In this document: piece after piece, positions 1 to 64,000 of the stretch
How the letters are laid out: the number at the start of each line of letters is the position of its first letter
Position numbering within the stretch: the stretch's first letter is position 1
IMG/VR virus record: IMGVR_UViG_3300032050_000037
Span: 1-64,000 of that record
Length of the DNA stretch: 64,000 nt
Direction: 5' to 3' (one strand)
Source: a virus
The notes under the pieces: generated by a model
Databases searched by the model: none
What the model saw: the letters and a program-made list of their open reading frames with translations, nothing else
Told to the model about the DNA's origin: nothing
Position numbers and translations under genes: made by a program

Positions 1-631
1 ATTCAAAATAATCCTCTACAAGCCAAGCCTCACCAGTCTCACCAGAGATAGCATCTACATATGGGACCTTTTCTACATTTTCATGTTTAAAGAATATAAT
101 GTCTCCACCTTCGTAATCATCGTTAATGTATATATTAAAATTAAAAGAATGATTTTGATCATAGGCTCCACCTTTAATTACATCTTGGTGAATATCCATT
201 TGCCAATTTTTTGAAGAATTTGTATTTGTTTCAAAAACAACTAAATCGGCCATCAATACACCGTTTCTGTTACCATTTTCCTCTAAATCATCTAATGATT
301 TTGGAATAAATTTAGGTATTTTATTTTTTTCAAAATACTCATCATCAAAATAATTATCTCTGTAAATGTTCAAAATTTCAAAAAATACATCTAAACATTC
401 TCTCTGAAGCGCAGCTCCAAAACTGGAATCTTTTTTATATGAATGGTCTTGCATTGGATATGCTTTAGAATAATTGCCCCATGGCCTCCAGTCTTTCCAT
501 GTGTCTTTATTAAAATATGGGTCATCACCGTTTTTAGAATTTTTTATAAATTCATAGGTTGCAACCTTATCCTTTAATACATTTTTAAATAATAAAATTC
601 CACTTCCTAGATCAATTGGCTTTAAGTTCAT
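1..631 (-). CDS. Fe(II)/2-oxoglutarate dioxygenase, P4H-like (3' end cut by window)
   Basis: Read from the minus strand: an ATG at 631 opens a frame of 210 codons that runs off the left edge, so the C-terminus is missing. It carries the double-stranded beta-helix signature of prolyl-4-hydroxylase-like oxygenases: the HxD metal motif is HQD (H148, D150), followed about 20 residues later by the NDDYEGGDI strand shared with the other oxygenases in this window. The distal His and the 2-oxoglutarate-binding Lys/Arg lie beyond the edge. The start overlaps the stop of the 48-aa gene upstream by 4 bases (ATGA), which implies coupled translation. Substrate unknown. It belongs to the same expanded family as the genes at 15.9-21.5 kb. 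Confidence 0.85.
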   Translation of the reverse strand, partial: MNLKPIDLGSGILLFKNVLKDKVATYEFIKNSKNGDDPYFNKDTWKDWRPWGNYSKAYPMQDHSYKKDSSFGAALQRECLDVFFEILNIYRDNYFDDEYFEKNKIPKFIPKSLDDLEENGNRNGVLMADLVVFETNTNSSKNWQMDIHQDVIKGGAYDQNHSFNFNIYINDDYEGGDIIFFKHENVEKVPYVDAISGETGEAWLVEDYFE

Positions 632-774
632 TTTTTCCTTTTTATTATAAGTATCTTTTTAAAAAAATTTTCGATTTTATTCTGTAATTTAATTTCATGA
701 CTTTCATTTTTATAATGATCTGATTGAAAATATGGATTAAACATTTGATCACTAAAATGTCTTCTCGGCGCCAT
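628..774 (-). CDS. 48-aa basic hypothetical protein, leaderless start
   Basis: A 48-codon frame beginning MAPRRHFSDQ and ending in a lysine-rich tail (KKILIIKRKK). No family is recognised. Two signs support a real gene. An extended -10 box (TGGTATAAT, minus strand 789-781) ends exactly six bases before the ATG, the spacing seen at other leaderless starts here. The stop also overlaps the start of the downstream oxygenase by 4 bases (ATGA). There is no Shine-Dalgarno sequence. Function unknown. Confidence 0.6.
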   Translation of the reverse strand: MAPRRHFSDQMFNPYFQSDHYKNESHEIKLQNKIENFFKKILIIKRKK

Positions 775-780
775 AATATA

Positions 781-789
781 ATTATACCA
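781..789 (-). promoter_or_regulatory. Extended -10 promoter, leaderless, for the 48-aa gene
   Basis: On the minus strand TGGTATAAT is followed by six bases and then ATG (774). No clear -35 at 17 bp; the TG extension would compensate. Transcription would start at or next to the A of the ATG. Confidence 0.55.
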
Positions 790-790
790 C

Positions 791-1414
791 TTAGACTATC
801 GAAGTAATAATTCCGCTAGATACAGTTATTGTTTTACCATCGTTAGATGTAAAAGAACCACTAGCTCCATGAAAATTAACCCAAGTGGTACCATTCCATT
901 TAAGCATATCACCAGAAGTTTTACCATTTAATACTACGTTATGAAGTTCTTCTACTTCAAAACCATTTTGTACTTTTACAAATATTTCTCCATTATTTTG
1001 TTGAGCTCTAGTTACAATTCCTATAAACACTAAATGTGCAGGCGCCACTGGTTTATTTGCTAAACCGTATATTAAATTACCATCTACTCCTAACCAAACT
1101 GGATCTCCAGGATTAGCCCCATTGGTATTTAGTCCAGCCAATAAGCCTTCTGTAACTACATAACCTATTCCATTTTTATTTAAACTTTCTTCAAGTAGAC
1201 CCATAGTTTTAGACGAGGTCATTTCTATATTATTACTGGCTCTGTTTATCAACATATTAGTACCAGATTGACCAGTTGAACCAGTTACATAAACAGCTTG
1301 GCCTTTATTTATTGTTCCATTATAATCGCTTTTAACCAAATGTTTTACAGTAGATATATAGGCAGTAGATGGGTCAAATGGTGGAGTAGTAATTCTTATT
1401 CTTGGCTGAGTCAT
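791..1414 (-). CDS. Phage structural protein (virion surface / fibre type)
   Basis: 207 residues. The middle (about 35-155) has the pattern of a recurring phage structural domain: INKGQAVYVTG, then a stretch around TSSKTMGLLEE, VVTEGLLAGLNT, GDPVWLG, LIYGLANKP and GEIFVKVQNGFE. The C-terminal part (GDMLKWNGTTWVN) is typical of fibre proteins. No enzyme motif is visible. The start overlaps the 89-aa gene upstream by 4 bases (ATGA), so the two form one minus-strand transcript that begins at the leaderless promoter near 1690. Role in the virion is inferred from domain style. It is separated from the main structural blocks, among the lysis genes. Confidence 0.65.
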   Translation of the reverse strand: MTQPRIRITTPPFDPSTAYISTVKHLVKSDYNGTINKGQAVYVTGSTGQSGTNMLINRASNNIEMTSSKTMGLLEESLNKNGIGYVVTEGLLAGLNTNGANPGDPVWLGVDGNLIYGLANKPVAPAHLVFIGIVTRAQQNNGEIFVKVQNGFEVEELHNVVLNGKTSGDMLKWNGTTWVNFHGASGSFTSNDGKTITVSSGIITSIV

Positions 1415-1680
1415 CCGATATCCAATTTAAATAATGCTATAGATACACCTGCATCGCCTACTGCAAATATTTTATCGCTAGGTGCAAGCTCTATAGTAAA
1501 TGATTGTCCAGGATAAAGCTTATGTCCATAATTTGAAGAAGATACAGATTCATTACCAAGATAAGCGTACCCAGTTGTCATAATATTTTGAATAGATAAA
1601 ACCATAGGTCTATCAAGAACACCACTTCTTGTTAAATCTAGCGGTGTGCTATTTAATAAAATTATAGATTGTCTTATCAC
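1411..1680 (-). CDS. Small predicted beta-rich structural protein, GTG leaderless start
   Basis: 89 residues starting at GTG (1680). The sequence alternates hydrophobic strands with glycine turns (YAYLGNESV, YGHKLYPGQSF, AVGDAGVSIALF), a pattern seen in small phage proteins that decorate the head or tail. It has no recognised catalytic motif. The start sits six bases after a TATAAT box and has no Shine-Dalgarno sequence, consistent with leaderless translation. It is translationally coupled to the next structural gene by an ATGA overlap. Function is inferred from fold style and neighbour only. Confidence 0.55.
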   Translation of the reverse strand: MIRQSIILLNSTPLDLTRSGVLDRPMVLSIQNIMTTGYAYLGNESVSSSNYGHKLYPGQSFTIELAPSDKIFAVGDAGVSIALFKLDIG

Positions 1681-1686
1681 TATACT

Positions 1687-1715
1687 ATTATACCGCTAAT
1701 CAACAGAAAACCCAA
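1687..1715 (-). promoter_or_regulatory. Promoter, leaderless, for the 1411-1680 gene
   Basis: Minus strand: TTGGGT (1715-1710), 17-bp spacer, TATAAT (1692-1687), six bases, GTG start (1680). The -35 lies in the 3' arm of the terminator hairpin that ends the upstream operon. Confidence 0.55.
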
Positions 1716-1736
1716 TCGGAGGCGGATCCAATTGGG
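1705..1736 (-). terminator. Rho-independent terminator of the lysis operon
   Basis: On the minus strand CCCAATTGGA pairs with TCCGATTGGG (10 bp including one G-T) around a 6-base loop, followed by TTTTCTG. It lies after the 215-aa oxygenase gene. The U-run follows only in the minus direction. Confidence 0.65.
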
Positions 1737-1742
1737 CTCTGG

Positions 1743-1782
1743 CATCTAATGATGCATTGTAAGGAGCTAGGCTCGACCTACA
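1743..1782 (-). other. Two small hairpins preceding the terminator
   Basis: On the minus strand a GAGC-CTA-GCTC hairpin with outer GTAGG/CTTAC pairing (about 1782-1760) and a GCATC-ATTA-GATGC hairpin (about 1756-1743) lie directly before the terminator. Together they make a compact structured 3' end. Function unknown; may only protect the transcript end. Confidence 0.35.
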
Positions 1783-1812
1783 AAACTATTTTATAATTTA
1801 TATATTTTAAAG

Positions 1813-2460
1813 TCAATCTTTATTAATTTTTTCAAAATATTTTTTTCTATATTCAGATCTCCACAAAAACATAACTAAATTTACACGCTCCCCAGATTCG
1901 ACCTTATTTACTAAATGCGGAAAATTCATATCCCCACGGAAAAAAATAAGGGTTCCAGGATTTGGTTTTATTTTTAAATTTTGTAAAGGGAATTCTATCT
2001 CTCCACCTTGATATTTATTGTTTAAATATAATATTGCTGAATAATCTGGCTCTAAACCTAATTCTTTTATTATATTTTTATCTGTTCCATATGGAAAATA
2101 AAAAGAACCATCTGGATCGTAATTGTCATAATGTTCTGTTATTTCTGACCCTGAAATCATTTTACTATAAAATATTGTTCTTGGATCAATACTAGTGTCA
2201 TATTTTTTTGATAAAAATGATTTAATAGACACAACACAATTTGTTAATAAATCTATAGATATATTTTTATTTATATTATCAGAGTATTCTTGAATTGGAT
2301 TATTGTATCCAATTTTCCAAGCAGATTCTATACCTTGACTAGGTCCTCCAAAAATTCCTTTATTTTCAGTTTCATTTAAAGAATCTTTGAATGAATCTAC
2401 TATGAAATTACAAGAATCTTCAGATAAAAAATTTTCTATAATTTCTACATTGTTTTGCAT
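1813..2460 (-). CDS. Fe(II)/2-oxoglutarate dioxygenase, P4H-like
   Basis: 215 residues with a full prolyl-4-hydroxylase-type core. The Fe(II) ligands are HYD (H110, D112) and distal H182 in FPHLV; R192 in GERVN is the expected 2-oxoglutarate carboxylate ligand. The strand LYLNNKYQGGEIEFP and the IKPNPGTLIFF segment match the other oxygenases here. It is the last gene of the minus-strand operon led by the transglycosylase, three bases after the preceding stop, and is followed by a terminator. Substrate is unknown; protein prolyl hydroxylation is the family's best-known activity but others are possible. Confidence 0.88.
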   Translation of the reverse strand: MQNNVEIIENFLSEDSCNFIVDSFKDSLNETENKGIFGGPSQGIESAWKIGYNNPIQEYSDNINKNISIDLLTNCVVSIKSFLSKKYDTSIDPRTIFYSKMISGSEITEHYDNYDPDGSFYFPYGTDKNIIKELGLEPDYSAILYLNNKYQGGEIEFPLQNLKIKPNPGTLIFFRGDMNFPHLVNKVESGERVNLVMFLWRSEYRKKYFEKINKD

Positions 2461-2463
2461 TTA

Positions 2464-2658
2464 TCAAGAAATATTTTTAAGTAAATCTTTAGATTGTAAT
2501 CCATCTAGAATATCAGAGCATACTTGTCTGTAATATGGCTGTGCGGCTAATATTTGTTTTTCTAATTCTATTAAACTAGAACCAGATTCAACAGCAACCA
2601 TTCTATTTCTTGTATTGATTTTTTCTACCATTAATTCAATTACTGCAAATTTATCCAT
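2464..2658 (-). CDS. Small hypothetical protein
   Basis: 64 residues when started at the ATG at 2658, which sits about nine bases after AAGG and overlaps the previous stop by 8 bases (ATGGATAA). An upstream in-frame ATG at 2667 would give 67. The sequence is helical and charged, without cysteines or membrane segments. No family recognised. Operon position between the transglycosylase and an oxygenase gives no firm hint of function. Confidence 0.6.
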   Translation of the reverse strand: MDKFAVIELMVEKINTRNRMVAVESGSSLIELEKQILAAQPYYRQVCSDILDGLQSKDLLKNIS

Positions 2659-2872
2659 TCGTCTCATCCTTTTCAGAAGTAAATGAAGGGACTGGACCTA
2701 ATAGATATCCTTGATCATGATATGCAATTAATTTAGATACCTCGTCGCCATCATCTTTTGATGTATTTTTGGCTATTAATGTTAATACGTCATAAATTCT
2801 ATGAAGCATAATATAGCTAACCATTGGAAGATTATCTTCCAAATTCTGTTGTTGCCTATCCTCTTCAGACAT
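2651..2872 (-). CDS. Small acidic hypothetical protein
   Basis: 73 residues starting MSEEDRQQQN. The chosen ATG (2872) follows an AAAAGG box and overlaps the previous stop by 8 bases; a TTG three codons earlier is possible. It has a short hydrophobic helical segment (MVSYIMLHRIYDVLTLIAKN) and an acidic middle part, with no catalytic motif. Function unknown. Confidence 0.6.
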   Translation of the reverse strand: MSEEDRQQQNLEDNLPMVSYIMLHRIYDVLTLIAKNTSKDDGDEVSKLIAYHDQGYLLGPVPSFTSEKDETNG

Positions 2873-3077
2873 TTTTATCAACCTTTTCTTTTATACTATT
2901 ATACAATTTTTCTCCTATAAAATTTTTATAAGAACAAGATAAACAATATAAAAATATATTATCTTCCATATCTAAATTAGATTGAAGAAGGCCTTGGTCC
3001 ATAGGACATTCTATCCTAGGTACAAGACCCTCTTCTGATAAAGCTATATATTTAGATACATATTGTATCTTTTTCAA
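2865..3077 (-). CDS. Small putative zinc-ribbon protein
   Basis: 70 residues, starting at a TTG five bases after AAGGAG. A lone Cys in ECPMD (about residue 24) and a CLSC pair (about 45-48) could form a three- or four-ligand zinc site, resembling short zinc-ribbon proteins in phages. No other domain. It lies directly after the transglycosylase gene in the same operon. Function unknown. Confidence 0.6.
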   Translation of the reverse strand: MKKIQYVSKYIALSEEGLVPRIECPMDQGLLQSNLDMEDNIFLYCLSCSYKNFIGEKLYNSIKEKVDKNV

Positions 3078-3086
3078 TATCGCTCC

Positions 3087-3638
3087 TTAAGCTGAAGGAA
3101 ACTCTGTAATAAGTTTCTTTGCTTTGACTATAGAGTTTGGCCAGGAAGACCAATCTTTACCGCCCTTAGTCATATAGTACGTTATCTCGGCATTTGTTAC
3201 TGGATCAAATAATTCCTTATTTGAAACTAATTCGAATTTTTCTAATCTTTTTACACCTAGTTGCCCAAGCATATTAATTTGAAAAATTCCGTAAGATTTA
3301 TCACCAGTTGATTTGTTGTCGTTTAAAGCCATTGGTCTCCCATTAGACTCTACCCTTGCAACAGCCCAAGCTGTTTTTAAACCAATTCCTTCAAATCCCA
3401 CAGCCCATAGTAAATCTTTTAAATCTTCAGGTGCAAGCATTTCTGAACTGGCATAAGTATCATTACTGAACTTATTTATTATTTCTCTTTTTAGTTGTTT
3501 TTCGGTTTTTTCTACCTTTGCAGGCAGTGCTTGAGTTGCTGTAGGCCCAGGCTGGACTGAAAACAAAAATAATGTTATCATTATAATTGCAGTCCAACTA
3601 TGAACTACATCGCTCAAACGTTGTTTGATTCTCTCCAT
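3087..3638 (-). CDS. Lytic transglycosylase / lysozyme-like protein with N-terminal export signal
   Basis: Peptidoglycan-degrading enzyme of the SLT (GH23-like) fold. With the ATG at 3638 it has 183 residues: a basic N-terminus and a hydrophobic segment (about 16-28, AIIMITLFLFSV) forming a signal peptide or anchor, a linker, then the SLT domain (about 65-175) with catalytic E97 in ARVESNG and the SYGIFQINM motif (115-123). This start lies eight bases after AAAGGAGG; an ATG at 3644 is too close, and the longest frame would begin at 3701 inside the promoter. It is first in a minus-strand operon. Likely role: host lysis, or wall degradation at infection if it is packaged. Confidence 0.82.
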   Translation of the reverse strand: MERIKQRLSDVVHSWTAIIMITLFLFSVQPGPTATQALPAKVEKTEKQLKREIINKFSNDTYASSEMLAPEDLKDLLWAVGFEGIGLKTAWAVARVESNGRPMALNDNKSTGDKSYGIFQINMLGQLGVKRLEKFELVSNKELFDPVTNAEITYYMTKGGKDWSSWPNSIVKAKKLITEFPSA

Positions 3639-3671
3639 TGGCATTTCCTCCTTTAGAGATAACGGACTATA

Positions 3672-3701
3672 ATAATAACATTGTATTTGTAGATGTGTCA
3701 A
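3672..3701 (-). promoter_or_regulatory. Strong promoter of the lysis operon
   Basis: Minus strand: TTGACA (3701-3696), 18-bp spacer, TATTAT (3677-3672) with a TG extension (TGTTATTAT). Perfect -35 and extended -10; followed by AAAGGAGG and the transglycosylase start. Confidence 0.75.
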
Positions 3702-3723
3702 CCTAGTTGAGTAGAAAGATTTT

Positions 3724-4713
3724 ATGAATATATCATTTTCAACACCTATTATTAACTTAAAAAGTAATAATGGTTATGGATATGCTGCTAAAAATATAGT
3801 AAAATCATTGACTAATTTAGGACACTTTGTTCCATTTCAAGACCCAAAATCAAAAGTTCAATTAAATTTTTCTCAGCCATCGCATTATAAGTTACATAAA
3901 AATCAATATCAAATTAGTTATACTCCATGGGAATCTACCGTTATTCCAAAAGAATGGATTTACTACATGAATGCATGTGATGAAATATGGACAACTTCTA
4001 CTTGGTGTGCAAATAATTTTGAAGATAATGGATTTAAAAATGTTAAAGTTTATCAACATGGAATAGATCCAATATGGAAGCCATACCGTAGACCAGACGA
4101 TGGAATAATTAAATTTTTGCATATAGGAGAACCTGCTCCAAGAAAAGCGGGTCAAATGGTTGTAGATGCTTTTGTTTCTTTATTTGGAAATAATCCAAAT
4201 TATTCTTTAACTATAAAAGCTGATCAAATAAATACAACAAGAATATATAACAACTATATAGATAAAAATATTATAGGATTGCCACAAAATTTATATTCTA
4301 ATATAAATTTAATTACTGATGTTTTAAATGATGAAGATTTGGTTAATTTATATAACTCTCATGACGTTTTAGTTTATCCAAGTTATGGAGAAGGTTTTGG
4401 CTTTATTCCATTACAAGCCTTAGCAACTGGCATGCCAACTATTTGTACAAGTGGTTGGGCAGAATATGAAAGTTATCTTGGGCCATTAAAGTTAAAATCT
4501 GAATTAATAGATTCCCCATGGCCTTTTCCGCATGAAGGTAAAGTTTTAGAGCCAAACTATAAACATCTACTTGAAGTTATGAGAGACGTTGCGATAAATT
4601 TTAATGCATATTCTGGTTATTATTTTGCTCAGTCAACTAAAATACATAAAGAATATAATTGGGATCAGTTGACCAATAATGCATTTGATCATATTTTTAA
4701 AAAGTTTTCTTAA
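3724..4713 (+). CDS. Glycosyltransferase, GT4-like (GT-B fold)
   Basis: 329 residues. The N-terminal half has an early glycine-rich loop (NNGYGYAAKNIV). The C-terminal half carries the nucleotide-sugar site of family 4 enzymes: QHGIDPIW near residue 117, IGEPAPRK, VYPSYGEGFGFIPLQALATG with the E-x7-type acidic pattern, then CTSGWAEY. It probably moves a hexose from a nucleotide sugar to a virion, DNA or cell-surface acceptor; the acceptor cannot be told from sequence. It is divergent from the lysis operon; the ATG lacks a good Shine-Dalgarno sequence and follows TAGAAA by six bases, a weak version of the leaderless pattern. Confidence 0.82.
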   Translation: MNISFSTPIINLKSNNGYGYAAKNIVKSLTNLGHFVPFQDPKSKVQLNFSQPSHYKLHKNQYQISYTPWESTVIPKEWIYYMNACDEIWTTSTWCANNFEDNGFKNVKVYQHGIDPIWKPYRRPDDGIIKFLHIGEPAPRKAGQMVVDAFVSLFGNNPNYSLTIKADQINTTRIYNNYIDKNIIGLPQNLYSNINLITDVLNDEDLVNLYNSHDVLVYPSYGEGFGFIPLQALATGMPTICTSGWAEYESYLGPLKLKSELIDSPWPFPHEGKVLEPNYKHLLEVMRDVAINFNAYSGYYFAQSTKIHKEYNWDQLTNNAFDHIFKKFS

Positions 4714-4800
4714 AGTCTTCCCTCTATAAATAACATTTGATACACTTATATCTCATTTAAATTTAATAAACCGTCAGGCGGAGAAAAGGTCGTATAATAA

Positions 4801-6735
4801 ATGTCATACAGCATTCAGAATCCATATGAAAATTTTATTGCATTGTCAAGATATGCAAGATGGATACCAGAAGAAAATCGTCGAGAAACTTGGAGCGAAA
4901 CAGTAGATCGTTATTTTTCTTTTATGCTAGATCATTTATTTAAAGAACATTCATACGAACCTTCATCTAAACTTATAGAAGAATTAAAGCAAGCAGTTCT
5001 TGATAGAAACGTTATGCCTTCAATGAGAGCAGTAATGACTGCAGGCGCTGCTTTGGAAAGAGACCATGTTGCTGGATATAATTGTTCATTTGTGCCAGTA
5101 GACAATCCAAGATCATTTGATGAAACAATGTATATTCTTATGTGCGGAACAGGTGTTGGATTTTCTGTAGAATACAAGTATGTAAATAAACTTCCTGCAG
5201 TTCCAGAAACATTTGAAAAATCTACAACAGTTATAACAGTAGAAGATTCTAAGCAAGGTTGGGCAAAAGCATATAGAGAATTATTAGCTTTACTATGGTC
5301 AGGACAAATCCCGTCAGTAGATGTTTCAAAGCTTCGTCCAGCAGGAGCAAGACTTAAAACAATGGGAGGTCGTTCATCTGGCCCACAACCATTAATAAAT
5401 CTTTTTGATTTTACAATTGCTAAATTTAAATCAGCAGCAGGTCGTCAATTAAAGCCAATTGAGGCACATGATTTAATGTGTAAAATTGGTGAAATCGTTG
5501 TAGTTGGTGGAGTTCGTCGCTCTGCAATGATTTCTTTATCTAATATCAATGATATAGAGATGGCAGCAGCTAAATCAGGAAATTGGTGGGAGAATAATTC
5601 TCAACGTGCACTATCTAACAACTCAGTGGCTTATTCTCGTAAACCAGAAATGGAACAGTTTATTGCAGAATGGAAAAACTTATATGATTCAAAATCAGGA
5701 GAACGTGGAATCTACAATGTTGCAGCGGCACAAAAACAAGCAGCTAAATATGGAAGACGGGATCCTGAAATTCATTATGGAACCAACCCTTGTTCGGAAA
5801 TTATTCTCCGTCCTTATCAGTTTTGTAATCTTTCAGAAGTCGTATTACGTGAAAAAGATACAGTTGAAGATGTTGCAAATAAAGTCCGTCTTGCCACTAT
5901 TTTAGGAACATGGCAATCAACATTAACAGATTTTAAATATCTTCGTAAAATTTGGAAAGATAATACAGAAGAGGAGCGTCTATTGGGTGTTTCTTTAACT
6001 GGTCAATTTGGACATAAATTCTTTTCAGGAAAAGAAGATATTGATAAGTTAGAAAAAACATTAATTCAACTTCGTGAGTCTGCAAGAAAAGTAAATGCAG
6101 AAGAGGCTAAAAAAATTGGTATTCAGGAATCAGCAGCGATTACATGTGTTAAGCCTTCTGGAACAGTATCTCAACTAGTTGGAGTTTCATCTGGAATGCA
6201 TCCTTGGCATTCTCAATATTATATTCGTACAGTACGTGGAGACAAAAAGGATCCAATTTCTACATTTTTAAAAGAAGTAGGTATACCAGTAGAAGATGAT
6301 GTAATGAAACCAAATGACACATATGTATTCTCATTCCCAGTAAAAGCTCCAGAAGGCGCTATTGTTAGAAATGATCTTACTGCAATTGATCATTTAAACA
6401 CATGGTTAATTTATCAACGTGCATGGTGTGAACACAAGCCATCTATTACAGTATCTGTGAAAGAAGATGAATGGATGGAAGTTGGCGCATGGGTATACAA
6501 GCATTTTGATGAGGTATCTGGCATTTCATTTTTACCACATTCAGATCATACATACAAGCAAGCACCATATCAAGAAGTTTCTAAAGAAGAATATGTAGAT
6601 CTTTTAAGCAAGATGCCTAAAGAAATCAGATGGGCAGACCTTTCTTTCTATGAAACAGAAGATGGAACATCTGGAACACAAACACTTGCATGCACATCTG
6701 ATGGAAACTGTGAACTTGTAGATATTTCTGCATAG
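4801..6735 (+). CDS. nrdJ: Adenosylcobalamin-dependent (class II) ribonucleotide reductase
   Basis: Reduces ribonucleotides to deoxyribonucleotides using a thiyl radical generated from coenzyme B12, so it needs no small subunit or oxygen. The 644 residues show the reductase core: C95 in YNCSFVPVD and C342 in FCNLSEVV as the reducing pair, and NPCSE with N329, C331 (thiyl) and E333. The tail has two cysteines (CTSDGNC) for re-reduction by a thiol carrier. The single chain and VGGVRRSA segment fit the monomeric RTPR-like branch, though somewhat shorter than bacterial members. A purine-rich AAAGG lies 11 bases upstream. It supplies dNTPs for phage replication. Confidence 0.93.
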   Translation: MSYSIQNPYENFIALSRYARWIPEENRRETWSETVDRYFSFMLDHLFKEHSYEPSSKLIEELKQAVLDRNVMPSMRAVMTAGAALERDHVAGYNCSFVPVDNPRSFDETMYILMCGTGVGFSVEYKYVNKLPAVPETFEKSTTVITVEDSKQGWAKAYRELLALLWSGQIPSVDVSKLRPAGARLKTMGGRSSGPQPLINLFDFTIAKFKSAAGRQLKPIEAHDLMCKIGEIVVVGGVRRSAMISLSNINDIEMAAAKSGNWWENNSQRALSNNSVAYSRKPEMEQFIAEWKNLYDSKSGERGIYNVAAAQKQAAKYGRRDPEIHYGTNPCSEIILRPYQFCNLSEVVLREKDTVEDVANKVRLATILGTWQSTLTDFKYLRKIWKDNTEEERLLGVSLTGQFGHKFFSGKEDIDKLEKTLIQLRESARKVNAEEAKKIGIQESAAITCVKPSGTVSQLVGVSSGMHPWHSQYYIRTVRGDKKDPISTFLKEVGIPVEDDVMKPNDTYVFSFPVKAPEGAIVRNDLTAIDHLNTWLIYQRAWCEHKPSITVSVKEDEWMEVGAWVYKHFDEVSGISFLPHSDHTYKQAPYQEVSKEEYVDLLSKMPKEIRWADLSFYETEDGTSGTQTLACTSDGNCELVDISA

Positions 6736-6744
6736 TGGTATTAT
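6716..6744 (+). promoter_or_regulatory. Promoter for the holin gene
   Basis: TTGTAG (6716-6721), 17-bp spacer, TATTAT (6739-6744) with TG extension (TGGTATTAT). It overlaps the end of the reductase gene. The leader contains a small hairpin (CTGAGC-ACACG-GCTCAG) and an AGGAGG ribosome site. Confidence 0.55.
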
Positions 6745-6802
6745 TATAGTATTGGGTAACACCAAAATTGCTGAGCACACGGCTCAGAAATAGGAGGATC
6801 TA

Positions 6803-7030
6803 ATGAAAAAAGATCTAAATAATGATGGAGTAATATCAATGACAGAACAAATCCTAGCAGCTCTTGGAACATATGCTCGTGCATTCCTTTCAGCAGCAAT
6901 TGCTTTGTATATGACTGGAAATACAAATCCAAAGGATCTACTTATGGGCGGAGTAGCAGCAGTAGCCCCAGTGATTTTGAAAGCTCTTTCTCCAAGCAAT
7001 CAAGAATTTGGTTTTAAATCAGCCAAGTAA
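6803..7030 (+). CDS. Putative holin
   Basis: 75 residues. A short charged N-terminus is followed by two hydrophobic segments: about 17-38 (ILAALGTYARAFLSAAIALYM) and about 47-62 (LLMGGVAAVAPVILKAL). The C-terminus is polar. Size and topology match small two-helix holins that make the inner-membrane hole releasing the endolysin or triggering lysis. The ATG follows AGGAGG with good spacing; a promoter lies upstream and a strong terminator just downstream, so it forms its own transcription unit. The transglycosylase is 3 kb away on the other strand. Assigned by topology; a tail-linked membrane protein is less likely. Confidence 0.65.
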   Translation: MKKDLNNDGVISMTEQILAALGTYARAFLSAAIALYMTGNTNPKDLLMGGVAAVAPVILKALSPSNQEFGFKSAK

Positions 7031-7052
7031 TTCAGTAGACTGTATTAAGAAA

Positions 7053-7086
7053 GCTCCTATGCTAAAATGAGCATAGGAGTTTTCCT
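7053..7086 (+). terminator. Rho-independent terminator after the holin
   Basis: CTCCTATGCT (7054-7063) pairs perfectly with AGCATAGGAG (7070-7079) around loop AAAATG, followed by TTTTCCT. Confidence 0.85.
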
Positions 7087-7105
7087 ATTTTAGGAGATTT
7101 TGCAA

Positions 7106-7456
7106 ATGGCAGTACAAAAAAATTTTGAAGTAGATCAAAATGCTACTTTCACCTTTGAAGTTCAATATACTGAAGAGGATGAAGTCACACCTATAAGTTT
7201 AGTAAATGCAACTGCAAAAATGCAAGTACGTGATACTAAAGGTGGATCTAAATTAGCATTTACTTTAACATCACCAACTGGTGGTATAACAATTAATGGA
7301 GCAACTGGAACATTAACTGTTAAAATGACACCTACTCAAACTAATAAATTGTTTTATCCAAAATCTTCTTATGACATTATGGTCGTCGATTCTAATGGGA
7401 ATAAAATAAAACTCCTAGAGGGGTTTTTAACACTCAGTAGATCGGTGACTATATGA
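7106..7456 (+). CDS. Baseplate/fibre-associated structural protein
   Basis: 116 residues from the ATG at 7106 (nine bases after TAGGAG; a TTG at 7100 is too close). It is beta-rich, with the pattern of a small Ig-like domain: DQNATFTFEVQY, ATAKMQVRD, LTVKMTPTQT, YDIMVVDSNGN, LLEGFLTL. Similar small domains are common at the head of phage fibre operons, where they link a fibre to the tail tip. It overlaps the next gene by 4 bases. No catalytic motif. Role inferred from position and fold style. Confidence 0.6.
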   Translation: MAVQKNFEVDQNATFTFEVQYTEEDEVTPISLVNATAKMQVRDTKGGSKLAFTLTSPTGGITINGATGTLTVKMTPTQTNKLFYPKSSYDIMVVDSNGNKIKLLEGFLTLSRSVTI

Positions 7457-7905
7457 CAGAAAAAGTAATAGTAAAAGAAGAAAAAAGAAAAGTTATTGTT
7501 ACGTCTCCTGGACCTCAAGGTCCAGCAGGAAGAACAATATTAAATGGAACTGGTGCTCCTTCTGGAAATTTAGGAGTAACTGGAGATTTTTATTACAATA
7601 CATCTACAACAGACTTTTATGGACCAAAACTTACAGACTTAAGTTGGTCTGGCGCAACAGTAATTAAATTTATTCAAGAAGGTGCAGATTATGCATATTC
7701 AACTTCTTGGGAAATAGCTCAACTTTCAGGGCCATTAAATGGCGTATATTCTTTAGAAATTATGCACAACTTAGGATTTTATCCAAATCTAACAGTAAGA
7801 ACAAGTTCTGGAGATATTTTAGAAACTGGAATAGATTACAATAATATAAACAAAATAACACTGACTATGGCTCAACCATTTTCAGGGACAGCATACCTGT
7901 CATAA
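7453..7905 (+). CDS. Fibre protein with short collagen-like segment
   Basis: 150 residues. Near residues 19-27 a GPQGPAG collagen-like stretch precedes the common fibre module GDFYYNTSTTDFYGPK. The C-terminal 55 residues (HNLGFYPNLTVRT to FSGTAYLS) form a beta-rich end domain that resembles the end of the 542-aa fibre next door. It overlaps the preceding gene by 4 bases. Probably a trimeric fibre or fibre adaptor. The Gly-Pro repeats could be targets of the phage's prolyl-hydroxylase-like enzymes, which is speculation. Confidence 0.7.
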   Translation: MTEKVIVKEEKRKVIVTSPGPQGPAGRTILNGTGAPSGNLGVTGDFYYNTSTTDFYGPKLTDLSWSGATVIKFIQEGADYAYSTSWEIAQLSGPLNGVYSLEIMHNLGFYPNLTVRTSSGDILETGIDYNNINKITLTMAQPFSGTAYLS

Positions 7906-7919
7906 AGGAGAAATAAAAA

Positions 7920-9548
7920 ATGGCAAGATTATTTGCAACTAGTATTAACCTCAATAAAAATGAGTTACAAAATGCTAGAATTCAAAATCTGTCCTCTAAC
8001 CCATCCTCACCAGTGGCAGGTCAGATTTATTTTAATACAGTAGACAATGAACTTCGCATATATGATGGTTCACAATGGGTTGGTAGCGGCACAATTCTTT
8101 ACGGAAACACCGCCAGCAGACCAGCATCTTCAAAAGCTGGATTAGTATATGCAGACACACAAACAGGAACATTCTATTTAGATACAGGATCTACGTGGCT
8201 ACAAATTGGTGCAAATGCACAAGATATTGTAGATGCTATTAATGATATTAATACAGATGATATCGAAGAAGGTTCTTCAAATTTATATTTTACTGCAGGA
8301 AGAGCAAAAGATGCAGCAGGAGAAGCATCTGAGGCTGGAACACAAACTGGCATAACAGTAACATATGATGACGCAAACTCTGCAATTAATTTTGTTGTAG
8401 CAGATCAATTCTTATCTCACACAACTTCAGATTTATCAGAGGGAACTAATAAATATTTTACAGATCAAAGAGCAATAGATGCTAATACAGGCTTATGGGA
8501 TACCATTGGTGCTGCAGCAACAGCTCAACAAAATGCAGAAGACTATGCAGATGACGCAGTTGATACTCATAATAATTTAACAACTGTGGTTCATGGGGTT
8601 ACTGGAGATGTCGTAGGAACATCTGACTCACAAACTCTTACAAATAAAACAATAGGATCAGGAACATCGCTAGGTGCTAATTTAGATGCCGATGATTATA
8701 GAATCACAGGACTTGCAGATCCACAAAATCCACAAGATGCTGCAAATAGAAGATATGTTGATAATGCAATATCTGGTTTAGATTGGAAGCAATCAGTACA
8801 TCTTCTTTATGATGATGCTACACCAACACTTTCTGGAGACTCAGTAACAACTCCTTTAATAATTGATGGACATGCAGCACTAGATGTAGCAGATATTGGA
8901 TATAGAATACTTGTTAAAAATGGAAATGATGCTGGTATTTATGTATATAACCAATCTGGAACATCATGGACATTAACACGTTCTGACGACGCAGACACAT
9001 ACTCAGAACTAATCGGTGCAGCAGTATTTGTAATGGAAGGAACTCAATATGGAAATACATCTTGGGTACAATCTAATCATTACTTAACTGATTTTACTGG
9101 TCAATCATGGTCACAATTTTCTGGAACTGGATCAGTAGTTGCTGGATCTGGTATTGCAATAGATGGTCTCGAAGTATCATTTAGCCCAACATCAGATGGT
9201 GGATTAAACTCAAATGGATCTATTAAACTTGCAACAGACAGTGGACTTTCTACAAGTTCTTCAGGACTACAGGTAAATGTAGGAACTGGTTTAGAAGTCA
9301 ATGCAGATACTATTGAATTTGCTTCAGGATATGGCATACGCAAATACGCAACATCAGTAGGCAATAACTCATCAGTTGCAGCAGACGTAACACATAACTT
9401 TGGAACAAAAGATGTAACCGTTACTGTATTCGATAATGCTACAGATGAAGAAGTTTTTGTAGATGTTAAACATTATGATAATAAAGTAACAATTACAACT
9501 GCAACAACAATTACAACAAATCAATATAGAGTAGTAGTAGTAGGCTAA
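7920..9548 (+). CDS. Tail fibre protein
   Basis: 542 residues. The N-terminus carries the adaptor module NPSSPVAGQIYFNTVDNELRIYDGSQW. The shaft contains DDIEEGSSNLYFTAGRA and EGTNKYFTDQRA repeats shared with the 443-aa fibre and typical of phage fibres. The middle has the AANRRYVDNAISGLDWK module, and the C-terminus (VTHNFGTKDVTVTVFDN to YRVVVVG) is a beta end domain similar to that of the 150-aa fibre. Likely a host-recognition fibre of the virion. A ribosome site AAGGAG lies in front of the ATG. No enzymatic domain seen. Confidence 0.82.
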   Translation: MARLFATSINLNKNELQNARIQNLSSNPSSPVAGQIYFNTVDNELRIYDGSQWVGSGTILYGNTASRPASSKAGLVYADTQTGTFYLDTGSTWLQIGANAQDIVDAINDINTDDIEEGSSNLYFTAGRAKDAAGEASEAGTQTGITVTYDDANSAINFVVADQFLSHTTSDLSEGTNKYFTDQRAIDANTGLWDTIGAAATAQQNAEDYADDAVDTHNNLTTVVHGVTGDVVGTSDSQTLTNKTIGSGTSLGANLDADDYRITGLADPQNPQDAANRRYVDNAISGLDWKQSVHLLYDDATPTLSGDSVTTPLIIDGHAALDVADIGYRILVKNGNDAGIYVYNQSGTSWTLTRSDDADTYSELIGAAVFVMEGTQYGNTSWVQSNHYLTDFTGQSWSQFSGTGSVVAGSGIAIDGLEVSFSPTSDGGLNSNGSIKLATDSGLSTSSSGLQVNVGTGLEVNADTIEFASGYGIRKYATSVGNNSSVAADVTHNFGTKDVTVTVFDNATDEEVFVDVKHYDNKVTITTATTITTNQYRVVVVG

Positions 9549-9550
9549 AA

Positions 9551-9925
9551 ATGTCAAAAAAGATGAAGGTACCACTTAACCTTCTAACATTATCCTCCGA
9601 CCCAGTTTTTGGGTCGGCAGGAGATGTTTACTTTAATCTTATAACAAAAAATATAAAGTTGTATAATGGATTAGTTTGGGTTGACATAACCCCAGCATCA
9701 ACAGATCCAACACCATTTTACATGCACACACATACATACGATGGAGATGTACATACAATAGATGTAGGCAACCAAATTACATTTAAAGAAATAAACTTAA
9801 ATTCTTTACCTGAAGAAGATTTGCCTGATATAATTGGTATTGATGGTGGTGCACCAAACGATGTTATAACAAATGCACAATCATCAAATTTAAGTTTGAT
9901 GGACGGTGGAAACGTTGGCAATTAA
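9551..9925 (+). CDS. Short fibre-type structural protein
   Basis: 124 residues. The N-terminal 55 residues repeat the adaptor module of the preceding fibre in short form (DPVFGSAGDVYFNLITKNIKLYNGLVW). The rest is acidic and low in complexity, with a HTHTYDGDVH segment. Two bases separate it from the previous stop. It may be an accessory tip or an N-terminal adaptor for the next protein, with which it overlaps. Confidence 0.6.
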   Translation: MSKKMKVPLNLLTLSSDPVFGSAGDVYFNLITKNIKLYNGLVWVDITPASTDPTPFYMHTHTYDGDVHTIDVGNQITFKEINLNSLPEEDLPDIIGIDGGAPNDVITNAQSSNLSLMDGGNVGN

Positions 9926-10472
9926 TTTTCCAAACAGTTTAGATACATTAACTAATCCTAATTCTACAGACTCACTATCAAGCCCATCTCACTCAGAGCA
10001 ACATAGAAATGCTAATGATGCTATAGAAGCACTACAGCAAAAAGTTGGAGTAGATGGATCACAAGATGTTAATTCTATAGATTATAAAATTTCAGATATA
10101 ATATCTCAACTAGATGGCTTAGATAATAGTACTGAATCTATTCAAACATTATTAGGCTTAGAAGGCAATAATGATGTTTCAATAAGTGGAATAGAAAATA
10201 AAACTGTTATAGATAGTTTTTCAAAAACTTTATATAGAACAGTAAGATGGGTTCTTCAAATTTCAAGAGGAACAGATTTTGTTGCTGAAGCTTTAGATTT
10301 AGTTCAAGATGGAATAGATTTCCATTTGCAAGAGTATGAGATATCATCAAATACTTCAAATGTATTAGCAACAGTTACATTAGAAGAAAATTCAGGTATA
10401 ATTAATTTATGCGTTACTCCTACGAGTACAGCAGTTACTGCTAGATTCTATAGAACAGCGCTTAAAGTATAA
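9915..10472 (+). CDS. Fibre protein with shared C-terminal module
   Basis: Begins MAINFPNSLDTL from a TTG at 9915, six bases after GGTGG; a GTG at 9906 would add three residues. The N-terminal segment (PNSLDTLTNPNSTDSLSSPSHSEQHRNANDAIEALQ) is a widespread fibre module with a coiled region. The last 80 residues (from RTVRWVLQISRG) align by eye with the C-terminus of the 443-aa fibre next door: RWVL/KFMV, EYEISSNTS/EYGMSSTSG, then CVTPTS/RVTPAN. This implies a duplicated end domain. Likely part of the fibre set; receptor unknown. Confidence 0.7.
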   Translation: MAINFPNSLDTLTNPNSTDSLSSPSHSEQHRNANDAIEALQQKVGVDGSQDVNSIDYKISDIISQLDGLDNSTESIQTLLGLEGNNDVSISGIENKTVIDSFSKTLYRTVRWVLQISRGTDFVAEALDLVQDGIDFHLQEYEISSNTSNVLATVTLEENSGIINLCVTPTSTAVTARFYRTALKV

Positions 10473-10495
10473 AAAAGCAGTAAAAAGGGGATAAA

Positions 10496-11827
10496 GTGGC
10501 AACAGTAAATAAAAACTTTAGAATCAAAAATGGTTTAGTAGTTGAAGGATCAACCGCTACCGTTAATGGTCAAAATGTATTAACAGAAACTGGTTCAGAC
10601 CAGTATATTTTAAATTTAATTGGCGGAGAAACACTTGTAAAATCAGTTAATTCTTCTCAATTAGAAGTAAGCGCAGGCGGAGAGTTATCCGTAAAAGCAA
10701 ACGTATTTGATGCACATGGCGCAGCTTCACAAGCTCTTTCAGATGCTGAAGATTATGTAGACAATGCATTAAATAGCTATACACCAACATCTAGTTTAGA
10801 TACAACAATTGATGGTTATGGATACCTAAAGTCTGCTGATCTTTCTGGCTATGCAACAGAAACTTATGCAGACAATGCAGTCTCAACAGCAGTAAATGCA
10901 TTAGATACAGATGATATTGAAGAAGGTGCATCTAACCTTTACTTTACAAATCAACGTGCTCTTGATGCAACCTCAGCTGCATATGATGCAGCAGGTGCCG
11001 CTTCTACAGCAGAAGCAAATGCTAATACTTATACAGATAACGCAATTAATGGACTAGATACAGATGACATTGAAGAAGGTACAACTAATAAGTACTACTC
11101 AGATACTCTTGCCCGTCAAGCAATAAGTGCTGGAACTGGTATTAGTTATAATACTTTATCTGGTGAGATTTCCGTAGACAATACAATTGCAACTCAATCT
11201 TATGTAGATACAGCAATTGATAATCTTGTAGACGGAGCCCCAGGACTTCTAGATACACTTAATGAAATCGCAGCAGCAATTAATGATGATGCAAACTACT
11301 TTACAACAGTAGCAAACTCAATTGCAGCTAAGCAAGATACTTTAACTGCTGGCGCTAATATTGATATTACCTCAAATACAATATCTGTAACTGGACTAGA
11401 TACAGATGATGTAGCAGAAGGTACAAATCTATACTTCACAGATGCTCGTGCAAGAAGCGCAGTAGACGGAACTGATCGTTCCTTTACTTCTGTTGAAATT
11501 AATGAGGTTTCAAAAGAAGTTGCAGCGACAACTGGAAATATTGCAACAGCAGCAGCTACAACAGCATATGCTTGGGCAAAAGCAGATTATCGCAGTGCCA
11601 AGTTTATGGTTAAAATTAAAAATGGATCACACACAGAAGTTTCTGAACTACTAGTTACTTTAGACACATCTGATAGTGTTTATCTAACAGAATACGGAAT
11701 GTCATCAACAAGCGGAACATCTCTAGGAACTATTACAGCAGATGTAAGCGGATCAGATGTGCGTATCCGTGTAACACCAGCAAATAATAACTCAGAGGTT
11801 ATTGTAGCTGGAACATTGTTAATATAA
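10496..11827 (+). CDS. Tail fibre protein
   Basis: 443 residues from a GTG (10496) with AAAAGGGG upstream. The N-terminus (MATVNKNFRIKNGLVVEG) is an adaptor module shared with the 115-aa gene at 11.9 kb. The shaft repeats GLDTDDIEEGTTNKYYSD and LDTDDIEEGASNLYFTNQRA; between them are alanine-rich helical stretches (AAYDAAGAASTAEANANTY). The C-terminal 80 residues match the end of the 188-aa protein upstream. Expected to form a trimeric fibre. Part of a run of fibre genes transcribed together. Confidence 0.8.
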   Translation: MATVNKNFRIKNGLVVEGSTATVNGQNVLTETGSDQYILNLIGGETLVKSVNSSQLEVSAGGELSVKANVFDAHGAASQALSDAEDYVDNALNSYTPTSSLDTTIDGYGYLKSADLSGYATETYADNAVSTAVNALDTDDIEEGASNLYFTNQRALDATSAAYDAAGAASTAEANANTYTDNAINGLDTDDIEEGTTNKYYSDTLARQAISAGTGISYNTLSGEISVDNTIATQSYVDTAIDNLVDGAPGLLDTLNEIAAAINDDANYFTTVANSIAAKQDTLTAGANIDITSNTISVTGLDTDDVAEGTNLYFTDARARSAVDGTDRSFTSVEINEVSKEVAATTGNIATAAATTAYAWAKADYRSAKFMVKIKNGSHTEVSELLVTLDTSDSVYLTEYGMSSTSGTSLGTITADVSGSDVRIRVTPANNNSEVIVAGTLLI

Positions 11828-11836
11828 TTAAATAAT

Positions 11837-11862
11837 AGGCTAGGGGAGAGCCTGAATCTCCC
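11837..11862 (+). other. Hairpin with two alternative pairings between fibre genes
   Basis: GGGGAGA (11842-11848) pairs with TCTCCCC (11856-11862), loop GCCTGAA. The left arm can instead be enclosed by AGGCT (11837-11841)/AGCCT (11847-11851). The two pairings exclude one another. There is no U-run on the plus strand, so it is not a plain terminator. Confidence 0.5.
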
Positions 11863-11892
11863 CACAAAAAAAATTAGGGGATAGTGAACTTA

Positions 11893-12240
11893 ATGGCAAC
11901 AACAGATAAAGATTTTAAAGTTAAAAATGGATTAAATGTCGCAGGAACTGCCACATTTGACTCCAATGTCGTATTGGGAACAACCCCCCTTAGATTTGAT
12001 ACAACAACAAATAAACTACAAATCCAGTTAAATGGAGAGTGGAAGCCTATTGCATTTACAGAAGACCTAGATAATCAAATTGGATTTACAGATATAGGTT
12101 TAGCTATAGATTACAATGGTTTACCAATATATACAGTTCAGGCAAATGGAGTAAACACCACAGCAACAAAATTTGCTGATGGAGGAAGTCCAACAACCTC
12201 AACTTATGGTATAAGTTTTGACTCAGGTTCTTTAGTTTAA
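11893..12240 (+). CDS. Short fibre adaptor protein
   Basis: 115 residues from the ATG at 11893; an in-frame GTG at 11884 would add three. The N-terminus MATTDKDFKVKNGLNVAG is clearly related to that of the 443-aa fibre (MATVNKNFRIKNGLVVEG). It is followed by GTTPLRFDTTTNKLQIQLNGEW, the usual attachment module. The gene stops where other fibres begin their shaft, so it may be a free adaptor, a decorator or a decayed fibre. Confidence 0.6.
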   Translation: MATTDKDFKVKNGLNVAGTATFDSNVVLGTTPLRFDTTTNKLQIQLNGEWKPIAFTEDLDNQIGFTDIGLAIDYNGLPIYTVQANGVNTTATKFADGGSPTTSTYGISFDSGSLV

Positions 12241-12249
12241 ATAAAATAA

Positions 12250-12258
12250 TGCTATACT
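12250..12258 (+). promoter_or_regulatory. Possible extended -10 promoter for the 760-aa fibre gene
   Basis: TGCTATACT, with a leader of about 15 bases and AAGGGG before the ATG at 12280. No convincing -35. Confidence 0.35.
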
Positions 12259-12279
12259 TAGCAAATAAGGGGTAATAAA

Positions 12280-14562
12280 ATGTCAACAGTAAGAATTCAG
12301 TTACGCAGAGGCACAGCAACCGAATGGACAAATGCTGATACTGCTTTAAACTCATCAGGCGGTCTTGTATTAGCTGCTGGTGAAATGGGTGTAGAGACAA
12401 ACACCAGAAAAATTAAAATTGGCGATGGTTCCACACGATGGAGCTCATTAGCATATGTAGCAGCAGACTCACCTGCAATTAGTGAGATTGCACAAGATGC
12501 AATTAATGATGCCCTTTCAATGGGTTCAGGTTTAACAAAATCTTACAACGATAATACAGATACAATTTCTATTGCAATTGATGATTCTGTTGTAGCACTT
12601 AAGTCTTATGTAGACTCTGAAGTGGGCGGATTACAAAATACAGTAACATCAGATTATGTATTAATATCAGATGTAGGAAATGCAGGAGGACCTGCAAAGT
12701 TAGATGTAGATGGAAATCTATTAGTTCCTAAATCAAGCATTATTTTAGAAGGATCATCAGCAAATGATTATGAGACAACTCTAACAGTAACAGATCCTAC
12801 AGCAGATAGAACAATTACATTGCCAGATGCTTCAGGAACTGTAGCAGTTTTAACAGGTAGCGGAGATTTAGTTATACCTGGAAATCTAACTGTAAACGGA
12901 GATACAACATCATTTAATACAGCAGAAATGCTTGTAGAAGATAATGAATTTGTATTAAATTCAAATGTTTCAACAGGAACTCCTACAGTAAGTGCTCAGA
13001 TTTCTGTAAGACGTGGATCATTAGACCCAGCATTTATTCAGTGGAATGAAACAACCGATAAATGGGTAGCAAATTATGGTGAAGCTAATGCAAAAGAAAT
13101 AGCAACACTAGACGATGTTGAATTTATGGGAGACACATCAGAAGCATATGCGGATACTCAAATAGGATATCACAATGGAATAAGTGTAAATGTTCATGGA
13201 ATAGCAGACACTTCTTTATTAGTAATACAAAATGATTTATCAACAGCAATTTCTGATCATAATTTAGATACAACAAGCGTTCATGGAATAGCAGATACAT
13301 CTGTTTTGGTTACTACATCTGACCTTTCATCAACCCTATCTTCAGCTGAAAGTTATGCAGAAACTCAAGTAACAAATCATAATTTAGATACTACAGATGT
13401 TCATGGAATATCAAATACAGCAGATTTAGCAACAAAAGGTTACGCAGATCAAGCGGTATCAGATCATAGTGGAGACACAACAAATATTCATGGTATTTCA
13501 GACACATCTGCTTTAGCAACAAAAACATATGCAGATAATGCAGTATCACAAGAAGCAATTACAACTGCATCTAATTTAGCTACAGCAGTATCAAATCATA
13601 ATAATGCTACAACTTCAGTTCATGGCATTGCGGATACATCTTTGTTAGCAACTACATCTTATGTAGATAACGCAGACTCAGATTTACAAGACTCAATAGA
13701 TCTAAAAGCACCAATTGCAAATCCAACATTTACTGGAACAGTTTCTGGCATTACAGCAACCATGGTAGGACTTGGAAACGTAGACAATACTTCTGATTTA
13801 GATAAACCAGTTTCTACCGCTACACAAACAGCATTAGATCTTAAGGCAAACCTTAATTCTCCAACATTCACAGGTACAGCAACAACAAACCATCTTGTTG
13901 TAGATGGTGACTTTACTGTAAATGGTACTAATTTTGCAGCAAGTGCAACATCTATTACAATTGAAGATAATATGGTTCAACTTGCACATCAAAATGCAGC
14001 AAATACAGTTGATCTTGGTCTTGTTGTAGCATACAACGACGGCTCAGCAAAGCATGCTGGTATTGTTCGAGATGTTTCCGAAAATAAATGGAAGCTGTTT
14101 AAAGGTGTAGCAACAGAACCTTCAACAACAGTTGATTTTACAGAAGGATCTTTAGATGATCTTAAAGTTGCAGCATTCGAAGCAACAACTGTAACACCTT
14201 CAAGCGGTGTAGTGTTCTCAGATGGAACACAAACAAAAGAGGGTGTTCCTTCAAGAACCCCGATTATTTCAAAGACCGCTGATTACACACTTTCAGCATT
14301 ATCTGAAAGAGATTCATTAATTGAAGTTGATTCTTCTTCAGCAGTAACAATTACAATTCCAACAAATTCAGCAGTAGCCTTCCCAGTCGGAACTACTCTT
14401 GATATTCTTGGAATAAATACAGGATTAATTACAATAGCAGGAGATACTGGAGTGACAGTAAATGCTACACCAGGATTAAAATTACGTACACAATGGTCAT
14501 CATGTACTCTATTTAAGCGTGGAGAAAACGCTTGGGTAGCTTACGGAGATCTAAAGGCATAG
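12280..14562 (+). CDS. Large tail fibre protein with tandem HG-repeat shaft
   Basis: 760 residues. Residues 1-60 form a hook-type attachment domain (RIQLRRGTATEW, LAAGEMGVETNTRKIKIGDG) found at the N-terminus of many phage fibres and hyaluronidases. Residues about 300-470 hold five near-repeats built on VHGIADTSxLxTxxYADxAVSxH. Later come fibre modules (VTSDYVLIS, PTFTGTVSGIT, PTFTGTATTNHL) and a C-terminal beta domain of about 90 residues (from ADYTLSALSERDSLIEV to YGDLKA). It probably trimerises and binds the receptor. No endosialidase or chaperone motif was recognised. Confidence 0.82.
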   Translation: MSTVRIQLRRGTATEWTNADTALNSSGGLVLAAGEMGVETNTRKIKIGDGSTRWSSLAYVAADSPAISEIAQDAINDALSMGSGLTKSYNDNTDTISIAIDDSVVALKSYVDSEVGGLQNTVTSDYVLISDVGNAGGPAKLDVDGNLLVPKSSIILEGSSANDYETTLTVTDPTADRTITLPDASGTVAVLTGSGDLVIPGNLTVNGDTTSFNTAEMLVEDNEFVLNSNVSTGTPTVSAQISVRRGSLDPAFIQWNETTDKWVANYGEANAKEIATLDDVEFMGDTSEAYADTQIGYHNGISVNVHGIADTSLLVIQNDLSTAISDHNLDTTSVHGIADTSVLVTTSDLSSTLSSAESYAETQVTNHNLDTTDVHGISNTADLATKGYADQAVSDHSGDTTNIHGISDTSALATKTYADNAVSQEAITTASNLATAVSNHNNATTSVHGIADTSLLATTSYVDNADSDLQDSIDLKAPIANPTFTGTVSGITATMVGLGNVDNTSDLDKPVSTATQTALDLKANLNSPTFTGTATTNHLVVDGDFTVNGTNFAASATSITIEDNMVQLAHQNAANTVDLGLVVAYNDGSAKHAGIVRDVSENKWKLFKGVATEPSTTVDFTEGSLDDLKVAAFEATTVTPSSGVVFSDGTQTKEGVPSRTPIISKTADYTLSALSERDSLIEVDSSSAVTITIPTNSAVAFPVGTTLDILGINTGLITIAGDTGVTVNATPGLKLRTQWSSCTLFKRGENAWVAYGDLKA
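13190..13680 (+). repeat. Five imperfect VHGI-type repeats in the fibre shaft
   Basis: Copies of a coding repeat of about 87-130 bases centred on GTTCATGGAATAGC-like sequence, near 13192, 13279, 13399, 13489 and 13618. Each encodes a (V/I)HGI(A/S)(D/N)T module. They probably grew by unequal recombination of the shaft. Confidence 0.7.
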
Positions 14563-14573
14563 GAGATAAATAA

Positions 14574-15890
14574 ATGAGTAAAAGAGCTGGAAGAAAATCT
14601 CAACAGTCTAATGACTTTTTAGAGCCATATAAACCAATAATTACATCAGTTACAGATGTAGGTACAAATAGACCATTTAATGATGGGTCTGCAAGCATAG
14701 CATTTGAATTGCCAGCAGGATCTCCAGATGCGACATCTTTCACAGCAACATCTAGTCCTACTGGATTAACAATAACTGGATCTTCATCTCCATTGGTTAT
14801 GACTGGATTAGCATCAAATACTAATTATACATTTACAGTATATGCAACAAATTCTTATGGAAATTCACAAACATCAGATGCATCCTCATCTACATTAATT
14901 ACAACAGTACCATCAGCACCAGTATCTCCTTCCGTTTCTTCAACAGTTGCCGACAGGGACGATGTTTCTTGGTCAGAACCATCTAGTGGTGGTAAATCTA
15001 TTACATCATATACAGTAGTGTCTTCAGATGGACCATCTTATCAAAATATAGCAGCAACGTCATATCAAGTTTCAGAATCTGGTGGAACTACACAAAGTTA
15101 TACAATTTATGCAGTTAATGCTAATGGAACATCAGCAGGAGCATCTACAAATTCAGTAACTACATTCTTTTCTCCACCATCATTCTTTGCACCTCCAGGG
15201 TTCTTTAGCCCTCCAGGATTCTTCAGTCCTCCAGGATTCTTCAGTCCTCCAGGATTCTTCAGTCCTCCAGGATTCTTCAGTCCTCCAGGATTCTTTAGTC
15301 CTCCAGGGTTCTTTGCACCACCAAGATTTTTTGCACCTCCAGGGTTCTTTGCACCACCAAGATTTTTTGGACCTCCGTATTTTGGAGGAGGAGCCACCTG
15401 CTTACACGAAGATACACCAGTAACAGTTGTTGGTGAAAATGACTCAATTGAATATAAACCTGCAAAAGATGTTCAAGAAGGAGATTGGATATGGGCAGTG
15501 GATATAGAAGAACTAGATCCAAATGAACCAGCATATTCATCATTATTCTGGATAAGCCCTACAGCAACCTTTAATGGTTTAGTTAAAACAGAGGTTATTA
15601 ATAAATATACTTCTTTAGCTGAAGAAACAATAACCATTAATAATGATCCAAGTTCTAGATTTACAAAAGAACATCCAATGTTTATAACAAGAAATGGAGA
15701 AAATACATTCGTTTTAGCAAATAATTTGCAAATCGGTGATATTTTATCTAAGCATGATAATCAAGGCAACATATACTCAGAAACAATAAATTCTATAGAA
15801 ACTATTGTAGAAGAGTGTGCAGTGCTTACATTTAATGCTGAGCCATATGATTTAATTTATGCAAATGGCATATTAACTCATAATAAATAA
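14574..15890 (+). CDS. Fn3-repeat virion protein with (FFxPPG) repeats and C-terminal Hint domain
   Basis: 438 residues. About 20-105 and 110-195 are two fibronectin type III-like domains (SNTNYTFTVYATNSYGN and TTQSYTIYAVNANG). Residues 198-269 are twelve hexapeptides FFxPP(G/R/S/Y), eight of them ending PPG. A GGGAT hinge leads to a Hint (hedgehog/intein) domain: C276 in CLHEDTPV (block A nucleophile), EHPMF (block B His) and the terminal motif ANGILTHNK with H436 and N437. Only Lys follows the Asn, and no endonuclease domain is present. So it should self-cleave or form a thioester rather than splice two exteins. It lies at the end of the fibre run, just before the oxygenase operon. Confidence 0.82.
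   Translation: MSKRAGRKSQQSNDFLEPYKPIITSVTDVGTNRPFNDGSASIAFELPAGSPDATSFTATSSPTGLTITGSSSPLVMTGLASNTNYTFTVYATNSYGNSQTSDASSSTLITTVPSAPVSPSVSSTVADRDDVSWSEPSSGGKSITSYTVVSSDGPSYQNIAATSYQVSESGGTTQSYTIYAVNANGTSAGASTNSVTTFFSPPSFFAPPGFFSPPGFFSPPGFFSPPGFFSPPGFFSPPGFFSPPGFFAPPRFFAPPGFFAPPRFFGPPYFGGGATCLHEDTPVTVVGENDSIEYKPAKDVQEGDWIWAVDIEELDPNEPAYSSLFWISPTATFNGLVKTEVINKYTSLAEETITINNDPSSRFTKEHPMFITRNGENTFVLANNLQIGDILSKHDNQGNIYSETINSIETIVEECAVLTFNAEPYDLIYANGILTHNK
15165..15380 (+). repeat. Twelve tandem 18-bp repeats encoding FFxPP(G/R)
   Basis: Twelve 18-base units; the core unit TTCTTCAGTCCTCCAGGA is repeated almost without change (FFSPPG), and the outer units vary to FFAPPG, FFAPPR and FFGPPY. DNA-level identity in the core suggests recent expansion. 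It separates the Fn3 region from the Hint domain. Confidence 0.9.
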
Positions 15891-15892
15891 TA

Positions 15893-15921
15893 TAGACATA
15901 TAAATAAAGTTTTGCTATAAT
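15893..15921 (+). promoter_or_regulatory. Promoter of the oxygenase operon
   Basis: TAGACA (15893-15898), 17-bp spacer, TATAAT (15916-15921) with TG extension (TTGCTATAAT). It begins within five bases of the Hint gene stop. Confidence 0.7.
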
Positions 15922-15954
15922 TATTTTTTAAATACTAGCAGAAAGATATTTATT

Positions 15955-16572
15955 TTGGAAAAATTAGAAGTAGGATATGGCATATGGCTATACCGCAACG
16001 TATTTCCAGACAATCTTAATTTAATTACAAGAATAGAAAATGCTATTGATAATAGTAATGGAATTTATTCTTGGAAAGAAGCAATGGTTGGATGGAAACA
16101 AAAAATTCCAGAGTATAGAAATTGTTTAGATTTTAAAGTTTCTAAACCAAATAGTACATCAATAACTAAGAATAAAAGTTCAGTAGAAGTACAATCAATT
16201 TGGCAAGACTCCTACAATGCACAAAAAGAATGTCTAGATGATTATTGTAAAATGTATAGAATAAAATTAGATTATTGGGAATCTTTTAACTTTGTTAAGT
16301 ATGAAGAGGGCCATCATTTTGAGGAGCACTCAGATCATGGAGATGCCTATGTTTGTACTGTATCTGGAGTAGGATATCTAAATGATGATTATGAAGGTGG
16401 AGAATTATTTTTTCCAAAAATTAATATATTTATTAAACCACAAAAGGGAGATCTATACTTATTTCCATCTTCATTTATTTATTCTCATAAATCAATGCCA
16501 ATAAAGTCAGGAACTAAATACTCAATAGTTACAATGTTTGATTATAACGATAAGCACCATAAAGGACAATAA
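15955..16572 (+). CDS. Fe(II)/2-oxoglutarate dioxygenase, P4H-like
   Basis: 205 residues from a TTG start. The metal ligands are H125 and D127 (EHSDHGD) and H178 (YSHKS). K188 in SGTKYS takes the place of the 2-oxoglutarate-binding basic residue; Lys at this site is characteristic of prolyl-4-hydroxylases. YLNDDYEGGELFFP and IKPQKGDLYLFPS complete the fold. It is the first gene after the promoter and ends in a one-base TAATG overlap with the next gene, a close paralog sharing WQDSYxAQ and YWESFNFVKY. The Hint protein with Pro-Pro-Gly repeats directly upstream is a possible substrate. Confidence 0.9.
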   Translation: MEKLEVGYGIWLYRNVFPDNLNLITRIENAIDNSNGIYSWKEAMVGWKQKIPEYRNCLDFKVSKPNSTSITKNKSSVEVQSIWQDSYNAQKECLDDYCKMYRIKLDYWESFNFVKYEEGHHFEEHSDHGDAYVCTVSGVGYLNDDYEGGELFFPKINIFIKPQKGDLYLFPSSFIYSHKSMPIKSGTKYSIVTMFDYNDKHHKGQ

Positions 16573-17267
16573 TGTTAAATAATGCTGAATACCTAGCCCC
16601 AGGAATTATAGTTTATAGAAATGTATTCCCAGAATCAATGAATTTAATTCAAAGATTAGAATCAGAACTTTCAAAAGAAAATAATCCTTATAAATGGAAA
16701 ACTGCAAAAACTGGGTATAATTTAGAAGATAAAAGATATAGAGATTGTGCTGATTTTAAAATTAAAAGTAACCCACAAGGTTATTTAATGTTAGGCGGAG
16801 AAAGCGTTACGCCAGAAAATAAAAAAGAAACAGAAATAGCTTTAGAAAAAGTTTGGCAAGACTCTTATAGCGCACAAATAGAACCAGTAGAAGATTATAG
16901 AAAAATATTTGGACTTGCACCATTAAATTATTGGGAATCTTTTAATTTTGTTAAGTATGGAGAGGACCAGCATTTTCAAGTACATTCAGATCACGGATAT
17001 TCTTATATTTGTGTTTTATCTTCTGTTGGATATATTAATGACGATTACGAGGGTGGAGAATTATTTTTTGATAAGTTAAATTTAAAAATTAAACCAAAAG
17101 CTGGGGATCTTTACTTATTTCCTTCATCTTATATTTACTCACACGCAGCTATGCCAGTTACAAAAGGGGTTAAATACTCTATAGTTACAATGCTAGATTA
17201 TTTAGAGGCACCACACACCCCAGAGTACAGAGAAATAGAAAAAAGATATACAGAAAATTATTTATAA
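16572..17267 (+). CDS. Fe(II)/2-oxoglutarate dioxygenase, P4H-like (paralog of preceding gene)
   Basis: 231 residues, clearly a tandem duplicate of the preceding gene: both share YRNVFP, WQDSYSAQ, NYWESFNFVKYGE and YxNDDYEGGELFF. The ligands are H138, D140 (VHSDHGY), H191 (YSHAA) and K201. It has an insertion of about 15 residues before the core compared with its twin. One-base TAATG overlaps join it to both neighbours. Retention of all ligands in both copies suggests they hydroxylate different targets. Confidence 0.9.
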   Translation: MLNNAEYLAPGIIVYRNVFPESMNLIQRLESELSKENNPYKWKTAKTGYNLEDKRYRDCADFKIKSNPQGYLMLGGESVTPENKKETEIALEKVWQDSYSAQIEPVEDYRKIFGLAPLNYWESFNFVKYGEDQHFQVHSDHGYSYICVLSSVGYINDDYEGGELFFDKLNLKIKPKAGDLYLFPSSYIYSHAAMPVTKGVKYSIVTMLDYLEAPHTPEYREIEKRYTENYL

Positions 17268-17968
17268 TGTATAAGATTAAGGCTTATAAAAATATTAATT
17301 CTGCAGATATAAAACAAATTAATATTAAAAGAGACTGGATGGACAATACTGTAGATGGACACGCATACAGATGTTTTCCAGTAACATTAGCAAATGGATT
17401 AGGATGGGGTTTATCTTTTCCTAAAGATATATCTTTTATTTGGGACGGAATTTCAGACACCTCTGGAAATCATGTAAAAATATTAGAAGGAGAAGAGTAT
17501 TGTTATACAGAAAGAGCAAATGCTACAATTAGTTTCAAAACAGGTATAATATTTGAAACAGATAAAGACGTAAGCTTACTACAAATGCCTGTCCCAAATA
17601 TGTTTATAGATGGAGCACAAGCATTTACAACAATAATGAGTACATCTTTTTTTAAAGGAGAATTTCCCTGTGCTCTAAGAATAACTAAACCGTTTACAAA
17701 AATTACAATTAAAGCTAATCAGCCGTTTATATCAATAGTACCAATATCTTTAACTAATTTACAAAATTCAATAATAGAAATTGATGATCCTAAGAATATG
17801 AAAAATAACATATCTTTAGATGAAAAAGAACACTTAGATGTTGTTAAAGAAAAAACAAAAAATGGAATATGGACCAATTTCTATAGAGATGCTGTTAATT
17901 ATAAAGGACAAAAAATAGGAGAGCATGAAGTTAAAGCAATTAGACTTTATGTTAACAATAATGAATAA
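17267..17968 (+). CDS. Conserved protein of unknown function (DUF6065-like), first of a pair
   Basis: 233 residues, no HxD motif, so not an oxygenase of this type. The pattern YRCFPVTLANGLGWGLSFP, SFIWDG, FTTIMSTSFFKGEFPCALRITKP and ANQPFISIVPIS suggests a beta-sandwich protein of the DUF6065 kind; that family name is from memory and unverified. The next gene has the same layout (a Cys-Pro element, a hydrophobic GY/GW strand, a TxxGxxD element, then a KGxP-IxxxP strand), so the pair appear to be distant paralogs. Its position inside the oxygenase operon suggests it supplies a substrate or partner function. Confidence 0.6.
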   Translation: MYKIKAYKNINSADIKQINIKRDWMDNTVDGHAYRCFPVTLANGLGWGLSFPKDISFIWDGISDTSGNHVKILEGEEYCYTERANATISFKTGIIFETDKDVSLLQMPVPNMFIDGAQAFTTIMSTSFFKGEFPCALRITKPFTKITIKANQPFISIVPISLTNLQNSIIEIDDPKNMKNNISLDEKEHLDVVKEKTKNGIWTNFYRDAVNYKGQKIGEHEVKAIRLYVNNNE

Positions 17969-18680
17969 AATAATATTTCATTCATCTAGACCTTATAATA
18001 AAAATACTGAAGAATATTTACCCGTGCCTTCAAAAACAGAAATTCCAAACTGGTTTTCTAAAGCTAGTAAATATTGGAAAAACATGGATGGTTCATATAT
18101 TGTAGATCATCTTGGTGAAAGAGGACTCGGTTTTAAATCATGCCCAGCACTTTTAGATTCATTTTCTATTGGTTATCTTTTAAAAACTCCATGTGATTTA
18201 GCATTTTATGAAAAAGATGGAGATATACATGTAGAAACCCCCAAAGGATTTGAAGAGTTTTGTGCAAGAAGAGAAGAGATGCCAGAGTTTGTAGTTCCAC
18301 ATGGATATAGAAAAACACATTTTCATTGGTGGCCAAATTGGTCAATGGAGACCCCAGAAGGATATAGCTTATTAGTTATAAATCCATTAAATAGATTTGA
18401 TTTACCATTTTTAACAACTAATGGTATTATAGATAGTGATATGTACACAATTTCAGGACTTATTCCATTTTTCTTAAAAGATAATTTTGTAGGATTAATT
18501 CCTAAAGGAACTCCATATGCACAAGTAATTCCTTTTAAAAGAGAAGACTGGAAAATGGAACCTATTTTTCATGAAAAAAGAACTATGATAAAAAAACATG
18601 TTTTTACTGCAAGAAAATTTAGAGTAAAAGGCGGAGGAATATACAAAAAAGATATTTGGAAACCAAAGAAATATGAATAA
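17961..18680 (+). CDS. Conserved protein of unknown function, second of a pair
   Basis: 239 residues from the ATG at 17961, which overlaps the previous stop by 8 bases (ATGAATAA); longer in-frame starts exist at 17925 and 17949. Features: FKSCPALLDSFSIGYLLKTP, a His/Trp-rich segment (HFHWWPNW), INPLNRFDLPFLTTNGIID and FVGLIPKGTPYAQVIPF. It resembles hypothetical proteins of T4-like cyanophages encoded near oxygenases. HFHWW and the central acidic residues could bind a ligand, but no catalytic motif is certain. Confidence 0.65.
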   Translation: MNKIIFHSSRPYNKNTEEYLPVPSKTEIPNWFSKASKYWKNMDGSYIVDHLGERGLGFKSCPALLDSFSIGYLLKTPCDLAFYEKDGDIHVETPKGFEEFCARREEMPEFVVPHGYRKTHFHWWPNWSMETPEGYSLLVINPLNRFDLPFLTTNGIIDSDMYTISGLIPFFLKDNFVGLIPKGTPYAQVIPFKREDWKMEPIFHEKRTMIKKHVFTARKFRVKGGGIYKKDIWKPKKYE

Positions 18681-18691
18681 AGGAGACTGTT

Positions 18692-19408
18692 ATGTTTGAA
18701 AATGCAAACGAAAAAGATATTATACAAAATTTTGATGCCGTAAATGAAAACAAAGATATTAGAACTGCTAGAAAATCAATAACCCCTTCTGGATACTTTG
18801 GTTCTTCTTCTAATATGATTCAAGAAATAGAAAATTTTTTAACTGAGGAAGAACAAGAATTTTTATTAAATTTTGCAAAAAATAATAAAATATGGGACGT
18901 AACAGAATCACATTATAATGAAAATGGAACTATTATATATGACCATAGGCCTTGGGAAAATAGAGTCGCAACTCTTAATACATTAACAAAAGCAAACCCA
19001 GAAGTAGTTTTAATGTTAAGAGAAATTATAGAAAGATTGAAACCAGTAATTGAATCTTTTTATAATGTAGAAGCTACACCTACACACCCAGCAATTGTTA
19101 GATGGCCTAAAGGTACATATCAATTCCCACATGCAGATAAAGAGTTACACGAGGGCCCAGACGCTGGAAAAGAAAATGATTTTCCATGGTATGATCTAGG
19201 AACTATTTTTTATTTAAATGATGACTACGAAGGCGGAGAACTTCATTTCCCTAAACAAAATATATCTTTTAAACCAAAAGCAAGAGCAGCATATTTTTTC
19301 CCTGGAGATTTAAATTATATACATGGAGTTAATGTAGTAAAGGAAGGATGTAGATATACATCGCCCTGGTTTTGGACTATTACAAAATTAAAGGATAAAA
19401 ATGTATAA
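18692..19408 (+). CDS. Fe(II)/2-oxoglutarate dioxygenase, P4H-like
   Basis: 238 residues, preceded by AAAGGAG. After an N-terminal extension of about 40 residues the core has H147 and D149 (PHADKEL), the strand FYLNDDYEGGELHFP, H211 (YIHGV) and R221. It uses Arg rather than Lys as the presumed 2-oxoglutarate ligand, so it belongs to a different subgroup from the first two enzymes of the operon. It overlaps the next gene by 8 bases. Substrate unknown. Confidence 0.9.
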   Translation: MFENANEKDIIQNFDAVNENKDIRTARKSITPSGYFGSSSNMIQEIENFLTEEEQEFLLNFAKNNKIWDVTESHYNENGTIIYDHRPWENRVATLNTLTKANPEVVLMLREIIERLKPVIESFYNVEATPTHPAIVRWPKGTYQFPHADKELHEGPDAGKENDFPWYDLGTIFYLNDDYEGGELHFPKQNISFKPKARAAYFFPGDLNYIHGVNVVKEGCRYTSPWFWTITKLKDKNV

Positions 19409-20114
19409 TATAACAAAATATAAAGATGATGTATTTACAATAGATGATTTTTTAACTGAAGATGAGTGTAAAAGAATCATAGATTATTTGGAAATGTCAG
19501 TACAAAATAATTATATTAAATGGAACCAGATCTCATTTTATGAATCTTATGCTATGGGATTTTGGGAATATGATAATAATTTAATTCCTTTTGGATTTAA
19601 TCCAAAATATTTTCATGAGCTTAAAGAAAAAATAAAAAATGCTGGTGAAATCTGCTTTAATAATAAATTAAGCGAAATTAGTTATCATGCACAAAAATGG
19701 ACAGAGGGCGCATTTGCAGGATTCCATTCAGACAATTCAGATGAACATGGAAACCCAACGGCTTTTCAAAGAAGTAAATATGCAATTTTTTTATATCTTA
19801 ATGATAATTTTGATGGTGGTAATTTAAACTTTGAACACTATCCAATTAACATAAAACCAAAAGTAGGAATGTTAGCGGTTTTTAAAGGCGGATATAAAAA
19901 TGAACATGAAGTAACAACAGTTAAAAATGGTGAAAGGTATACTATTGGATCATTTTGGGATGACGCAGACGCAGTCTACACAGATGAAGAAAAAGCTAAA
20001 TGGGAAGTTGAATTAAAAGAAACAAGAGCTGGTCAAGAAGTTATGTATAAAAAATGGAAATCTGATAAAGAAAATGGAATAGTTCCAACTTATAAAAGTA
20101 AGTATGAAAACTAA
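19401..20114 (+). CDS. Fe(II)/2-oxoglutarate dioxygenase, P4H-like
   Basis: 237 residues. Ligands: H109, D111 (FHSDNSD), H169 (NEHEV), R179 (GERYT). The core strand is LYLNDNFDGGNLNF, the most divergent version in the operon. A 40-residue charged C-terminal tail (TDEEKAKWEVELKET onward) follows the beta-helix and may be a helical docking or dimerisation element. Eight-base overlap with the previous gene (ATGTATAA). Confidence 0.88.
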   Translation: MYNITKYKDDVFTIDDFLTEDECKRIIDYLEMSVQNNYIKWNQISFYESYAMGFWEYDNNLIPFGFNPKYFHELKEKIKNAGEICFNNKLSEISYHAQKWTEGAFAGFHSDNSDEHGNPTAFQRSKYAIFLYLNDNFDGGNLNFEHYPINIKPKVGMLAVFKGGYKNEHEVTTVKNGERYTIGSFWDDADAVYTDEEKAKWEVELKETRAGQEVMYKKWKSDKENGIVPTYKSKYEN

Positions 20115-20125
20115 CAGGAGAAAAC

Positions 20126-20944
20126 ATGAGCAATAATATGGAAAGAATAGTATTATATCCAAAGGTAGAGGTATATAGAAATTTATTAAATAACGTAAAT
20201 GATTTATATGAAACTATGAAGGAATCAGAAAAAACATCAGACGGAAAATATTATTTAAGAAAATGGGATAAATGGTCGGTTTTTGGAACTTATACTCAAC
20301 AAAAACACGAGGAGTCAGAGCCAAGAGAATACGGTCAAATGTACGATAGAGAAAAACTATTATCTGATGAAGTTTATAAAGCGTATAACATTGCAATAGA
20401 TGCATATATAAAAAATAATAATGTTGTCATGCCAGAAGGAGCTCAATTAATGTCTTCTTCATTCTCTAAATATAAAAAAGACTTAGATGTTTTAGAAAAT
20501 AATTTAGCCATGCAGTACCATACAGATTTTAAAATTTTTGAATCAGAGTGGCCAGGGTCAAAATTTTTTCTAACATGTACAACTTACATTAATGATGATT
20601 ATGAGGGTGGAGATATTGAATTTTTTATAAATGGAGAATTTGTTTCTCACAAACCAAAAGCAGGAGACATTTTAGTTTTTCCTTCTATCCCTCCATATTT
20701 TCATGGAGTTAAAACAATTAAAAGAGGAGAAAAGTTTTTTGTAAGAAATTTTATCACATATCTTTCTGAGGGTTCTAGATCTTGGTTAGAGAATCAAAAA
20801 ATATACGGACCAAGAGAATGGCTTCAGATGGAAGAAGATAGAATTAAAAGAGAGATGCCAGAAGCAATGCTTTATTTTGAAAATGGAAAACAGATACAAT
20901 ATTCAGAGAAAATAAAAAATAATGAAAATAACAACATTAAATGA
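20126..20944 (+). CDS. Fe(II)/2-oxoglutarate dioxygenase, P4H-like
   Basis: 272 residues, preceded by AGGAG. The core begins late: H132 and D134 (YHTDFKI), TYINDDYEGGDIEF, H193 (YFHGV) and K203 (GEKFF). The N-terminal 110 residues are helical and charged. A 50-residue tail after the core resembles the tail of the 318-aa enzyme at 62 kb (both have WLEN/WIEM-type segments after RNF/RSF), so those two form a subgroup. It overlaps the following gene by 23 bases. Confidence 0.88.
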   Translation: MSNNMERIVLYPKVEVYRNLLNNVNDLYETMKESEKTSDGKYYLRKWDKWSVFGTYTQQKHEESEPREYGQMYDREKLLSDEVYKAYNIAIDAYIKNNNVVMPEGAQLMSSSFSKYKKDLDVLENNLAMQYHTDFKIFESEWPGSKFFLTCTTYINDDYEGGDIEFFINGEFVSHKPKAGDILVFPSIPPYFHGVKTIKRGEKFFVRNFITYLSEGSRSWLENQKIYGPREWLQMEEDRIKREMPEAMLYFENGKQIQYSEKIKNNENNNIK

Positions 20945-21524
20945 TAATATTATTTACTATCAGAGTTTAATAAATGATATAGATAATTTTATTAATTTAA
21001 TAAATAATATAGAAGAAGAATATGTTTATCTTTTTTCTAAATGGGAAAAATGGTATGCCAGCAATGCAGATGTTTTATATGGAGAATCTAGAGAATCTTC
21101 TTTTAGTAGTATATTAAATAATTGTAAAAAGGAATCAGATTCTTTTTTTATTGCAAAAACTATCAAAGAATTAGTAGATTTTTGCATTAAAGATTATTGT
21201 GAAAAAACAAAACAGGTCCCAGGATATTTGCCAGATCATTTTACAATTAAAAAATATAATACCGATGCATATATGGGTCCACATGTAGATACCGAAGATT
21301 TATTTGATAAAAAACAACCATCTATATCTATGGTTTTTTATTTAAATGATGATTACGAGGGGGGAGAAATAGAGTTCCCTAATCAGCAAATCAAAATAAA
21401 GCCAGAAGCTGGAAGTTTAATTATATTCCCGTCCTATCAACCATATATACATGACCCAAAACCAGTTTTATCTGGAACCAAATACATGATACCTCTTTTT
21501 TGGTTTAAAGAAAAGTTTTGGTAG
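20922..21524 (+). CDS. Fe(II)/2-oxoglutarate dioxygenase, P4H-like
   Basis: 200 residues; last of the six oxygenases in this operon. Ligands H121 and D123 (PHVDTED), H177 (YIHDP) and K187 (SGTKYM); strand FYLNDDYEGGEIEFP and IKPEAGSLIIFPS. The N-terminal 100 residues are low in complexity and Asn/Ile-rich. Its start lies 23 bases inside the preceding gene. The next gene has its own leaderless promoter. Confidence 0.88.
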   Translation: MKITTLNDNIIYYQSLINDIDNFINLINNIEEEYVYLFSKWEKWYASNADVLYGESRESSFSSILNNCKKESDSFFIAKTIKELVDFCIKDYCEKTKQVPGYLPDHFTIKKYNTDAYMGPHVDTEDLFDKKQPSISMVFYLNDDYEGGEIEFPNQQIKIKPEAGSLIIFPSYQPYIHDPKPVLSGTKYMIPLFWFKEKFW

Positions 21525-21544
21525 ATTTATTTTAATAATTAAGG

Positions 21545-21550
21545 TATAAT
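21545..21550 (+). promoter_or_regulatory. Leaderless promoter for the LamG-like gene
   Basis: TATAAT followed by six bases and the ATG at 21557. No Shine-Dalgarno sequence; -35 weak (TAGATT at 17 bp). Confidence 0.5.
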
Positions 21551-21556
21551 AAAATA

Positions 21557-23335
21557 ATGTCTTATAAAAATGTAATTGTAAAAGACTCACCAATAGGATA
21601 CTGGCCGCTGTCTGAAAATACTGGCACAACTATAATAGATGAATCTGGATGCAATAATAATGGAACAGCGTCAAGTTTAAGCGTAGTAAAAATACCACTA
21701 GTTTCAGACGGATCATCAGTAGCTAGGCTGATGTCAGATTCAGTATATTTAATATTTAATACATTAAATAGCTATTCTCAAGAATCACTAACGGTTCCTG
21801 GATTTGCAAACAAATATTCATCTGACAATGATTTTAGTTTAGAGTGTTGGGTATATCCACAAATATCTGACCTATCAGAAATTGCAATCCTAGCAGATAT
21901 AGATAATGAAATAGGAATTTTTTGGGATCAGGGAAATATAGTATTTAAATTAAATAGTGAAACGTTGTCATATACAATCCCAGACTTTAATCAAGCATTG
22001 CACATAGTTGCCACATATTCTGTAGACAGAATGTCTATTTATTTAAATGGAAGTTTGGCTGTATTCAAAACATTAGAAAGTTTTTCTTTTTCAAATACAT
22101 CTCTTGAAATACAATCTGGACCAATAGATGGAGACGATAATTATTTTATTTTAGATAATGTAGCAATATATAGATATGCTTTAAACGAAAATCAAATTTT
22201 AAACCATTATTCGTATACTGGATATACCATACCATATCAAGTTGTAATACCAGACGACGGAGAACTTTTTGAATTTGTAGATAGTCAGATGAATAAAACT
22301 TTTACATATTCATACCCATACAATAAATCATGGGAAGGATTTTTAAATGAAGATGTGGTGTTAAATAGATCAGAAAATTATATAGAAATATTAAAAACAA
22401 ATACTGTTGAAAATAAAGAATTTATAATAGAAGATATAATTTCTATACCATCAGCAATACCAATGGACTCATCAAAAATAGAATGGGCTGGACACAATGG
22501 CATTTCTGTAGAAACAAGTATAGATGGAATTACTTATGAACAATGTGTTAATGGACAATCAATACCTCAATTTTTAACAAGTAGCTTTAGCGATTCAAAA
22601 GTTATTTATTTAAAAATTACTATGTCGTCTACCGACACGTCGAAGTATTGTCCAAAACTATATAGCCTAACAATATCATTCTATAATCAGCAAATAATGT
22701 ATTCTAGAAATGGAAATAGCTATTTATCAAAAGTTGAAGATTGCGACGCATACCTAGGGACAGAAAAACACCCAATATCTTTTAGAAATAATAAAAATGG
22801 AATCTTGGTTCCACTAGATTCAGGATTTAAGATAAATACAGATAAGCTAGTAAAATCAATAGAATTTTTCTATACGCCATACGATAACTTTCTTTCTGGT
22901 CCATCAACTATACCAGGATCAATAATTAATGTCGCTTTATTTGGAGACGGGGAAGCAGCAAGTTATTCATGGGATAATGGATTTACAATATCCAAAACCA
23001 ATATAGAATCATTATATGTGAACACAGTAGACTATACAAGCGAAACCAATATGTCATATATATTTGCCCCAGGAAATCTACACCATGTAGTAATTTCATT
23101 TTCTGACTCAGTAACTGGAGAATTAATTTTTAATATAAATCAAGGGGATGGACCTAAAGCCCTATACCAAAATCTATCCCTATATACAGAAACCTTAGAC
23201 TATAATAAAATTAAAAACCACTATAGTCTATATTTAGGAAAGTCTACCTATACAGCAGAAACTTCTGCCACCAACCTGTCAGAAAATTCAGTAAATTTAT
23301 ATAATAATGACTGGCTTGTGATACAAAACTCATAA
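21557..23335 (+). CDS. LamG / concanavalin-like domain virion protein
   Basis: 592 residues. The N-terminal 215 residues are a LamG-like carbohydrate-binding fold: SPIGYWPLSENTGTTIIDESG, SLECWVYPQ, HIVATYSVDRMSIYLNGSL, FILDNVAIYRYALNENQI. A second, weaker copy appears near the C-terminus (SIEFFYTP, LHHVVISFSDSVTG). The middle is beta-rich. Such proteins commonly sit on the capsid or tail surface and bind glycans. The ATG has no ribosome site but lies six bases after TATAAT. It is placed just before the portal cluster, where terminase is usually found. Confidence 0.7.
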   Translation: MSYKNVIVKDSPIGYWPLSENTGTTIIDESGCNNNGTASSLSVVKIPLVSDGSSVARLMSDSVYLIFNTLNSYSQESLTVPGFANKYSSDNDFSLECWVYPQISDLSEIAILADIDNEIGIFWDQGNIVFKLNSETLSYTIPDFNQALHIVATYSVDRMSIYLNGSLAVFKTLESFSFSNTSLEIQSGPIDGDDNYFILDNVAIYRYALNENQILNHYSYTGYTIPYQVVIPDDGELFEFVDSQMNKTFTYSYPYNKSWEGFLNEDVVLNRSENYIEILKTNTVENKEFIIEDIISIPSAIPMDSSKIEWAGHNGISVETSIDGITYEQCVNGQSIPQFLTSSFSDSKVIYLKITMSSTDTSKYCPKLYSLTISFYNQQIMYSRNGNSYLSKVEDCDAYLGTEKHPISFRNNKNGILVPLDSGFKINTDKLVKSIEFFYTPYDNFLSGPSTIPGSIINVALFGDGEAASYSWDNGFTISKTNIESLYVNTVDYTSETNMSYIFAPGNLHHVVISFSDSVTGELIFNINQGDGPKALYQNLSLYTETLDYNKIKNHYSLYLGKSTYTAETSATNLSENSVNLYNNDWLVIQNS

Positions 23336-23360
23336 ATCTGAACATACTGCTGACAAGATA

Positions 23361-23389
23361 TGGACTTTAACCAAGAATAATGGTAGAAT
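23361..23389 (+). promoter_or_regulatory. Promoter of the portal operon
   Basis: TGGACT (23361-23366), 17-bp spacer, TAGAAT (23384-23389) with TG extension (TGGTAGAAT). It ends nine bases before the ATG at 23399, giving a leaderless or nearly leaderless mRNA. Confidence 0.5.
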
Positions 23390-23398
23390 AAATACCTG

Positions 23399-23734
23399 AT
23401 GGATATTAAAAGAGTAAATCAAGAACTAATAGAAGAGACTATTCTAGGAATTTATGTCTGGGAAATGCCAGATGGTAGATGGATAGGCGATGATGATGGA
23501 AATTTTCTTTCTATTTCATCTAAAAAGGGAAACCGTTCTAGAATCGATGCACTTGCTAGAGAAGTAAGATCATATGGAATATATGAAGGAAAACCTAAAT
23601 TTTTATCTGGTAGACGTAAAATAGATGATGAAGAATTTGAATATCAAAAACAAAGACTTGAATGGGGACTTACACCAGATCCACTAGATATTGGTGTTTA
23701 TAAGGATTCATTGAAAAATGGAGGAAAACCGTAA
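23399..23734 (+). CDS. Hypothetical protein upstream of the portal
   Basis: 111 residues, charged, with WEMPDGRWIGDDDGNFLSIS near the N-terminus and a basic middle (KKGNRSRIDALAREVR). No known domain identified. It overlaps the portal gene by one base (TAATG), which suggests a head-assembly or packaging role, but nothing in its sequence proves this. No Shine-Dalgarno sequence. Confidence 0.65.
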   Translation: MDIKRVNQELIEETILGIYVWEMPDGRWIGDDDGNFLSISSKKGNRSRIDALAREVRSYGIYEGKPKFLSGRRKIDDEEFEYQKQRLEWGLTPDPLDIGVYKDSLKNGGKP

Positions 23735-25320
23735 TGGAATTTATTGATGAAGAAAATAATCTATCTCAAGAAGTAAGTATATCAAATTCAGCAGATTGGT
23801 TTAAGTTTAATAATAAAGAAGTTACAATAGACAATGATCCATTTAATATTGATGAAGACTCATTAAAAAAAGTACACGGACTTAGTCCAGCTTTTAGACG
23901 TAAAATGTCTAGAGAATTTTCAAAACGTTTTATCGGACAAGAAAAAACTGGAACTCAACAAAATTTATTGCAACAGGCTGTAACTGGCTATGCCATGTTC
24001 GACCTAGTACAACCAGTTTATAACTTAGAATATTTATCTAAAATTTATGAAATATCTCCATATAACTATGCTGCAATTAATGCAAAGGTTGCAAATATTG
24101 TTGGATTAGGATATACATTTGTTGAAACTAAAAAGGCAAATGATGCATTAGATAATATTGAAGATCCAAAACAATTAGAAAGAGCTCGTCGTAAATTAAA
24201 TAAACTAAGACAAGATCTAGATAATTGGCTAGAGGAAACAAACGAAGAAGAAACTTTCACAGAAACTTTGATAAAAGCATATACTGATCTTGAAGCCACT
24301 GGAAATGGATATATTGAAATTGGTAGAACAAGCGCTGGTAATATTGGATATATAGGACACATTCCTGCAAAAACTATGCGTGTTCGTAGACTTCGTGATG
24401 GCTTTATTCAATTGCTTTACGGTAAGGCAGTATTCTTTAGAAACTTTGGAGATCAGGAAACACCTAATCCAATCGCAGGGCAAGAAGATCGTCCAAATGA
24501 AATTATTCATTTAAAGAAATACACACCGATGAATAACTATTATGGCATTCCAGATATTATTGCATCACAAAATGCTATGGCAGGAAATGAGTTTGCTGGT
24601 AAATACAATTTAGATTATTTTGAAAACAAAGCAGTACCTCGTTATATTATTACTGTAAAGGGTGCCAAGTTATCACCAGAATCAGAACGTAAGCTTCTTG
24701 AATTTTTCCAGGTAGGACTAAAAGGTAAAAATCACAGATCATTATATGTGCCACTACCAGCAGATACAGCAGATTCTAAAGTTGAATTTAAAATGGAACC
24801 AATTGAAGCAAATGCTCAAGAATCTTCATTTAATGTATATCGTAAATCAAATAGAGATGAAATATTATTAGCCCATAGAGTTCCAATTAATAAAATTGGA
24901 GTTCCAGAAGGAGTAAGTTTAGCTTCTGCTAGAGATGCTGATAAAATGTTTAAGGAGCAGGTATGTCGTCCTGCACAAGATATTTTAGAGAAAAAATTAA
25001 ATAGAATTATTGCAGAAAAAACAGATGCTGTAATTCTTAAATTCAATGAATTAACTCTAACTGATGAGGATACTCAGTCTAAAATTGATGAAAGATATTT
25101 GCGTATGCAGGTTATTACCCCTAATGAGGTTAGAATTAGAAAAGGTATGATTCCAATGGACGGCGGAGATGAGGTTGTTGTTTTAAAACCACAGCAACAA
25201 TCAGAAATTAGAGCCCAAGCTGGAAATTCTAGAAATAGGACTCAAGAGAGATCTGCAAATTCCCCAGATATTTCAGGGGAGGCTAGAAATCCAAAAGGTG
25301 AAGGTCGTACCACCGCTTAA
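23734..25320 (+). CDS. Portal protein
   Basis: 528 residues, in the usual range for portal proteins of the HK97/PBSX kind. Recognisable segments: YEISPYNYAAINAKVANIVGLG near residue 110, a helical stem, LEATGNGYIEIGR, IIHLKKYTPMNNYYGIPDI, and the C-terminal helical part with VSLASARDADKMFKEQVCRP and EVRIRKGMIPM. It forms the dodecameric ring at the capsid vertex through which DNA is packaged and ejected. The protease, scaffold and capsid genes follow directly, the classic head order. A small terminator-like hairpin comes after it. Confidence 0.9.
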   Translation: MEFIDEENNLSQEVSISNSADWFKFNNKEVTIDNDPFNIDEDSLKKVHGLSPAFRRKMSREFSKRFIGQEKTGTQQNLLQQAVTGYAMFDLVQPVYNLEYLSKIYEISPYNYAAINAKVANIVGLGYTFVETKKANDALDNIEDPKQLERARRKLNKLRQDLDNWLEETNEEETFTETLIKAYTDLEATGNGYIEIGRTSAGNIGYIGHIPAKTMRVRRLRDGFIQLLYGKAVFFRNFGDQETPNPIAGQEDRPNEIIHLKKYTPMNNYYGIPDIIASQNAMAGNEFAGKYNLDYFENKAVPRYIITVKGAKLSPESERKLLEFFQVGLKGKNHRSLYVPLPADTADSKVEFKMEPIEANAQESSFNVYRKSNRDEILLAHRVPINKIGVPEGVSLASARDADKMFKEQVCRPAQDILEKKLNRIIAEKTDAVILKFNELTLTDEDTQSKIDERYLRMQVITPNEVRIRKGMIPMDGGDEVVVLKPQQQSEIRAQAGNSRNRTQERSANSPDISGEARNPKGEGRTTA

Positions 25321-25325
25321 TTATT

Positions 25326-25349
25326 AGGCAACTAGTTATTTGCCTTTTT
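25326..25349 (+). terminator. Weak rho-independent terminator after the portal
   Basis: AGGCAA (25326-25331) pairs with TTGCCT (25340-25345), loop of 8, then TTTTTA. A 6-bp stem suggests partial termination that tunes expression of downstream head genes. Confidence 0.5.
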
Positions 25350-25375
25350 ATATATAGAAAGATAAAATTAAGCAT

Positions 25376-26686
25376 ATGAATATTGAAAAATCTTATTGGT
25401 CCAGCAATGGCGAAAATATCAATTTATCAGTTCCATTCACAAAAGTCAATCGTGAGAAGAGAACTGTATCAGGTTTTGCAACACTAGATAATCTAGATCA
25501 AACTGGTGATGTAGTTACAGCAGAAGCATCGCTTAAAGCGTTTGAGAATTTTCGTGGCAATATTCGTGAGATGCATGGACCAAATGCTGTTGGTAAAATG
25601 GTTTCTTTTAAACCAGAAACATTTTATGATCCAAAAAGCGGAGAATTTTACCATGGAGTATTTGTAGATGCATATATTTCAAAGGGTGCACAAGATACTT
25701 GGGAAAAAGTTCTTGATGGAACACTTTCTGGATTTTCAATAGGCGGAAAGATTATCGAATCAGATAATGAAGTAAATAAGTCAACAGGACAAACAGTAAG
25801 ATTTATCAAAGATTATTCATTGATGGAGCTGTCAGTAGTAGACTCTCCAGCAAATGAACTTTGTAACATATTGTCAATTCAAAAAATGAATGGACAACTT
25901 ATGTTTAAAGGTATTGCAGCAGAAACAAAAGTAGAAAATATTTTTTATTGTGAAGATAGTGATTCTGTATTTATGTCAACAGAATCAACATTTGTATCCC
26001 CAGTAAGTGGCAAAGAAGCAGAACTAATTGGTTGGGTAGAATCAAATGATGTTAATAAAGCTAAAGAAATAGAAAAGATTCTTGCTTCATTCAAGAAGAC
26101 AAGATTAACGTTGCCTGAAACACAAACAATTGCAAAACAGGCAAACGAAGAAGGAGGTAATGAAGTGTCAGAAAACACAGAAACAGTAGCAGTAGAAGAA
26201 ACTGCTCCAGTAGAAGTTTTAGCTCCTGCAGTAGATGCAGTAGTTGAAAAAGCTGTTACAGAAGATGTAGTAGCAGATACTTCTGCCGAAATCGTTGAAA
26301 AAGCAGCAGACGTCTCAGAAGTCGTCGTTGATGAACCTGATTTTGCAAAAATGTTGGGTGATCTAAAGGGCTTTTTCTCAGAAACTCTAAGCAAGGCTTC
26401 TGAAGCAAATGCAGCACAAGTAGCAACTCTTAAAGATACAGTTGAAACTTTTAGCAAGAGCGTAGAAGGCCGAATCTCAGAGTTGGCAGAGCAACACGCA
26501 GAACTCAGCAAGTCTGTTGAGAATATCAAGAACACGATTGATGGCGTACAAAAGCGTGTCGATGCAGTAGAATCAGAGACTGCAATAAAGAAGTCCTCTG
26601 ACCTTGGCGGGTCTCAGGAAGTAAAAATCCAAAAATCAAAATGGAACGGTTCTTTCCTCGGTTCCGTAAACGAACTATTTAAATAA
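25376..26686 (+). CDS. Capsid maturation protease (XkdF-like) fused to scaffold
   Basis: 436 residues. Residues 1-165 resemble the XkdF/HK97 prohead serine protease fold: VNREKRTVSGFATLDNLDQTGDVV, IREMHGPNAVGKM (candidate catalytic His) and DGTLSGFSIGG (candidate Ser), then YSLMELSVVDSPAN. Residues about 265-330 are acidic, Ala/Val-rich, and 330-425 form a long coiled coil typical of scaffolds. A strong internal ribosome site (AAGGAGG, 26151-26157) lies seven bases before an in-frame GTG (26165), so a separate scaffold is probably also made. The gene is directly before the major capsid gene. Confidence 0.85.
   Translation: MNIEKSYWSSNGENINLSVPFTKVNREKRTVSGFATLDNLDQTGDVVTAEASLKAFENFRGNIREMHGPNAVGKMVSFKPETFYDPKSGEFYHGVFVDAYISKGAQDTWEKVLDGTLSGFSIGGKIIESDNEVNKSTGQTVRFIKDYSLMELSVVDSPANELCNILSIQKMNGQLMFKGIAAETKVENIFYCEDSDSVFMSTESTFVSPVSGKEAELIGWVESNDVNKAKEIEKILASFKKTRLTLPETQTIAKQANEEGGNEVSENTETVAVEETAPVEVLAPAVDAVVEKAVTEDVVADTSAEIVEKAADVSEVVVDEPDFAKMLGDLKGFFSETLSKASEANAAQVATLKDTVETFSKSVEGRISELAEQHAELSKSVENIKNTIDGVQKRVDAVESETAIKKSSDLGGSQEVKIQKSKWNGSFLGSVNELFK
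26165..26686 (+). CDS. Scaffolding protein from an internal in-frame start
   Basis: GTG codon 264 of the protease gene is preceded by AAGGAGG at ideal spacing. Initiation here would give 173 residues (MSENTETVAV...), containing only the acidic part and the coiled coil. This is the arrangement known from lambda C/Nu3. The spacing is unlikely to arise by chance in such an AT-rich sequence, though GGAGGT here also encodes Gly-Gly. Inferred, not proven. Confidence 0.6.
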   Translation: MSENTETVAVEETAPVEVLAPAVDAVVEKAVTEDVVADTSAEIVEKAADVSEVVVDEPDFAKMLGDLKGFFSETLSKASEANAAQVATLKDTVETFSKSVEGRISELAEQHAELSKSVENIKNTIDGVQKRVDAVESETAIKKSSDLGGSQEVKIQKSKWNGSFLGSVNELFK

Positions 26687-26707
26687 AGGGTAGGTGAAAT
26701 AAAAATA

Positions 26708-27757
26708 ATGAGCAATGAACTATTAGAAAAAGCAGTTGCTAGTGATACAACAGTAACTGGTACATTTGCTTCAACAACTGGTGGAGAAGGAATCCACACT
26801 GGGTCTGAAAATGGCAACGGTGGTCTTCTAAATCCAGAACAATCAGCACGTTTCCTCGACTATATGTTCGACGCAACCGTAATTGGTAAAGTCGCCCGTA
26901 CAGTTCGCATGAAGGCTGATACAACTGAAATTGATCGCATGGGCGTAGGCGAAAAGCTTATGAAACTTGCAACTGAGGCTGACAACACTGCAGAAAACGC
27001 AGCTGTTACATTCTCAAAGATTTCTCTTTCAACAAAGAAACTACGTCTAGATTGGGAACTTTCAACTGAGTCTCTAGAAGACAATATTGAAGGTCCAGAT
27101 CTAGAAGATCACATTGCCCGCTTGATGGCAACACAAGCAGGTAATGATATTGAAGATGTAATTCTTAACGGAAATACAGCTTTGTCATCTGATGCTCTAT
27201 ATAAGGCATTTGATGGTGTAGTAAAGATCGCAAAGGCAAACGGACACGTTGTAGATGCAGGCGGAGATACAATCTCTCGTGCAGTATTCAATGATGCTCT
27301 AAAGGCGCTTCCACGTAAGTATAAGCAACGCCGTACAGATCTTCGCTTCTTGTCAGGTTCAAACTTGATTCAAGATTATCTATACAATACTTCACAGAAT
27401 ATTCAAAATGTTAACCCACAAGATATTGCTTCTGGCATTATCCGTGGTGAGGTAGCTCCTGTATCTGGCCCAGCTGGATATGTAGCTCCATACGCATTTG
27501 GTATTCCAATTGTTGAAGTTCCATTACTACCAGAAACACAAACTGGTACATACTCAGGAACATCTGGTTCACACGGAGACGTCCACTTGACATTCCCAAA
27601 TAACGTAGTTATTGGTATCAAGCGTGATGTAACTGTTTACCGATTCTTCTGGCCACGTAAGGACTCCATTGAGTACACAATGTATACTCGTGTTGGTGTT
27701 CAAATCGAGCAAGCAGACGCTTGGGTAGTTGTAAAGAACGTTAAGGTTGCTTCTTAA
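26708..27757 (+). CDS. Major capsid protein (HK97 fold)
   Basis: 349 residues. The order of elements matches HK97-like capsid proteins: a flexible N-arm (to about 40), LNPEQSARFLDYMFDATVIGKVARTVRM, the E-loop/spine region STKKLRLDWELSTESLEDN, IARLMATQAGNDIEDVILNG (spine helix), and the domain ending in FGIPIVEVPLLPET and KRDVTVYRFFWPRKDSIEYTMYTRVG. Codon use is richer in G and C than in nearby genes, as expected for the most highly expressed protein. A strong terminator follows. No separate decoration gene is adjacent. Confidence 0.92.
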   Translation: MSNELLEKAVASDTTVTGTFASTTGGEGIHTGSENGNGGLLNPEQSARFLDYMFDATVIGKVARTVRMKADTTEIDRMGVGEKLMKLATEADNTAENAAVTFSKISLSTKKLRLDWELSTESLEDNIEGPDLEDHIARLMATQAGNDIEDVILNGNTALSSDALYKAFDGVVKIAKANGHVVDAGGDTISRAVFNDALKALPRKYKQRRTDLRFLSGSNLIQDYLYNTSQNIQNVNPQDIASGIIRGEVAPVSGPAGYVAPYAFGIPIVEVPLLPETQTGTYSGTSGSHGDVHLTFPNNVVIGIKRDVTVYRFFWPRKDSIEYTMYTRVGVQIEQADAWVVVKNVKVAS

Positions 27758-27778
27758 TTAAGAATTAACCAATTGAAG

Positions 27779-27805
27779 GCCCCCAATTAATTTTGGGGGC
27801 TTTTC
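27779..27805 (+). terminator. Strong terminator after the major capsid gene
   Basis: GCCCCCAA pairs with TTGGGGGC (8 bp) around TTAATT, followed by TTTTCA. Nearly the same hairpin ends the tail tube gene at 31.8 kb. Confidence 0.9.
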
Positions 27806-27820
27806 ATTTAAATTTAGTAA

Positions 27821-27829
27821 TGCTATAAT
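27821..27829 (+). promoter_or_regulatory. Extended -10 promoter for the connector genes
   Basis: TGCTATAAT, followed by a leader of about 20 bases with TAAGGAG before the ATG at 27856. The possible -35 (TTTTCA) lies in the terminator U-run. Confidence 0.55.
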
Positions 27830-27855
27830 TAAATAACTTAGACTAAGGAGAATAT

Positions 27856-28251
27856 ATGTCATTTGAGACATTAAAATTAGCTGAAATTAAAAAAGTAGCC
27901 GAAGACTTTGGCGTAGATATAGAATCAATAAAAAGTAAAAATGATATTATCGCAGCTTTAGCTGAAGAGGGTGTCACATGGGCAATATATGAAAAAACAA
28001 TTAAAGATGTAGCACAAGCATCAGAAGAAATTGAAGTATTACCTAAATTTGATCCAAAGAAAAATCAAGATAAAGATTCAGTCTTGGTTAGAATGGAAAG
28101 AGCAAACTTTAGATACGATACTATGGGATATACTTTTACACAGGAACATCCATTTGTAGCAATGTCAGAAGATCAAGCTCAAGCAATTTTTGATAAGGAG
28201 GAAGGTTTTAGATTAGCCACACCAAAGGAAGCACAAGACTTCTATAACTAA
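27856..28251 (+). CDS. Small head protein with SAP/HeH-like N-terminus
   Basis: 131 residues. Residues 4-45 (TLKLAEIKKVAEDFGVDIESIKSKNDIIAALAEEG) have the helix-extended-helix pattern of SAP/Rho-N domains, often found in phage head-fibre or connector proteins and able to bind nucleic acid. The C-terminal 60 residues are compact (VRMERANFRYDTMGYTFTQEHPFVAM). It lies between the capsid and the first connector gene, so a head-surface or head-completion role is likely. A good TAAGGAG site supports the start. Confidence 0.6.
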   Translation: MSFETLKLAEIKKVAEDFGVDIESIKSKNDIIAALAEEGVTWAIYEKTIKDVAQASEEIEVLPKFDPKKNQDKDSVLVRMERANFRYDTMGYTFTQEHPFVAMSEDQAQAIFDKEEGFRLATPKEAQDFYN

Positions 28252-28265
28252 TTTAAGCCTTTAAA

Positions 28266-29261
28266 ATGGCAGAGATATATAAAGATACAGTTACTCCAGT
28301 AAAAACTAAAATATTTTGGAATAACGAAATAGTTAATGCTGATAACGACGAAGTTACAGCTGAAATTTATGACATAACAAATGATATTTCTATAGATCCG
28401 CCAATTGATCCAGAAGCCATAATTTCTACTATGGATGCAGATAAAGTAGAAAATGATAATGGAACATATCAAATATCATTATCAAGATATTACACAAATA
28501 GAAATAGAAAATTTAAAATTGTATGGCTTTATAATATTGGCGGATTAAATGGAGAGCATTCAACATATCTAGATGTAGTTACTCCATACTGTAGTTTTGC
28601 TGAAGTTATAGATGATTTAGAATTAGGAACAGATCCTTCTGATCCAAAATATAAAACTTATCACGAGTTGTCAATGGCAGAAAAATATGCTCGTAAAATT
28701 ATAGAAGATTATACTGGACAATCATTTTATTTATATAATGATGAAGAGATAATTTATGGTAATAATTCTGACGTATTGCCATTGCCATATAAAATAAATG
28801 AAATATATCAAATATATGCAGATGATATTCTTTTAGTAGATAATTTATCCACACCACCAGTTAATAATTGGGGGTATACTCCAGTAATTTCAGAAACTGG
28901 ATTTGGAATTAGATTAGATAGAACAGAACTTGTTGATAATACTGTATATGTGGCAAACGGAATGATTCCTCCATCAATTAATGATTTGTATACTGGACAA
29001 GCTTTTAGAAAAGGTGTCAGATATAGAGTTGTTGGAAAATATGGATGGGACACAGTACCAGATGAAGTTGAACAAGCAACAATTCAATTAATTGGACACT
29101 ATTTTGGAAAAGACAGAATGTGGGCAGATAGATATTTGAAGAGTGTTTCAACATTTGATTGGGACTTTGAGTATAATGATGCTGTATACAGTGGAACTGG
29201 ATGCGCTTATTCTGATAAATTATTATCTGCTTATGTTTTATCAAATATGGTGCTTATCTAA
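28266..29261 (+). CDS. Head-tail connector protein (adaptor), large form
   Basis: 331 residues. The N-terminal 110 residues are a beta-rich domain (TVTPVKTKIFWNNE, YQISLSRYY). The C-terminal 220 residues contain a helical core typical of gp6-like adaptors: MAEKYARKIIEDYTGQSFY and PDEVEQATIQLIGHYFGKDRMWADRYL. Adaptors bind under the portal ring. The extra N-terminal domain makes this longer than the usual 100-200 residues. It ends in a one-base TAATG overlap with the next gene. Confidence 0.7.
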   Translation: MAEIYKDTVTPVKTKIFWNNEIVNADNDEVTAEIYDITNDISIDPPIDPEAIISTMDADKVENDNGTYQISLSRYYTNRNRKFKIVWLYNIGGLNGEHSTYLDVVTPYCSFAEVIDDLELGTDPSDPKYKTYHELSMAEKYARKIIEDYTGQSFYLYNDEEIIYGNNSDVLPLPYKINEIYQIYADDILLVDNLSTPPVNNWGYTPVISETGFGIRLDRTELVDNTVYVANGMIPPSINDLYTGQAFRKGVRYRVVGKYGWDTVPDEVEQATIQLIGHYFGKDRMWADRYLKSVSTFDWDFEYNDAVYSGTGCAYSDKLLSAYVLSNMVLI

Positions 29262-29689
29262 TGTACGATCTCATGGAAGCTGTGCTATCCATGAAAATGG
29301 ATATATATAAACAATTTGATAAACAAAATGAAGATACTGGTGCAATAGTCAAAGAGTGGAATTATTATAAAACCATAAATTGTCATGCTAAAGGAGTTAT
29401 AACAAACTCTGCTACTACCAGATCTGGCGATAAGCAAATATTTAATAATAAATATACTAACGAACAAATAATTCAAGTAAGAACATCTGAAAAGCTTACT
29501 GCTAGAGAAAAAATTACTAATATTAGAGATGCAGATGAAAATATTATTTGGGTAGAAATAGATTATCCAACAGAGACGCCTACCGTATTCGAGGTAATGG
29601 GAACTACACCAGTAACCGATCCATTTGGATATGTCGTTGCATTTAACTCCACTTTAAAGAGATCGGAGAATCAACAAATTGGAATCTAA
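29261..29689 (+). CDS. Head-closure / connector protein
   Basis: 142 residues, beta-rich: MKMDIYKQFDKQNEDTGAIVKEWNYYKTINCHAKG and IIQVRTSEKLTAREKITNIRDADENIIWVEI fit the small barrel of head-closure proteins (gp16/gp7 type). Its place, second after the major adaptor and before the tail-completion genes, supports this. No motif allows a certain call. Confidence 0.6.
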   Translation: MYDLMEAVLSMKMDIYKQFDKQNEDTGAIVKEWNYYKTINCHAKGVITNSATTRSGDKQIFNNKYTNEQIIQVRTSEKLTAREKITNIRDADENIIWVEIDYPTETPTVFEVMGTTPVTDPFGYVVAFNSTLKRSENQQIGI

Positions 29690-30467
29690 CGTAATGCTAC
29701 TGCAGGCAGCATCTGGACTTGAGAGATTAATGTATAATAAAAATCCTAAAGGGGATATACAGGATAGCAATATTGCTCAAATCTCAGCAGCATTATATTA
29801 TCAAGCAAATGTAGTGGCTAAATTAAGCAATAGCAAAAAATTTAAATCAGCATTTAAAAAAATTATATTTACTCAAATAGATAAAGATTTTGGAGAATAT
29901 ATAGACTCTCAAGCAAGAGCAAAACCAAGATCCCTACATCATGTTTATGAATGGAAAAAATTTGGTAATAAAAATGCTAGATTATTTAAATTAACATTTA
30001 TGGATTCTGAAGGAATTTCATTTAAAATAGATTATCAATTTAAAGCATCCACATCCATGGTTCCAGCACCACAAGGTAGACGTAGACATGTATTTGCAAA
30101 TAAAGCATCTGTGATGGAAGCTGGAATGCCTCTTAAAATTGCTCCACGCCATTCTCAGAGGCTAGTATTTGAATCTAATGGTATTACAGTATACATGCCT
30201 AAAAACGCTTCTGTGACCGTTCAGAGGCCTGGAGGACCTGGTGTTAAAAATCAATTTAAATTACAATATTCTAGATTCTTTAGTAGTGAATTAGTAAATA
30301 ATTCTATTAAAAGATCTGGATTTAAAAATCTATTTAATTCAGAGTCAATGAAGGCTCTTAAAATACCAGCCTCTATTAAAAAAATTCAATATTCATTTTC
30401 TCCAAATACAATTAGGTCAATGGCGGACGCTGCAGTAGAATCATCATTTGGAGGAGTAGTATTATGA
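29679..30467 (+). CDS. Neck / tail-completion protein (HK97 gp10-like position)
   Basis: 262 residues from a TTG (29679) about nine bases after GGAGA; ATG at 29694 is an alternative. A helical N-terminus is followed by a positively charged middle (FKSAFKKIIFTQIDK, ARAKPRSLHHVYEWKKFG) and beta strands. Position after head closure and before the tail terminator is that of the HK97 gp10 family. It is longer than typical members. Assignment rests mainly on gene order. Its stop overlaps the next ATG. Confidence 0.55.
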   Translation: MESNVMLLQAASGLERLMYNKNPKGDIQDSNIAQISAALYYQANVVAKLSNSKKFKSAFKKIIFTQIDKDFGEYIDSQARAKPRSLHHVYEWKKFGNKNARLFKLTFMDSEGISFKIDYQFKASTSMVPAPQGRRRHVFANKASVMEAGMPLKIAPRHSQRLVFESNGITVYMPKNASVTVQRPGGPGVKNQFKLQYSRFFSSELVNNSIKRSGFKNLFNSESMKALKIPASIKKIQYSFSPNTIRSMADAAVESSFGGVVL

Positions 30468-30976
30468 CAGTAAATTATAAATTAGATGCAATGCTAGAAA
30501 TTAGAAAGTTTTTATGGTCTGAACTAGTAGACGCTAATATATTTGATGAGGACGACTATTATAGCGATAATGTCGGAAGCACAATTGTTCCAATAATACC
30601 TGTTCAACAAGCAGCAGAAATGAATCAATTTTTGAGCGGAAAAAAGCATATCATTTACGATAAAATAGGAATGTCTTATGAAGACAACTGGCTGATATGT
30701 TGTGAGCAAATTTTATTTACCATATATTCAACAGACATATCTGAAATAAATGAAATTAGAAACTTCATGACAGATGTATTTAGAAGGATGGACGATTCGG
30801 CTAGAGATATCAATAGATCTGGGTCATTGAACGATAAATTTAAATTCCATAGTATATTTATAGCAGACATATCTCCGACAGAGCCTTCAGAGGAACTACA
30901 AGGATTTTTGTCTACCGATGTAATTATAGAGGCTAAATATTCAAGAATAACAGATTTAAACGGCAGATTCCAGTAG
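30464..30976 (+). CDS. Tail terminator protein (putative)
   Basis: 170 residues, overlapping the previous gene by 4 bases (ATGA). The mix of helices (MLEIRKFLWSELVDA, NEIRNFMTDVFRRMDD) and strands (NWLICCEQILFTIYST) and its position directly before the tail tube match tail terminators, which cap the tube and join it to the head. Identified from gene order and general fold pattern. Confidence 0.55.
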   Translation: MTVNYKLDAMLEIRKFLWSELVDANIFDEDDYYSDNVGSTIVPIIPVQQAAEMNQFLSGKKHIIYDKIGMSYEDNWLICCEQILFTIYSTDISEINEIRNFMTDVFRRMDDSARDINRSGSLNDKFKFHSIFIADISPTEPSEELQGFLSTDVIIEAKYSRITDLNGRFQ

Positions 30977-30977
30977 A

Positions 30978-31006
30978 TTGCTTTAGGTCTTAATATGCCG
31001 TATTAT
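30978..31006 (+). promoter_or_regulatory. Promoter of the tail tube gene
   Basis: TTGCTT (30978-30983), 17-bp spacer, TATTAT (31001-31006). It gives a leader of about 75 bases containing GC-richer inverted segments (AGGCT...AGCCT) and ending in AGGAGG. Confidence 0.45.
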
Positions 31007-31088
31007 AGGCTATGAGGAAAGAAGCCTAGCCAGCTTTGGTTTTTAAAATATATATATATAGTTTAAAACACAGGAGGTAACAAATACT

Positions 31089-31796
31089 ATGGCACAATCC
31101 GTAGGTAATGCTAAAAATATTCTCGTTGGTGCATCTCCGTTGTTCTTGTCAACAATTGACGTAAACGACTCAGATTACATCGCAAACGCAGAAGCAGGTG
31201 TAGCAATTGCTTCAAGTGCTGGAACAGTTGGTGTCCCAGCTTTTGCAACAGGCGTATCTTACACAGATACACTTAATGCAGTAGATCAGGAAGCAGGTAA
31301 GTTTGGATATCGTAACGTTGGTTTTACTAACAACGGTCTTCAAATTACTTATAATCCAACATACGATTCAGTAACTGTAGATCAGTTGCTTGATACAGCT
31401 AAGCTGTTCAAGTCTGCAATGGAAGTTATGATCGCAACAGAAATGTCAGAAGGTACTCTAGAAAACATCGTAGCAGTATTCGGACAACAGGCATCATCAA
31501 TTTCAACAACAGGAACTGGAACATCTAAGAAAGATACATTAGGTTTAGTTGCAGGTGCTCTTGGAGAATCTCCAACAGAGCGTCAACTTATTGCAGTAGG
31601 ATTAGCTCCAACCGCAAATTCAACTGCATCTGAGCGTGTATACTATGCACGTCGAGTTTTGTCTGTACAACAGTCACAATTCTCACTTGCACGTACAACT
31701 CCAACCACATTCCCAGTAACATTCCGTCTTCTTCCAGATGCTAACTACTCTGGCTCAGAATACGGCAAGATTATTGACCGTGTATTGGTAGCATAA
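31089..31796 (+). CDS. Major tail tube protein
   Basis: 235 residues. The gene is isolated between its own promoter with an AGGAGG ribosome site and a strong terminator, with GC-richer codons like the capsid gene, all signs of very high expression. The pattern GVPAFATGVSYTDTLNAVD, RNVGFTNNGLQITYNPTYDSVTVDQL and FSLARTTPTTFPVTFRLLPD fits tail tube subunits. The following pair of frameshifted chaperone genes and the tape measure confirm the position. No sheath gene follows, which supports a non-contractile tail. Confidence 0.85.
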   Translation: MAQSVGNAKNILVGASPLFLSTIDVNDSDYIANAEAGVAIASSAGTVGVPAFATGVSYTDTLNAVDQEAGKFGYRNVGFTNNGLQITYNPTYDSVTVDQLLDTAKLFKSAMEVMIATEMSEGTLENIVAVFGQQASSISTTGTGTSKKDTLGLVAGALGESPTERQLIAVGLAPTANSTASERVYYARRVLSVQQSQFSLARTTPTTFPVTFRLLPDANYSGSEYGKIIDRVLVA

Positions 31797-31820
31797 ATTT
31801 AATTAATTTAAATTGTAGAG

Positions 31821-31846
31821 GCCCCCATTAATTTGGGGGCTTTTCT
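31821..31846 (+). terminator. Strong terminator after the tail tube gene
   Basis: GCCCCCA (31821-31827) pairs with TGGGGGC (31834-31840) around TTAATT, then TTTTCT. Confidence 0.9.
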
Positions 31847-31848
31847 AT

Positions 31849-31877
31849 TTGTAGTGATAATGCCATTATGTTATAAT
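31849..31877 (+). promoter_or_regulatory. Promoter of the tail chaperone / tape-measure operon
   Basis: TTGTAG (31849-31854), 17-bp spacer, TATAAT (31872-31877) with TG extension (TGTTATAAT). A GAGGAGG site follows before the TTG start at 31905. Confidence 0.65.
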
Positions 31878-31904
31878 AATTAAGACAAATCCGAGGAGGA
31901 TAAA

Positions 31905-32243
31905 TTGGCTACAACAGTATACGATGTAGAAGAAATTGAACTACAAAATGGCTCTAAAATTAAGTTAAAGCCTTTAACAATTAAAGCCCTAAGAGAGTTC
32001 ATGCTTGAAATAAAGAAAACTGAAAACTCAAAAACAGAAGATGAAACATTAACAATTCTAACTACAGCATGTGGTATTGCAATTAAATCACAAGTACCAG
32101 AATTGGTAGCAGATAGAGATAAATTAGAAGATGCACTAGATATGCCAACCATTAATCGCATTCTAGAAGTATGTGGTGGAATTAAACTTGACGACCCAAA
32201 CCTTCTAGCGGCAGCGGTTCTGGCTGGGCAGAACTCGATTTAG
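31905..32243 (+). CDS. Tail assembly chaperone, short form (gpG-like)
   Basis: 112 residues from a TTG after GAGGAGG. YDVEEIELQNGSKIKLKPLTIKALREFM and helical segments match tail assembly chaperones that coat the tape-measure protein during tail assembly. The zero frame stops at 32243. About 40 bases earlier lies a slippery heptamer allowing a -1 shift to the frame that continues to 32563. Both forms are normally needed in a fixed ratio. Confidence 0.8.
   Translation: MATTVYDVEEIELQNGSKIKLKPLTIKALREFMLEIKKTENSKTEDETLTILTTACGIAIKSQVPELVADRDKLEDALDMPTINRILEVCGGIKLDDPNLLAAAVLAGQNSI
32195..32201 (+). promoter_or_regulatory. Programmed -1 ribosomal frameshift site
   Basis: C CCA AAC in the zero frame is a canonical X-XXY-YYZ heptamer. 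Six bases later GCGGC (32208-32212) can pair with GCCGC (32243-32247), enclosing an inner hairpin GTTCTG (32217-32222)/CAGAAC (32229-32234). The -1 frame has stops at 32183 and 32189 but is open from 32192 on. Confidence 0.85.
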
Positions 32244-32563
32244 CCGCATTATTAGGAGAGGTTTTTCTTTTAGGTAATTGGAAAAACTACGAAGAACTAG
32301 AAGAAAATCTTTCAATGCCAGAGTTAATACAAACATTTAAGGCAATGCAAAAAACTGAAGATGAAAAAAGAAGATTCTTAGCATCACTTCAAGGTGTTAA
32401 CTTAAATGAAGAAGAACAAACAGAAGGTCCTACATTTGATGATATACGAAGAAAGGCCCTAGGAATAAATGCAAAAGGAGATGATATAGTGTCACTTCAA
32501 GGTCAGTTTGCTTTAGAGGCTGGGTTCGGAATAGGAGCAGGTTTAGGATACTCTAAGGGGTAA
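32201..32563 (+). CDS. Tail assembly chaperone, -1 frameshift extension (gpT-like)
   Basis: After the shift at 32201 the protein gains 120 residues, beginning with a Gly/Ser linker (PSSGSGSG) and then WAELDLAALLGEVFLLGNWKN and LSMPELIQTFKAMQKTEDEKRR. Fused to 99 residues of the short form it gives about 219. The extension recruits the tail tube protein to the tape measure in known phages. An ATG at 32315 could start an 82-aa frame, but the open frame, linker and heptamer favour the fusion. Confidence 0.8.
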   Translation, partial: PSSGSGSGWAELDLAALLGEVFLLGNWKNYEELEENLSMPELIQTFKAMQKTEDEKRRFLASLQGVNLNEEEQTEGPTFDDIRRKALGINAKGDDIVSLQGQFALEAGFGIGAGLGYSKG

Positions 32564-32573
32564 ACTATAATAA

Positions 32574-35500
32574 ATGGCTGAAGAACAAATAGTAACACGA
32601 ATAGTCGCCACGTCCGACTTTTCAAATCTTATTGTAGATCTCAATAAGGTATCTTCAGCCTTAACAAATCTTCAAACAAAATTAAACGCAACAAATAAAA
32701 ACTTATCAGCACAAGTTGCTGTAATGAATCGTTCTTTTGCCGAGACACTTCGAAGCACTGGACAATTTTCTACACATTTTGTTAATTTAACATCTGATGT
32801 AGATAAGTTTGGCTCTCAATTAGATAAGGGCCAAATTAAATTAAGACAGTTTTTTCAAGTATATCAAAGTCATTTAAAAACTAACGGCGGACTAATCAGG
32901 CAATTAGCACAACAACAGGTGCAGCTACAGAACGCAGTACTCCAGCCATTAGGTAAAAATGCTGAAGGATTAATGCAATATAATGTGCATATTCCAACAG
33001 GACTTGATAAAGTAAAGAGTAAAACAGCATTAGCAAGACAAGAATTACAGATCATGAATCGTGTAGTTCAAGAAGGTGCTAATTCATTAATTAACTGGGG
33101 TAAAAATACACAGTGGGCAGGTCGTCAGTTAACAGTAGGCTTAACAATACCGTTAGCAGCATTTGGTAAAGCATCAGCAGATGCATTTAGAGCAGCAGAT
33201 CAAGAATTAACAAGATTAACTAAGGTATACGGCGGACTTGCTGCAACTTCAGCAGCAGAATTAGCAAAAGTAAGACAAGACGTAACAGCAACTGCAACTG
33301 AATTATCTAAAGCATATGGATCATCATTTAAAGAAACATTAGCTCTAGGTGCTGATATTGCTGCAACTGGTAAACAAGGAAATGAATTACTTGGATCTAT
33401 AAAAGAAACAACACGTCTTGCTGTACTTGGTGAAGTAGATCGTCAAGATGCAATGAAAGCAACTCTTGCAATTCAATCTGCATTTAAATCAAATACAGAT
33501 CAATTAGCAGAATCAATTAACTTTTTAAACGCAGTTGAAAACCAAACATCAACAACTCTTAATGACTTGGTAGAAGCAATTCCTAAAGCTGGTCCAATTA
33601 TTAAAGGACTTGGTGGAGACGTACAAGATCTTGCACTTTATCTTACAGCTATGCGTGAAGGTGGAATTAGCGCATCAGAAGGAGCTAACGCATTAAAGTC
33701 AGGCCTTGCTTCTTTAATTAATCCAACAAAAGTTGCAACAGAAATGTTTGCAGGATTTGGAATAGATTTAAAGGGTATAGTTCAAAAAAATGCAGGAGAC
33801 ACAACTAAAACTATATTGGCTTTACAGGCAGCATTAGATACATTAAATCCTTTACAAAAACAACAGGCTATTGAACAATTGTTTGGTAAATTCCAATTTT
33901 CAAGAATGAATGCTTTGTTTGAAAATCTTGGAAAACAAGGAAGTCAGACACTACAAGTAATGGATTTAATGAATGCAAGCGCTGCAGACCTGGCTAATAT
34001 TGCAGGTCGAGAATTAAGTATGGTTACAGAATCTGCTTCTGGTAAATACCGTAGAGCATTAGAAGGATTAAAAGCAGATCTAGCTGGCGTTGGCGAACAA
34101 TTTTTAACTATTAATACTCATTTAATTAATATGGTTGATGGAATTTTACAATTTGTTAATAAACTACCAGGACCAATTAAATCTATATTAAGTTTATTTG
34201 GCGGACTAACGGCTGTAGCTGGTCCACTTATTATGTTAACTGGTGTACTTGGAAACTTCTTTGGCTATATCATAAAAGGTGTATCACATTTTAGAGCACT
34301 ATTTAAAGGTGGAGAAGGATGGAGATTACTCACACCAGAAATATTAGCTGCTAATAAAGCAGGTGCACTTGCAGAAACAACATTCTATAGCGATGCAAAA
34401 GCTGCAGATATATTAAATCAAGCAATAACTAGACTATCTGCTTCATATACAAAACTTGCAGCGGATGCAAATAATGCAATTATAGCAACAAATCCAGGAG
34501 TATCAACAGTAGGCGGAACACCATTAGTATTAAGTAAACAAGAAAGAATTGCAAATCCAGCGCATCCTCTTATTGGTAAAATAGATGAAAGAGCTGCTGC
34601 TCATTCTAGGCCAAGAGGAAGAATGACAAAGTCTCAAAGAGACGCACAAACAATTCACTCTGTTACTCCTAATCCAATACTTGTTAATCAAAAAATAGGA
34701 CAGGCACCACAAATCTTTACATATCAAAATATGCCAGATATTCCTGGATTGACAACACAAGGTGGAGTATCAACAGGTATTGTTGCTGGAGAAGCAGCTA
34801 AGTGGCACTCATTAATGGCAGCTCTTTCTATGCAAACTAAGCAAGAAGTTGCAACATTAAAGAAAGAAATTTCAACAACAGGAACAGTAAGTCAAGAGTT
34901 TTTGACAAGCTATTCTACAATATTACCAGCAATGACTAGAGTAATAGATAATGCAGTACTTGAATCTCAAGCAATTGTAAGACAAACAATGGCTGGTAAA
35001 ATGCGTGTAGATCAAGCACAAGCAGAAATTATTCGTATCAATGCACAATTAGAACAAGCAATGATACAGACTACAACACAAACAGCACAGCAAATGGGTA
35101 GAACTGCAAACTTAACAGCAGTTCCATTACTAAATCAACCTATAGTTGATAAATCTGGTAAATCTAATTTAAGAGAATTGTTTAGATCAGGAAGACCAGT
35201 AAAACGAATGCTTGATGCAATTGCTAGAGCAACTGGTGTAAAGACTTGGGGTGGCGGATATTCTATAGAAACTACTAACCCAAAGAGAATGAATCGTGGA
35301 AGCATAGTTCCAGGAACAGGAAATACAGACAGCGTCCCAGCAGTTCTTACTCCTGGAGAGTTTGTTGTAAATAAAGAAGCTACTGCTGCTAACTTACCTT
35401 TATTGACTGCGATCAATGAGGGTTATGGAAAAGGCGGACCAAACTTTAATGATGGCGGACTATCTGATTTACAATCAGCACACTTAATGAGATCTTATCA

Positions 35501-38500
35501 ATTGTTAGAAGACCCAGCAATTCAAAAGGCATTAGTTGCAGCAGGACAAGATCCAAAGAGATTGACCAGCTTAACATTCCAAGGATTTGGTCAGGGAACA
35601 ACTGCAGCGATACCTAGAAATATAAATAATTTAATGGCTATGGCTTGGGATGGAAGTAGTGCAGAAAGATCAATCAGAATAGCAGAAAATATGAAGCTTC
35701 CAAGGCATTTACGTGGAGACATAATTCCACTTACAAATTCTGATGCACAAAGGGTGTCAAAATTCTATAAAGCAATAGGTATCCCTGCTGTTGCTTCTTT
35801 CTTTGACCGTAAAGATTATCAATCTGATTTAATAAAAAGAATTGCTGTTGCAAGCGCAAAAGCTAGAGGTGTTTCTTCAACAAAAGATTTTAATTTATTC
35901 TATCAAGAAGAATTAGCTAAAACCACAAAAGCATTTAATCAAGGAGCAACTCATCAAGCAATTACAAGAGGCTTAATTAATGAATTTATTGTTGATCCAA
36001 AAACTTCTGAATTCAGACCTGACGCATTAAAGAAAGCTTATGTAACAAATGTATCAAGACAAAGAGTAAGGGTTAGAACAGGACAATCTGTACCATACTC
36101 AATAAATAGAGGATCAGAAGAGTATTCAGCAAGACAAGCTGCAAGATATGGTGGAGGTAGATGGTCAAATCTATTACCTCTAACAACTAAATTATTTGGC
36201 GGAAGACTCAGAATGAATTCTGGAGGACTTGTTCCAGGATATCAAGACGGTGGACCAGTTAAACCTTCAATGCTTGGTGGTATTGGACAAAACTTAGGAT
36301 ATATGGGCGCCATGATGGGCGGAGCAACATTAGGTGGACAATTTGGTGGCACAATGGGATCAATTGCTGGTTCTATTCTTGCTCCTGCAGTATTCACATC
36401 ACTTACTCAAAAAATATCTGCAGTAAACAAACAAGGAATGGCCTCTGCAGGAATCTTTTCAAGATTAGGTCCAATAATATCAAATCCATATGTTATGGCT
36501 GGTGCGGCAGTAATTGGCGTAACCGCTGGATTAATGAAATTAAAATCAAGAGTAGAAGAATTTTCAAGAATAAATAGATTGGCATTTTCTGGCGGAGTAA
36601 AGCCAATTAAAGATTTTGATTCTGAATTAAAGCAGGTTATTAAAAATATTGAAGATACAAGAGCAACTGCAGAATTATTACATGCTCAAATGAATTCAGC
36701 TGGAATTTCTGGATTAACATTAACAATTAAACAATTTGCAGATTTAAGAGAAAAAGTTAAATCTACACATCCAGAACTTGTTAAGCTATTTAATCAAACA
36801 CCATCAGATAAATTAAGTCAAGTTGCTGAAGGATTAAAAGCTCAATTTGTTGCAGCAGGAGACTCAGCTGCAAAAGCAAATGCTAAAATTGCAGCATTGC
36901 TTGCAGAATCAGGTAAGGCTGGATTTATACAAGTAGTATTAGGCGGACAAGGTTTAGCTGGAATAACAGATGCAAAAACTGCTATAGATTCTATGCTCAA
37001 GTCTATGTCAAGGTTTAAAGACGCAAAAGATAGAGCAGCAGGAATGCTACAAATATTTACATCTATGGGAGACTATATTGGTAATGCTAAAGATAAATCA
37101 GCTGCATTAAAAGAACAATTCGATGCAATAGGAAAATCTAATCAGGCTAATGTTAAGTTAACAGAACAGCAAATAAATGAAATAGCTAAAACAAACCCTA
37201 TGCTTGCTGCAATATTAAGCACATCTGATGACATAGGAACAGCTTTGGCAAAATGGAGACTATCCCTTGCTGGAGTTCAAAGAGATTTAAATGGATTAAC
37301 AAATCAACAACTAAAAGATTTTGCAGCAGCATCAGAAGCAATAGGTGCTTATTATAATAAATTGCTTGATGTATCAAGTAAAGAAGCTCAAAGCAATATT
37401 ATGACTGGCAAACTTGCAAAAGATATTGATGCATTTAATAAAAAGCAACAATCTGCAGGTAAAATAACTGTACAAAATTTACAAGATCAAATTGATTTAA
37501 AAAATAAACAAATTGATCAAATTAAAAAAGAAGGCGAAGCAAGAAAGAAAGCCTTAAGAGACCAGCAACAAATTGAAGATGTTAAATTACAAATTCAACA
37601 AGAGCAATTAAATTATCAAATAGCTCTTGCTTCTGGAGACATGGCATCTGCTGCACAGGCTCAAATAAATATTCAAAGACTTGTAGGACAGCAACAATTA
37701 AAGGCAGCCGAAGATGCTATAGATGCAGCAGTACAGGCAAAGATAGATGCATTACAAGCTCAAATAGATGTATTAAATAAAAAATCAACAGCAGCATCAA
37801 ATGCTGCTGCAAATAATAAACCAAAAGAATCTCCATATGCTTCTACATATCAACAAATTCAGGGAGTATACAAAGAATTCTCATTAGGTAATATAGATGA
37901 AAAAGAAGCCATGAAGAGGCTTAATGATTTAATTAGACAGTTAGAGCAAACTCCAGGCGGAAAGAAGTACTTAGCAGATCTAGGTGTAACAGGATCAGCA
38001 GGAAACTTAGTTCGTGAAGATAGAGAAACTAGAAGAACAGATATTGATCCTAATACAACACAAGGCGCTGCTTTATTAAAAGCACTACAAAAAGGATCAG
38101 ATAACCTTGTTGTAAATGCAATTGGAAAATCAAATCAATATCTAAAAGATATTTTAGCTGCAATTAAAAATGAAGGAGTTAATCTAGATGCAGGAAAAAC
38201 AGCATCAGATAAATCATATGATTCTGTATCTGGAAAGACTGCAGCTGGTGGATTAAATACTACTGGTACAGCTAAGGTTTATGATGCTAAAACATTAAAT
38301 GCAGCAGCAGGAAAAGCATTTAATGATAGAAATTCAGCATCAGCAGCAGGCGTTGGTAAGTCATATAGGCTATTTAGTTTTGGCGGTAAAACCTATGCAG
38401 TAAGCACTGTTGACGGATTAATATATGAATTTGATACAAATAAAAATACAACTTCTAAGAGCAATGTTGGCGTAGCCACACTTGCATTAGGCGGAATGGT

Positions 38501-38873
38501 TAAGAGATATTCTTCTGCAGGATATGTATCTGGTCCAGGTACAGGAACATCCGATTCTATTCCAGCAATGCTTTCTAATGGTGAATATGTAATTAGAGCA
38601 GCAGCAGTTAAATCTATAGGAACCCCAACACTAGATAGAATTAATAAAATGGCAATGGGTGGCTTAGCAACAAAATACAATATTCCAAGAATGTCCATGG
38701 GTGGAAGAGTTAATATGAATCAAGCTGGATTAGCCTCTACATCTAATTCATTATATAATATTAATGTTACACTTAATGGAAGCAACCTATCGCCAGACGA
38801 TGTTGCAAAAGCAATTGAAGCTAGAATGAGAATGATTGAAACTAAAGAAGGAAGAAATAGGTTATTTGTATGA
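32574..38873 (+). CDS. Tape measure protein
   Basis: 2099 residues, the longest gene in the window. About 200-385 is the conserved tape-measure core (AADQELTRLTKVYGGLAA to EGANALKSGLASLINPT). Hydrophobic segments lie at about 536-566, 1242-1274 and 1306-1323, probably used to cross the host membrane. SVPAVLTPGEFVVNKEA (about 915) and SIPAMLSNGEYVIRAAA (about 1992) are the paired tape-measure motifs. About 1640-1730 is a coiled coil. At roughly 0.15 nm per residue the tail would be about 0.3 micrometres. No muralytic domain was recognised. Confidence 0.95.
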   Translation: MAEEQIVTRIVATSDFSNLIVDLNKVSSALTNLQTKLNATNKNLSAQVAVMNRSFAETLRSTGQFSTHFVNLTSDVDKFGSQLDKGQIKLRQFFQVYQSHLKTNGGLIRQLAQQQVQLQNAVLQPLGKNAEGLMQYNVHIPTGLDKVKSKTALARQELQIMNRVVQEGANSLINWGKNTQWAGRQLTVGLTIPLAAFGKASADAFRAADQELTRLTKVYGGLAATSAAELAKVRQDVTATATELSKAYGSSFKETLALGADIAATGKQGNELLGSIKETTRLAVLGEVDRQDAMKATLAIQSAFKSNTDQLAESINFLNAVENQTSTTLNDLVEAIPKAGPIIKGLGGDVQDLALYLTAMREGGISASEGANALKSGLASLINPTKVATEMFAGFGIDLKGIVQKNAGDTTKTILALQAALDTLNPLQKQQAIEQLFGKFQFSRMNALFENLGKQGSQTLQVMDLMNASAADLANIAGRELSMVTESASGKYRRALEGLKADLAGVGEQFLTINTHLINMVDGILQFVNKLPGPIKSILSLFGGLTAVAGPLIMLTGVLGNFFGYIIKGVSHFRALFKGGEGWRLLTPEILAANKAGALAETTFYSDAKAADILNQAITRLSASYTKLAADANNAIIATNPGVSTVGGTPLVLSKQERIANPAHPLIGKIDERAAAHSRPRGRMTKSQRDAQTIHSVTPNPILVNQKIGQAPQIFTYQNMPDIPGLTTQGGVSTGIVAGEAAKWHSLMAALSMQTKQEVATLKKEISTTGTVSQEFLTSYSTILPAMTRVIDNAVLESQAIVRQTMAGKMRVDQAQAEIIRINAQLEQAMIQTTTQTAQQMGRTANLTAVPLLNQPIVDKSGKSNLRELFRSGRPVKRMLDAIARATGVKTWGGGYSIETTNPKRMNRGSIVPGTGNTDSVPAVLTPGEFVVNKEATAANLPLLTAINEGYGKGGPNFNDGGLSDLQSAHLMRSYQLLEDPAIQKALVAAGQDPKRLTSLTFQGFGQGTTAAIPRNINNLMAMAWDGSSAERSIRIAENMKLPRHLRGDIIPLTNSDAQRVSKFYKAIGIPAVASFFDRKDYQSDLIKRIAVASAKARGVSSTKDFNLFYQEELAKTTKAFNQGATHQAITRGLINEFIVDPKTSEFRPDALKKAYVTNVSRQRVRVRTGQSVPYSINRGSEEYSARQAARYGGGRWSNLLPLTTKLFGGRLRMNSGGLVPGYQDGGPVKPSMLGGIGQNLGYMGAMMGGATLGGQFGGTMGSIAGSILAPAVFTSLTQKISAVNKQGMASAGIFSRLGPIISNPYVMAGAAVIGVTAGLMKLKSRVEEFSRINRLAFSGGVKPIKDFDSELKQVIKNIEDTRATAELLHAQMNSAGISGLTLTIKQFADLREKVKSTHPELVKLFNQTPSDKLSQVAEGLKAQFVAAGDSAAKANAKIAALLAESGKAGFIQVVLGGQGLAGITDAKTAIDSMLKSMSRFKDAKDRAAGMLQIFTSMGDYIGNAKDKSAALKEQFDAIGKSNQANVKLTEQQINEIAKTNPMLAAILSTSDDIGTALAKWRLSLAGVQRDLNGLTNQQLKDFAAASEAIGAYYNKLLDVSSKEAQSNIMTGKLAKDIDAFNKKQQSAGKITVQNLQDQIDLKNKQIDQIKKEGEARKKALRDQQQIEDVKLQIQQEQLNYQIALASGDMASAAQAQINIQRLVGQQQLKAAEDAIDAAVQAKIDALQAQIDVLNKKSTAASNAAANNKPKESPYASTYQQIQGVYKEFSLGNIDEKEAMKRLNDLIRQLEQTPGGKKYLADLGVTGSAGNLVREDRETRRTDIDPNTTQGAALLKALQKGSDNLVVNAIGKSNQYLKDILAAIKNEGVNLDAGKTASDKSYDSVSGKTAAGGLNTTGTAKVYDAKTLNAAAGKAFNDRNSASAAGVGKSYRLFSFGGKTYAVSTVDGLIYEFDTNKNTTSKSNVGVATLALGGMVKRYSSAGYVSGPGTGTSDSIPAMLSNGEYVIRAAAVKSIGTPTLDRINKMAMGGLATKYNIPRMSMGGRVNMNQAGLASTSNSLYNINVTLNGSNLSPDDVAKAIEARMRMIETKEGRNRLFV

Positions 38874-39343
38874 GCGCATTAATTGTTCCAAGAGGATCTA
38901 TTCTTCAAATACAAGGTTACGATTCAACCACTAATGGCGGCGATGGCACATTAAAATATAATAAAGTAACAGAACATAATAGATCCCAGTTTGATATCAC
39001 TCCAGAAAGAATAGAAAAACAAACAAGAATGGGAAATGGTACATTAAGAAAATACTTCGTTGCAGATAAAAAAACTTTTAATTTATCATGGGATATGTTG
39101 CCATCATACAGAACATTAACTGTAGATGGAGCCTGGGGAGCAGAAGACTTAAGGACATTCTATAATAGCACAGAAGGAAAATCTTCTTTTAATATTAGGA
39201 TAAATTTTGCAAAAGATGGAACAAATCAGGAATCAGTTAATTACGAACAATACAGTGTAATGTTTGGAGAATGTAATTTTATCGTACTAAAAAGAGGCCT
39301 ACAGCCATTTTGGAACGTTTCCTTAACAATGGTAGAGGTTTAA
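38870..39343 (+). CDS. Distal tail-type protein
   Basis: 157 residues overlapping the tape measure by 4 bases (ATGA). The beta-rich sequence (FDITPERIEKQTRMGNGTLRKYFVADKKTFNLSWDML, FIVLKRGLQPFWNVSLTMVEV) resembles tail-tip proteins that join the tube to the hub. The position directly after the tape measure is that of the distal tail protein. No individual motif is diagnostic. Confidence 0.6.
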   Translation: MSALIVPRGSILQIQGYDSTTNGGDGTLKYNKVTEHNRSQFDITPERIEKQTRMGNGTLRKYFVADKKTFNLSWDMLPSYRTLTVDGAWGAEDLRTFYNSTEGKSSFNIRINFAKDGTNQESVNYEQYSVMFGECNFIVLKRGLQPFWNVSLTMVEV

Positions 39344-39344
39344 C

Positions 39345-41339
39345 ATGATAACTTCTTCTACTGCATTAAAAAATATATTTTATAATAAAGCCAGCGTTAT
39401 TATTAAATCTGGGTGTTATATTGAATATAATATGAATACTATGTTAGATGGAATATCTGTTACAAATAATATATCAGACTCTTTATATACTTCACAAATT
39501 GTTAACGCAGCAGATCAACAGGTATGGCCAGCAAGTAGACCAAATCCATATAAAAAATTATTTCCTGTAGACTCTATAGTAAAACCATTTAGACCAGAAA
39601 ATTCAGGAATTAAATATTTTATATTAGAAAAAGTTAGCAACGGATCTGGAACAGATGTTCCTAAAAATAGTTTTTCTTCATATAGATCAGTCAGCTATCC
39701 AGAAAGCCAGCCAAGAATATATTATCCAGGAGCAAGCACCTATTATAAATATTGGGTTACTCCACAAAATACTGGAGTAGATGTAACAGTTAATTATTTA
39801 ACATCTGGTACAAAATTTGCCCTAACAAATAAAATAGTTATTAAATTTGAAAAGACACATAGCTTGCCATCTTCATATACAATTAAAATAACTAAATCAG
39901 ATAATACTCAAGAAACAATTGCAAGTTCTTTATCTACCCCAGCAAATGGAATAGTAAATTTATACTATAATGGAACTACATGGTCAGCAAATCAATTATC
40001 AGAACCATATTCATTTGCTAACCCAGTATCTATAAAATCAATTAATATCACAACGCCAAGCGCAGGAACAGATAGAATTATTGGTCTTATTGAAATTTCT
40101 GCAAGATGGGTAAAAGATATATCTGACGATGTTGAGTCATTTGATATAAGCAAAGAGGCATCATCAAGCTCAGAAGATTTATTGCCAGTTGGCAAGGTAA
40201 CATCAAATAATATATCTTTAAATTTAATTAAATACAATCAAACATCTTTGCAATATGCTTCCTACAATAGATCTGTTGCCTTAAATTCTTCTTTAACTTA
40301 TATGGTAAAGAATGCAAAATTAACTCCTTATTTTAAAATATATCATGCTGACGGAGCAATAACTGAAGGTTTAGAAAAATATGACAAAATATATCAAGGT
40401 CAATTTTATGTAGATGAATGGAATATCGGTGCATATGGAGAGGTTTCTGTTAATGCATTAGATTCGGCAAAGTATTTAATGGAAGTGATATGCCCAGATG
40501 TTCTATGTGAATTTTACCCAGCTACAGCAGTAATACGTAGACTTTTAGATTCTGTAGGATATACAAATTATAAATTTAATCTTACATCAGAAACAGACTC
40601 TTCTGTTCCCTTAATTAATTATTTTTGGACAGATGGATCAAAAACAGTCTGGGAGTATATCCAGGAAATATGTAGAGATATACAAATGAATGCTATTGTT
40701 GATGAAAATGATATTTTACAATTTTATAGCAGAAATTACATGTATGGTCGTACAACAAAAGATTGGAATTTTTATTACGAAGCAGAATCTAGTATTTTGC
40801 CAAACATAGTTGATTTTTCACAAAAAGAAATAGCCTCTGCAAATCAAGTTAAAGTAATTTGGTCTACTCCAACATCTACTTCATATTTAGGAACATCTGG
40901 ACCTCTTTGGCAATCACCTACTAAATTTTTAGTAGCAGGAGGACTTCTGGAACCTCTAAGCGCTTCTGGTAATCAATATCTAGCAATTAAATTTGAAACA
41001 TTAGATAAGTATAGTAAATTTCAATCAGGATTTAATTTTAATGGATACTTTTTAGTAGATTCTGAAATAATTGAGTATGATGCAATGGGATATCAATATG
41101 TTCCAAAAGATTCAAACGACTTAACATTTATTAACATATGGATTGAAAATGCTGCTGATTTAAATAAATATACAAATTTTGCAAAACCTGGATCAGAAAA
41201 TATAGCGTCGGATATTTATATTAAACCAAATGGTAGATATAGAATTAAAACTAGAGGAGCTTTAGGTACTACAGCCGCAGCACATAATTCTAGTGGTGTT
41301 CCATCAACTCAGTATGCATGGACAGGAGTTTTATTATAA
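39345..41339 (+). CDS. Tail hub / minor tail protein
   Basis: 664 residues, the first large protein after the distal tail protein, the normal place of the hub. Segments such as KYDKIYQGQFYVDEWNIG, VNALDSAKYLMEVICPDVL and VWEYIQEICRDIQMNAIVDENDILQFYSR resemble gp27/Tal-type hub domains. The first 250 residues include a discoidin-like beta domain (YTIKITKSDNTQETIASSL, SINITTPSAG). The last codon overlaps the next ATG (TAATG). Confidence 0.7.
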   Translation: MITSSTALKNIFYNKASVIIKSGCYIEYNMNTMLDGISVTNNISDSLYTSQIVNAADQQVWPASRPNPYKKLFPVDSIVKPFRPENSGIKYFILEKVSNGSGTDVPKNSFSSYRSVSYPESQPRIYYPGASTYYKYWVTPQNTGVDVTVNYLTSGTKFALTNKIVIKFEKTHSLPSSYTIKITKSDNTQETIASSLSTPANGIVNLYYNGTTWSANQLSEPYSFANPVSIKSINITTPSAGTDRIIGLIEISARWVKDISDDVESFDISKEASSSSEDLLPVGKVTSNNISLNLIKYNQTSLQYASYNRSVALNSSLTYMVKNAKLTPYFKIYHADGAITEGLEKYDKIYQGQFYVDEWNIGAYGEVSVNALDSAKYLMEVICPDVLCEFYPATAVIRRLLDSVGYTNYKFNLTSETDSSVPLINYFWTDGSKTVWEYIQEICRDIQMNAIVDENDILQFYSRNYMYGRTTKDWNFYYEAESSILPNIVDFSQKEIASANQVKVIWSTPTSTSYLGTSGPLWQSPTKFLVAGGLLEPLSASGNQYLAIKFETLDKYSKFQSGFNFNGYFLVDSEIIEYDAMGYQYVPKDSNDLTFINIWIENAADLNKYTNFAKPGSENIASDIYIKPNGRYRIKTRGALGTTAAAHNSSGVPSTQYAWTGVLL

Positions 41340-42994
41340 TGAGTACGTATACAGCAATACTTGATTTAGTTATAAATCCATCTGAAAATGGAGCAGTTAT
41401 TACTGCAGAAACATATCCAGGTTTAAGCGATCCTACTAATTATAATGTTCTTATTATTAGAGAATTTGATCAATATGAAACGACAATACAAAATTTTGAT
41501 ACACAATCTCAACCAATTACAATAAGTAATTTATTAAGTGGAACTTCTTATAAAGCAGTTGTTATACCATCTTTAAATGGAGTGTTTGATCCAAGAGGTC
41601 GTTGGGAAAAAAGATTTAGCACTTTAACAAATTATGGAGGACAAACGGTTTCTCCAACAAGGCAAGATTTTAAAGTCAGCAAATCTTATTTACAACTAGC
41701 AGTAACCGAAACTCAATATGCAAAAAAACAATCTGCTTTATTTTATAGAGATTTTGATTCAATAGAGGTACCTACAGTTAAAACAGTATCTTCTGTTAAT
41801 GGAAACTCATATAATACTGGATACTTTTCTTTTGGAACTAGTATATTAATGGATAATATTTTAGATAATACCAAACAGTCTGGTGGGATAGGATTCTTTT
41901 TAAATAGCTCTGGAACTAGTGGCTATTACTTAATTTTAGAATCAACTACTTCAGCTTCAGCTGTATTAGATAAAAAATCAGTAAGAATAGAAAAATGGGT
42001 TGGAAGCAATAAAATTCCATTAAAAGAAATAGGTACAAGAACTGAATCTACTATAGAGGGTATTTATGGAGGAAGAACATATAATATTGATATTAAAGTT
42101 AAGATTGATAATCAAACAGTATTTATTGATGCTTTTATAAATGGCTACAGAATATCAGCCACAGATACAACATATAAAATTAATAATGCTGTTCAAGTTA
42201 AATCTGTTATTTTAGCACCAAGTAAAAAAATTGGATTAGTCTGTTCAAGAGGTCAAGTTGCATTTGATTATGCATATGCAAATACTTTAAAAGATTATCA
42301 ATATGATGACAGATTTTTAGAATTAAATATATATCAAGGACAATTTAGTAATGATTTAATAAATACTTCATACGGAGATTTATCTTACATGGCAAATTAC
42401 GGAGAAGATGAGATTGCTTCAGGTAATAAAAGGGCTACTGCTGTTGATGAGTTTGGAACCGTAATAAGAGAAATTGTAAAAACAGATGTTTCTTTTTCTA
42501 AGAGACCATCATATCCAGTAAAATGGAGTACAGGAATAAATCCTTTTGCTAAAATACTTGGGCAAAAAGTTTCTAACTTTGGATCTCAAGCATTTGTTAT
42601 GAATAATACATCTACCACTATTCCTTTATCAAACGGGGCTGAAGCGGCATTTGTTTTATGGGGTAATGATCTAGGAGACTCTGGAGAACTAATATATAGT
42701 ACAGATGAACTAAATGATTATGTTACAAAAGAACCAGTTACATTTAAATCATTTTGGTTACAAAATGAGGCAGATGTAAAGTCTTTAGCAAATTGGATTA
42801 AAAACAATGTTATTAACAGAGGTAAAATAGTTAATATGAAAATATTTGGAAACCCTTTAATTTCTGTAGGAGACATTGTTTCAATTAAATATACTTATCA
42901 AGGACTAGCAGGAACAGAAAGCTTCATTGTTACAGAGGTAAAGCATAGATATTCTGAAGGATTGGAGACGGAGTTATCCTGTAGAACTTTATAG
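41339..42994 (+). CDS. Minor tail protein with Fn3- and LamG-like parts
   Basis: 551 residues from the ATG at 41339, which overlaps the previous stop; an ATG at 41318 adds seven. An N-terminal Fn3-like domain (about 15-85: NYNVLIIREFDQYETTIQ, SGTSYKAVVIPS) precedes a region that looks concanavalin-like (YFSFGTSILMDNILDN, YYLILESTT, FIDAFINGYRI). The C-terminus (VKSLANWIKNNVINRGKIVNMKIFGNPLISVGDIVSIKY) resembles hub C-terminal domains. Probably a tail-tip protein contacting the host surface. Confidence 0.65.
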   Translation: MSTYTAILDLVINPSENGAVITAETYPGLSDPTNYNVLIIREFDQYETTIQNFDTQSQPITISNLLSGTSYKAVVIPSLNGVFDPRGRWEKRFSTLTNYGGQTVSPTRQDFKVSKSYLQLAVTETQYAKKQSALFYRDFDSIEVPTVKTVSSVNGNSYNTGYFSFGTSILMDNILDNTKQSGGIGFFLNSSGTSGYYLILESTTSASAVLDKKSVRIEKWVGSNKIPLKEIGTRTESTIEGIYGGRTYNIDIKVKIDNQTVFIDAFINGYRISATDTTYKINNAVQVKSVILAPSKKIGLVCSRGQVAFDYAYANTLKDYQYDDRFLELNIYQGQFSNDLINTSYGDLSYMANYGEDEIASGNKRATAVDEFGTVIREIVKTDVSFSKRPSYPVKWSTGINPFAKILGQKVSNFGSQAFVMNNTSTTIPLSNGAEAAFVLWGNDLGDSGELIYSTDELNDYVTKEPVTFKSFWLQNEADVKSLANWIKNNVINRGKIVNMKIFGNPLISVGDIVSIKYTYQGLAGTESFIVTEVKHRYSEGLETELSCRTL

Positions 42995-43002
42995 TTTTAA
43001 AA

Positions 43003-43011
43003 TGGTATAAT
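43003..43011 (+). promoter_or_regulatory. Leaderless extended -10 promoter for the 43.0-kb gene
   Basis: TGGTATAAT ends seven bases before the ATG at 43019. No Shine-Dalgarno sequence in between. Confidence 0.55.
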
Positions 43012-43018
43012 AAAAAAT

Positions 43019-43828
43019 ATGGTAAATTCAAATAAAAGAAAAGACTTAAAGGACTTAAATAGAGGCCAAGTAATAGTCCTTTCAGAAGATAGTGTAGATA
43101 GGATTATTGCCTATCCAACTGAATATTTAACCATAAAAGGCGGGTCAATTGATTATTCTAAATATCTAGCATCTAGTTTATATTCAGGAGAATCAGACGG
43201 AGAAAATTATGTAAATGAAGATGGAGAAAGACCTGTTGATGGAGGAGATCTAGAGGAGATATACCTAGATATACCAGAGCTAACAGATATTGAAAGTATT
43301 ACATATGAGCCATATTTTGACGCAGCAACTAAATCACAAAAAATTAGAGCTATATTAAAAATAAGAAACTCTAGCAAGAATCCATCAAATATTGACGGTG
43401 TAGATGCTAGAATATTTAATCCAAGTGTTATAGTTACAGCAATAACACCACAATCAACAAATAAATCAGTTGCGTTTACAGCGCCTACACCAGGAACACC
43501 TTCAGTTTATTTCAAACGAAATGGAACATCAATAGCTTGGGGTTGGAACAATGTTTCTGGACTTGGATCATTTTCAGAAGTAAGATATGATTGGATTATA
43601 AGTTCTTCAAGCTCTCCCACTGCTCCTGCACTCGAAAGCGGATCAGAAACATATTCAACTACTAGTTCTTATAATATAGGAAATAGTGGAGTTATGAAAA
43701 CATATAGAGTAAGTTCAAGGGATGGAGATGTTGATGCAACTTCATCATTTAGATGGCTTAGAGTACAAGCAGTAGTTACAGGAACAAATGGAATAGAATA
43801 TTCTTCATCATATTCTACACCAATTTAA
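43019..43828 (+). CDS. Tail fibre/tip protein with Ig-like domain
   Basis: 269 residues. The N-terminal 150 residues are acidic (ESDGENYVNEDGERPVDGGDLEEIYLDIPE). The C-terminal 120 residues form an Ig/Fn3-like domain (TPGTPSVYFKRNGTSIAWGWNNVSG, SEVRYDWIISSSS, TYRVSSRDGD). A separate leaderless promoter and a shift from the tail-hub block suggest that the tail-tip fibre genes from here on are a distinct transcription unit. Confidence 0.6.
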   Translation: MVNSNKRKDLKDLNRGQVIVLSEDSVDRIIAYPTEYLTIKGGSIDYSKYLASSLYSGESDGENYVNEDGERPVDGGDLEEIYLDIPELTDIESITYEPYFDAATKSQKIRAILKIRNSSKNPSNIDGVDARIFNPSVIVTAITPQSTNKSVAFTAPTPGTPSVYFKRNGTSIAWGWNNVSGLGSFSEVRYDWIISSSSSPTAPALESGSETYSTTSSYNIGNSGVMKTYRVSSRDGDVDATSSFRWLRVQAVVTGTNGIEYSSSYSTPI

Positions 43829-43836
43829 GGAGAATA

Positions 43837-44904
43837 ATGATTACAAAATTTGGAAAAAGATTTTTAACTAATCTAATTGCAGGAAATACAAAAAGTTTAA
43901 ATAAAGATATTGCAATAGGTATAGATCTTACAGAAGCAACAGAAAACGATACTAGACTTGGATTTGAATTTTATAGAGTACCTGCTTTATTTGGATCAAC
44001 AGAAATTCAAACAGTTGATAATGTATCGACATATTCTGTAATATTTAAAGCATCTATTCCTCAAGATGTTGAAGGGGAAATAAATGAAATAGGATTGTAT
44101 CCATCTGATAGATCTTCAATTAATAATTTTGATAGTAAATTTTTAACAGATTTTTCTAACTATTTAGACTGGACAGATGAAGACTTATTCAAAGCAGATT
44201 TTTCTACCAATAATCCTAAAATAGGAAATAATATAATAGTTATGCAGTCAGATGGACCAGCCTCAAATGAATATTTCTATAATATAGAAAATTTAGATTT
44301 ATCTGGATATAGCGTAAACGATACTTTAAGATTAGCATATAGAAAAATAGACGATAATCTAGAATCTATAATAATTAAATTTTATAGCTCAAGCACTGAA
44401 TATTTTGAATATGAAATTACACCACCTGCTGGAACTGGAGATCAAATTACAGAGGATATCTCCATGTCATTAATATATGCAGGAGCAACTAATCCAGCAC
44501 CAGATAAATCATTAATAAATAAAATTGGTATTACAATTACTCCATCTGGAACTGACACTACCTATGTTGGTTTTGACGGATTAAGAATTAATGATGAAGA
44601 TACCTTTGATCCATTTTTTGGATTAATCAGTAGATCTGTAGTTATAAATACTACAACAATATCTGGATCTTCTGGAGAAAATACAATAGAGGTTGACTCT
44701 ATAAATAACCTATTTATAGGACAAAAGGTATCAGGAACTGGAATTGCAACTGGTGCAACCATTACAAATATTGAAGATAATACCATAACCTTATCAAGCA
44801 ACAATACAGCAGCAGTTTCTGGTAATGGGTCTTTTTATGGAATTAAAAAAGTTGCTGGCAGATCTTTAGATATAGAATATAAATTGGATTTAGACTGGAA
44901 CTAA
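43837..44904 (+). CDS. Tail-tip structural protein
   Basis: 355 residues. The start KFGKRFLTNLIAGNTKSLNKDIAIGID and VEGEINEIGLYP resemble the N-terminal domain of phage tail-collar or fibre-adaptor proteins. The C-terminal half contains the attachment module SGSSGENTIEVDSINNLFIGQKVSGTGIATGATIT, known from fibres and surface proteins. AAGGAG precedes the ATG. No catalytic motif. Confidence 0.6.
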   Translation: MITKFGKRFLTNLIAGNTKSLNKDIAIGIDLTEATENDTRLGFEFYRVPALFGSTEIQTVDNVSTYSVIFKASIPQDVEGEINEIGLYPSDRSSINNFDSKFLTDFSNYLDWTDEDLFKADFSTNNPKIGNNIIVMQSDGPASNEYFYNIENLDLSGYSVNDTLRLAYRKIDDNLESIIIKFYSSSTEYFEYEITPPAGTGDQITEDISMSLIYAGATNPAPDKSLINKIGITITPSGTDTTYVGFDGLRINDEDTFDPFFGLISRSVVINTTTISGSSGENTIEVDSINNLFIGQKVSGTGIATGATITNIEDNTITLSSNNTAAVSGNGSFYGIKKVAGRSLDIEYKLDLDWN

Positions 44905-44905
44905 T

Positions 44906-46906
44906 ATGACAACATATCAGGATCTATTAAAAGATACATCAGTAGCTATCGAAAATGGTAACTATTTTGTTGTAACTATTACAGATCTTGAATTAAATAA
45001 AAATTATCCAATTCAATTTAGATGGAAATATAAAGATGGAACATTTGGTCTTTGGTCTGCATCAAAAACATTAACTACCCCAGGAGAAACATTACCAGGA
45101 ACACCAGATCTTCCAGTAGGAAGCGTTTCTGCAGAACCAGGTTTAATAAAAATAACATGGAATGGTAATGACGCAGCAGGAAGAGCAATAACAAATATAG
45201 ATAGAGTTGATATTTATATTGATGGTTCTCCATTTGATGGCGAAAAAGCGGCAGGAAGTTTTAAAACAGCTGGAACTCAAACAATAGCCGCACCTGCAGG
45301 ACAATATGCCGTTGCGTTATATGCTATATCAAGTTACGGTGCTAAGTCTGCTGTAAGTTTACCAAGATCAGTAATTGTTCCAGCTATAACAGAAACAATT
45401 CTTTCCCCAGAAGATCCAGATATTCCAATAGTAACCGCTGGATTAGCTTCTGTAATTGTTGAATGGAATGGAAAAAGATTAGATGAAAACGGAGATCCAG
45501 TAGATTTTACTAAAGGAAGTTTTGCTGGTGCAAAAGTATTTATAGGTACTACAGCAGGATTTACTCCAAGCAATGATAACTGGGTGCATACATTAAATTT
45601 TGCAAATGGATCAAATAAAGTTTCAATAGGTGTTGGAACTATTATTGATAAATCTTTAGGTACAACATTAGATTATAATACTCCATATTATGTAAAAATA
45701 GACACAGTAAATGCTAGTGGTACTGCAAACGGACAACCAGTAGCAGCAGATGGAAACCCTATTACGGTTTCTAAATTACCAGCAAGCGAAATTAGTACTG
45801 GAATAATAACTGCAGATGCATCAATTACTGCAGGTGTTTCAGGCGGACAAAGAGTAGTTATATCAGGCAGTTCATCTCCATTTATTATTTATGGAACAGA
45901 TGGAACAACAAAACTATTAGAATATTTGGCAAGCGGAACAGCTGGAACACTTGCTATAAAAGGATCAGGAACATTTACTGGAAGTTTAGAAATAGGTTCT
46001 AGCAATGACATATTTAAAGCGGTACCAGCAACAGGAATTTGGCTAGGACATGCTGATTTTGCAAGTGCTCCATTTAGTGTTTCAAAAAGTGGATACTTAA
46101 CATCAACCTATGGAGAAATTGGTGGTTGGAATTTAGGAAGTTCATATTTACAAAACTCAACAGGAACATTAAAAATTAATAGCGGAAGCGATCCAAATAT
46201 ATTTTTAGGAAGTAGTTCTGGATATCATTTTAGATTAACCCCTTCATCAATATCACATTATAATGGTGGATCTCCTACTGGAAAATTTACATTAACAGCA
46301 AGCCCTGGAAATGATAGCTCACACCTTAGCATGTCTGGAAATATTACTGCGTCTACGATAACAGGATCATCTTTTGTTGTAGAAGAATCATATAATAAAT
46401 GGAATTCTGAAAAGTTTACTGTAGGAGATGCTAATACAAGAATAGAATCATTATCTAGTAGTAATGTAATTACTTTATACTCTGGTGTAGTTCCACTAGA
46501 ATTTTCATCAACTGAAATAGATACAGAATCTGGAGATACTGGAAGTTCTGGATCTACGTACACTCCATTGTCCAGAATAGAGTTAACTCCAGACGGAGTT
46601 GAAATTCAAAATATACCTGGGGTTGGAAATGGATTAACAGCTTTAGGAAGCCTTGAATATAATAATAGCGGAGCACCTAATACTGCTATAACACAATATA
46701 TTAGTGGTGGATATCCAAGTACTGGTACAAATGGCCCAACATATAATTATGGAAAGGCTGCAAGATATAGAGTAATTATTGCAGATCCATATGATGATAA
46801 TAAATTAAAACGTGGACTTGGAGTTTATTATGGAGTTCGTAGCGGAACCAATAACCCACCATCAGCAAGCACAGGCTTTGTCGGAGACCTTTGGATAAGT
46901 TGGTAA
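44906..46906 (+). CDS. Central tail fibre with Fn3 domains
   Basis: 666 residues. Two Fn3-like domains in the first 290 residues (SAEPGLIKITWNGNDAAGRAITNIDRVDIYIDG; TAGLASVIVEWNGKRLDENG, TTLDYNTPYYVKIDTVNASG) lead to a fibre region (ISTGIITADASITAG, FTGSLEIGSSNDIFKAV, STYGEIGGWNLGSSYLQNS). This is the layout of siphophage central or side fibres (gpJ C-terminal type). Likely host recognition. Confidence 0.72.
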   Translation: MTTYQDLLKDTSVAIENGNYFVVTITDLELNKNYPIQFRWKYKDGTFGLWSASKTLTTPGETLPGTPDLPVGSVSAEPGLIKITWNGNDAAGRAITNIDRVDIYIDGSPFDGEKAAGSFKTAGTQTIAAPAGQYAVALYAISSYGAKSAVSLPRSVIVPAITETILSPEDPDIPIVTAGLASVIVEWNGKRLDENGDPVDFTKGSFAGAKVFIGTTAGFTPSNDNWVHTLNFANGSNKVSIGVGTIIDKSLGTTLDYNTPYYVKIDTVNASGTANGQPVAADGNPITVSKLPASEISTGIITADASITAGVSGGQRVVISGSSSPFIIYGTDGTTKLLEYLASGTAGTLAIKGSGTFTGSLEIGSSNDIFKAVPATGIWLGHADFASAPFSVSKSGYLTSTYGEIGGWNLGSSYLQNSTGTLKINSGSDPNIFLGSSSGYHFRLTPSSISHYNGGSPTGKFTLTASPGNDSSHLSMSGNITASTITGSSFVVEESYNKWNSEKFTVGDANTRIESLSSSNVITLYSGVVPLEFSSTEIDTESGDTGSSGSTYTPLSRIELTPDGVEIQNIPGVGNGLTALGSLEYNNSGAPNTAITQYISGGYPSTGTNGPTYNYGKAARYRVIIADPYDDNKLKRGLGVYYGVRSGTNNPPSASTGFVGDLWISW

Positions 46907-46909
46907 TTA

Positions 46910-49360
46910 ATGACAGCAAAAACATATTTAAAGGTTACTCCAAGTACATGGAAAGCTGTAAAATATATATATGTTAAAGTAACACAAAGTACCTGGAAAA
47001 AAGTAAAAAATATATATGTAAAAATATCTCCAACTGAGTGGACAAAAACATTTGGAACAGTTGACTCACCAACACAATTAACTAGACCTACATTATCAGG
47101 AACGGGTAGAGTTGGAACAAGCATTACCAAATCACCAGGAACATATAGCAATTATGATTCAATTGTAAATAAAATATTTTATACCACAGATGAAACTTTG
47201 CCAGGAGATGGATATAGCGAAGAGGTAATTTATGGAAATACTAAATCAACATCTTCATATACAATAGACCAAACAGATGCTACTCCACCACCAAACATTT
47301 TTTATTCAAGAGATGAAGTTACTGGAACAGATGGTATAACTAAATATTATTATTACAGTGATCCACTGACTGCTACCATGCAAGGTATAGAAGATAACTT
47401 TAACAATAGAACAACTACAAGCGGATTAGGTATTGCAAGCGGAGGATTTATTTATAGCTCCTATGCTAGAAATACAAGTTCATGGAGTGTAAGTGGTGGA
47501 AAAGCAATAAACAATAGTAATGGAAGTGGTTATCCCCTACAAAGTGTTGATTTAAATTCTTCTAATCAAAATACATCAATAGATACATCAGGTGGTGGAC
47601 TAGGACTTGCTGTATGGGTTGCATCTGCAAATTCTTGGTGGGCAGTAGTACCAGAGTACTCTTATGAAATTGAACCAGGACTTGCATACAATTGTACTAG
47701 TAATAAAACTGGAACAGAAGAAGAATGTAATGCCGTTTCATATGTTTCAGCTAATATTGAAGGATCTGCATATACAATTTCTGATGTAGGCAAAAGATGT
47801 ACAGCATGTACAACAACATCTAGCTTATATAATTATTCATGTACTAATGATGTAAGAGTATTAAATGCAGGAGATCCGTGTCCAGAATATGAAAATTGGA
47901 GCTCTGCAATGCCTGGCGGAGAAAATACAGTTTGTTCAGGATCCTGTACAGAATCTTATGAATATGTATGTACATCTGATTGGGCATTGAATCAGCCAGA
48001 TTGTAGCGGATTATTAATAAGGCCAGATCCAACAGGACCAAATCAACTTTGTGCATGTGAAAGTTATAGTGAAGTAGTAGCAATATGTCCATCATATTAT
48101 AATAATAGTGGTCCTTGCAATGATTCTAATTATGGCGGATCAGCAATAGGTGATCAATGTAGTTATTGCAATGTTTCAACTTCATATGCCTATAGCTATA
48201 GAGATTCTTATTTAACTACAACTTATCCATGTAATTCACCAGCATCATGTAACGGACAAGGTTGTTGTGAAGGAATTTCATATAGACCAGATCCAACTGG
48301 TAGCGGTCAAAGATGTAGCACTTGTAATGAAACTTCTACAAGTTCTTCTACATATTCTTATTTTGTAAGATCAAGCACTGGAAGCACTACATATCCATGT
48401 AATGGATCTACTATTACTGGATCAGCTACTTGCCCAACGTATAGACCAGATCCAACTGGTGCTGGACAAAACTGTAGTGGTTGTACATCATCTACAACTA
48501 CAACATATGGTTCATGTAAAACTCCAGGCGCTAATGACCCATCTGGATGCGTTAGAGCACCTGCTGGATATACAGCATGTGCCGTAGGATTTGTTAGATG
48601 TCCATCTACAACTACAACATATTCGTATACAGTTAGCACTTCATCAACAACTTATTCATGTAACGTACAAGTCTCTGGTTCTGGTTCTTGTCCATCGCCA
48701 TTACCAGCAACAGGATCTGGACCAGGACAAAGATGTACATCATGTTCAACTTCTACTACCACTACATATACTTCTACATATACTTTATCTAGTTCAAGTT
48801 CAAGTTATTTATGTTCAAATTATATAACTGGACAATCAAATTGTCCAGGAGAAGGATCTGGACCAGGACAAAGATGCGGAGCATGTACAGCAACAACTAC
48901 AAGTTTATATAAAACAAGAATTGCTGAAACTCAAACAAGATGGAAAACTAAAACAAGTACAACATTAACATATAATAATTATAAAACTAGACAATATTTA
49001 GGAGCAGTAATTTATAAATCTTGGAAAGAGGTAGAAGAAGTACAATCTGATGCATATACATATAATTCAAATTTAAGTATATATTCATATTCTTCTGGAA
49101 CATTAACATTACAAAATTCAATCGTTGTTAGTTCTTATGCTGCACAAGCAGGATCTGAATACAGCGAACTATTGTATCCAACAATTACAAAGGTAGCTGC
49201 AGTTACTACTGGAAATACAATAAATGCTTTAGGATATGTAGGCACATATTTTGATACTACATCTGCCACAAATACTGGCACTAAAGGAACATCTGTAGGA
49301 CTAGTTAGCCTTCCAGCAGTTGAAAAAATAGGTAATCAATTAGACAATTTCTCAGCATAA
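46910..49360 (+). CDS. Cysteine-rich tail fibre-like protein
   Basis: 816 residues. The N-terminus repeats a Trp-Lys motif three times (TPSTWKAVKYIYVKV, TQSTWKKVKNIYVKI, SPTEWTKTFG), an attachment element. After a beta-rich part, residues about 262-661 hold 38 cysteines in a Ser/Thr/Tyr-rich context, with about seven units ending in GQ(R/N)CxxC-type pairs, several preceded by YRPDPTG. The C-terminal 150 residues return to a cysteine-free beta domain (TTLTYNNYKTRQYLGAV, SLPAVEKIGNQLDNF). Disulfide-bonded or metal-bound repeats are possible. Surface role inferred. Confidence 0.7.
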   Translation: MTAKTYLKVTPSTWKAVKYIYVKVTQSTWKKVKNIYVKISPTEWTKTFGTVDSPTQLTRPTLSGTGRVGTSITKSPGTYSNYDSIVNKIFYTTDETLPGDGYSEEVIYGNTKSTSSYTIDQTDATPPPNIFYSRDEVTGTDGITKYYYYSDPLTATMQGIEDNFNNRTTTSGLGIASGGFIYSSYARNTSSWSVSGGKAINNSNGSGYPLQSVDLNSSNQNTSIDTSGGGLGLAVWVASANSWWAVVPEYSYEIEPGLAYNCTSNKTGTEEECNAVSYVSANIEGSAYTISDVGKRCTACTTTSSLYNYSCTNDVRVLNAGDPCPEYENWSSAMPGGENTVCSGSCTESYEYVCTSDWALNQPDCSGLLIRPDPTGPNQLCACESYSEVVAICPSYYNNSGPCNDSNYGGSAIGDQCSYCNVSTSYAYSYRDSYLTTTYPCNSPASCNGQGCCEGISYRPDPTGSGQRCSTCNETSTSSSTYSYFVRSSTGSTTYPCNGSTITGSATCPTYRPDPTGAGQNCSGCTSSTTTTYGSCKTPGANDPSGCVRAPAGYTACAVGFVRCPSTTTTYSYTVSTSSTTYSCNVQVSGSGSCPSPLPATGSGPGQRCTSCSTSTTTTYTSTYTLSSSSSSYLCSNYITGQSNCPGEGSGPGQRCGACTATTTSLYKTRIAETQTRWKTKTSTTLTYNNYKTRQYLGAVIYKSWKEVEEVQSDAYTYNSNLSIYSYSSGTLTLQNSIVVSSYAAQAGSEYSELLYPTITKVAAVTTGNTINALGYVGTYFDTTSATNTGTKGTSVGLVSLPAVEKIGNQLDNFSA

Positions 49361-49366
49361 TTGCTG

Positions 49367-49395
49367 TAGACAAAAATAAATATATTATGTATAAT
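49367..49395 (+). promoter_or_regulatory. Promoter after the cysteine-rich fibre
   Basis: TAGACA (49367-49372), 17-bp spacer, TATAAT (49390-49395), then AAAAGGAG before the ATG at 49413. Confidence 0.6.
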
Positions 49396-49412
49396 ATATA
49401 AAAAGGAGAAAA

Positions 49413-49661
49413 ATGGCAGAAGAAATACTAGAGCCTGGTCAAAGACCAGAACTACCACCAGTAAAAATAGCATTTGTTATTGATGGAGAAGTTGTAGATA
49501 TTTTACACACAGATGAAAGATTAGGTGCAATATTTACAAGTAATCCAATTATAAAAAATGTAACTGGAAATTTATATACAGATGAAGGCGGTATAGTTTC
49601 AGTAGGAGCACTGTACGATGCAGAAACTGATACCTTTAGCCCTAAACCAATAGAGGAATAA
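49413..49661 (+). CDS. Small virion-associated protein (cyanophage-type)
   Basis: 82 residues. The segment VKIAFVIDGEVVDILHTDERLGAIFTSNPII is like small conserved proteins of T4-like cyanophages; function not known. Good AAAAGGAG site and its own promoter. The gene is short, acidic and likely well expressed. Confidence 0.6.
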   Translation: MAEEILEPGQRPELPPVKIAFVIDGEVVDILHTDERLGAIFTSNPIIKNVTGNLYTDEGGIVSVGALYDAETDTFSPKPIEE

Positions 49662-49662
49662 T

Positions 49663-49938
49663 ATGTCAGAAAAAACACCTTTTCAAATTTGGAAAGAAAA
49701 AAATGCTGGTGACAAAGTTCGCCCTTGGGACTTATTAAATCCAAAAATTGGAAGAGTAGATGAAGAAACATTTAAATATAGATATGAAAATCATTGTTTA
49801 AATTGTCCATCATTAATTAAAGCATCAAAAACTTGTAAAAAATGTGGATGTTTTATGACAGAAAAAGCTAAATTGCCACACGCTAGTTGTCCTTTGGGTA
49901 AATGGGGAGCAATAACTGAAACAAAGGATGTTATTTAA
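49663..49938 (+). CDS. Zinc-ribbon protein (DUF6171-like)
   Basis: 91 residues. Cysteines in HCLNCPSLIKASKTCKKCGCFMTEKAKLPHASCP form a compact four- to six-Cys zinc site; CxxC-F-x-K-L-x-A-x-CP-x-x-KW is a pattern shared by small phage proteins (DUF6171 from memory, unverified). Begins one base after the preceding stop. Function unknown. Confidence 0.65.
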   Translation: MSEKTPFQIWKEKNAGDKVRPWDLLNPKIGRVDEETFKYRYENHCLNCPSLIKASKTCKKCGCFMTEKAKLPHASCPLGKWGAITETKDVI

Positions 49939-50162
49939 TGGAGCTATCAGTACCAGAAAAAAATGCTATTATAAATGAACATTTAAAAAGTGTAGTAAAT
50001 AATATTTATAATATAAATATGTTAATAATTCAAGAGTCTGCTATCACACCAATTAATCAAGAAGTAGTAGATGCATTAAATATACAATTAGAAAATGCTT
50101 TTTTAAAGAAAGAAGCGCTACAAGCAGAACTAGAGAAAGTAAATAATGAGTCAGGAGAATAA
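49938..50162 (+). CDS. Small coiled-coil protein
   Basis: 74 residues with heptad-like spacing through the C-terminal half (DALNIQLENAFLKKEALQAELEKV). One-base TAATG overlap with the gene before and 17 bases with the next. No other motif. Possibly paired with the following coiled-coil protein. Confidence 0.6.
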   Translation: MELSVPEKNAIINEHLKSVVNNIYNINMLIIQESAITPINQEVVDALNIQLENAFLKKEALQAELEKVNNESGE

Positions 50163-50334
50163 GGCAAATTTAGTAATAACAGCCCTACAACAGCGTATTG
50201 GAGAAATGGTATCTAATTATGAAACTCAAATTGCAATTTTACGGGCAGAGATTACTCAACTTATGGAAGAAAAAAATGCTAAATTACAGGCTAAAGAAGA
50301 ATACTCAGAGCATCTTAGTAACCTCACCAACTAA
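50146..50334 (+). CDS. Small coiled-coil protein
   Basis: 62 residues, nearly all one helix (LQQRIGEMVSNYETQIAILRAEITQLMEEKNAKLQAKEEY). It overlaps the previous gene by 17 bases and the following frame by about 59. Short coiled coils at the end of tail operons often trimerise fibres or act as spanins, but there is no signal or membrane segment here. Confidence 0.55.
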   Translation: MSQENKANLVITALQQRIGEMVSNYETQIAILRAEITQLMEEKNAKLQAKEEYSEHLSNLTN

Positions 50335-50680
50335 TTTTCCATCTGGAATTGCTGTTAAAACATCTAAAGATGTTTATTGGATAAAAGATAATAAACGATA
50401 TAGGCTTATATCTAAAAGAGCAGCGGAGTCATGGGCATTTAATACCGTAAATGCAACAGAAGAAGCATTAAGTTTAACTAAATTGGCTGGCAAGCTTGGA
50501 TTTAGAGATGGAACTTTGATAAAAAACATAGCAGATGGTAAAATGTATTTAATATCTCAAAATAAAAAGAGGCATATAGTAGACCCAGATTCATTTATTA
50601 AATATGGAATAGATAGATCAAAGGTTATAGAGGTAAGCGAATCAGAAGCAAATTCGCATGAATTAGGAGAAAATTTATAA
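50276..50680 (+). CDS. Structural protein with KxG-repeat domain
   Basis: 134 residues from the ATG at 50276, six bases after GGAAG; an earlier in-frame ATG at 50198 lies deep inside the preceding gene. Two related modules (VYWIKDNKRYRLIS near 50 and GKMYLISQNKKRHIVDP near 100) are of the kind found on phage and cell-surface proteins (G-x-x-Y-x-I-x-x-x-K-R-x-I). Probably a virion surface protein. The stop overlaps the next ATG. Confidence 0.55.
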   Translation: MLNYRLKKNTQSILVTSPTNFPSGIAVKTSKDVYWIKDNKRYRLISKRAAESWAFNTVNATEEALSLTKLAGKLGFRDGTLIKNIADGKMYLISQNKKRHIVDPDSFIKYGIDRSKVIEVSESEANSHELGENL

Positions 50681-51108
50681 TGACCGAAAAATGGAAAGCA
50701 GTAACATTTAATGAGGGTGCTCCATTTGACCCAAATGATTTAAATCAATTACAATCTAATCTAACAGATGTATTTACAACATCTAAGTCTTTATTAAATG
50801 CTACAAGAGATTCTAGTGGTCAAAATAGAGTTGCAATTGTTGATCAAGGTTTTGTAACAATAACATTGAAAGGCACCACCCCAGTAAATCAAACAGTAAC
50901 ATTTACATCATCATTTGTTGCTGGAACAGATACTGGATTTGTAGCGTCTGTAGGACAAGCATTAACAGCAGCATTAGGAATAGTCTCAGTGTCAGCAGTT
51001 AAAAATTCTACAGGTACAGGCGGAACTATTTATGTTGCTACTAGCAATGCTAAAGCAACTGGAGATATAAAAATTAATTGGATGGCAGCCCAACTTAAAA
51101 CAATATAA
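50680..51108 (+). CDS. Structural protein at the end of the tail operon
   Basis: 142 residues. The N-terminus has a fibre-adaptor look (KAVTFNEGAPFDPNDLNQLQSNLTDVF), and the rest is a predicted beta domain (FVTITLKGTTPVNQTVTFTSSF, TGTGGTIYVATSNAKATGDIKINW). Last gene of the structural block, followed by a promoter-terminator element. Confidence 0.6.
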   Translation: MTEKWKAVTFNEGAPFDPNDLNQLQSNLTDVFTTSKSLLNATRDSSGQNRVAIVDQGFVTITLKGTTPVNQTVTFTSSFVAGTDTGFVASVGQALTAALGIVSVSAVKNSTGTGGTIYVATSNAKATGDIKINWMAAQLKTI

Positions 51109-51111
51109 TGC

Positions 51112-51139
51112 TTGACAGGATATAACAATATGTTAAAAT
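51112..51139 (+). promoter_or_regulatory. Strong promoter upstream of the replication block
   Basis: Perfect TTGACA (51112-51117), 16-bp spacer, TAAAAT (51134-51139). The expected start is near 51146, only about 10 bases before a terminator hairpin. Confidence 0.7.
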
Positions 51140-51153
51140 ATAGCATATTGCAC

Positions 51154-51178
51154 AAAGTCACGAAACCGTGACTTTTTT
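51154..51178 (+). terminator. Terminator / attenuator in the leader
   Basis: AAAGTCACG (51154-51162) pairs with CGTGACTTT (51167-51175), loop AAAC, followed by a U-run to 51178. It stops the structural operon, and lies within the first 35 bases of the transcript from the promoter above. Confidence 0.85.
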
Positions 51179-51194
51179 AATTTAAGGATAATAG

Positions 51195-52001
51195 ATGTCT
51201 AATGATCTAAAATGGATGTTGTCATCAGATCAACAGTTCCCGTATCAAGATGATAAAGCCATTAAGCTTTGGTTTGAGGTAATGAAATGGTTCAAGCCAG
51301 ATGTTGTAGATATTTTAGGAGATACAGACGACCAAGCCTGTTATAGTAAATATACAGAAGGCAGATCAGCAGAGTTTCTTAAGATGTATAAAGATGAAAA
51401 TGGCGCAGCCATTATTCCATTAATGCAACATGAAGCAAAAGGTGCTCGTGATTTTTTTGCTCAAAATAGAAAAGTAGCTGGCAAGGATGCAGAATTATTT
51501 ACTGCTTTAGGAAATCATGATGTTAGAATTTTTAATTATATAGACGCAAAACTTCCTGATTATATTAAAACAGTAACACCAGAATCTTTATGGAATTTAG
51601 ATTCATTAGGTTATGATTATATTTATTATAATGAATTACCTAAAAAGCGTTATGGAGATATCCATGTTCATCACGGATTATCTGTAGCAGACACTGGTGC
51701 AGTGCGTAAAGATATGAATGATCTTCAGGTTTCATTAATTCGTGGACATTCACATAGAATTGCTTCACACTTTCAAACATATGAATTAAGGAATAAAGGC
51801 AAAGGTGAAACTATTCGTGGGTACGAAATTGGACATATGTGTGATGAAAAGAGTTCTGGCATGAAGTATTCTCAGCACCATGATTGGCAAAAGGGATTTG
51901 CTATTGCACATATTGAAAATGGTAAATGGCCACATGTTCAAATTATTGAAATATCACCAGACTATTCTTGCGTGGTAGATGGAAAGGTGTTCAAAGTATA
52001 A
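51195..52001 (+). CDS. Calcineurin-like metallophosphoesterase
   Basis: 268 residues with the two-metal phosphoesterase motifs: GDTDD (about 41-45, after VVDI), GNHD (about 107-110), VHHG (about 156-159) and GHSH (about 180-183). The first motif GDxxD lacks the usual earlier DxH, which is replaced by SSDQQFP. Similar enzymes in phages act on DNA ends, cyclic nucleotides or RNA. It opens the replication block after the strong promoter. Specific substrate unknown. Confidence 0.8.
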   Translation: MSNDLKWMLSSDQQFPYQDDKAIKLWFEVMKWFKPDVVDILGDTDDQACYSKYTEGRSAEFLKMYKDENGAAIIPLMQHEAKGARDFFAQNRKVAGKDAELFTALGNHDVRIFNYIDAKLPDYIKTVTPESLWNLDSLGYDYIYYNELPKKRYGDIHVHHGLSVADTGAVRKDMNDLQVSLIRGHSHRIASHFQTYELRNKGKGETIRGYEIGHMCDEKSSGMKYSQHHDWQKGFAIAHIENGKWPHVQIIEISPDYSCVVDGKVFKV

Positions 52002-52002
52002 A

Positions 52003-52188
52003 ATGTGGTGTGCTAAATGTTCTGGCAGAGTATTTGTAGATAGAGTATTTTCTCAAAAACTTCATGTAGAGCTATTCTGTATTTTATGTGGCAAAAGGTG
52101 GATGATCAACAAAGAAACGAATAGATTTGGAAGATGGTTAGAAAAACAAGATCGGGAATACGCAAAAAATTTCTCTATTTCTTCTTGA
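52003..52188 (+). CDS. Small zinc-ribbon protein
   Basis: 61 residues starting MWCAKCSG, directly after the phosphoesterase. Two CxxC pairs (WCAKC and FCILCGKRW) separated by about 25 residues make a classical zinc ribbon, followed by a basic tail. Possible role in DNA or RNA binding; no other clue. Confidence 0.65.
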   Translation: MWCAKCSGRVFVDRVFSQKLHVELFCILCGKRWMINKETNRFGRWLEKQDREYAKNFSISS

Positions 52189-52616
52189 ATAATAAATTAC
52201 ATAAAGTAATTAGATTATCAAAAGCAAGAGACGAGTTAATTGCTTGGTGCTATACAGATAAAAAAAGAGTGCTGTATTCATATGTAGATGTTAAAAAAAA
52301 TATGGAAAACGCATATACTATAAAACAGGTGGGATTAATAATAGGAAGACATAAAGTTACTATTGAAGAATATATACTTCAAGGTAAAATTAAAGAGCCA
52401 CAGAAGGTGTATCCAATAAGTAATCCAGATAGTAAATGGTATAAATTTATGTTTAGTGAATCAGATATACTTAAATTACATGAATATATATTAGAAGCTG
52501 GATATACTAAAGACCTTCCATCAAAAACACAATTGCAGGCTCTTCTCAAACAGAACATGATATTGTATACTAAGACCGTTGACGGTTCATTTGTACCTGT
52601 ATGGAAGGCGGAGTAA
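52185..52616 (+). CDS. Excisionase/MerR-like DNA-binding protein (putative)
   Basis: About 143 residues from a TTG at 52185 that overlaps the previous stop by 4 bases; the ATG at 52134 would give 160 and overlap more. YTIKQVGLIIGRHKVTIEEYILQGKIKEPQKVYPI is a winged-helix pattern of the excisionase/MerR kind: a helix-turn-helix that ends in a wing with K-x-P. It may regulate early transcription from the promoter-attenuator region. Inferred from motif shape. Confidence 0.55.
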   Translation: MNNKLHKVIRLSKARDELIAWCYTDKKRVLYSYVDVKKNMENAYTIKQVGLIIGRHKVTIEEYILQGKIKEPQKVYPISNPDSKWYKFMFSESDILKLHEYILEAGYTKDLPSKTQLQALLKQNMILYTKTVDGSFVPVWKAE

Positions 52617-52726
52617 TGTCAAATAGAATAGTTAAATGTGATATGTGTAATAAAGAAATTGAATTGCGCTGGGGAATATTTGGACATGACACATTAAATA
52701 GACATATAAAGGCAGAGCATAAATGA
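52616..52726 (+). CDS. 36-aa C2H2 zinc-finger protein
   Basis: 36 residues. KCDMCNKEIEL and DTLNRHIKAEHK form a C-x2-C ... H-x4-H arrangement like a single C2H2 finger. It starts one base inside the previous stop (TAATG) and ends in an ATGA overlap with the next gene, so it is translated in line with the operon. Likely nucleic-acid or protein binding. Confidence 0.6.
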   Translation: MSNRIVKCDMCNKEIELRWGIFGHDTLNRHIKAEHK

Positions 52727-52923
52727 CCACAGTAAAAGTTGATCTATCATTTACTCGAAATCTTGGAAACTATGAAAGTATAAAAATAGGTATTGGCGTA
52801 GAGGATGAAGTACGTTCTGGAGAAAATGTCGATACAGCAACAGAACGTGTTTATAAATTTGTAGAAGATAAACTAATTCAAAAAACACAAGAAGTAGAAG
52901 AAGAGTTAAAACGTGGCAAATAA
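52723..52923 (+). CDS. Hypothetical small protein
   Basis: 66 residues, acidic to mixed, with a strand-helix pattern (TVKVDLSFTRNLGNYESIKIGIGVEDEV, then VYKFVEDKLIQKTQEVEEEL). Found in a replication operon with overlaps to both neighbours (4 and 11 bases). The pattern resembles a family of small proteins seen beside phage helicases; function unknown. Confidence 0.6.
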   Translation: MTTVKVDLSFTRNLGNYESIKIGIGVEDEVRSGENVDTATERVYKFVEDKLIQKTQEVEEELKRGK

Positions 52924-53230
52924 TAAAGAGGCATATATTCTTTTAACAATGTATCAAAATATGTATAAAGAAAAATATGGTAAACTTCCTTCTTTAAATA
53001 AGTATAGAGAAAAATGGGCCATGCAAGATGTTGTTGATAGTATAGGGTATGAACGTGCTAAAGAATTATTGCAATATTATTTTACAACTGGTAAACATGG
53101 ACATCCGCTTCAGTTTTTCTTTTTTAATTTTGATAAAATTGATATAATGCAAAAAGAAATTGAAAAAGATAAAAGAAATCGTAAAATATTACAAGAAGCA
53201 ACTAAGAAATTAGTAGAGGGAGAAGAGTGA
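52913..53230 (+). CDS. Possible helicase loader (small helical protein)
   Basis: 105 residues from a GTG start. Helical throughout, with Tyr/Lys-rich N-terminus (YILLTMYQNMYKEKYGKLPSLNKYREKWAMQDV) and GYERAKELLQYYFTTG. Directly before and overlapping (GTGA) the DnaB-type helicase gene, where SPP1 G39P-type helicase loaders or other loaders are often found. The role rests on position and size only. Confidence 0.45.
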   Translation: MANNKEAYILLTMYQNMYKEKYGKLPSLNKYREKWAMQDVVDSIGYERAKELLQYYFTTGKHGHPLQFFFFNFDKIDIMQKEIEKDKRNRKILQEATKKLVEGEE

Positions 53231-54465
53231 ATACAGAAGCTACATTAATATCTGCTGTATGTAAAAATAAAGATATAAGCACCCTATTAGCAGATAATGT
53301 TGATGACTTATTTACATCTCATAGGGATATTTGGGAAGGTCTTAAATCATATTATTATAAATTTAAAGCAGTTCCTGAAACTGGTGTGCTTCAAGAAAAA
53401 TTTAAAGATTTCGAACCAGACTTAAACGTAAAGGCAGAAACTGGATATTACCTAGACAAATTAAAAAATGAATATTTATCTGCACGATTAAAAAGTATTA
53501 TTCTTCAAGGTGGATCTGCATTAAAAGAAGATGCAGCCTCTAGAGTATTAGCAGATATGCAAAGTAAACTTGCTGGACTTGCTAGGTTTACTAATAATGT
53601 AAGAGACTTAGATGTTACAGACCTAGAAGCAGCAGAAAGACATTTTATGTCTGTAAAAGATAGATCTTCCGCAATGGGCGGAAGTCCAGGAATAAAAACT
53701 GGATTTGAAGCAATTGATAAAGCATATCCTACAGGAATGGCTCCAGGACATTTAATTGTTGCAATTGGTTGGCCAGGAAAAGGTAAAACATGGTTTACTT
53801 CATATCTTGCATGTAAAGCTTGGGAGCAAGGATTTAAACCAATGATTATTTCTCTAGAAATGTCGCCAGAAAATATGCGTGATCGTATTTATACAATGCT
53901 TGGCTCAGGTTTGTTTAAGGCATCAGATTTATCAAAAGGTGACATTAATATAGATGATTTTAGATCATGGGGTAATAAAAAGTTTGAAAATAAAAATGGA
54001 TTTATTCTTGTTTCAAATGAAGGCGCAGGAGATGTAACTCCAGCAACAGTACAAGGTAAAATAGATCAGCACAAACCAGACCTTGTTATTTTAGATTATC
54101 ACCAATTATTTAATGATAATAAAAGAAGTAATTCTGAAGTAGAAAGAAATAGAAATATATCTCGTGAGTTTAAATTACTTGCTGTAACAAACAACATACC
54201 AGTTATTGATATTACTGCTGCTACAGCAGACGATATCTCAGATCAAGAAAATCCACCAATGATGTCTCAGGTTGCATGGTCTAAAGCTATTGAATATGAT
54301 GCTGATATGGCTATGGCTATTCATAGATATCCTCAAACAAATCTTATTGAAGTTGTTTCTAGGAAAAATAGACATGGTCATGATTTTGACTTCCATTTAG
54401 ATTGGGATATCAATAGAGGTATTATTAAAGAGTTATACGATTATGTACCACCACAGCCAAATTAA
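53227..54465 (+). CDS. Replicative DNA helicase, DnaB/RecA fold
   Basis: 412 residues from a GTG overlapping the previous gene by 4 bases. Walker A GWPGKGKT (181-188), Walker B PDLVILDYHQL (D290) and the IISLEMSPENM segment are typical of DnaB-family helicases; VVSRKNRHGHDFDFHLDW fits the C-terminal arginine-finger region. The N-terminal 120 residues are the helical primase-binding part. It unwinds the fork with the primase two genes on. Confidence 0.9.
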   Translation: MNTEATLISAVCKNKDISTLLADNVDDLFTSHRDIWEGLKSYYYKFKAVPETGVLQEKFKDFEPDLNVKAETGYYLDKLKNEYLSARLKSIILQGGSALKEDAASRVLADMQSKLAGLARFTNNVRDLDVTDLEAAERHFMSVKDRSSAMGGSPGIKTGFEAIDKAYPTGMAPGHLIVAIGWPGKGKTWFTSYLACKAWEQGFKPMIISLEMSPENMRDRIYTMLGSGLFKASDLSKGDINIDDFRSWGNKKFENKNGFILVSNEGAGDVTPATVQGKIDQHKPDLVILDYHQLFNDNKRSNSEVERNRNISREFKLLAVTNNIPVIDITAATADDISDQENPPMMSQVAWSKAIEYDADMAMAIHRYPQTNLIEVVSRKNRHGHDFDFHLDWDINRGIIKELYDYVPPQPN

Positions 54466-54736
54466 AAGATTTCAAATTGATGTAGAGTTTAGAGACGATT
54501 CAGATATTATTAGACTCAAAAATCAATATGAAAATATGTTAGTTCATCAAATGAGAGACAAAGGATATTCTAGAGTACTTGACATAGACACCGCATTTTC
54601 AGTAGAATTTACTGGTGAGACATGGAAGTTCTTAATGACTATTTATGGAATACATACAGGAAGGCGGAAGGCATGGGAATCAGAGGGAATAACACAAGGC
54701 AAGTTAATTCCACGCAATATGCGCCAAACCATATAA
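54443..54736 (+). CDS. Hypothetical protein between helicase and primase
   Basis: 97 residues. It overlaps the helicase end by 23 bases and the primase start by 64. The sequence (IDVEFRDDSDIIRLKNQYENMLVHQMRDKGYSRVLDIDTAFSVEF) looks folded but matches no family I know. The large overlap with the primase frame reduces confidence in its 3' half. Confidence 0.55.
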   Translation: MYHHSQIKRFQIDVEFRDDSDIIRLKNQYENMLVHQMRDKGYSRVLDIDTAFSVEFTGETWKFLMTIYGIHTGRRKAWESEGITQGKLIPRNMRQTI

Positions 54737-55671
54737 AATCAGTAGTTAAAGAAATAGGATTAAGAATTATTAGTGAATCTAATAATAATTTAGTTATATA
54801 TTGTCCATTTCATAATAATACTCATAGTCCAAGTTTTTATATTAGCGAAGATAATGGAGCATGGCTCTGTTTTAACCCTTCATGCGGTGAAACTGGTAAC
54901 ATAATTCAGCTAGTTAAAAAAATTACTGGTAAAAATGATTTTGAATCTATAAGGCTGGTTGCAGCAAAGGAAGCACAGGCTTTAGATAATTTTGATGAAA
55001 CCTTAAATTCAGTATTAGAAGATAAGCCTGAGTTTATTGAATTTGATCAAAAAAAATTAGATGAATTATATATGGAATTAACATTTAATAAATTAGCTAG
55101 AGATTACTTTGAGTCTCGTGGAATAAATCAAGAATCTATAACATATTTTAAATTAGGATATTCTGAATCTCAAGGCATGGCTATTGTCCCAGTGCATAGC
55201 CCAGACGGAATTCCAGTAGGACTAGTTGGCAGATCAATATCAGAAAAGAAATTTAAGAATAGCACAAACTTGCCAAAGAACAAAACATTATTTAACATAC
55301 ATCGTGCTAAAAAAATAGGTGACCATGTAATAATTGTAGAATCAAGTTTTGATGCTATTAGAATACATCAATCTGGATTTCCAAATGTGGTAGCCACACT
55401 AGGTGGACACATATCTACAGATAATATTAATTTATTAAATAGATATTTTAACAAAATTATTATCATGACAGACGCAGATCAAGCTGGCAGAGAATTAGGA
55501 ATATCAATATCTAATAAATTAAAGAATAAAGACATCTTGTGGGCTTCTTATTCTTATGGTAAGATATATCCACATGATGCAAAAGATGCAGGAGATATGT
55601 CAGAAGAAGAAATAAAAATATGTATTAAAAATGCAGTTTCTGATATTGAATACAAATCTTGGAATTTATGA
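54673..55671 (+). CDS. DNA primase (DnaG-type)
   Basis: 332 residues starting MGIRGNN, with AAGGCGGAAGG upstream; a longer frame begins at 54622. The zinc-binding domain has YCPFHNNTHSPSFYI and CFNPSCG (CxxH...C-x4-C). The TOPRIM domain has VIIVESSFDAIR (catalytic Glu) and IIIMTDADQAGRELG (DxD). It makes RNA primers for the helicase-polymerase set. Shorter than bacterial DnaG because the helicase-binding domain is absent, as in other phages. Confidence 0.9.
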   Translation: MGIRGNNTRQVNSTQYAPNHIKSVVKEIGLRIISESNNNLVIYCPFHNNTHSPSFYISEDNGAWLCFNPSCGETGNIIQLVKKITGKNDFESIRLVAAKEAQALDNFDETLNSVLEDKPEFIEFDQKKLDELYMELTFNKLARDYFESRGINQESITYFKLGYSESQGMAIVPVHSPDGIPVGLVGRSISEKKFKNSTNLPKNKTLFNIHRAKKIGDHVIIVESSFDAIRIHQSGFPNVVATLGGHISTDNINLLNRYFNKIIIMTDADQAGRELGISISNKLKNKDILWASYSYGKIYPHDAKDAGDMSEEEIKICIKNAVSDIEYKSWNL

Positions 55672-55677
55672 TATAAT
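55669..55677 (+). promoter_or_regulatory. Extended -10 promoter for the SSB gene
   Basis: TGATATAAT, overlapping the primase stop. The mRNA leader is about 42 bases and carries AGAGGAAG before the ATG at 55726. Confidence 0.55.
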
Positions 55678-55725
55678 AAAAAGACAGATAGATCTATACT
55701 ATCAACTACAGAAAGAGGAAGCAAA

Positions 55726-56391
55726 ATGGGTCTTGTAAAAGGACTAAAAGATTTAAATAAAGTAATGGATAAACCGCAATCATCTAGCGGAGACGGCAGT
55801 AAAGCTCGTTGGGTTAAATTAGATGACTCAGAAAGTGTTAAAATTAGATTTTTACAGGAATTAGATCCTGACTCTCCACATTATAATGAAAAAAATAGTT
55901 TAGGTTTTATTGCTGTTGAGCATACAAATCCTAAAGACTATAAGCGTAAAGCTTTATGTACAATTGATGACCAAGGAAAATGTTGGGGATGTGAGCAGCA
56001 TCGTAAGGATTACAAGGCAGGATGGAAAGGCCGTTCCCGTCTTTATATCAATGTCCTTGTAGATGATGGCAAAGAAGAGCCATATGTTGCCATCTTGTCT
56101 CAGGGTAGTAGTGGAAAGACTATTACTCCTACATTAATTGAATATGCTGGCGAAATGGGTAGCATTTCAAATTTAATGTGGCGCATTAAGCGTACAGGCA
56201 CAAAAACAGATACCAGTTATACAGCAATCCCTCTTGCTAAAGATGAAACACCATTTGATTCATCTGGATTGGAACTGTACGAATTGGAAAAGGTTGCAGT
56301 TCGTGACCTACCCTATACAGAGCAAGAAGCCTTCTTTAATGGTGAAGGCGGAGAAGAGCCATCAAACGCAACAGGTAGCGTAGAGTGGTAA
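55726..56391 (+). CDS. Single-stranded DNA-binding protein (gp32-like)
   Basis: 221 residues. A central zinc site CTIDDQGKCWGCEQH, flanked by basic and aromatic strands (RLYINVLVDDGKEEPYVAILSQG), resembles T4 gp32-type or actinophage SSBs. The C-terminus is acidic and ends in VEW (EGGEEPSNATGSVEW), the usual tail for recruiting replication proteins. Own promoter, good ribosome site, and a terminator after it: high expression expected. It coats ssDNA during replication and recombination. Confidence 0.75.
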   Translation: MGLVKGLKDLNKVMDKPQSSSGDGSKARWVKLDDSESVKIRFLQELDPDSPHYNEKNSLGFIAVEHTNPKDYKRKALCTIDDQGKCWGCEQHRKDYKAGWKGRSRLYINVLVDDGKEEPYVAILSQGSSGKTITPTLIEYAGEMGSISNLMWRIKRTGTKTDTSYTAIPLAKDETPFDSSGLELYELEKVAVRDLPYTEQEAFFNGEGGEEPSNATGSVEW

Positions 56392-56400
56392 ATTAAATAA

Positions 56401-56436
56401 ATAGGGGCTGGCTATTGTCAGCCCCTATATTATTTA
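56401..56436 (+). terminator. Terminator after the SSB gene
   Basis: ATAGGGGCTG (56401-56410) pairs with CAGCCCCTAT (56419-56428), a perfect 10-bp stem with loop GCTATTGT, followed by a weak U-run (ATTATTTA). Confidence 0.75.
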
Positions 56437-56443
56437 GTAGAAT
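56415..56443 (+). promoter_or_regulatory. Leaderless promoter for the DNA polymerase gene
   Basis: TTGTCA (56415-56420), 17-bp spacer, TAGAAT (56438-56443), six bases, ATG (56450). The -35 lies inside the terminator loop and right arm. No Shine-Dalgarno sequence. Confidence 0.65.
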
Positions 56444-56449
56444 GCTTTT

Positions 56450-59400
56450 ATGACAAATTTTGCTCACCTACATGTCCATAGCTATTACAGCTTAATGGAT
56501 GGATTAAATTCACCCAAAGCTCTAGCAGAAGCTGCAAAAAATAATGGACATACAGCAATTGCTATTACAGATCATGGAACATTATCTTCTCATAGAGAAA
56601 TGCAATTAGCATGTAAAGAAATTGGAATTAAGCCAATATTAGGTGTAGAGGCATACATATCACCAACAGATAGGTTTGATAGATCATCTAAAACAGATAA
56701 AAGTATTCAGGCATATAACCATATTATCCTTTTAGCCAAAAATATGAAAGGTTTAGAAAATATAAATATTTTACAAGAAATTGCTTGGAACGAAGGATTT
56801 TATCATAAACCACGTATTGATAGAGAGGTATTAAAAGAATATGCGGAAGGTATTATTGTACTTAGTGGATGTCTTAATGGTCTTATTAGTAAATGCATTG
56901 AACGGCAGGAGTTCTCAGAAGCAAAACTTATACTCAAAGATTTTAAACAAACTTTTGGCGAAGATTTTTACATTGAGGTTCAATCTCACAACCCACAAGA
57001 AATAAATAATAAATTATTAGAGTTTGCAAAAGAACTAGACATCAAACCAGTTGCAACATCAGATTCTCATTTTGCTAAAAAAGAAGACAAGGTTTTAGTT
57101 GAAGCTATGTTAATTCTATCTACATCTCCAAAATCAGATAAAGAATCAGATTTTGAGATGTCTAGAAATATAAGTAATATGATGGATAGGTTTAATTATT
57201 TATACCCAAATAGGAAAATATCATTTCAAGAACAAAATCTCTGGATTCAGTCTAGAAAAGAAATAGAAGAAGATTTTAATAAAGTTGGGATAAATCGATC
57301 AGATATTTTTGATAATACAATAGAAATTGCTAATAAAATTGAAGAATACGATTTTAATAGTGGTCTAGACCTCCTCCCAGTACCCAAGACGGATGCAGAT
57401 CAGAAACTGGCTGAGATGGCCTTTAAAGGCTTAGAAAGCCTACATCTGACCTCATCATGGCTAGGAAATGACATATATGAGCAAAGATTGATAGAAGAAT
57501 TAGAAATTATTAAAGATAAAAGTTTTGCCTCATATTTCCTAGTAGTAGCAGACATGATTAATTGGGCTAAAGAAAATAATATTATGGTTGGTCCTGGTCG
57601 TGGCTCTGCTGCTGGTTCATTAGTATGTTATGCCCTAGGAATTACAGATGTAGACCCAATTGAATATGACTTATTGTTTTTCCGATTTATTAATCCTGAG
57701 CGTAATGACTTCCCAGATATAGATACAGACTTTGAGGATCGTCGTCGCAAAGAGGTTAAAGATTATCTTAAAAAGAAATTTAAGCATGTAGCATCTATTT
57801 CAACATACACATATTTTAAAGATAAAGGCGTTATTAGAGATGCTGCTCGTGTATTTATGGTTCCACTACAAGACGTAAATCGTGCAATGAAGTCAATTGA
57901 TACATTTGAAGATTTTATGGAATCTCCTAACACAAAAGAATTTAGATCTAAATATCCAGAAGTGGTATGGCTTGCTGAAAGATTACGTGGAAAAATTAGA
58001 TCAGTTGGAGTACATGCTGCAGGAGTTGTTGTTGCTAAAGATGATTTAAGAAAATATGCACCAATTGAATCTAGAGAAGACGCACAAGATAAAGTTTCTG
58101 GCAGAATACCAGTAGTAGCTTATGATATGGACACCGTAGCAGATATTGGTTTAATTAAATTAGATGCATTAGGCTTAAAAACATTATCAGTTATCTCAGA
58201 TACATTAAAATCAATTAAAGAAAGATACAATAAAGATATTATTCTTTCTGATTTATCTTTAGATGATGCAGAGGTATATAGAGTATTAAGTGATGGATAT
58301 ACAAAAGGTGTATTCCAAGCTGAAGCTACTCCGTATACAAATTTATTAATTAAAATGGGTGTAGATAAATTTGAAGATCTTGCTGCTTCAAATGCTTTAG
58401 TGCGTCCAGGTGCCATGAACACGGTAGGTGCTTCATATATTAATAGAAAACATGGATTTGAAGATGTAGAATACGTTCATGAAATTATGAAACCTTTTAC
58501 TGAAAATACATATGGTGTTATCATATATCAAGAGCAAGTTATGCAAGCTTGCGTTTATTTAGGAGGGATGACTTGGTCTGAGGCTGATAAAGTTCGTAAG
58601 ATCATAGGAAAGAAAAAGGATGCAAAAGAATTCGACCAGTTCAAGGATAAATTTATTGATGGGGCTTCAAAACACATTTCTAAGAAAAAAGCCGAATCCC
58701 TATGGCATGATTTCGAAGCTCACGCAGGTTATTCTTTTAACCGTAGTCATGCCGTTGCTTATTCTATGCTTTCTTATTATACTGCTTGGCTTAAAAAGTA
58801 TTACCCTCTTGAGTTCATGTTTTCAGTACTTAAAAATGAAAATGATAAAGATGCTAGGACAGAATATTTAATTGAAGCAAAAAGATTAAACTTAAAAATA
58901 TTATTGCCACACATCAATGAATCAGAAGTTTATTTTTCTTTAAAAAATGATGCAATTCAATTTGGATTAGCTGAAATTAAATTTATATCTGATAGTATTG
59001 CAAATAAAATTATAGAAAAGAGACCGTATGAATCGTATGCAGATTTCATTAAAAAAGCCTCTGCCAAAGGCAGCGGTATTAACAGCAGGGCTATTACTGC
59101 TCTTAATAACATTGGTGGGGCTGCTTTTACGGATAATCAGCGTAATAACAAAGAAAAAGAAAATTATTACGAATATTTAGGAATACCGACTTTTAATACA
59201 GATTTGCCTCCACGAATTAAAGCACAGGCAAGGCCAATAGAAGATTTTGATGATCTTGGATCCTTTCCAATGTTTGGGATGGTAAAAAGTATTAAACGTG
59301 GTACTGGTTGGGCCAGAGTAGAATTAGTAGATGAAACAGGATCAATTGGTTTATTCCATCATGAACAAACTCAAATTGAAACTGGACAGATGTACTTTAT

Positions 59401-59731
59401 TCTTGTAGGAGATAATCGTATTGCTAGGTATATTAAAATAAACGATATCGATCCAAACGGCTCAGACTTATTTGTAGATTATTTGTATAGAAAAGAATAC
59501 GATATGGAAGATAATGAAATGATGGTAATTAATTTTAATCCATATAAAACAAAAGCTGGAAAAACGATGGCACATATTGTTATGACAAATAAAAATAAAG
59601 AATTAACAAGAGCTATTGCATTCCCATCTATGTATCCACAAGTATTAGCAAAAATGCGTGAGGGAATGAAATGTAAACCTGTTCTGTCTAAATTAGATGA
59701 TGGAACCTTAATGATAAAGGAAGTAAAATGA
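56450..59731 (+). CDS. dnaE: DNA polymerase III alpha subunit (C family, DnaE-type)
   Basis: 1093 residues. N-terminal PHP domain (HLHVHSYYSLMDGL at 6-19; AITDHGTLS; GVEAYI). The palm has GPGRGSAAGSLVCYALG and PDIDTDF with D423 and D425 as two catalytic aspartates; a helical fingers region follows (GVHAAGVVVAKDD, NALVRPGAMN, GVIIYQEQVM). The tail has an OB-like segment (GWARVELVDETGSIGLF). Shorter than host DnaE, lacking part of the C-terminal tau-binding region. It replicates the phage genome, presumably with the host clamp. Leaderless start. Confidence 0.95.
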   Translation: MTNFAHLHVHSYYSLMDGLNSPKALAEAAKNNGHTAIAITDHGTLSSHREMQLACKEIGIKPILGVEAYISPTDRFDRSSKTDKSIQAYNHIILLAKNMKGLENINILQEIAWNEGFYHKPRIDREVLKEYAEGIIVLSGCLNGLISKCIERQEFSEAKLILKDFKQTFGEDFYIEVQSHNPQEINNKLLEFAKELDIKPVATSDSHFAKKEDKVLVEAMLILSTSPKSDKESDFEMSRNISNMMDRFNYLYPNRKISFQEQNLWIQSRKEIEEDFNKVGINRSDIFDNTIEIANKIEEYDFNSGLDLLPVPKTDADQKLAEMAFKGLESLHLTSSWLGNDIYEQRLIEELEIIKDKSFASYFLVVADMINWAKENNIMVGPGRGSAAGSLVCYALGITDVDPIEYDLLFFRFINPERNDFPDIDTDFEDRRRKEVKDYLKKKFKHVASISTYTYFKDKGVIRDAARVFMVPLQDVNRAMKSIDTFEDFMESPNTKEFRSKYPEVVWLAERLRGKIRSVGVHAAGVVVAKDDLRKYAPIESREDAQDKVSGRIPVVAYDMDTVADIGLIKLDALGLKTLSVISDTLKSIKERYNKDIILSDLSLDDAEVYRVLSDGYTKGVFQAEATPYTNLLIKMGVDKFEDLAASNALVRPGAMNTVGASYINRKHGFEDVEYVHEIMKPFTENTYGVIIYQEQVMQACVYLGGMTWSEADKVRKIIGKKKDAKEFDQFKDKFIDGASKHISKKKAESLWHDFEAHAGYSFNRSHAVAYSMLSYYTAWLKKYYPLEFMFSVLKNENDKDARTEYLIEAKRLNLKILLPHINESEVYFSLKNDAIQFGLAEIKFISDSIANKIIEKRPYESYADFIKKASAKGSGINSRAITALNNIGGAAFTDNQRNNKEKENYYEYLGIPTFNTDLPPRIKAQARPIEDFDDLGSFPMFGMVKSIKRGTGWARVELVDETGSIGLFHHEQTQIETGQMYFILVGDNRIARYIKINDIDPNGSDLFVDYLYRKEYDMEDNEMMVINFNPYKTKAGKTMAHIVMTNKNKELTRAIAFPSMYPQVLAKMREGMKCKPVLSKLDDGTLMIKEVK

Positions 59732-59967
59732 GCAAAACTCCTGCAGAGATATATCAAGCAATGAATGCTACTAATATTTTAGTAGCAATTTTAGATTCAC
59801 AAAAAAAGATATCTGTTCCGCTAGATGTATTTTTAAATGCCTCTAATGAAGATAAAAATTTAAGTGTTGAATATAACGAGGATATAGCCTCGTTTGTTTT
59901 TGAACTAAAGGATAAAATTGAACAACAAAATATTGATAAGAATGTTGAATCAAATACAAATGAATAA
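59728..59967 (+). CDS. Small hypothetical protein, paralog A
   Basis: 79 residues overlapping the polymerase by 4 bases (ATGA). The N-terminal half AMNATNILVAILDSQKKISVPLDVF matches the protein at 60.3 kb (NLRATTAFVAILKHQGKVSVPADIF), and both end their conserved part in (Y)(N/D)(E/K)D-LxxF-FEL. The pair flanks the MazG gene. Function unknown. Confidence 0.6.
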   Translation: MSKTPAEIYQAMNATNILVAILDSQKKISVPLDVFLNASNEDKNLSVEYNEDIASFVFELKDKIEQQNIDKNVESNTNE

Positions 59968-60301
59968 TTTAATAACTGATTATGGTTTAGATGCCTTATC
60001 TGCAATTCTTCATGAAACAGCTATAGAAAAAGGATTTTGGGACGGTGAATATAACTATGACAAAATTGGAAACAAGTTGGCATTGGTACATTCTGAAGTA
60101 ACTGAAGTCTTAGAAGCAATAAGAAAATCAAAAGGTAGTGAGCATATTGTTGAAGAAATGGCCGATATAATTATTCGTTTATTAGATATATATGCTGCTA
60201 TGAGAAATGAAAATGATATTGTTCATAGCTTAGATGAAGTTATGGATAAAAAAATTAATATAAATAAAAGTAGACCAAGACTTCACGGAAATTTATTTTA
60301 A
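59960..60301 (+). CDS. mazG: MazG-like nucleotide pyrophosphohydrolase
   Basis: 113 residues from the ATG at 59960 (8-base overlap with the preceding gene, ATGAATAA). The all-alpha NTP-pyrophosphohydrolase motifs are present: KLALVHSEVTEVLEAIRKS (E-x3-E) and EEMADIIIRLLDIYA (E-x3-D). These chelate Mg and hydrolyse dNTP or (p)ppGpp-type substrates. Phage MazG is thought to redirect host nucleotide signalling or clean the nucleotide pool. Fits the RNR-polymerase context. Confidence 0.85.
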   Translation: MNNLITDYGLDALSAILHETAIEKGFWDGEYNYDKIGNKLALVHSEVTEVLEAIRKSKGSEHIVEEMADIIIRLLDIYAAMRNENDIVHSLDEVMDKKININKSRPRLHGNLF

Positions 60302-60310
60302 TGGTATAAT
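60282..60310 (+). promoter_or_regulatory. Leaderless promoter for paralog B and recA
   Basis: TTCACG (60282-60287), 17-bp spacer, TATAAT (60305-60310) with TG extension (TGGTATAAT), six bases, ATG (60317). The spacing favours the second ATG over the first at 60314. Confidence 0.6.
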
Positions 60311-60316
60311 CGTATG

Positions 60317-60643
60317 ATGAATCAAAAAGACCTTGAAACAATATTTAATAATTTACGAGCAACAACAGCTTTTGTAGCAATATTAAAACATCAAGGCAAA
60401 GTATCGGTACCAGCAGATATTTTTAAAGAATTACTAAATGAACAATCTTGGCCAAATGATTTTATTACTAAAAATGGAAGTGCTATGTGCGTTACTTACG
60501 ATAAAGATTTAAATGAATTTGGTTTTGAATTAATGTACGAAGACGACGGATACAGACCAACAAATTCTATAGGATTTCAATGTACAAGAGGAAATTTAGA
60601 AGTAGGATATATAGATTACAATAGCCCATATTATAGAAAGTAG
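60317..60643 (+). CDS. Small hypothetical protein, paralog B
   Basis: 108 residues. Residues 6-31 repeat the motif of the 79-aa protein. It has a longer C-terminus (EDDGYRPTNSIGFQCTRGNLEVGYIDYN). The start at 60317 is chosen because it lies six bases after TATAAT, as at other leaderless genes; 60314 also has an ATG. Upstream of recA. Function unknown. Confidence 0.6.
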   Translation: MNQKDLETIFNNLRATTAFVAILKHQGKVSVPADIFKELLNEQSWPNDFITKNGSAMCVTYDKDLNEFGFELMYEDDGYRPTNSIGFQCTRGNLEVGYIDYNSPYYRK

Positions 60644-60648
60644 TTTAA

Positions 60649-61653
60649 ATGACAATTGAAATAAATGAAATATTATCTAAACTAGATCCAAAAACTAGAG
60701 ATAGAGTTCAGTCAGCTCAAAGTGTTCAGGTAAAAAAACAAGTTACTCCAAGTATTGGATTAAATATGGCGTTGCGTGGAGGACTTCCATATGGTCGTCA
60801 AGTTTTAGTATGGGGCAATAAGTCTGCTGGAAAATCTTCTTTTTGTTTACAAATGATAGGCATGGCACAAAAAGAAGGAAAAGTATGTGCATGGATAGAT
60901 GCTGAAGCATCTTACGATCCAGCATGGGCAGAACAACTTGGTGTAGATTCAGAAAAATTAATTTATTCGCCAGCAAAAACAGTTAATGATATGGTAGATG
61001 TCGCAACTAAATTAATGGAAGCAGATGTTGATTTAATTGTTGTAGACTCTATCTCTGCATTATTGCCAGCTATTTATTTTGAAAAAGATGGAAATGAATT
61101 AAAAGATTTACAAGATACAAAACAAATAGGCGCTGAAGCAAAGGATATGACCCACGCAGTCAAAATGTTAAACTATGCAAACAAAAATACATTACTTGTT
61201 CTTATCTCCCAACAAAGAAACCAATTTGGATCTATGCATGCCAGCCATATACCTACGGGAGGAATGGCAGTCAAATTCTTTTCCACCACTGTTATTAAGT
61301 TATGGTCTTCCGAGGCTGAGGCTAATGCTATCAAGGCTGGCGTTAAAGTTGGCGATAAAATTATTGAGCAAAGAGTCGGCAGACCAGTTAATTGGATTGT
61401 TGATTACAGCAAAGTATCCCCACCAAATTTATCTGGGCAATACGACTTCTATTATCAAGGAGAAACTTTAGGAGTTGATAAAGTAGGAGAAACTTTAGAT
61501 GTTGCAGAAATGTGTGGGCTTGTAGAAAAAGGCGGAGCTTGGTATACAGTAGATGGAGAAAGATTACAGGGACGAGCTAAAGCAGTACAGTATTTAAAAG
61601 ATAATCCAGATGTTGCTAACAAATTAATTGAGGAAATAAATGCCAAGTCTTAA
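60649..61653 (+). CDS. recA: RecA-family recombinase
   Basis: 334 residues. Walker A GNKSAGKS (56-63), E86 in DAEASYD (catalytic Glu) and Walker B DLIVVDSISAL; LVLISQQRNQFG and GGMAVKFFSTTVIKL correspond to the L1/L2 region and core. Close to bacterial RecA in order and length. It performs strand exchange in replication, repair and host-genome interaction. Followed by zinc and nuclease-like genes that could process recombination intermediates. Confidence 0.92.
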   Translation: MTIEINEILSKLDPKTRDRVQSAQSVQVKKQVTPSIGLNMALRGGLPYGRQVLVWGNKSAGKSSFCLQMIGMAQKEGKVCAWIDAEASYDPAWAEQLGVDSEKLIYSPAKTVNDMVDVATKLMEADVDLIVVDSISALLPAIYFEKDGNELKDLQDTKQIGAEAKDMTHAVKMLNYANKNTLLVLISQQRNQFGSMHASHIPTGGMAVKFFSTTVIKLWSSEAEANAIKAGVKVGDKIIEQRVGRPVNWIVDYSKVSPPNLSGQYDFYYQGETLGVDKVGETLDVAEMCGLVEKGGAWYTVDGERLQGRAKAVQYLKDNPDVANKLIEEINAKS

Positions 61654-61831
61654 TGAGTTTTTTACAAAACCAGAAATTTTACATAAAAAAGATTTAGAAA
61701 AAATATCTGGAATAAAACCATGTTCTAAATGTGATAAAAATGCTGAAGAAGCTTTTTGGGACCCAGATACATTTATTATGTCTTGGAACTGTCCAGATGG
61801 CCATGCAAATCAAATAAAGGTTAATGGATAA
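61640..61831 (+). CDS. Small zinc-binding protein
   Basis: 63 residues. Cys pairs KPCSKCDKN and WNCPDGHANQ could hold zinc (CxxC...C-x3-H). It overlaps recA by 14 bases and the next gene by one (TAATG). Similar in style to phage zinc-ribbon proteins. Confidence 0.6.
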   Translation: MPSLNEFFTKPEILHKKDLEKISGIKPCSKCDKNAEEAFWDPDTFIMSWNCPDGHANQIKVNG

Positions 61832-62139
61832 TGTCTGAAAGATCAGAAGCAAAACGAGATGGTGCTAAACAACAAAAAAATAGTGGACGTGGAAACTATC
61901 AAAAAGGAGATGCCCAATGGCGTAATTTTGTGGTAGACTATAAAGAATATGAAAAAAGCATTTCAATATCTCAAAGCATTTGGTCCAAGATATGCACAGA
62001 CACATTCAAAGTAAGTAGAGATAAGCACCCAGTACTAAAAATAATATTGGGTAAGGATAATTCAAAAACTAGGCTTGCTGTGATAGAATGGTCTTTATTA
62101 GAACAAATTTTAGATTGTTGGGAGAAAAATAATGAATAA
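61831..62139 (+). CDS. Putative Holliday-junction resolvase / PD-(D/E)XK-like nuclease
   Basis: 102 residues. A basic N-terminus (RSEAKRDGAKQQKNSGRGNYQKG) leads to GDAQWRNFVVDYKEY, where D...DYK could be the PD-(D/E)XK metal motif, then strands VLKIILG and RLAVIEW. This size and layout match small phage resolvases. The motif is short and the call is a guess supported by proximity to RecA and the polymerase. Confidence 0.45.
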   Translation: MSERSEAKRDGAKQQKNSGRGNYQKGDAQWRNFVVDYKEYEKSISISQSIWSKICTDTFKVSRDKHPVLKIILGKDNSKTRLAVIEWSLLEQILDCWEKNNE

Positions 62140-63088
62140 AATAAATATAATGCCTCAAGTGACTGTTTATAGAGATATATTATCTGAGAATGATATTAAT
62201 CTATTATTAAATCAAATATATGAATCTCAAAAAGATATTGTGGATCTTGAAAAAACAAAACCAGAAGAGTCTGTATATAGAGACTATCACGGCCCACAGC
62301 CAGAATTAAGAAACGATAATAGTTTAATTTATACATGGACTCCTTGGTATACATTCGGATTAAGAAGTATATGGTCAGACCCATATGATATGAAAAAAAA
62401 TAAAAAAGAGCACATTAAGGGTTTTAGTTTAATAAGAAATGCTATAAAAACTGTTCATTTTGATTATTTAAATGATTGGAAAGATAATGGAAAATGGACT
62501 TATGAAATAACTGATTGGGACATCATGGCCCCAGATAGAGAAGATGCTAGTAATATGAGCTTATCTACATTTGAAATATTACAACATAAATTAAATTTAG
62601 AAGAAGATTATACAATTGCAGTACATACAGATTGGCATAATCATAGAGAAGAAGAGCCTGGACCAAAGCAAATAATTACATATACAATTTATTTAAATGA
62701 CGATTATGAAGGCGGAGAAATTGATTTTGTTGATGAAGAAAATAAAAAAGTTTTTGTATATAAACCTAAAAAGGGAGACATTACTGTATTCCCATCAGGA
62801 AGACCATTTTGGCATGGAGCAAGGTCTGTAAAATCTCAACCTAATAAAATATTTATTAGGTCATTTTCTATATTTAGAAGCCCAGGAAGTAAAGATTGGA
62901 TTTATGGAGTTAGAACAAATGGTCTTGCTAAATGGATAGAAATGCAAAATGAAAAAATTAAAAATGTTGTTGAAGATGGAGAAGTAGGAAGACAATTAGT
63001 TTATAAAGGACAAGAACCAAATAAATTAAAAAGAGTTATTCCGATCTTCGTGGAATCAGAAGAATATATTGATGGAAGGAAAATATAA
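62132..63088 (+). CDS. Fe(II)/2-oxoglutarate dioxygenase, P4H-like (ninth in window)
   Basis: 318 residues, the largest of the family here. An extended N-terminus of about 155 residues precedes the core: H165 and D167 (VHTDWHN), YLNDDYEGGEIDF, H228 (FWHGA) and K239 as the likely 2-oxoglutarate ligand. The C-terminal 75 residues resemble those of the 272-aa enzyme in the main operon (RSFSIFRSPGSKDWIYG versus RNFITYLSEGSRSWLEN). Encoded among replication genes rather than with the other oxygenases, perhaps expressed early. Substrate unknown. Confidence 0.88.
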   Translation: MNKINIMPQVTVYRDILSENDINLLLNQIYESQKDIVDLEKTKPEESVYRDYHGPQPELRNDNSLIYTWTPWYTFGLRSIWSDPYDMKKNKKEHIKGFSLIRNAIKTVHFDYLNDWKDNGKWTYEITDWDIMAPDREDASNMSLSTFEILQHKLNLEEDYTIAVHTDWHNHREEEPGPKQIITYTIYLNDDYEGGEIDFVDEENKKVFVYKPKKGDITVFPSGRPFWHGARSVKSQPNKIFIRSFSIFRSPGSKDWIYGVRTNGLAKWIEMQNEKIKNVVEDGEVGRQLVYKGQEPNKLKRVIPIFVESEEYIDGRKI

Positions 63089-63089
63089 A

Positions 63090-63230
63090 ATGTCTAGCGG
63101 AAAATATAAAAGACATGATGGATTTAACAAAATGCAAATAAAAAATGGCAGAATTGTTAGATTAAGAAAAGACGGTACTGTTAAAGCTGACATGGGAGCA
63201 TTTCCTAAAGACAAAAGGATAGTAAAATGA
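63090..63230 (+). CDS. 46-aa basic hypothetical protein
   Basis: 46 residues beginning MSSGKYKRHDGF, with 13 Lys/Arg and no hydrophobic segment. It starts one base after the preceding stop and ends in an ATGA overlap with the next gene. A small DNA- or RNA-binding role is possible from charge alone. Confidence 0.55.
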   Translation: MSSGKYKRHDGFNKMQIKNGRIVRLRKDGTVKADMGAFPKDKRIVK

Positions 63231-63382
63231 AAGAAGTTTTTCTAACCACATTAACTGGTGCTGGAGTAGGAGCAGTATTTGCTTTATTTAAACTTCCAGT
63301 ACCTGCACCGCCAGTATTTGCTGGGGTAATGGGTATAGTAGGATTATGGATAGGATATGGACTGATAGGTAAAATTTTATAA
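63227..63382 (+). CDS. XapX-domain-like small membrane protein
   Basis: 51 residues: a short start, then two hydrophobic helices, LTTLTGAGVGAVFALFKLPV and PPVFAGVMGIVGLWIGYGLI, with the Pro-rich turn PVPAPPVF between. The GxGVGxxFALFxLPxPAPPxxAGVxGxVGxxxGY pattern matches the XapX domain of bacterial membrane proteins, whose function is unknown. Overlaps both neighbours (4 and 1 bases). Confidence 0.65.
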   Translation: MKEVFLTTLTGAGVGAVFALFKLPVPAPPVFAGVMGIVGLWIGYGLIGKIL

Positions 63383-63720
63383 TGACTGAATCTAAAAATA
63401 CTCTTGAACTAATTAGTGACATCACAGAATTTAATGATCTTCATGAGTTTATGAAAGATGAACATTTAGATAAAGCTTTAGCAATTGTGGTAAAATTACT
63501 AATGAATCCAGACGTACCGTCTGCAAAAGCTCCACATTTAATAATGGAATTGCAGGCAATGTCAACAAAATTTGCAGTAATGGCTTCGGTATATTCTACA
63601 ATTATGAAAGACAAGGCTGGAACAGAAAATAATAATAAAAAGAATGTTTACTATTCAGTAAAGGAGTCCATAGACAAACTTGTAGATGCCCTCAAGTATG
63701 TTGTTAGATATAATGGCTAG
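63382..63720 (+). CDS. Hypothetical helical protein
   Basis: 112 residues, helical, with acidic N-terminus (TESKNTLELISDITEFNDLHEFM) and conserved-looking LIMELQAMSTKFAVMASVYSTIMKD. Starts inside the previous stop (TAATG) and overlaps the nuclease gene by 8 bases (ATGGCTAG). In phage genomes such proteins are often found next to Cas4/RecB-like nucleases. Function unknown. Confidence 0.6.
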   Translation: MTESKNTLELISDITEFNDLHEFMKDEHLDKALAIVVKLLMNPDVPSAKAPHLIMELQAMSTKFAVMASVYSTIMKDKAGTENNNKKNVYYSVKESIDKLVDALKYVVRYNG

Positions 63721-64000
63721 AGAAATAGTAAATAATTTAAAATTTAAAAAATACAATGGTAAATTTAACATTGAAGAATTTTCTAAATTATTAGATGATG
63801 CATACCTAGCAACAAAAAGGCCAGATGGTTTAATGACTAAAAAATCATTTAGCCCAAGTAGTTTTGGATACGGCAATGGAAATTGTCCAAGATATTGGTA
63901 TATGGCATTTTCTGGTGCAACATTTATAGATAATAACGATGCTAAAGCAATTGCAAATATGTCTCATGGAACTCAAGCTCATGAAAGATTACAAAAACTA
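63713..64000 (+). CDS. Cas4/RecB-like PD-(D/E)XK nuclease (5' part)
   Basis: 96 codons, continuing past the window edge. The N-terminal part contains FSPSSFGYGNGNCPRYWYMAFSG, the conserved start of Cas4/RecB-type exonucleases, in which the CPRxW Cys is one ligand of a Fe-S cluster, followed by the helix NMSHGTQAHERLQKL. The active-site D and E-x-K lie beyond the edge. It would process DNA ends for RecA-dependent recombination. Confidence 0.8.
   Translation, partial: MAREIVNNLKFKKYNGKFNIEEFSKLLDDAYLATKRPDGLMTKKSFSPSSFGYGNGNCPRYWYMAFSGATFIDNNDAKAIANMSHGTQAHERLQKL

Follow-up and report, generated by a model that had tools for sequence, protein, structure and literature searches.

Some tailspikes and fibres have at their C-terminus a chaperone that cleaves itself off, such as the endosialidase IMC or peptidase S74 domain. 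Among proteins of the Hint fold, class 1 inteins have as their only omnipresent residues a Cys or Ser at position 1 and a C-terminal Asn, Gln or Asp, and loss of the block B His can be compensated (PMC7664689). Type A bacterial intein-like (BIL) domains, which have no nucleophile at +1, mostly cleave (PMC4031507). The locus described here lies in a window of 64,000 nucleotides (positions 1 to 64,000 of the 113-kb virus record IMGVR_UViG_3300032050_000037) and would put an established Hint chemistry at a novel site, the end of a phage fibre of the tail type, with a C-flank of one residue. We predict, with moderate confidence, that it encodes a self-processing fibre tip of the type A BIL kind, most likely autocleaving.

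The fibre ORF has the limits and length given in the preliminary description (Table 1), and the gene is the sole copy in the virus record. It lies in a fibre module, with a gene for an Mtd_N protein on its upstream side and one for a LamG protein on its downstream side, ahead of the portal, prohead protease and capsid genes. The two Fn3-like domains and twelve FFxPP(G/R/S/Y) hexapeptides read earlier from the translation were both recovered, the former by Pfam PF00041 (E=1e-7, two stretches) and by phmmer matches to the Fn3 domains of titin, the latter at residues 198-269, where the shaft DNA consists of 18-bp units in a tandem array at 15182-15376. The stretch that separates the fibre stop codon from the oxygenase genes (15893-15978) contains a 29-bp tandem repeat and a promoter-like site, which is a putative, unproven promoter. 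Searches of 50,697 phage records with the whole fibre protein (tblastn) and with the Fn3 part of one relative gave no match.

Table 1 Coordinates of the fibre gene, its parts and its neighbourhood in the window
Feature	Position	Strand	Evidence or remark
Whole fibre gene, 438 aa	14574..15890	+	ORF translation
Basic N-terminal segment MSKRAGRKSQQSNDFLEP	14574..14627	+	Alignments: conserved whatever the tip type
Two Fn3 domains, residues about 20-197	14631..15164	+	Pfam fn3, phmmer
Shaft: 12 hexapeptides FF[SAG]PP[SGRY], residues 198-269	15165..15380	+	
Linker FGGGAT preceding Cys276	15381..15398	+	Not conserved among relatives
Hint domain, residues 276-437, type-A-BIL-like	15399..15884	+	Profile, fold, dN/dS
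Cys276, Hint position 1 (N-S acyl shift nucleophile)	15399..15401	+	
His367, block B TxxH (TKEH367)	15672..15674	+	
Block G His436-Asn437 and single C-flank residue Lys438	15879..15887	+	
Promoter-like site, 11/12, extended -10	15893..15921	+	Number of sites not above that in shuffles
Cluster of six 2OG-Fe(II) oxygenases (PF13640), one DUF6065 and one phrog_7084 protein	15955..21524	+	Directly downstream

The C-terminal domain comprises 162 residues and is followed by one Lys. A match to Hint or BIL profiles, set beforehand as a check of the preliminary description, was obtained: the domain alone matched PF14890 (Intein_splicing) with E=5.6e-6 and 26.7 bits, below the Pfam gathering score of 35.8, and a profile of 33 family members retrieved from the PDB the BIL domain 2lwy (E=1.7e-9), then gp41-1, CDC21 and RadA/archaeal inteins. 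When the AlphaFold2 model of the domain (pLDDT 90, pTM 0.85) was compared with the PDB by Foldseek, BILs, inteins and Hedgehog-C were found at E 1e-7 to 1e-5, the best match being BIL2 of the Tetrahymena BUBL1 locus and the other fold neighbours C. thermocellum BIL 2lwy, the RadA intein, DnaB inteins and Hedgehog-C. In the family alignment, residues C276, T364/H367, H436, N437 and K438 occupied the catalytic columns, which bears out the earlier reading of the block A Cys, of EHPMF and of the terminal His-Asn with one Lys.

Type A BILs autocleave and occasionally splice. The domain combines sequence and fold features of this group, namely the Hint fold, a Cys at block A, a C-terminal His-Asn and a non-nucleophilic +1 residue. 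Exteins on both sides and a Cys, Ser or Thr at +1, as in class 1 inteins, were not found (the C-flank is one residue and +1 is Lys), nor was a Hog sterol-recognition region after the Hint domain, as the protein stops one residue past block G. There was no full-length match to phrog_38766; the protein matched only phrog_6977, in its Fn3 part. Since +1 is Lys, the domain is by definition BIL-like (type A) rather than an intein with a +1 nucleophile (PMC4031507), and by profile and predicted fold it is nearest to BIL domains. Profile, fold and family-wide conservation together support its identity, its place at the C-terminus of the fibre and the missing +1 nucleophile. Class 3 intein chemistry was considered and rejected: many relatives have a block F Cys (SCEPYD), read as lying off the class 3 position, and the window protein has Ala there (FNAEPYD). 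A role in toxicity or defence was dismissed (no PADLOC match), and a pretoxin release module was ruled out by the end of the ORF one residue after the Hint domain.

Relatives were collected by scans with the Fn3 part, which matched hundreds of proteins; the best 80 per scan of more than 500 IMG/VR relatives were used, and the family sample consists of 130 distinct proteins with a complete C-terminus from viral metagenomes. Two of these (L034 and L037) fall outside the fibre family proper and were excluded from the oxygenase count and from the tree. Database entries for such proteins have titles of the kind 'contains intein domain' or 'Fibronectin type III'. Close relatives on other viral contigs are 79-99% identical over the Hint region and keep its C...HNK. 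A Hint-like tip is present in 59 of the 130, and the other 71, without a Hint match, have a Cys-rich knob or end right after the shaft. The knob is of the GCSGCxRSYCWQACPxCCGxCGC type (L084, L091, L093, L118, L136 and others). Relatives lacking the Hint domain appear mostly genuine, and their origin by frameshift was rejected, as only L220 has an intact Hint domain downstream in another frame. In that locus (2305-3637) the frame is broken within the shaft repeats; the break could reflect a sequencing error, decay or switching by means of the repeats.

The shafts are equally varied, with repeats of the FFxPPG, FFPPFFPFF, FGAF, FGFSPF, FSFVP and NFYNYS types, and repeat number differs among relatives. 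One locus (L110) has a tandem pair of family fibres (6001-6804 and 6843-7685), both with NFYNYS shafts and no Hint domain, and in L266 (3971-5731) Cys-rich modules are inserted into the shaft ahead of a Hint tip of the Ser1/Asp type. The tip type changed at least 29 times, with the N-terminus retained, on an Fn3 tree in which many branches are weak; as judged from these comparisons, the fibre tip is exchangeable. The conservation of the N-terminal segment whatever the tip indicates that this segment is probably the attachment or virion end and the Hint domain the distal one. The Gly hinge (FGGGAT-C) noticed earlier is present in the window phage and is peculiar to it: relatives have FSK-C, AGG-C, TR-C, PA-C or even GPP-C at this place.

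Position 1 of the Hint domain was Cys or Ser in all 59 tips (by eye in L216 and L231, whose rows were misaligned), the terminal residue was Asn or Asp in 52, and the block B His was kept in 31. Cys1 was combined with terminal Asn in 39 tips, 18 with and 21 without the block B His, and the +1 residue was Lys in 30 of these 39. Ser1 was accompanied by terminal Asp in 13/13 cases, each with the block B His, and seven further tips had Cys1 with neither that His nor a terminal Asn/Asp. The Cys1/Asn and Ser1/Asp pairings were never mixed; the tree shows one Cys/Ser switch and at least three changes of the His state. The Ser1/Asp clade (L033, L096, L186, L206, L222, L252, L261, L266, L269) always keeps the block B His, and its structure is still predicted as a Hint fold. 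In a representative set of 25 Hint tips less than 70% identical to each other (median 27%), position 1 was Cys in 20 and Ser in five. The Cys column of the 20 Cys-type members is invariant by construction of the group; Asn437, kept in 17 of them, is among the best-kept columns of the domain, and His436 is kept in 16.

The dN/dS of the Hint domain was 0.08-0.28 across five close relatives; for the window's Hint domain it was 0.10-0.28 against four relatives and about 0.1 against the nearest, and three relatives compared in both parts gave 0.105-0.112 for Hint and 0.165-0.246 for Fn3; the codons for Cys1 and both His showed silent changes among close relatives. The Hint domain of the window is under purifying selection. 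Taken with these ratios, the retention of Cys or Ser at position 1 and of the terminal Asn/Asp argues well, though indirectly, for selection on processing chemistry in the fibre Hint tips. The earlier view that catalysis matters was thereby supported indirectly, with residue 1 and the terminal Asn/Asp conserved at a median identity of about 27%.

In the proposed mechanism Cys276, aided by Thr364/His367, would attack the carbonyl of Thr275 in an N-S acyl shift, and the thioester would then be resolved by water or another small nucleophile. The Hint cap would be shed, leaving a mature fibre that ends at the shaft, and cyclisation of Asn437, a step of type A BIL chemistry, may cut off the lone Lys or transfer it. 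The domain would thus serve as a removable assembly or protective cap; its cleavage, timing and role are all inferred. Autocleavage is favoured over the alternatives because self-removal would leave a shaft-ended fibre of the kind that many relatives encode directly. In addition to the Hint/BIL match by profile and fold, self-processing is supported by the co-variation of both ends of the domain (Cys1/Asn versus Ser1/Asp), by the frequent swapping of tips on a constant N-terminus and by the recurrence of a kindred Hint tip on unrelated, collagen-like fibres of jumbo phages. Against it stand the loss of the block B His in 28 and of the terminal Asn/Asp in seven of the 59 tips, and one lineage with Pro at -1 of the Hint domain. 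A Pro at this position should hinder the acyl shift. Moreover, the 71 relatives without a Hint match imply that cleavage is not needed for fibre function.

The main rival reading, which we consider possible but rather doubtful, is that the Hint fold forms a stable non-catalytic tip, a receptor-binding or a folding/trimerisation knob, whose conserved residues are structural or inherited. It would account for the domain being kept in some tips without the block B His, the Asn or both, for the Hint fold still predicted in the Ser1/Asp variant, and for a position shared with Cys-rich knobs and often swapped, as expected of receptor-binding ends; yet Cys or Ser at position 1 of every tip and Asn or Asp at the end of nearly all, at a median identity of about 27%, would be unexpected if the domain were purely structural. 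The view of the domain as an intein-like passenger, neutral or in decay and harmless at the C-terminus, fits its sporadic presence (59/130) and several eroded copies, and is very improbable in view of the dN/dS of about 0.1 among the nearest relatives, a constraint at least equal to that on the Fn3 part, and of residue 1 being kept everywhere.

In another outcome, which we regard as unlikely, an amine or some other nucleophile would take over the thioester formed at the end of the shaft, and the fibre would become covalently joined to a second virion protein, Lys438 or a molecule on the host surface. Type A BILs can ligate by aminolysis (PMC4031507), the +1 residue here is not Cys, Ser or Thr and is Lys in most Asn-type tips, and the best fold match is BIL2 of the BUBL1 locus; a conserved acceptor was nevertheless not found, neither the linker nor the -1 residue is conserved, and the BILs studied give mainly cleavage products (PMC4031507). 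The preliminary description had proposed such a joining to a virion or host component. This part of it found no direct support; simple self-cleavage explains the same data, more than half of the sampled relatives have no Hint match, and catalytic residues are lost in some Hint tips. The special case in which the distal end of a fibre containing hydroxyproline forms a thioester and couples covalently to an amine of the host surface or of a partner virion protein is more unlikely still.

Hydroxyproline enters the argument through the neighbouring genes. The nearest solved relatives of the oxygenase encoded at 16572-17267 are the prolyl 4-hydroxylases 3itq and 5hv0 (E=7e-8), and the HxD...H motif of this enzyme class is supported by the PF13640 matches and by HSDH...H...K read in the translations. 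Among relatives whose sequence extends 2.5 kb or more downstream, oxygenase genes were found within 4 kb of all 79 PP-rich shafts, usually two to four of them, and of nine of the 37 other shafts, never more than one. The whole contigs checked carry 3 to 13 copies of PF13640 in phages with PP-type shafts versus 0 to 5 (mostly 0 or 1) in the others, and these far lower numbers led us to reject PF13640 as an unspecific phage gene. Wherever the four shaft changes on the tree, too few for significance, could be paired, the enzymes changed in the same direction or did not differ, never the opposite. DUF6065 tracks the PP-shaft pattern and phrog_7084 does not. The constant presence of prolyl-4-hydroxylase-like genes beside PP shafts suggests that the neighbouring 2OG oxygenases hydroxylate the shaft prolines.

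A C-terminal Hint domain with a short C-flank was also found on tail or fibre proteins of Erwinia, Dickeya and Yersinia jumbo phages, of Salmonella phage Sen-NF, Alcaligenes phage Afa-NA1 and phage NCTB; those inspected (phrog_38766) have collagen-like repeats. One paper reports inteins of the same jumbo group only in terminases (PMC7412058). A search for virion proteomics of these jumbo-phage analogues found none. An uncultured 484-kb phage encodes another protein ending in HNKH. Directly after the Hint-tipped fibre gene of phage NCTB lies a free-standing Hint-like ORF of 153 amino acids (BN7874_135; L019, 6480-6938) that ends in VHNKVD, a candidate trans-acting domain or split remnant. The presence of Hint tips on unrelated fibres implies that different fibre scaffolds either evolved the tip or acquired it.

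In the open-access literature searched, no paper was found on fibre-tip Hint domains as a group or on the link between fibre shafts and hydroxylases. Exchangeable BIL tips of the Cys1/Asn, Ser1/Asp and eroded kinds, together with relatives lacking the domain, make the natural job of a BIL domain directly testable. Should the tips cut, phages would have a new route to a mature fibre end; should they ligate, intein chemistry would provide covalent attachment or assembly. The hydroxylase link, if true, would explain the many 2OG oxygenases of such phages, often filed as auxiliary metabolic genes.

The type A BILs 2lwy and BUBL1 BIL2 (6y75/6tmm) share with the window's domain Cys1, the block B TxxH, the terminal His-Asn and the lack of a +1 nucleophile; what sets the window's domain apart is its C-flank of a single residue (Lys) and its place at the very end of a phage fibre. 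Class 1 inteins and mini-inteins have the Hint fold and blocks A, B, F and G in common with it, whereas the window protein has no Cys, Ser or Thr at +1, no homing endonuclease and almost no C-extein, and its gene also occurs without the Hint domain, with other tips in the same place. The Hedgehog Hog domain (1at0, TM 0.65) likewise has the Hint fold and is a C-terminal domain that releases its N-terminal partner, but it uses cholesterol and has no terminal Asn chemistry; the window keeps His-Asn, and in fibre tips of the Ser1/Asp type the Asn has been lost. With the IMC and S74 domains the logic would be alike, a C-terminal fibre domain removing itself, but fold and chemistry differ and the likeness is an analogy only. 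Bacterial prolyl 4-hydroxylases are relatives of the neighbouring oxygenase, the shaft repeat here being FFxPPG and not collagen GXY. The phrog_38766 fibres too have a C-terminal Hint domain, annotated 'contains intein domain' in the Y3_110 and NCTB records and matched by the Hint parts of family loci L044 and L096; they differ in their collagen-like GXY shaft, their N-terminus and a C-flank ranging from several residues to about a dozen, and their Hint domain is only 27% identical to that of the window.
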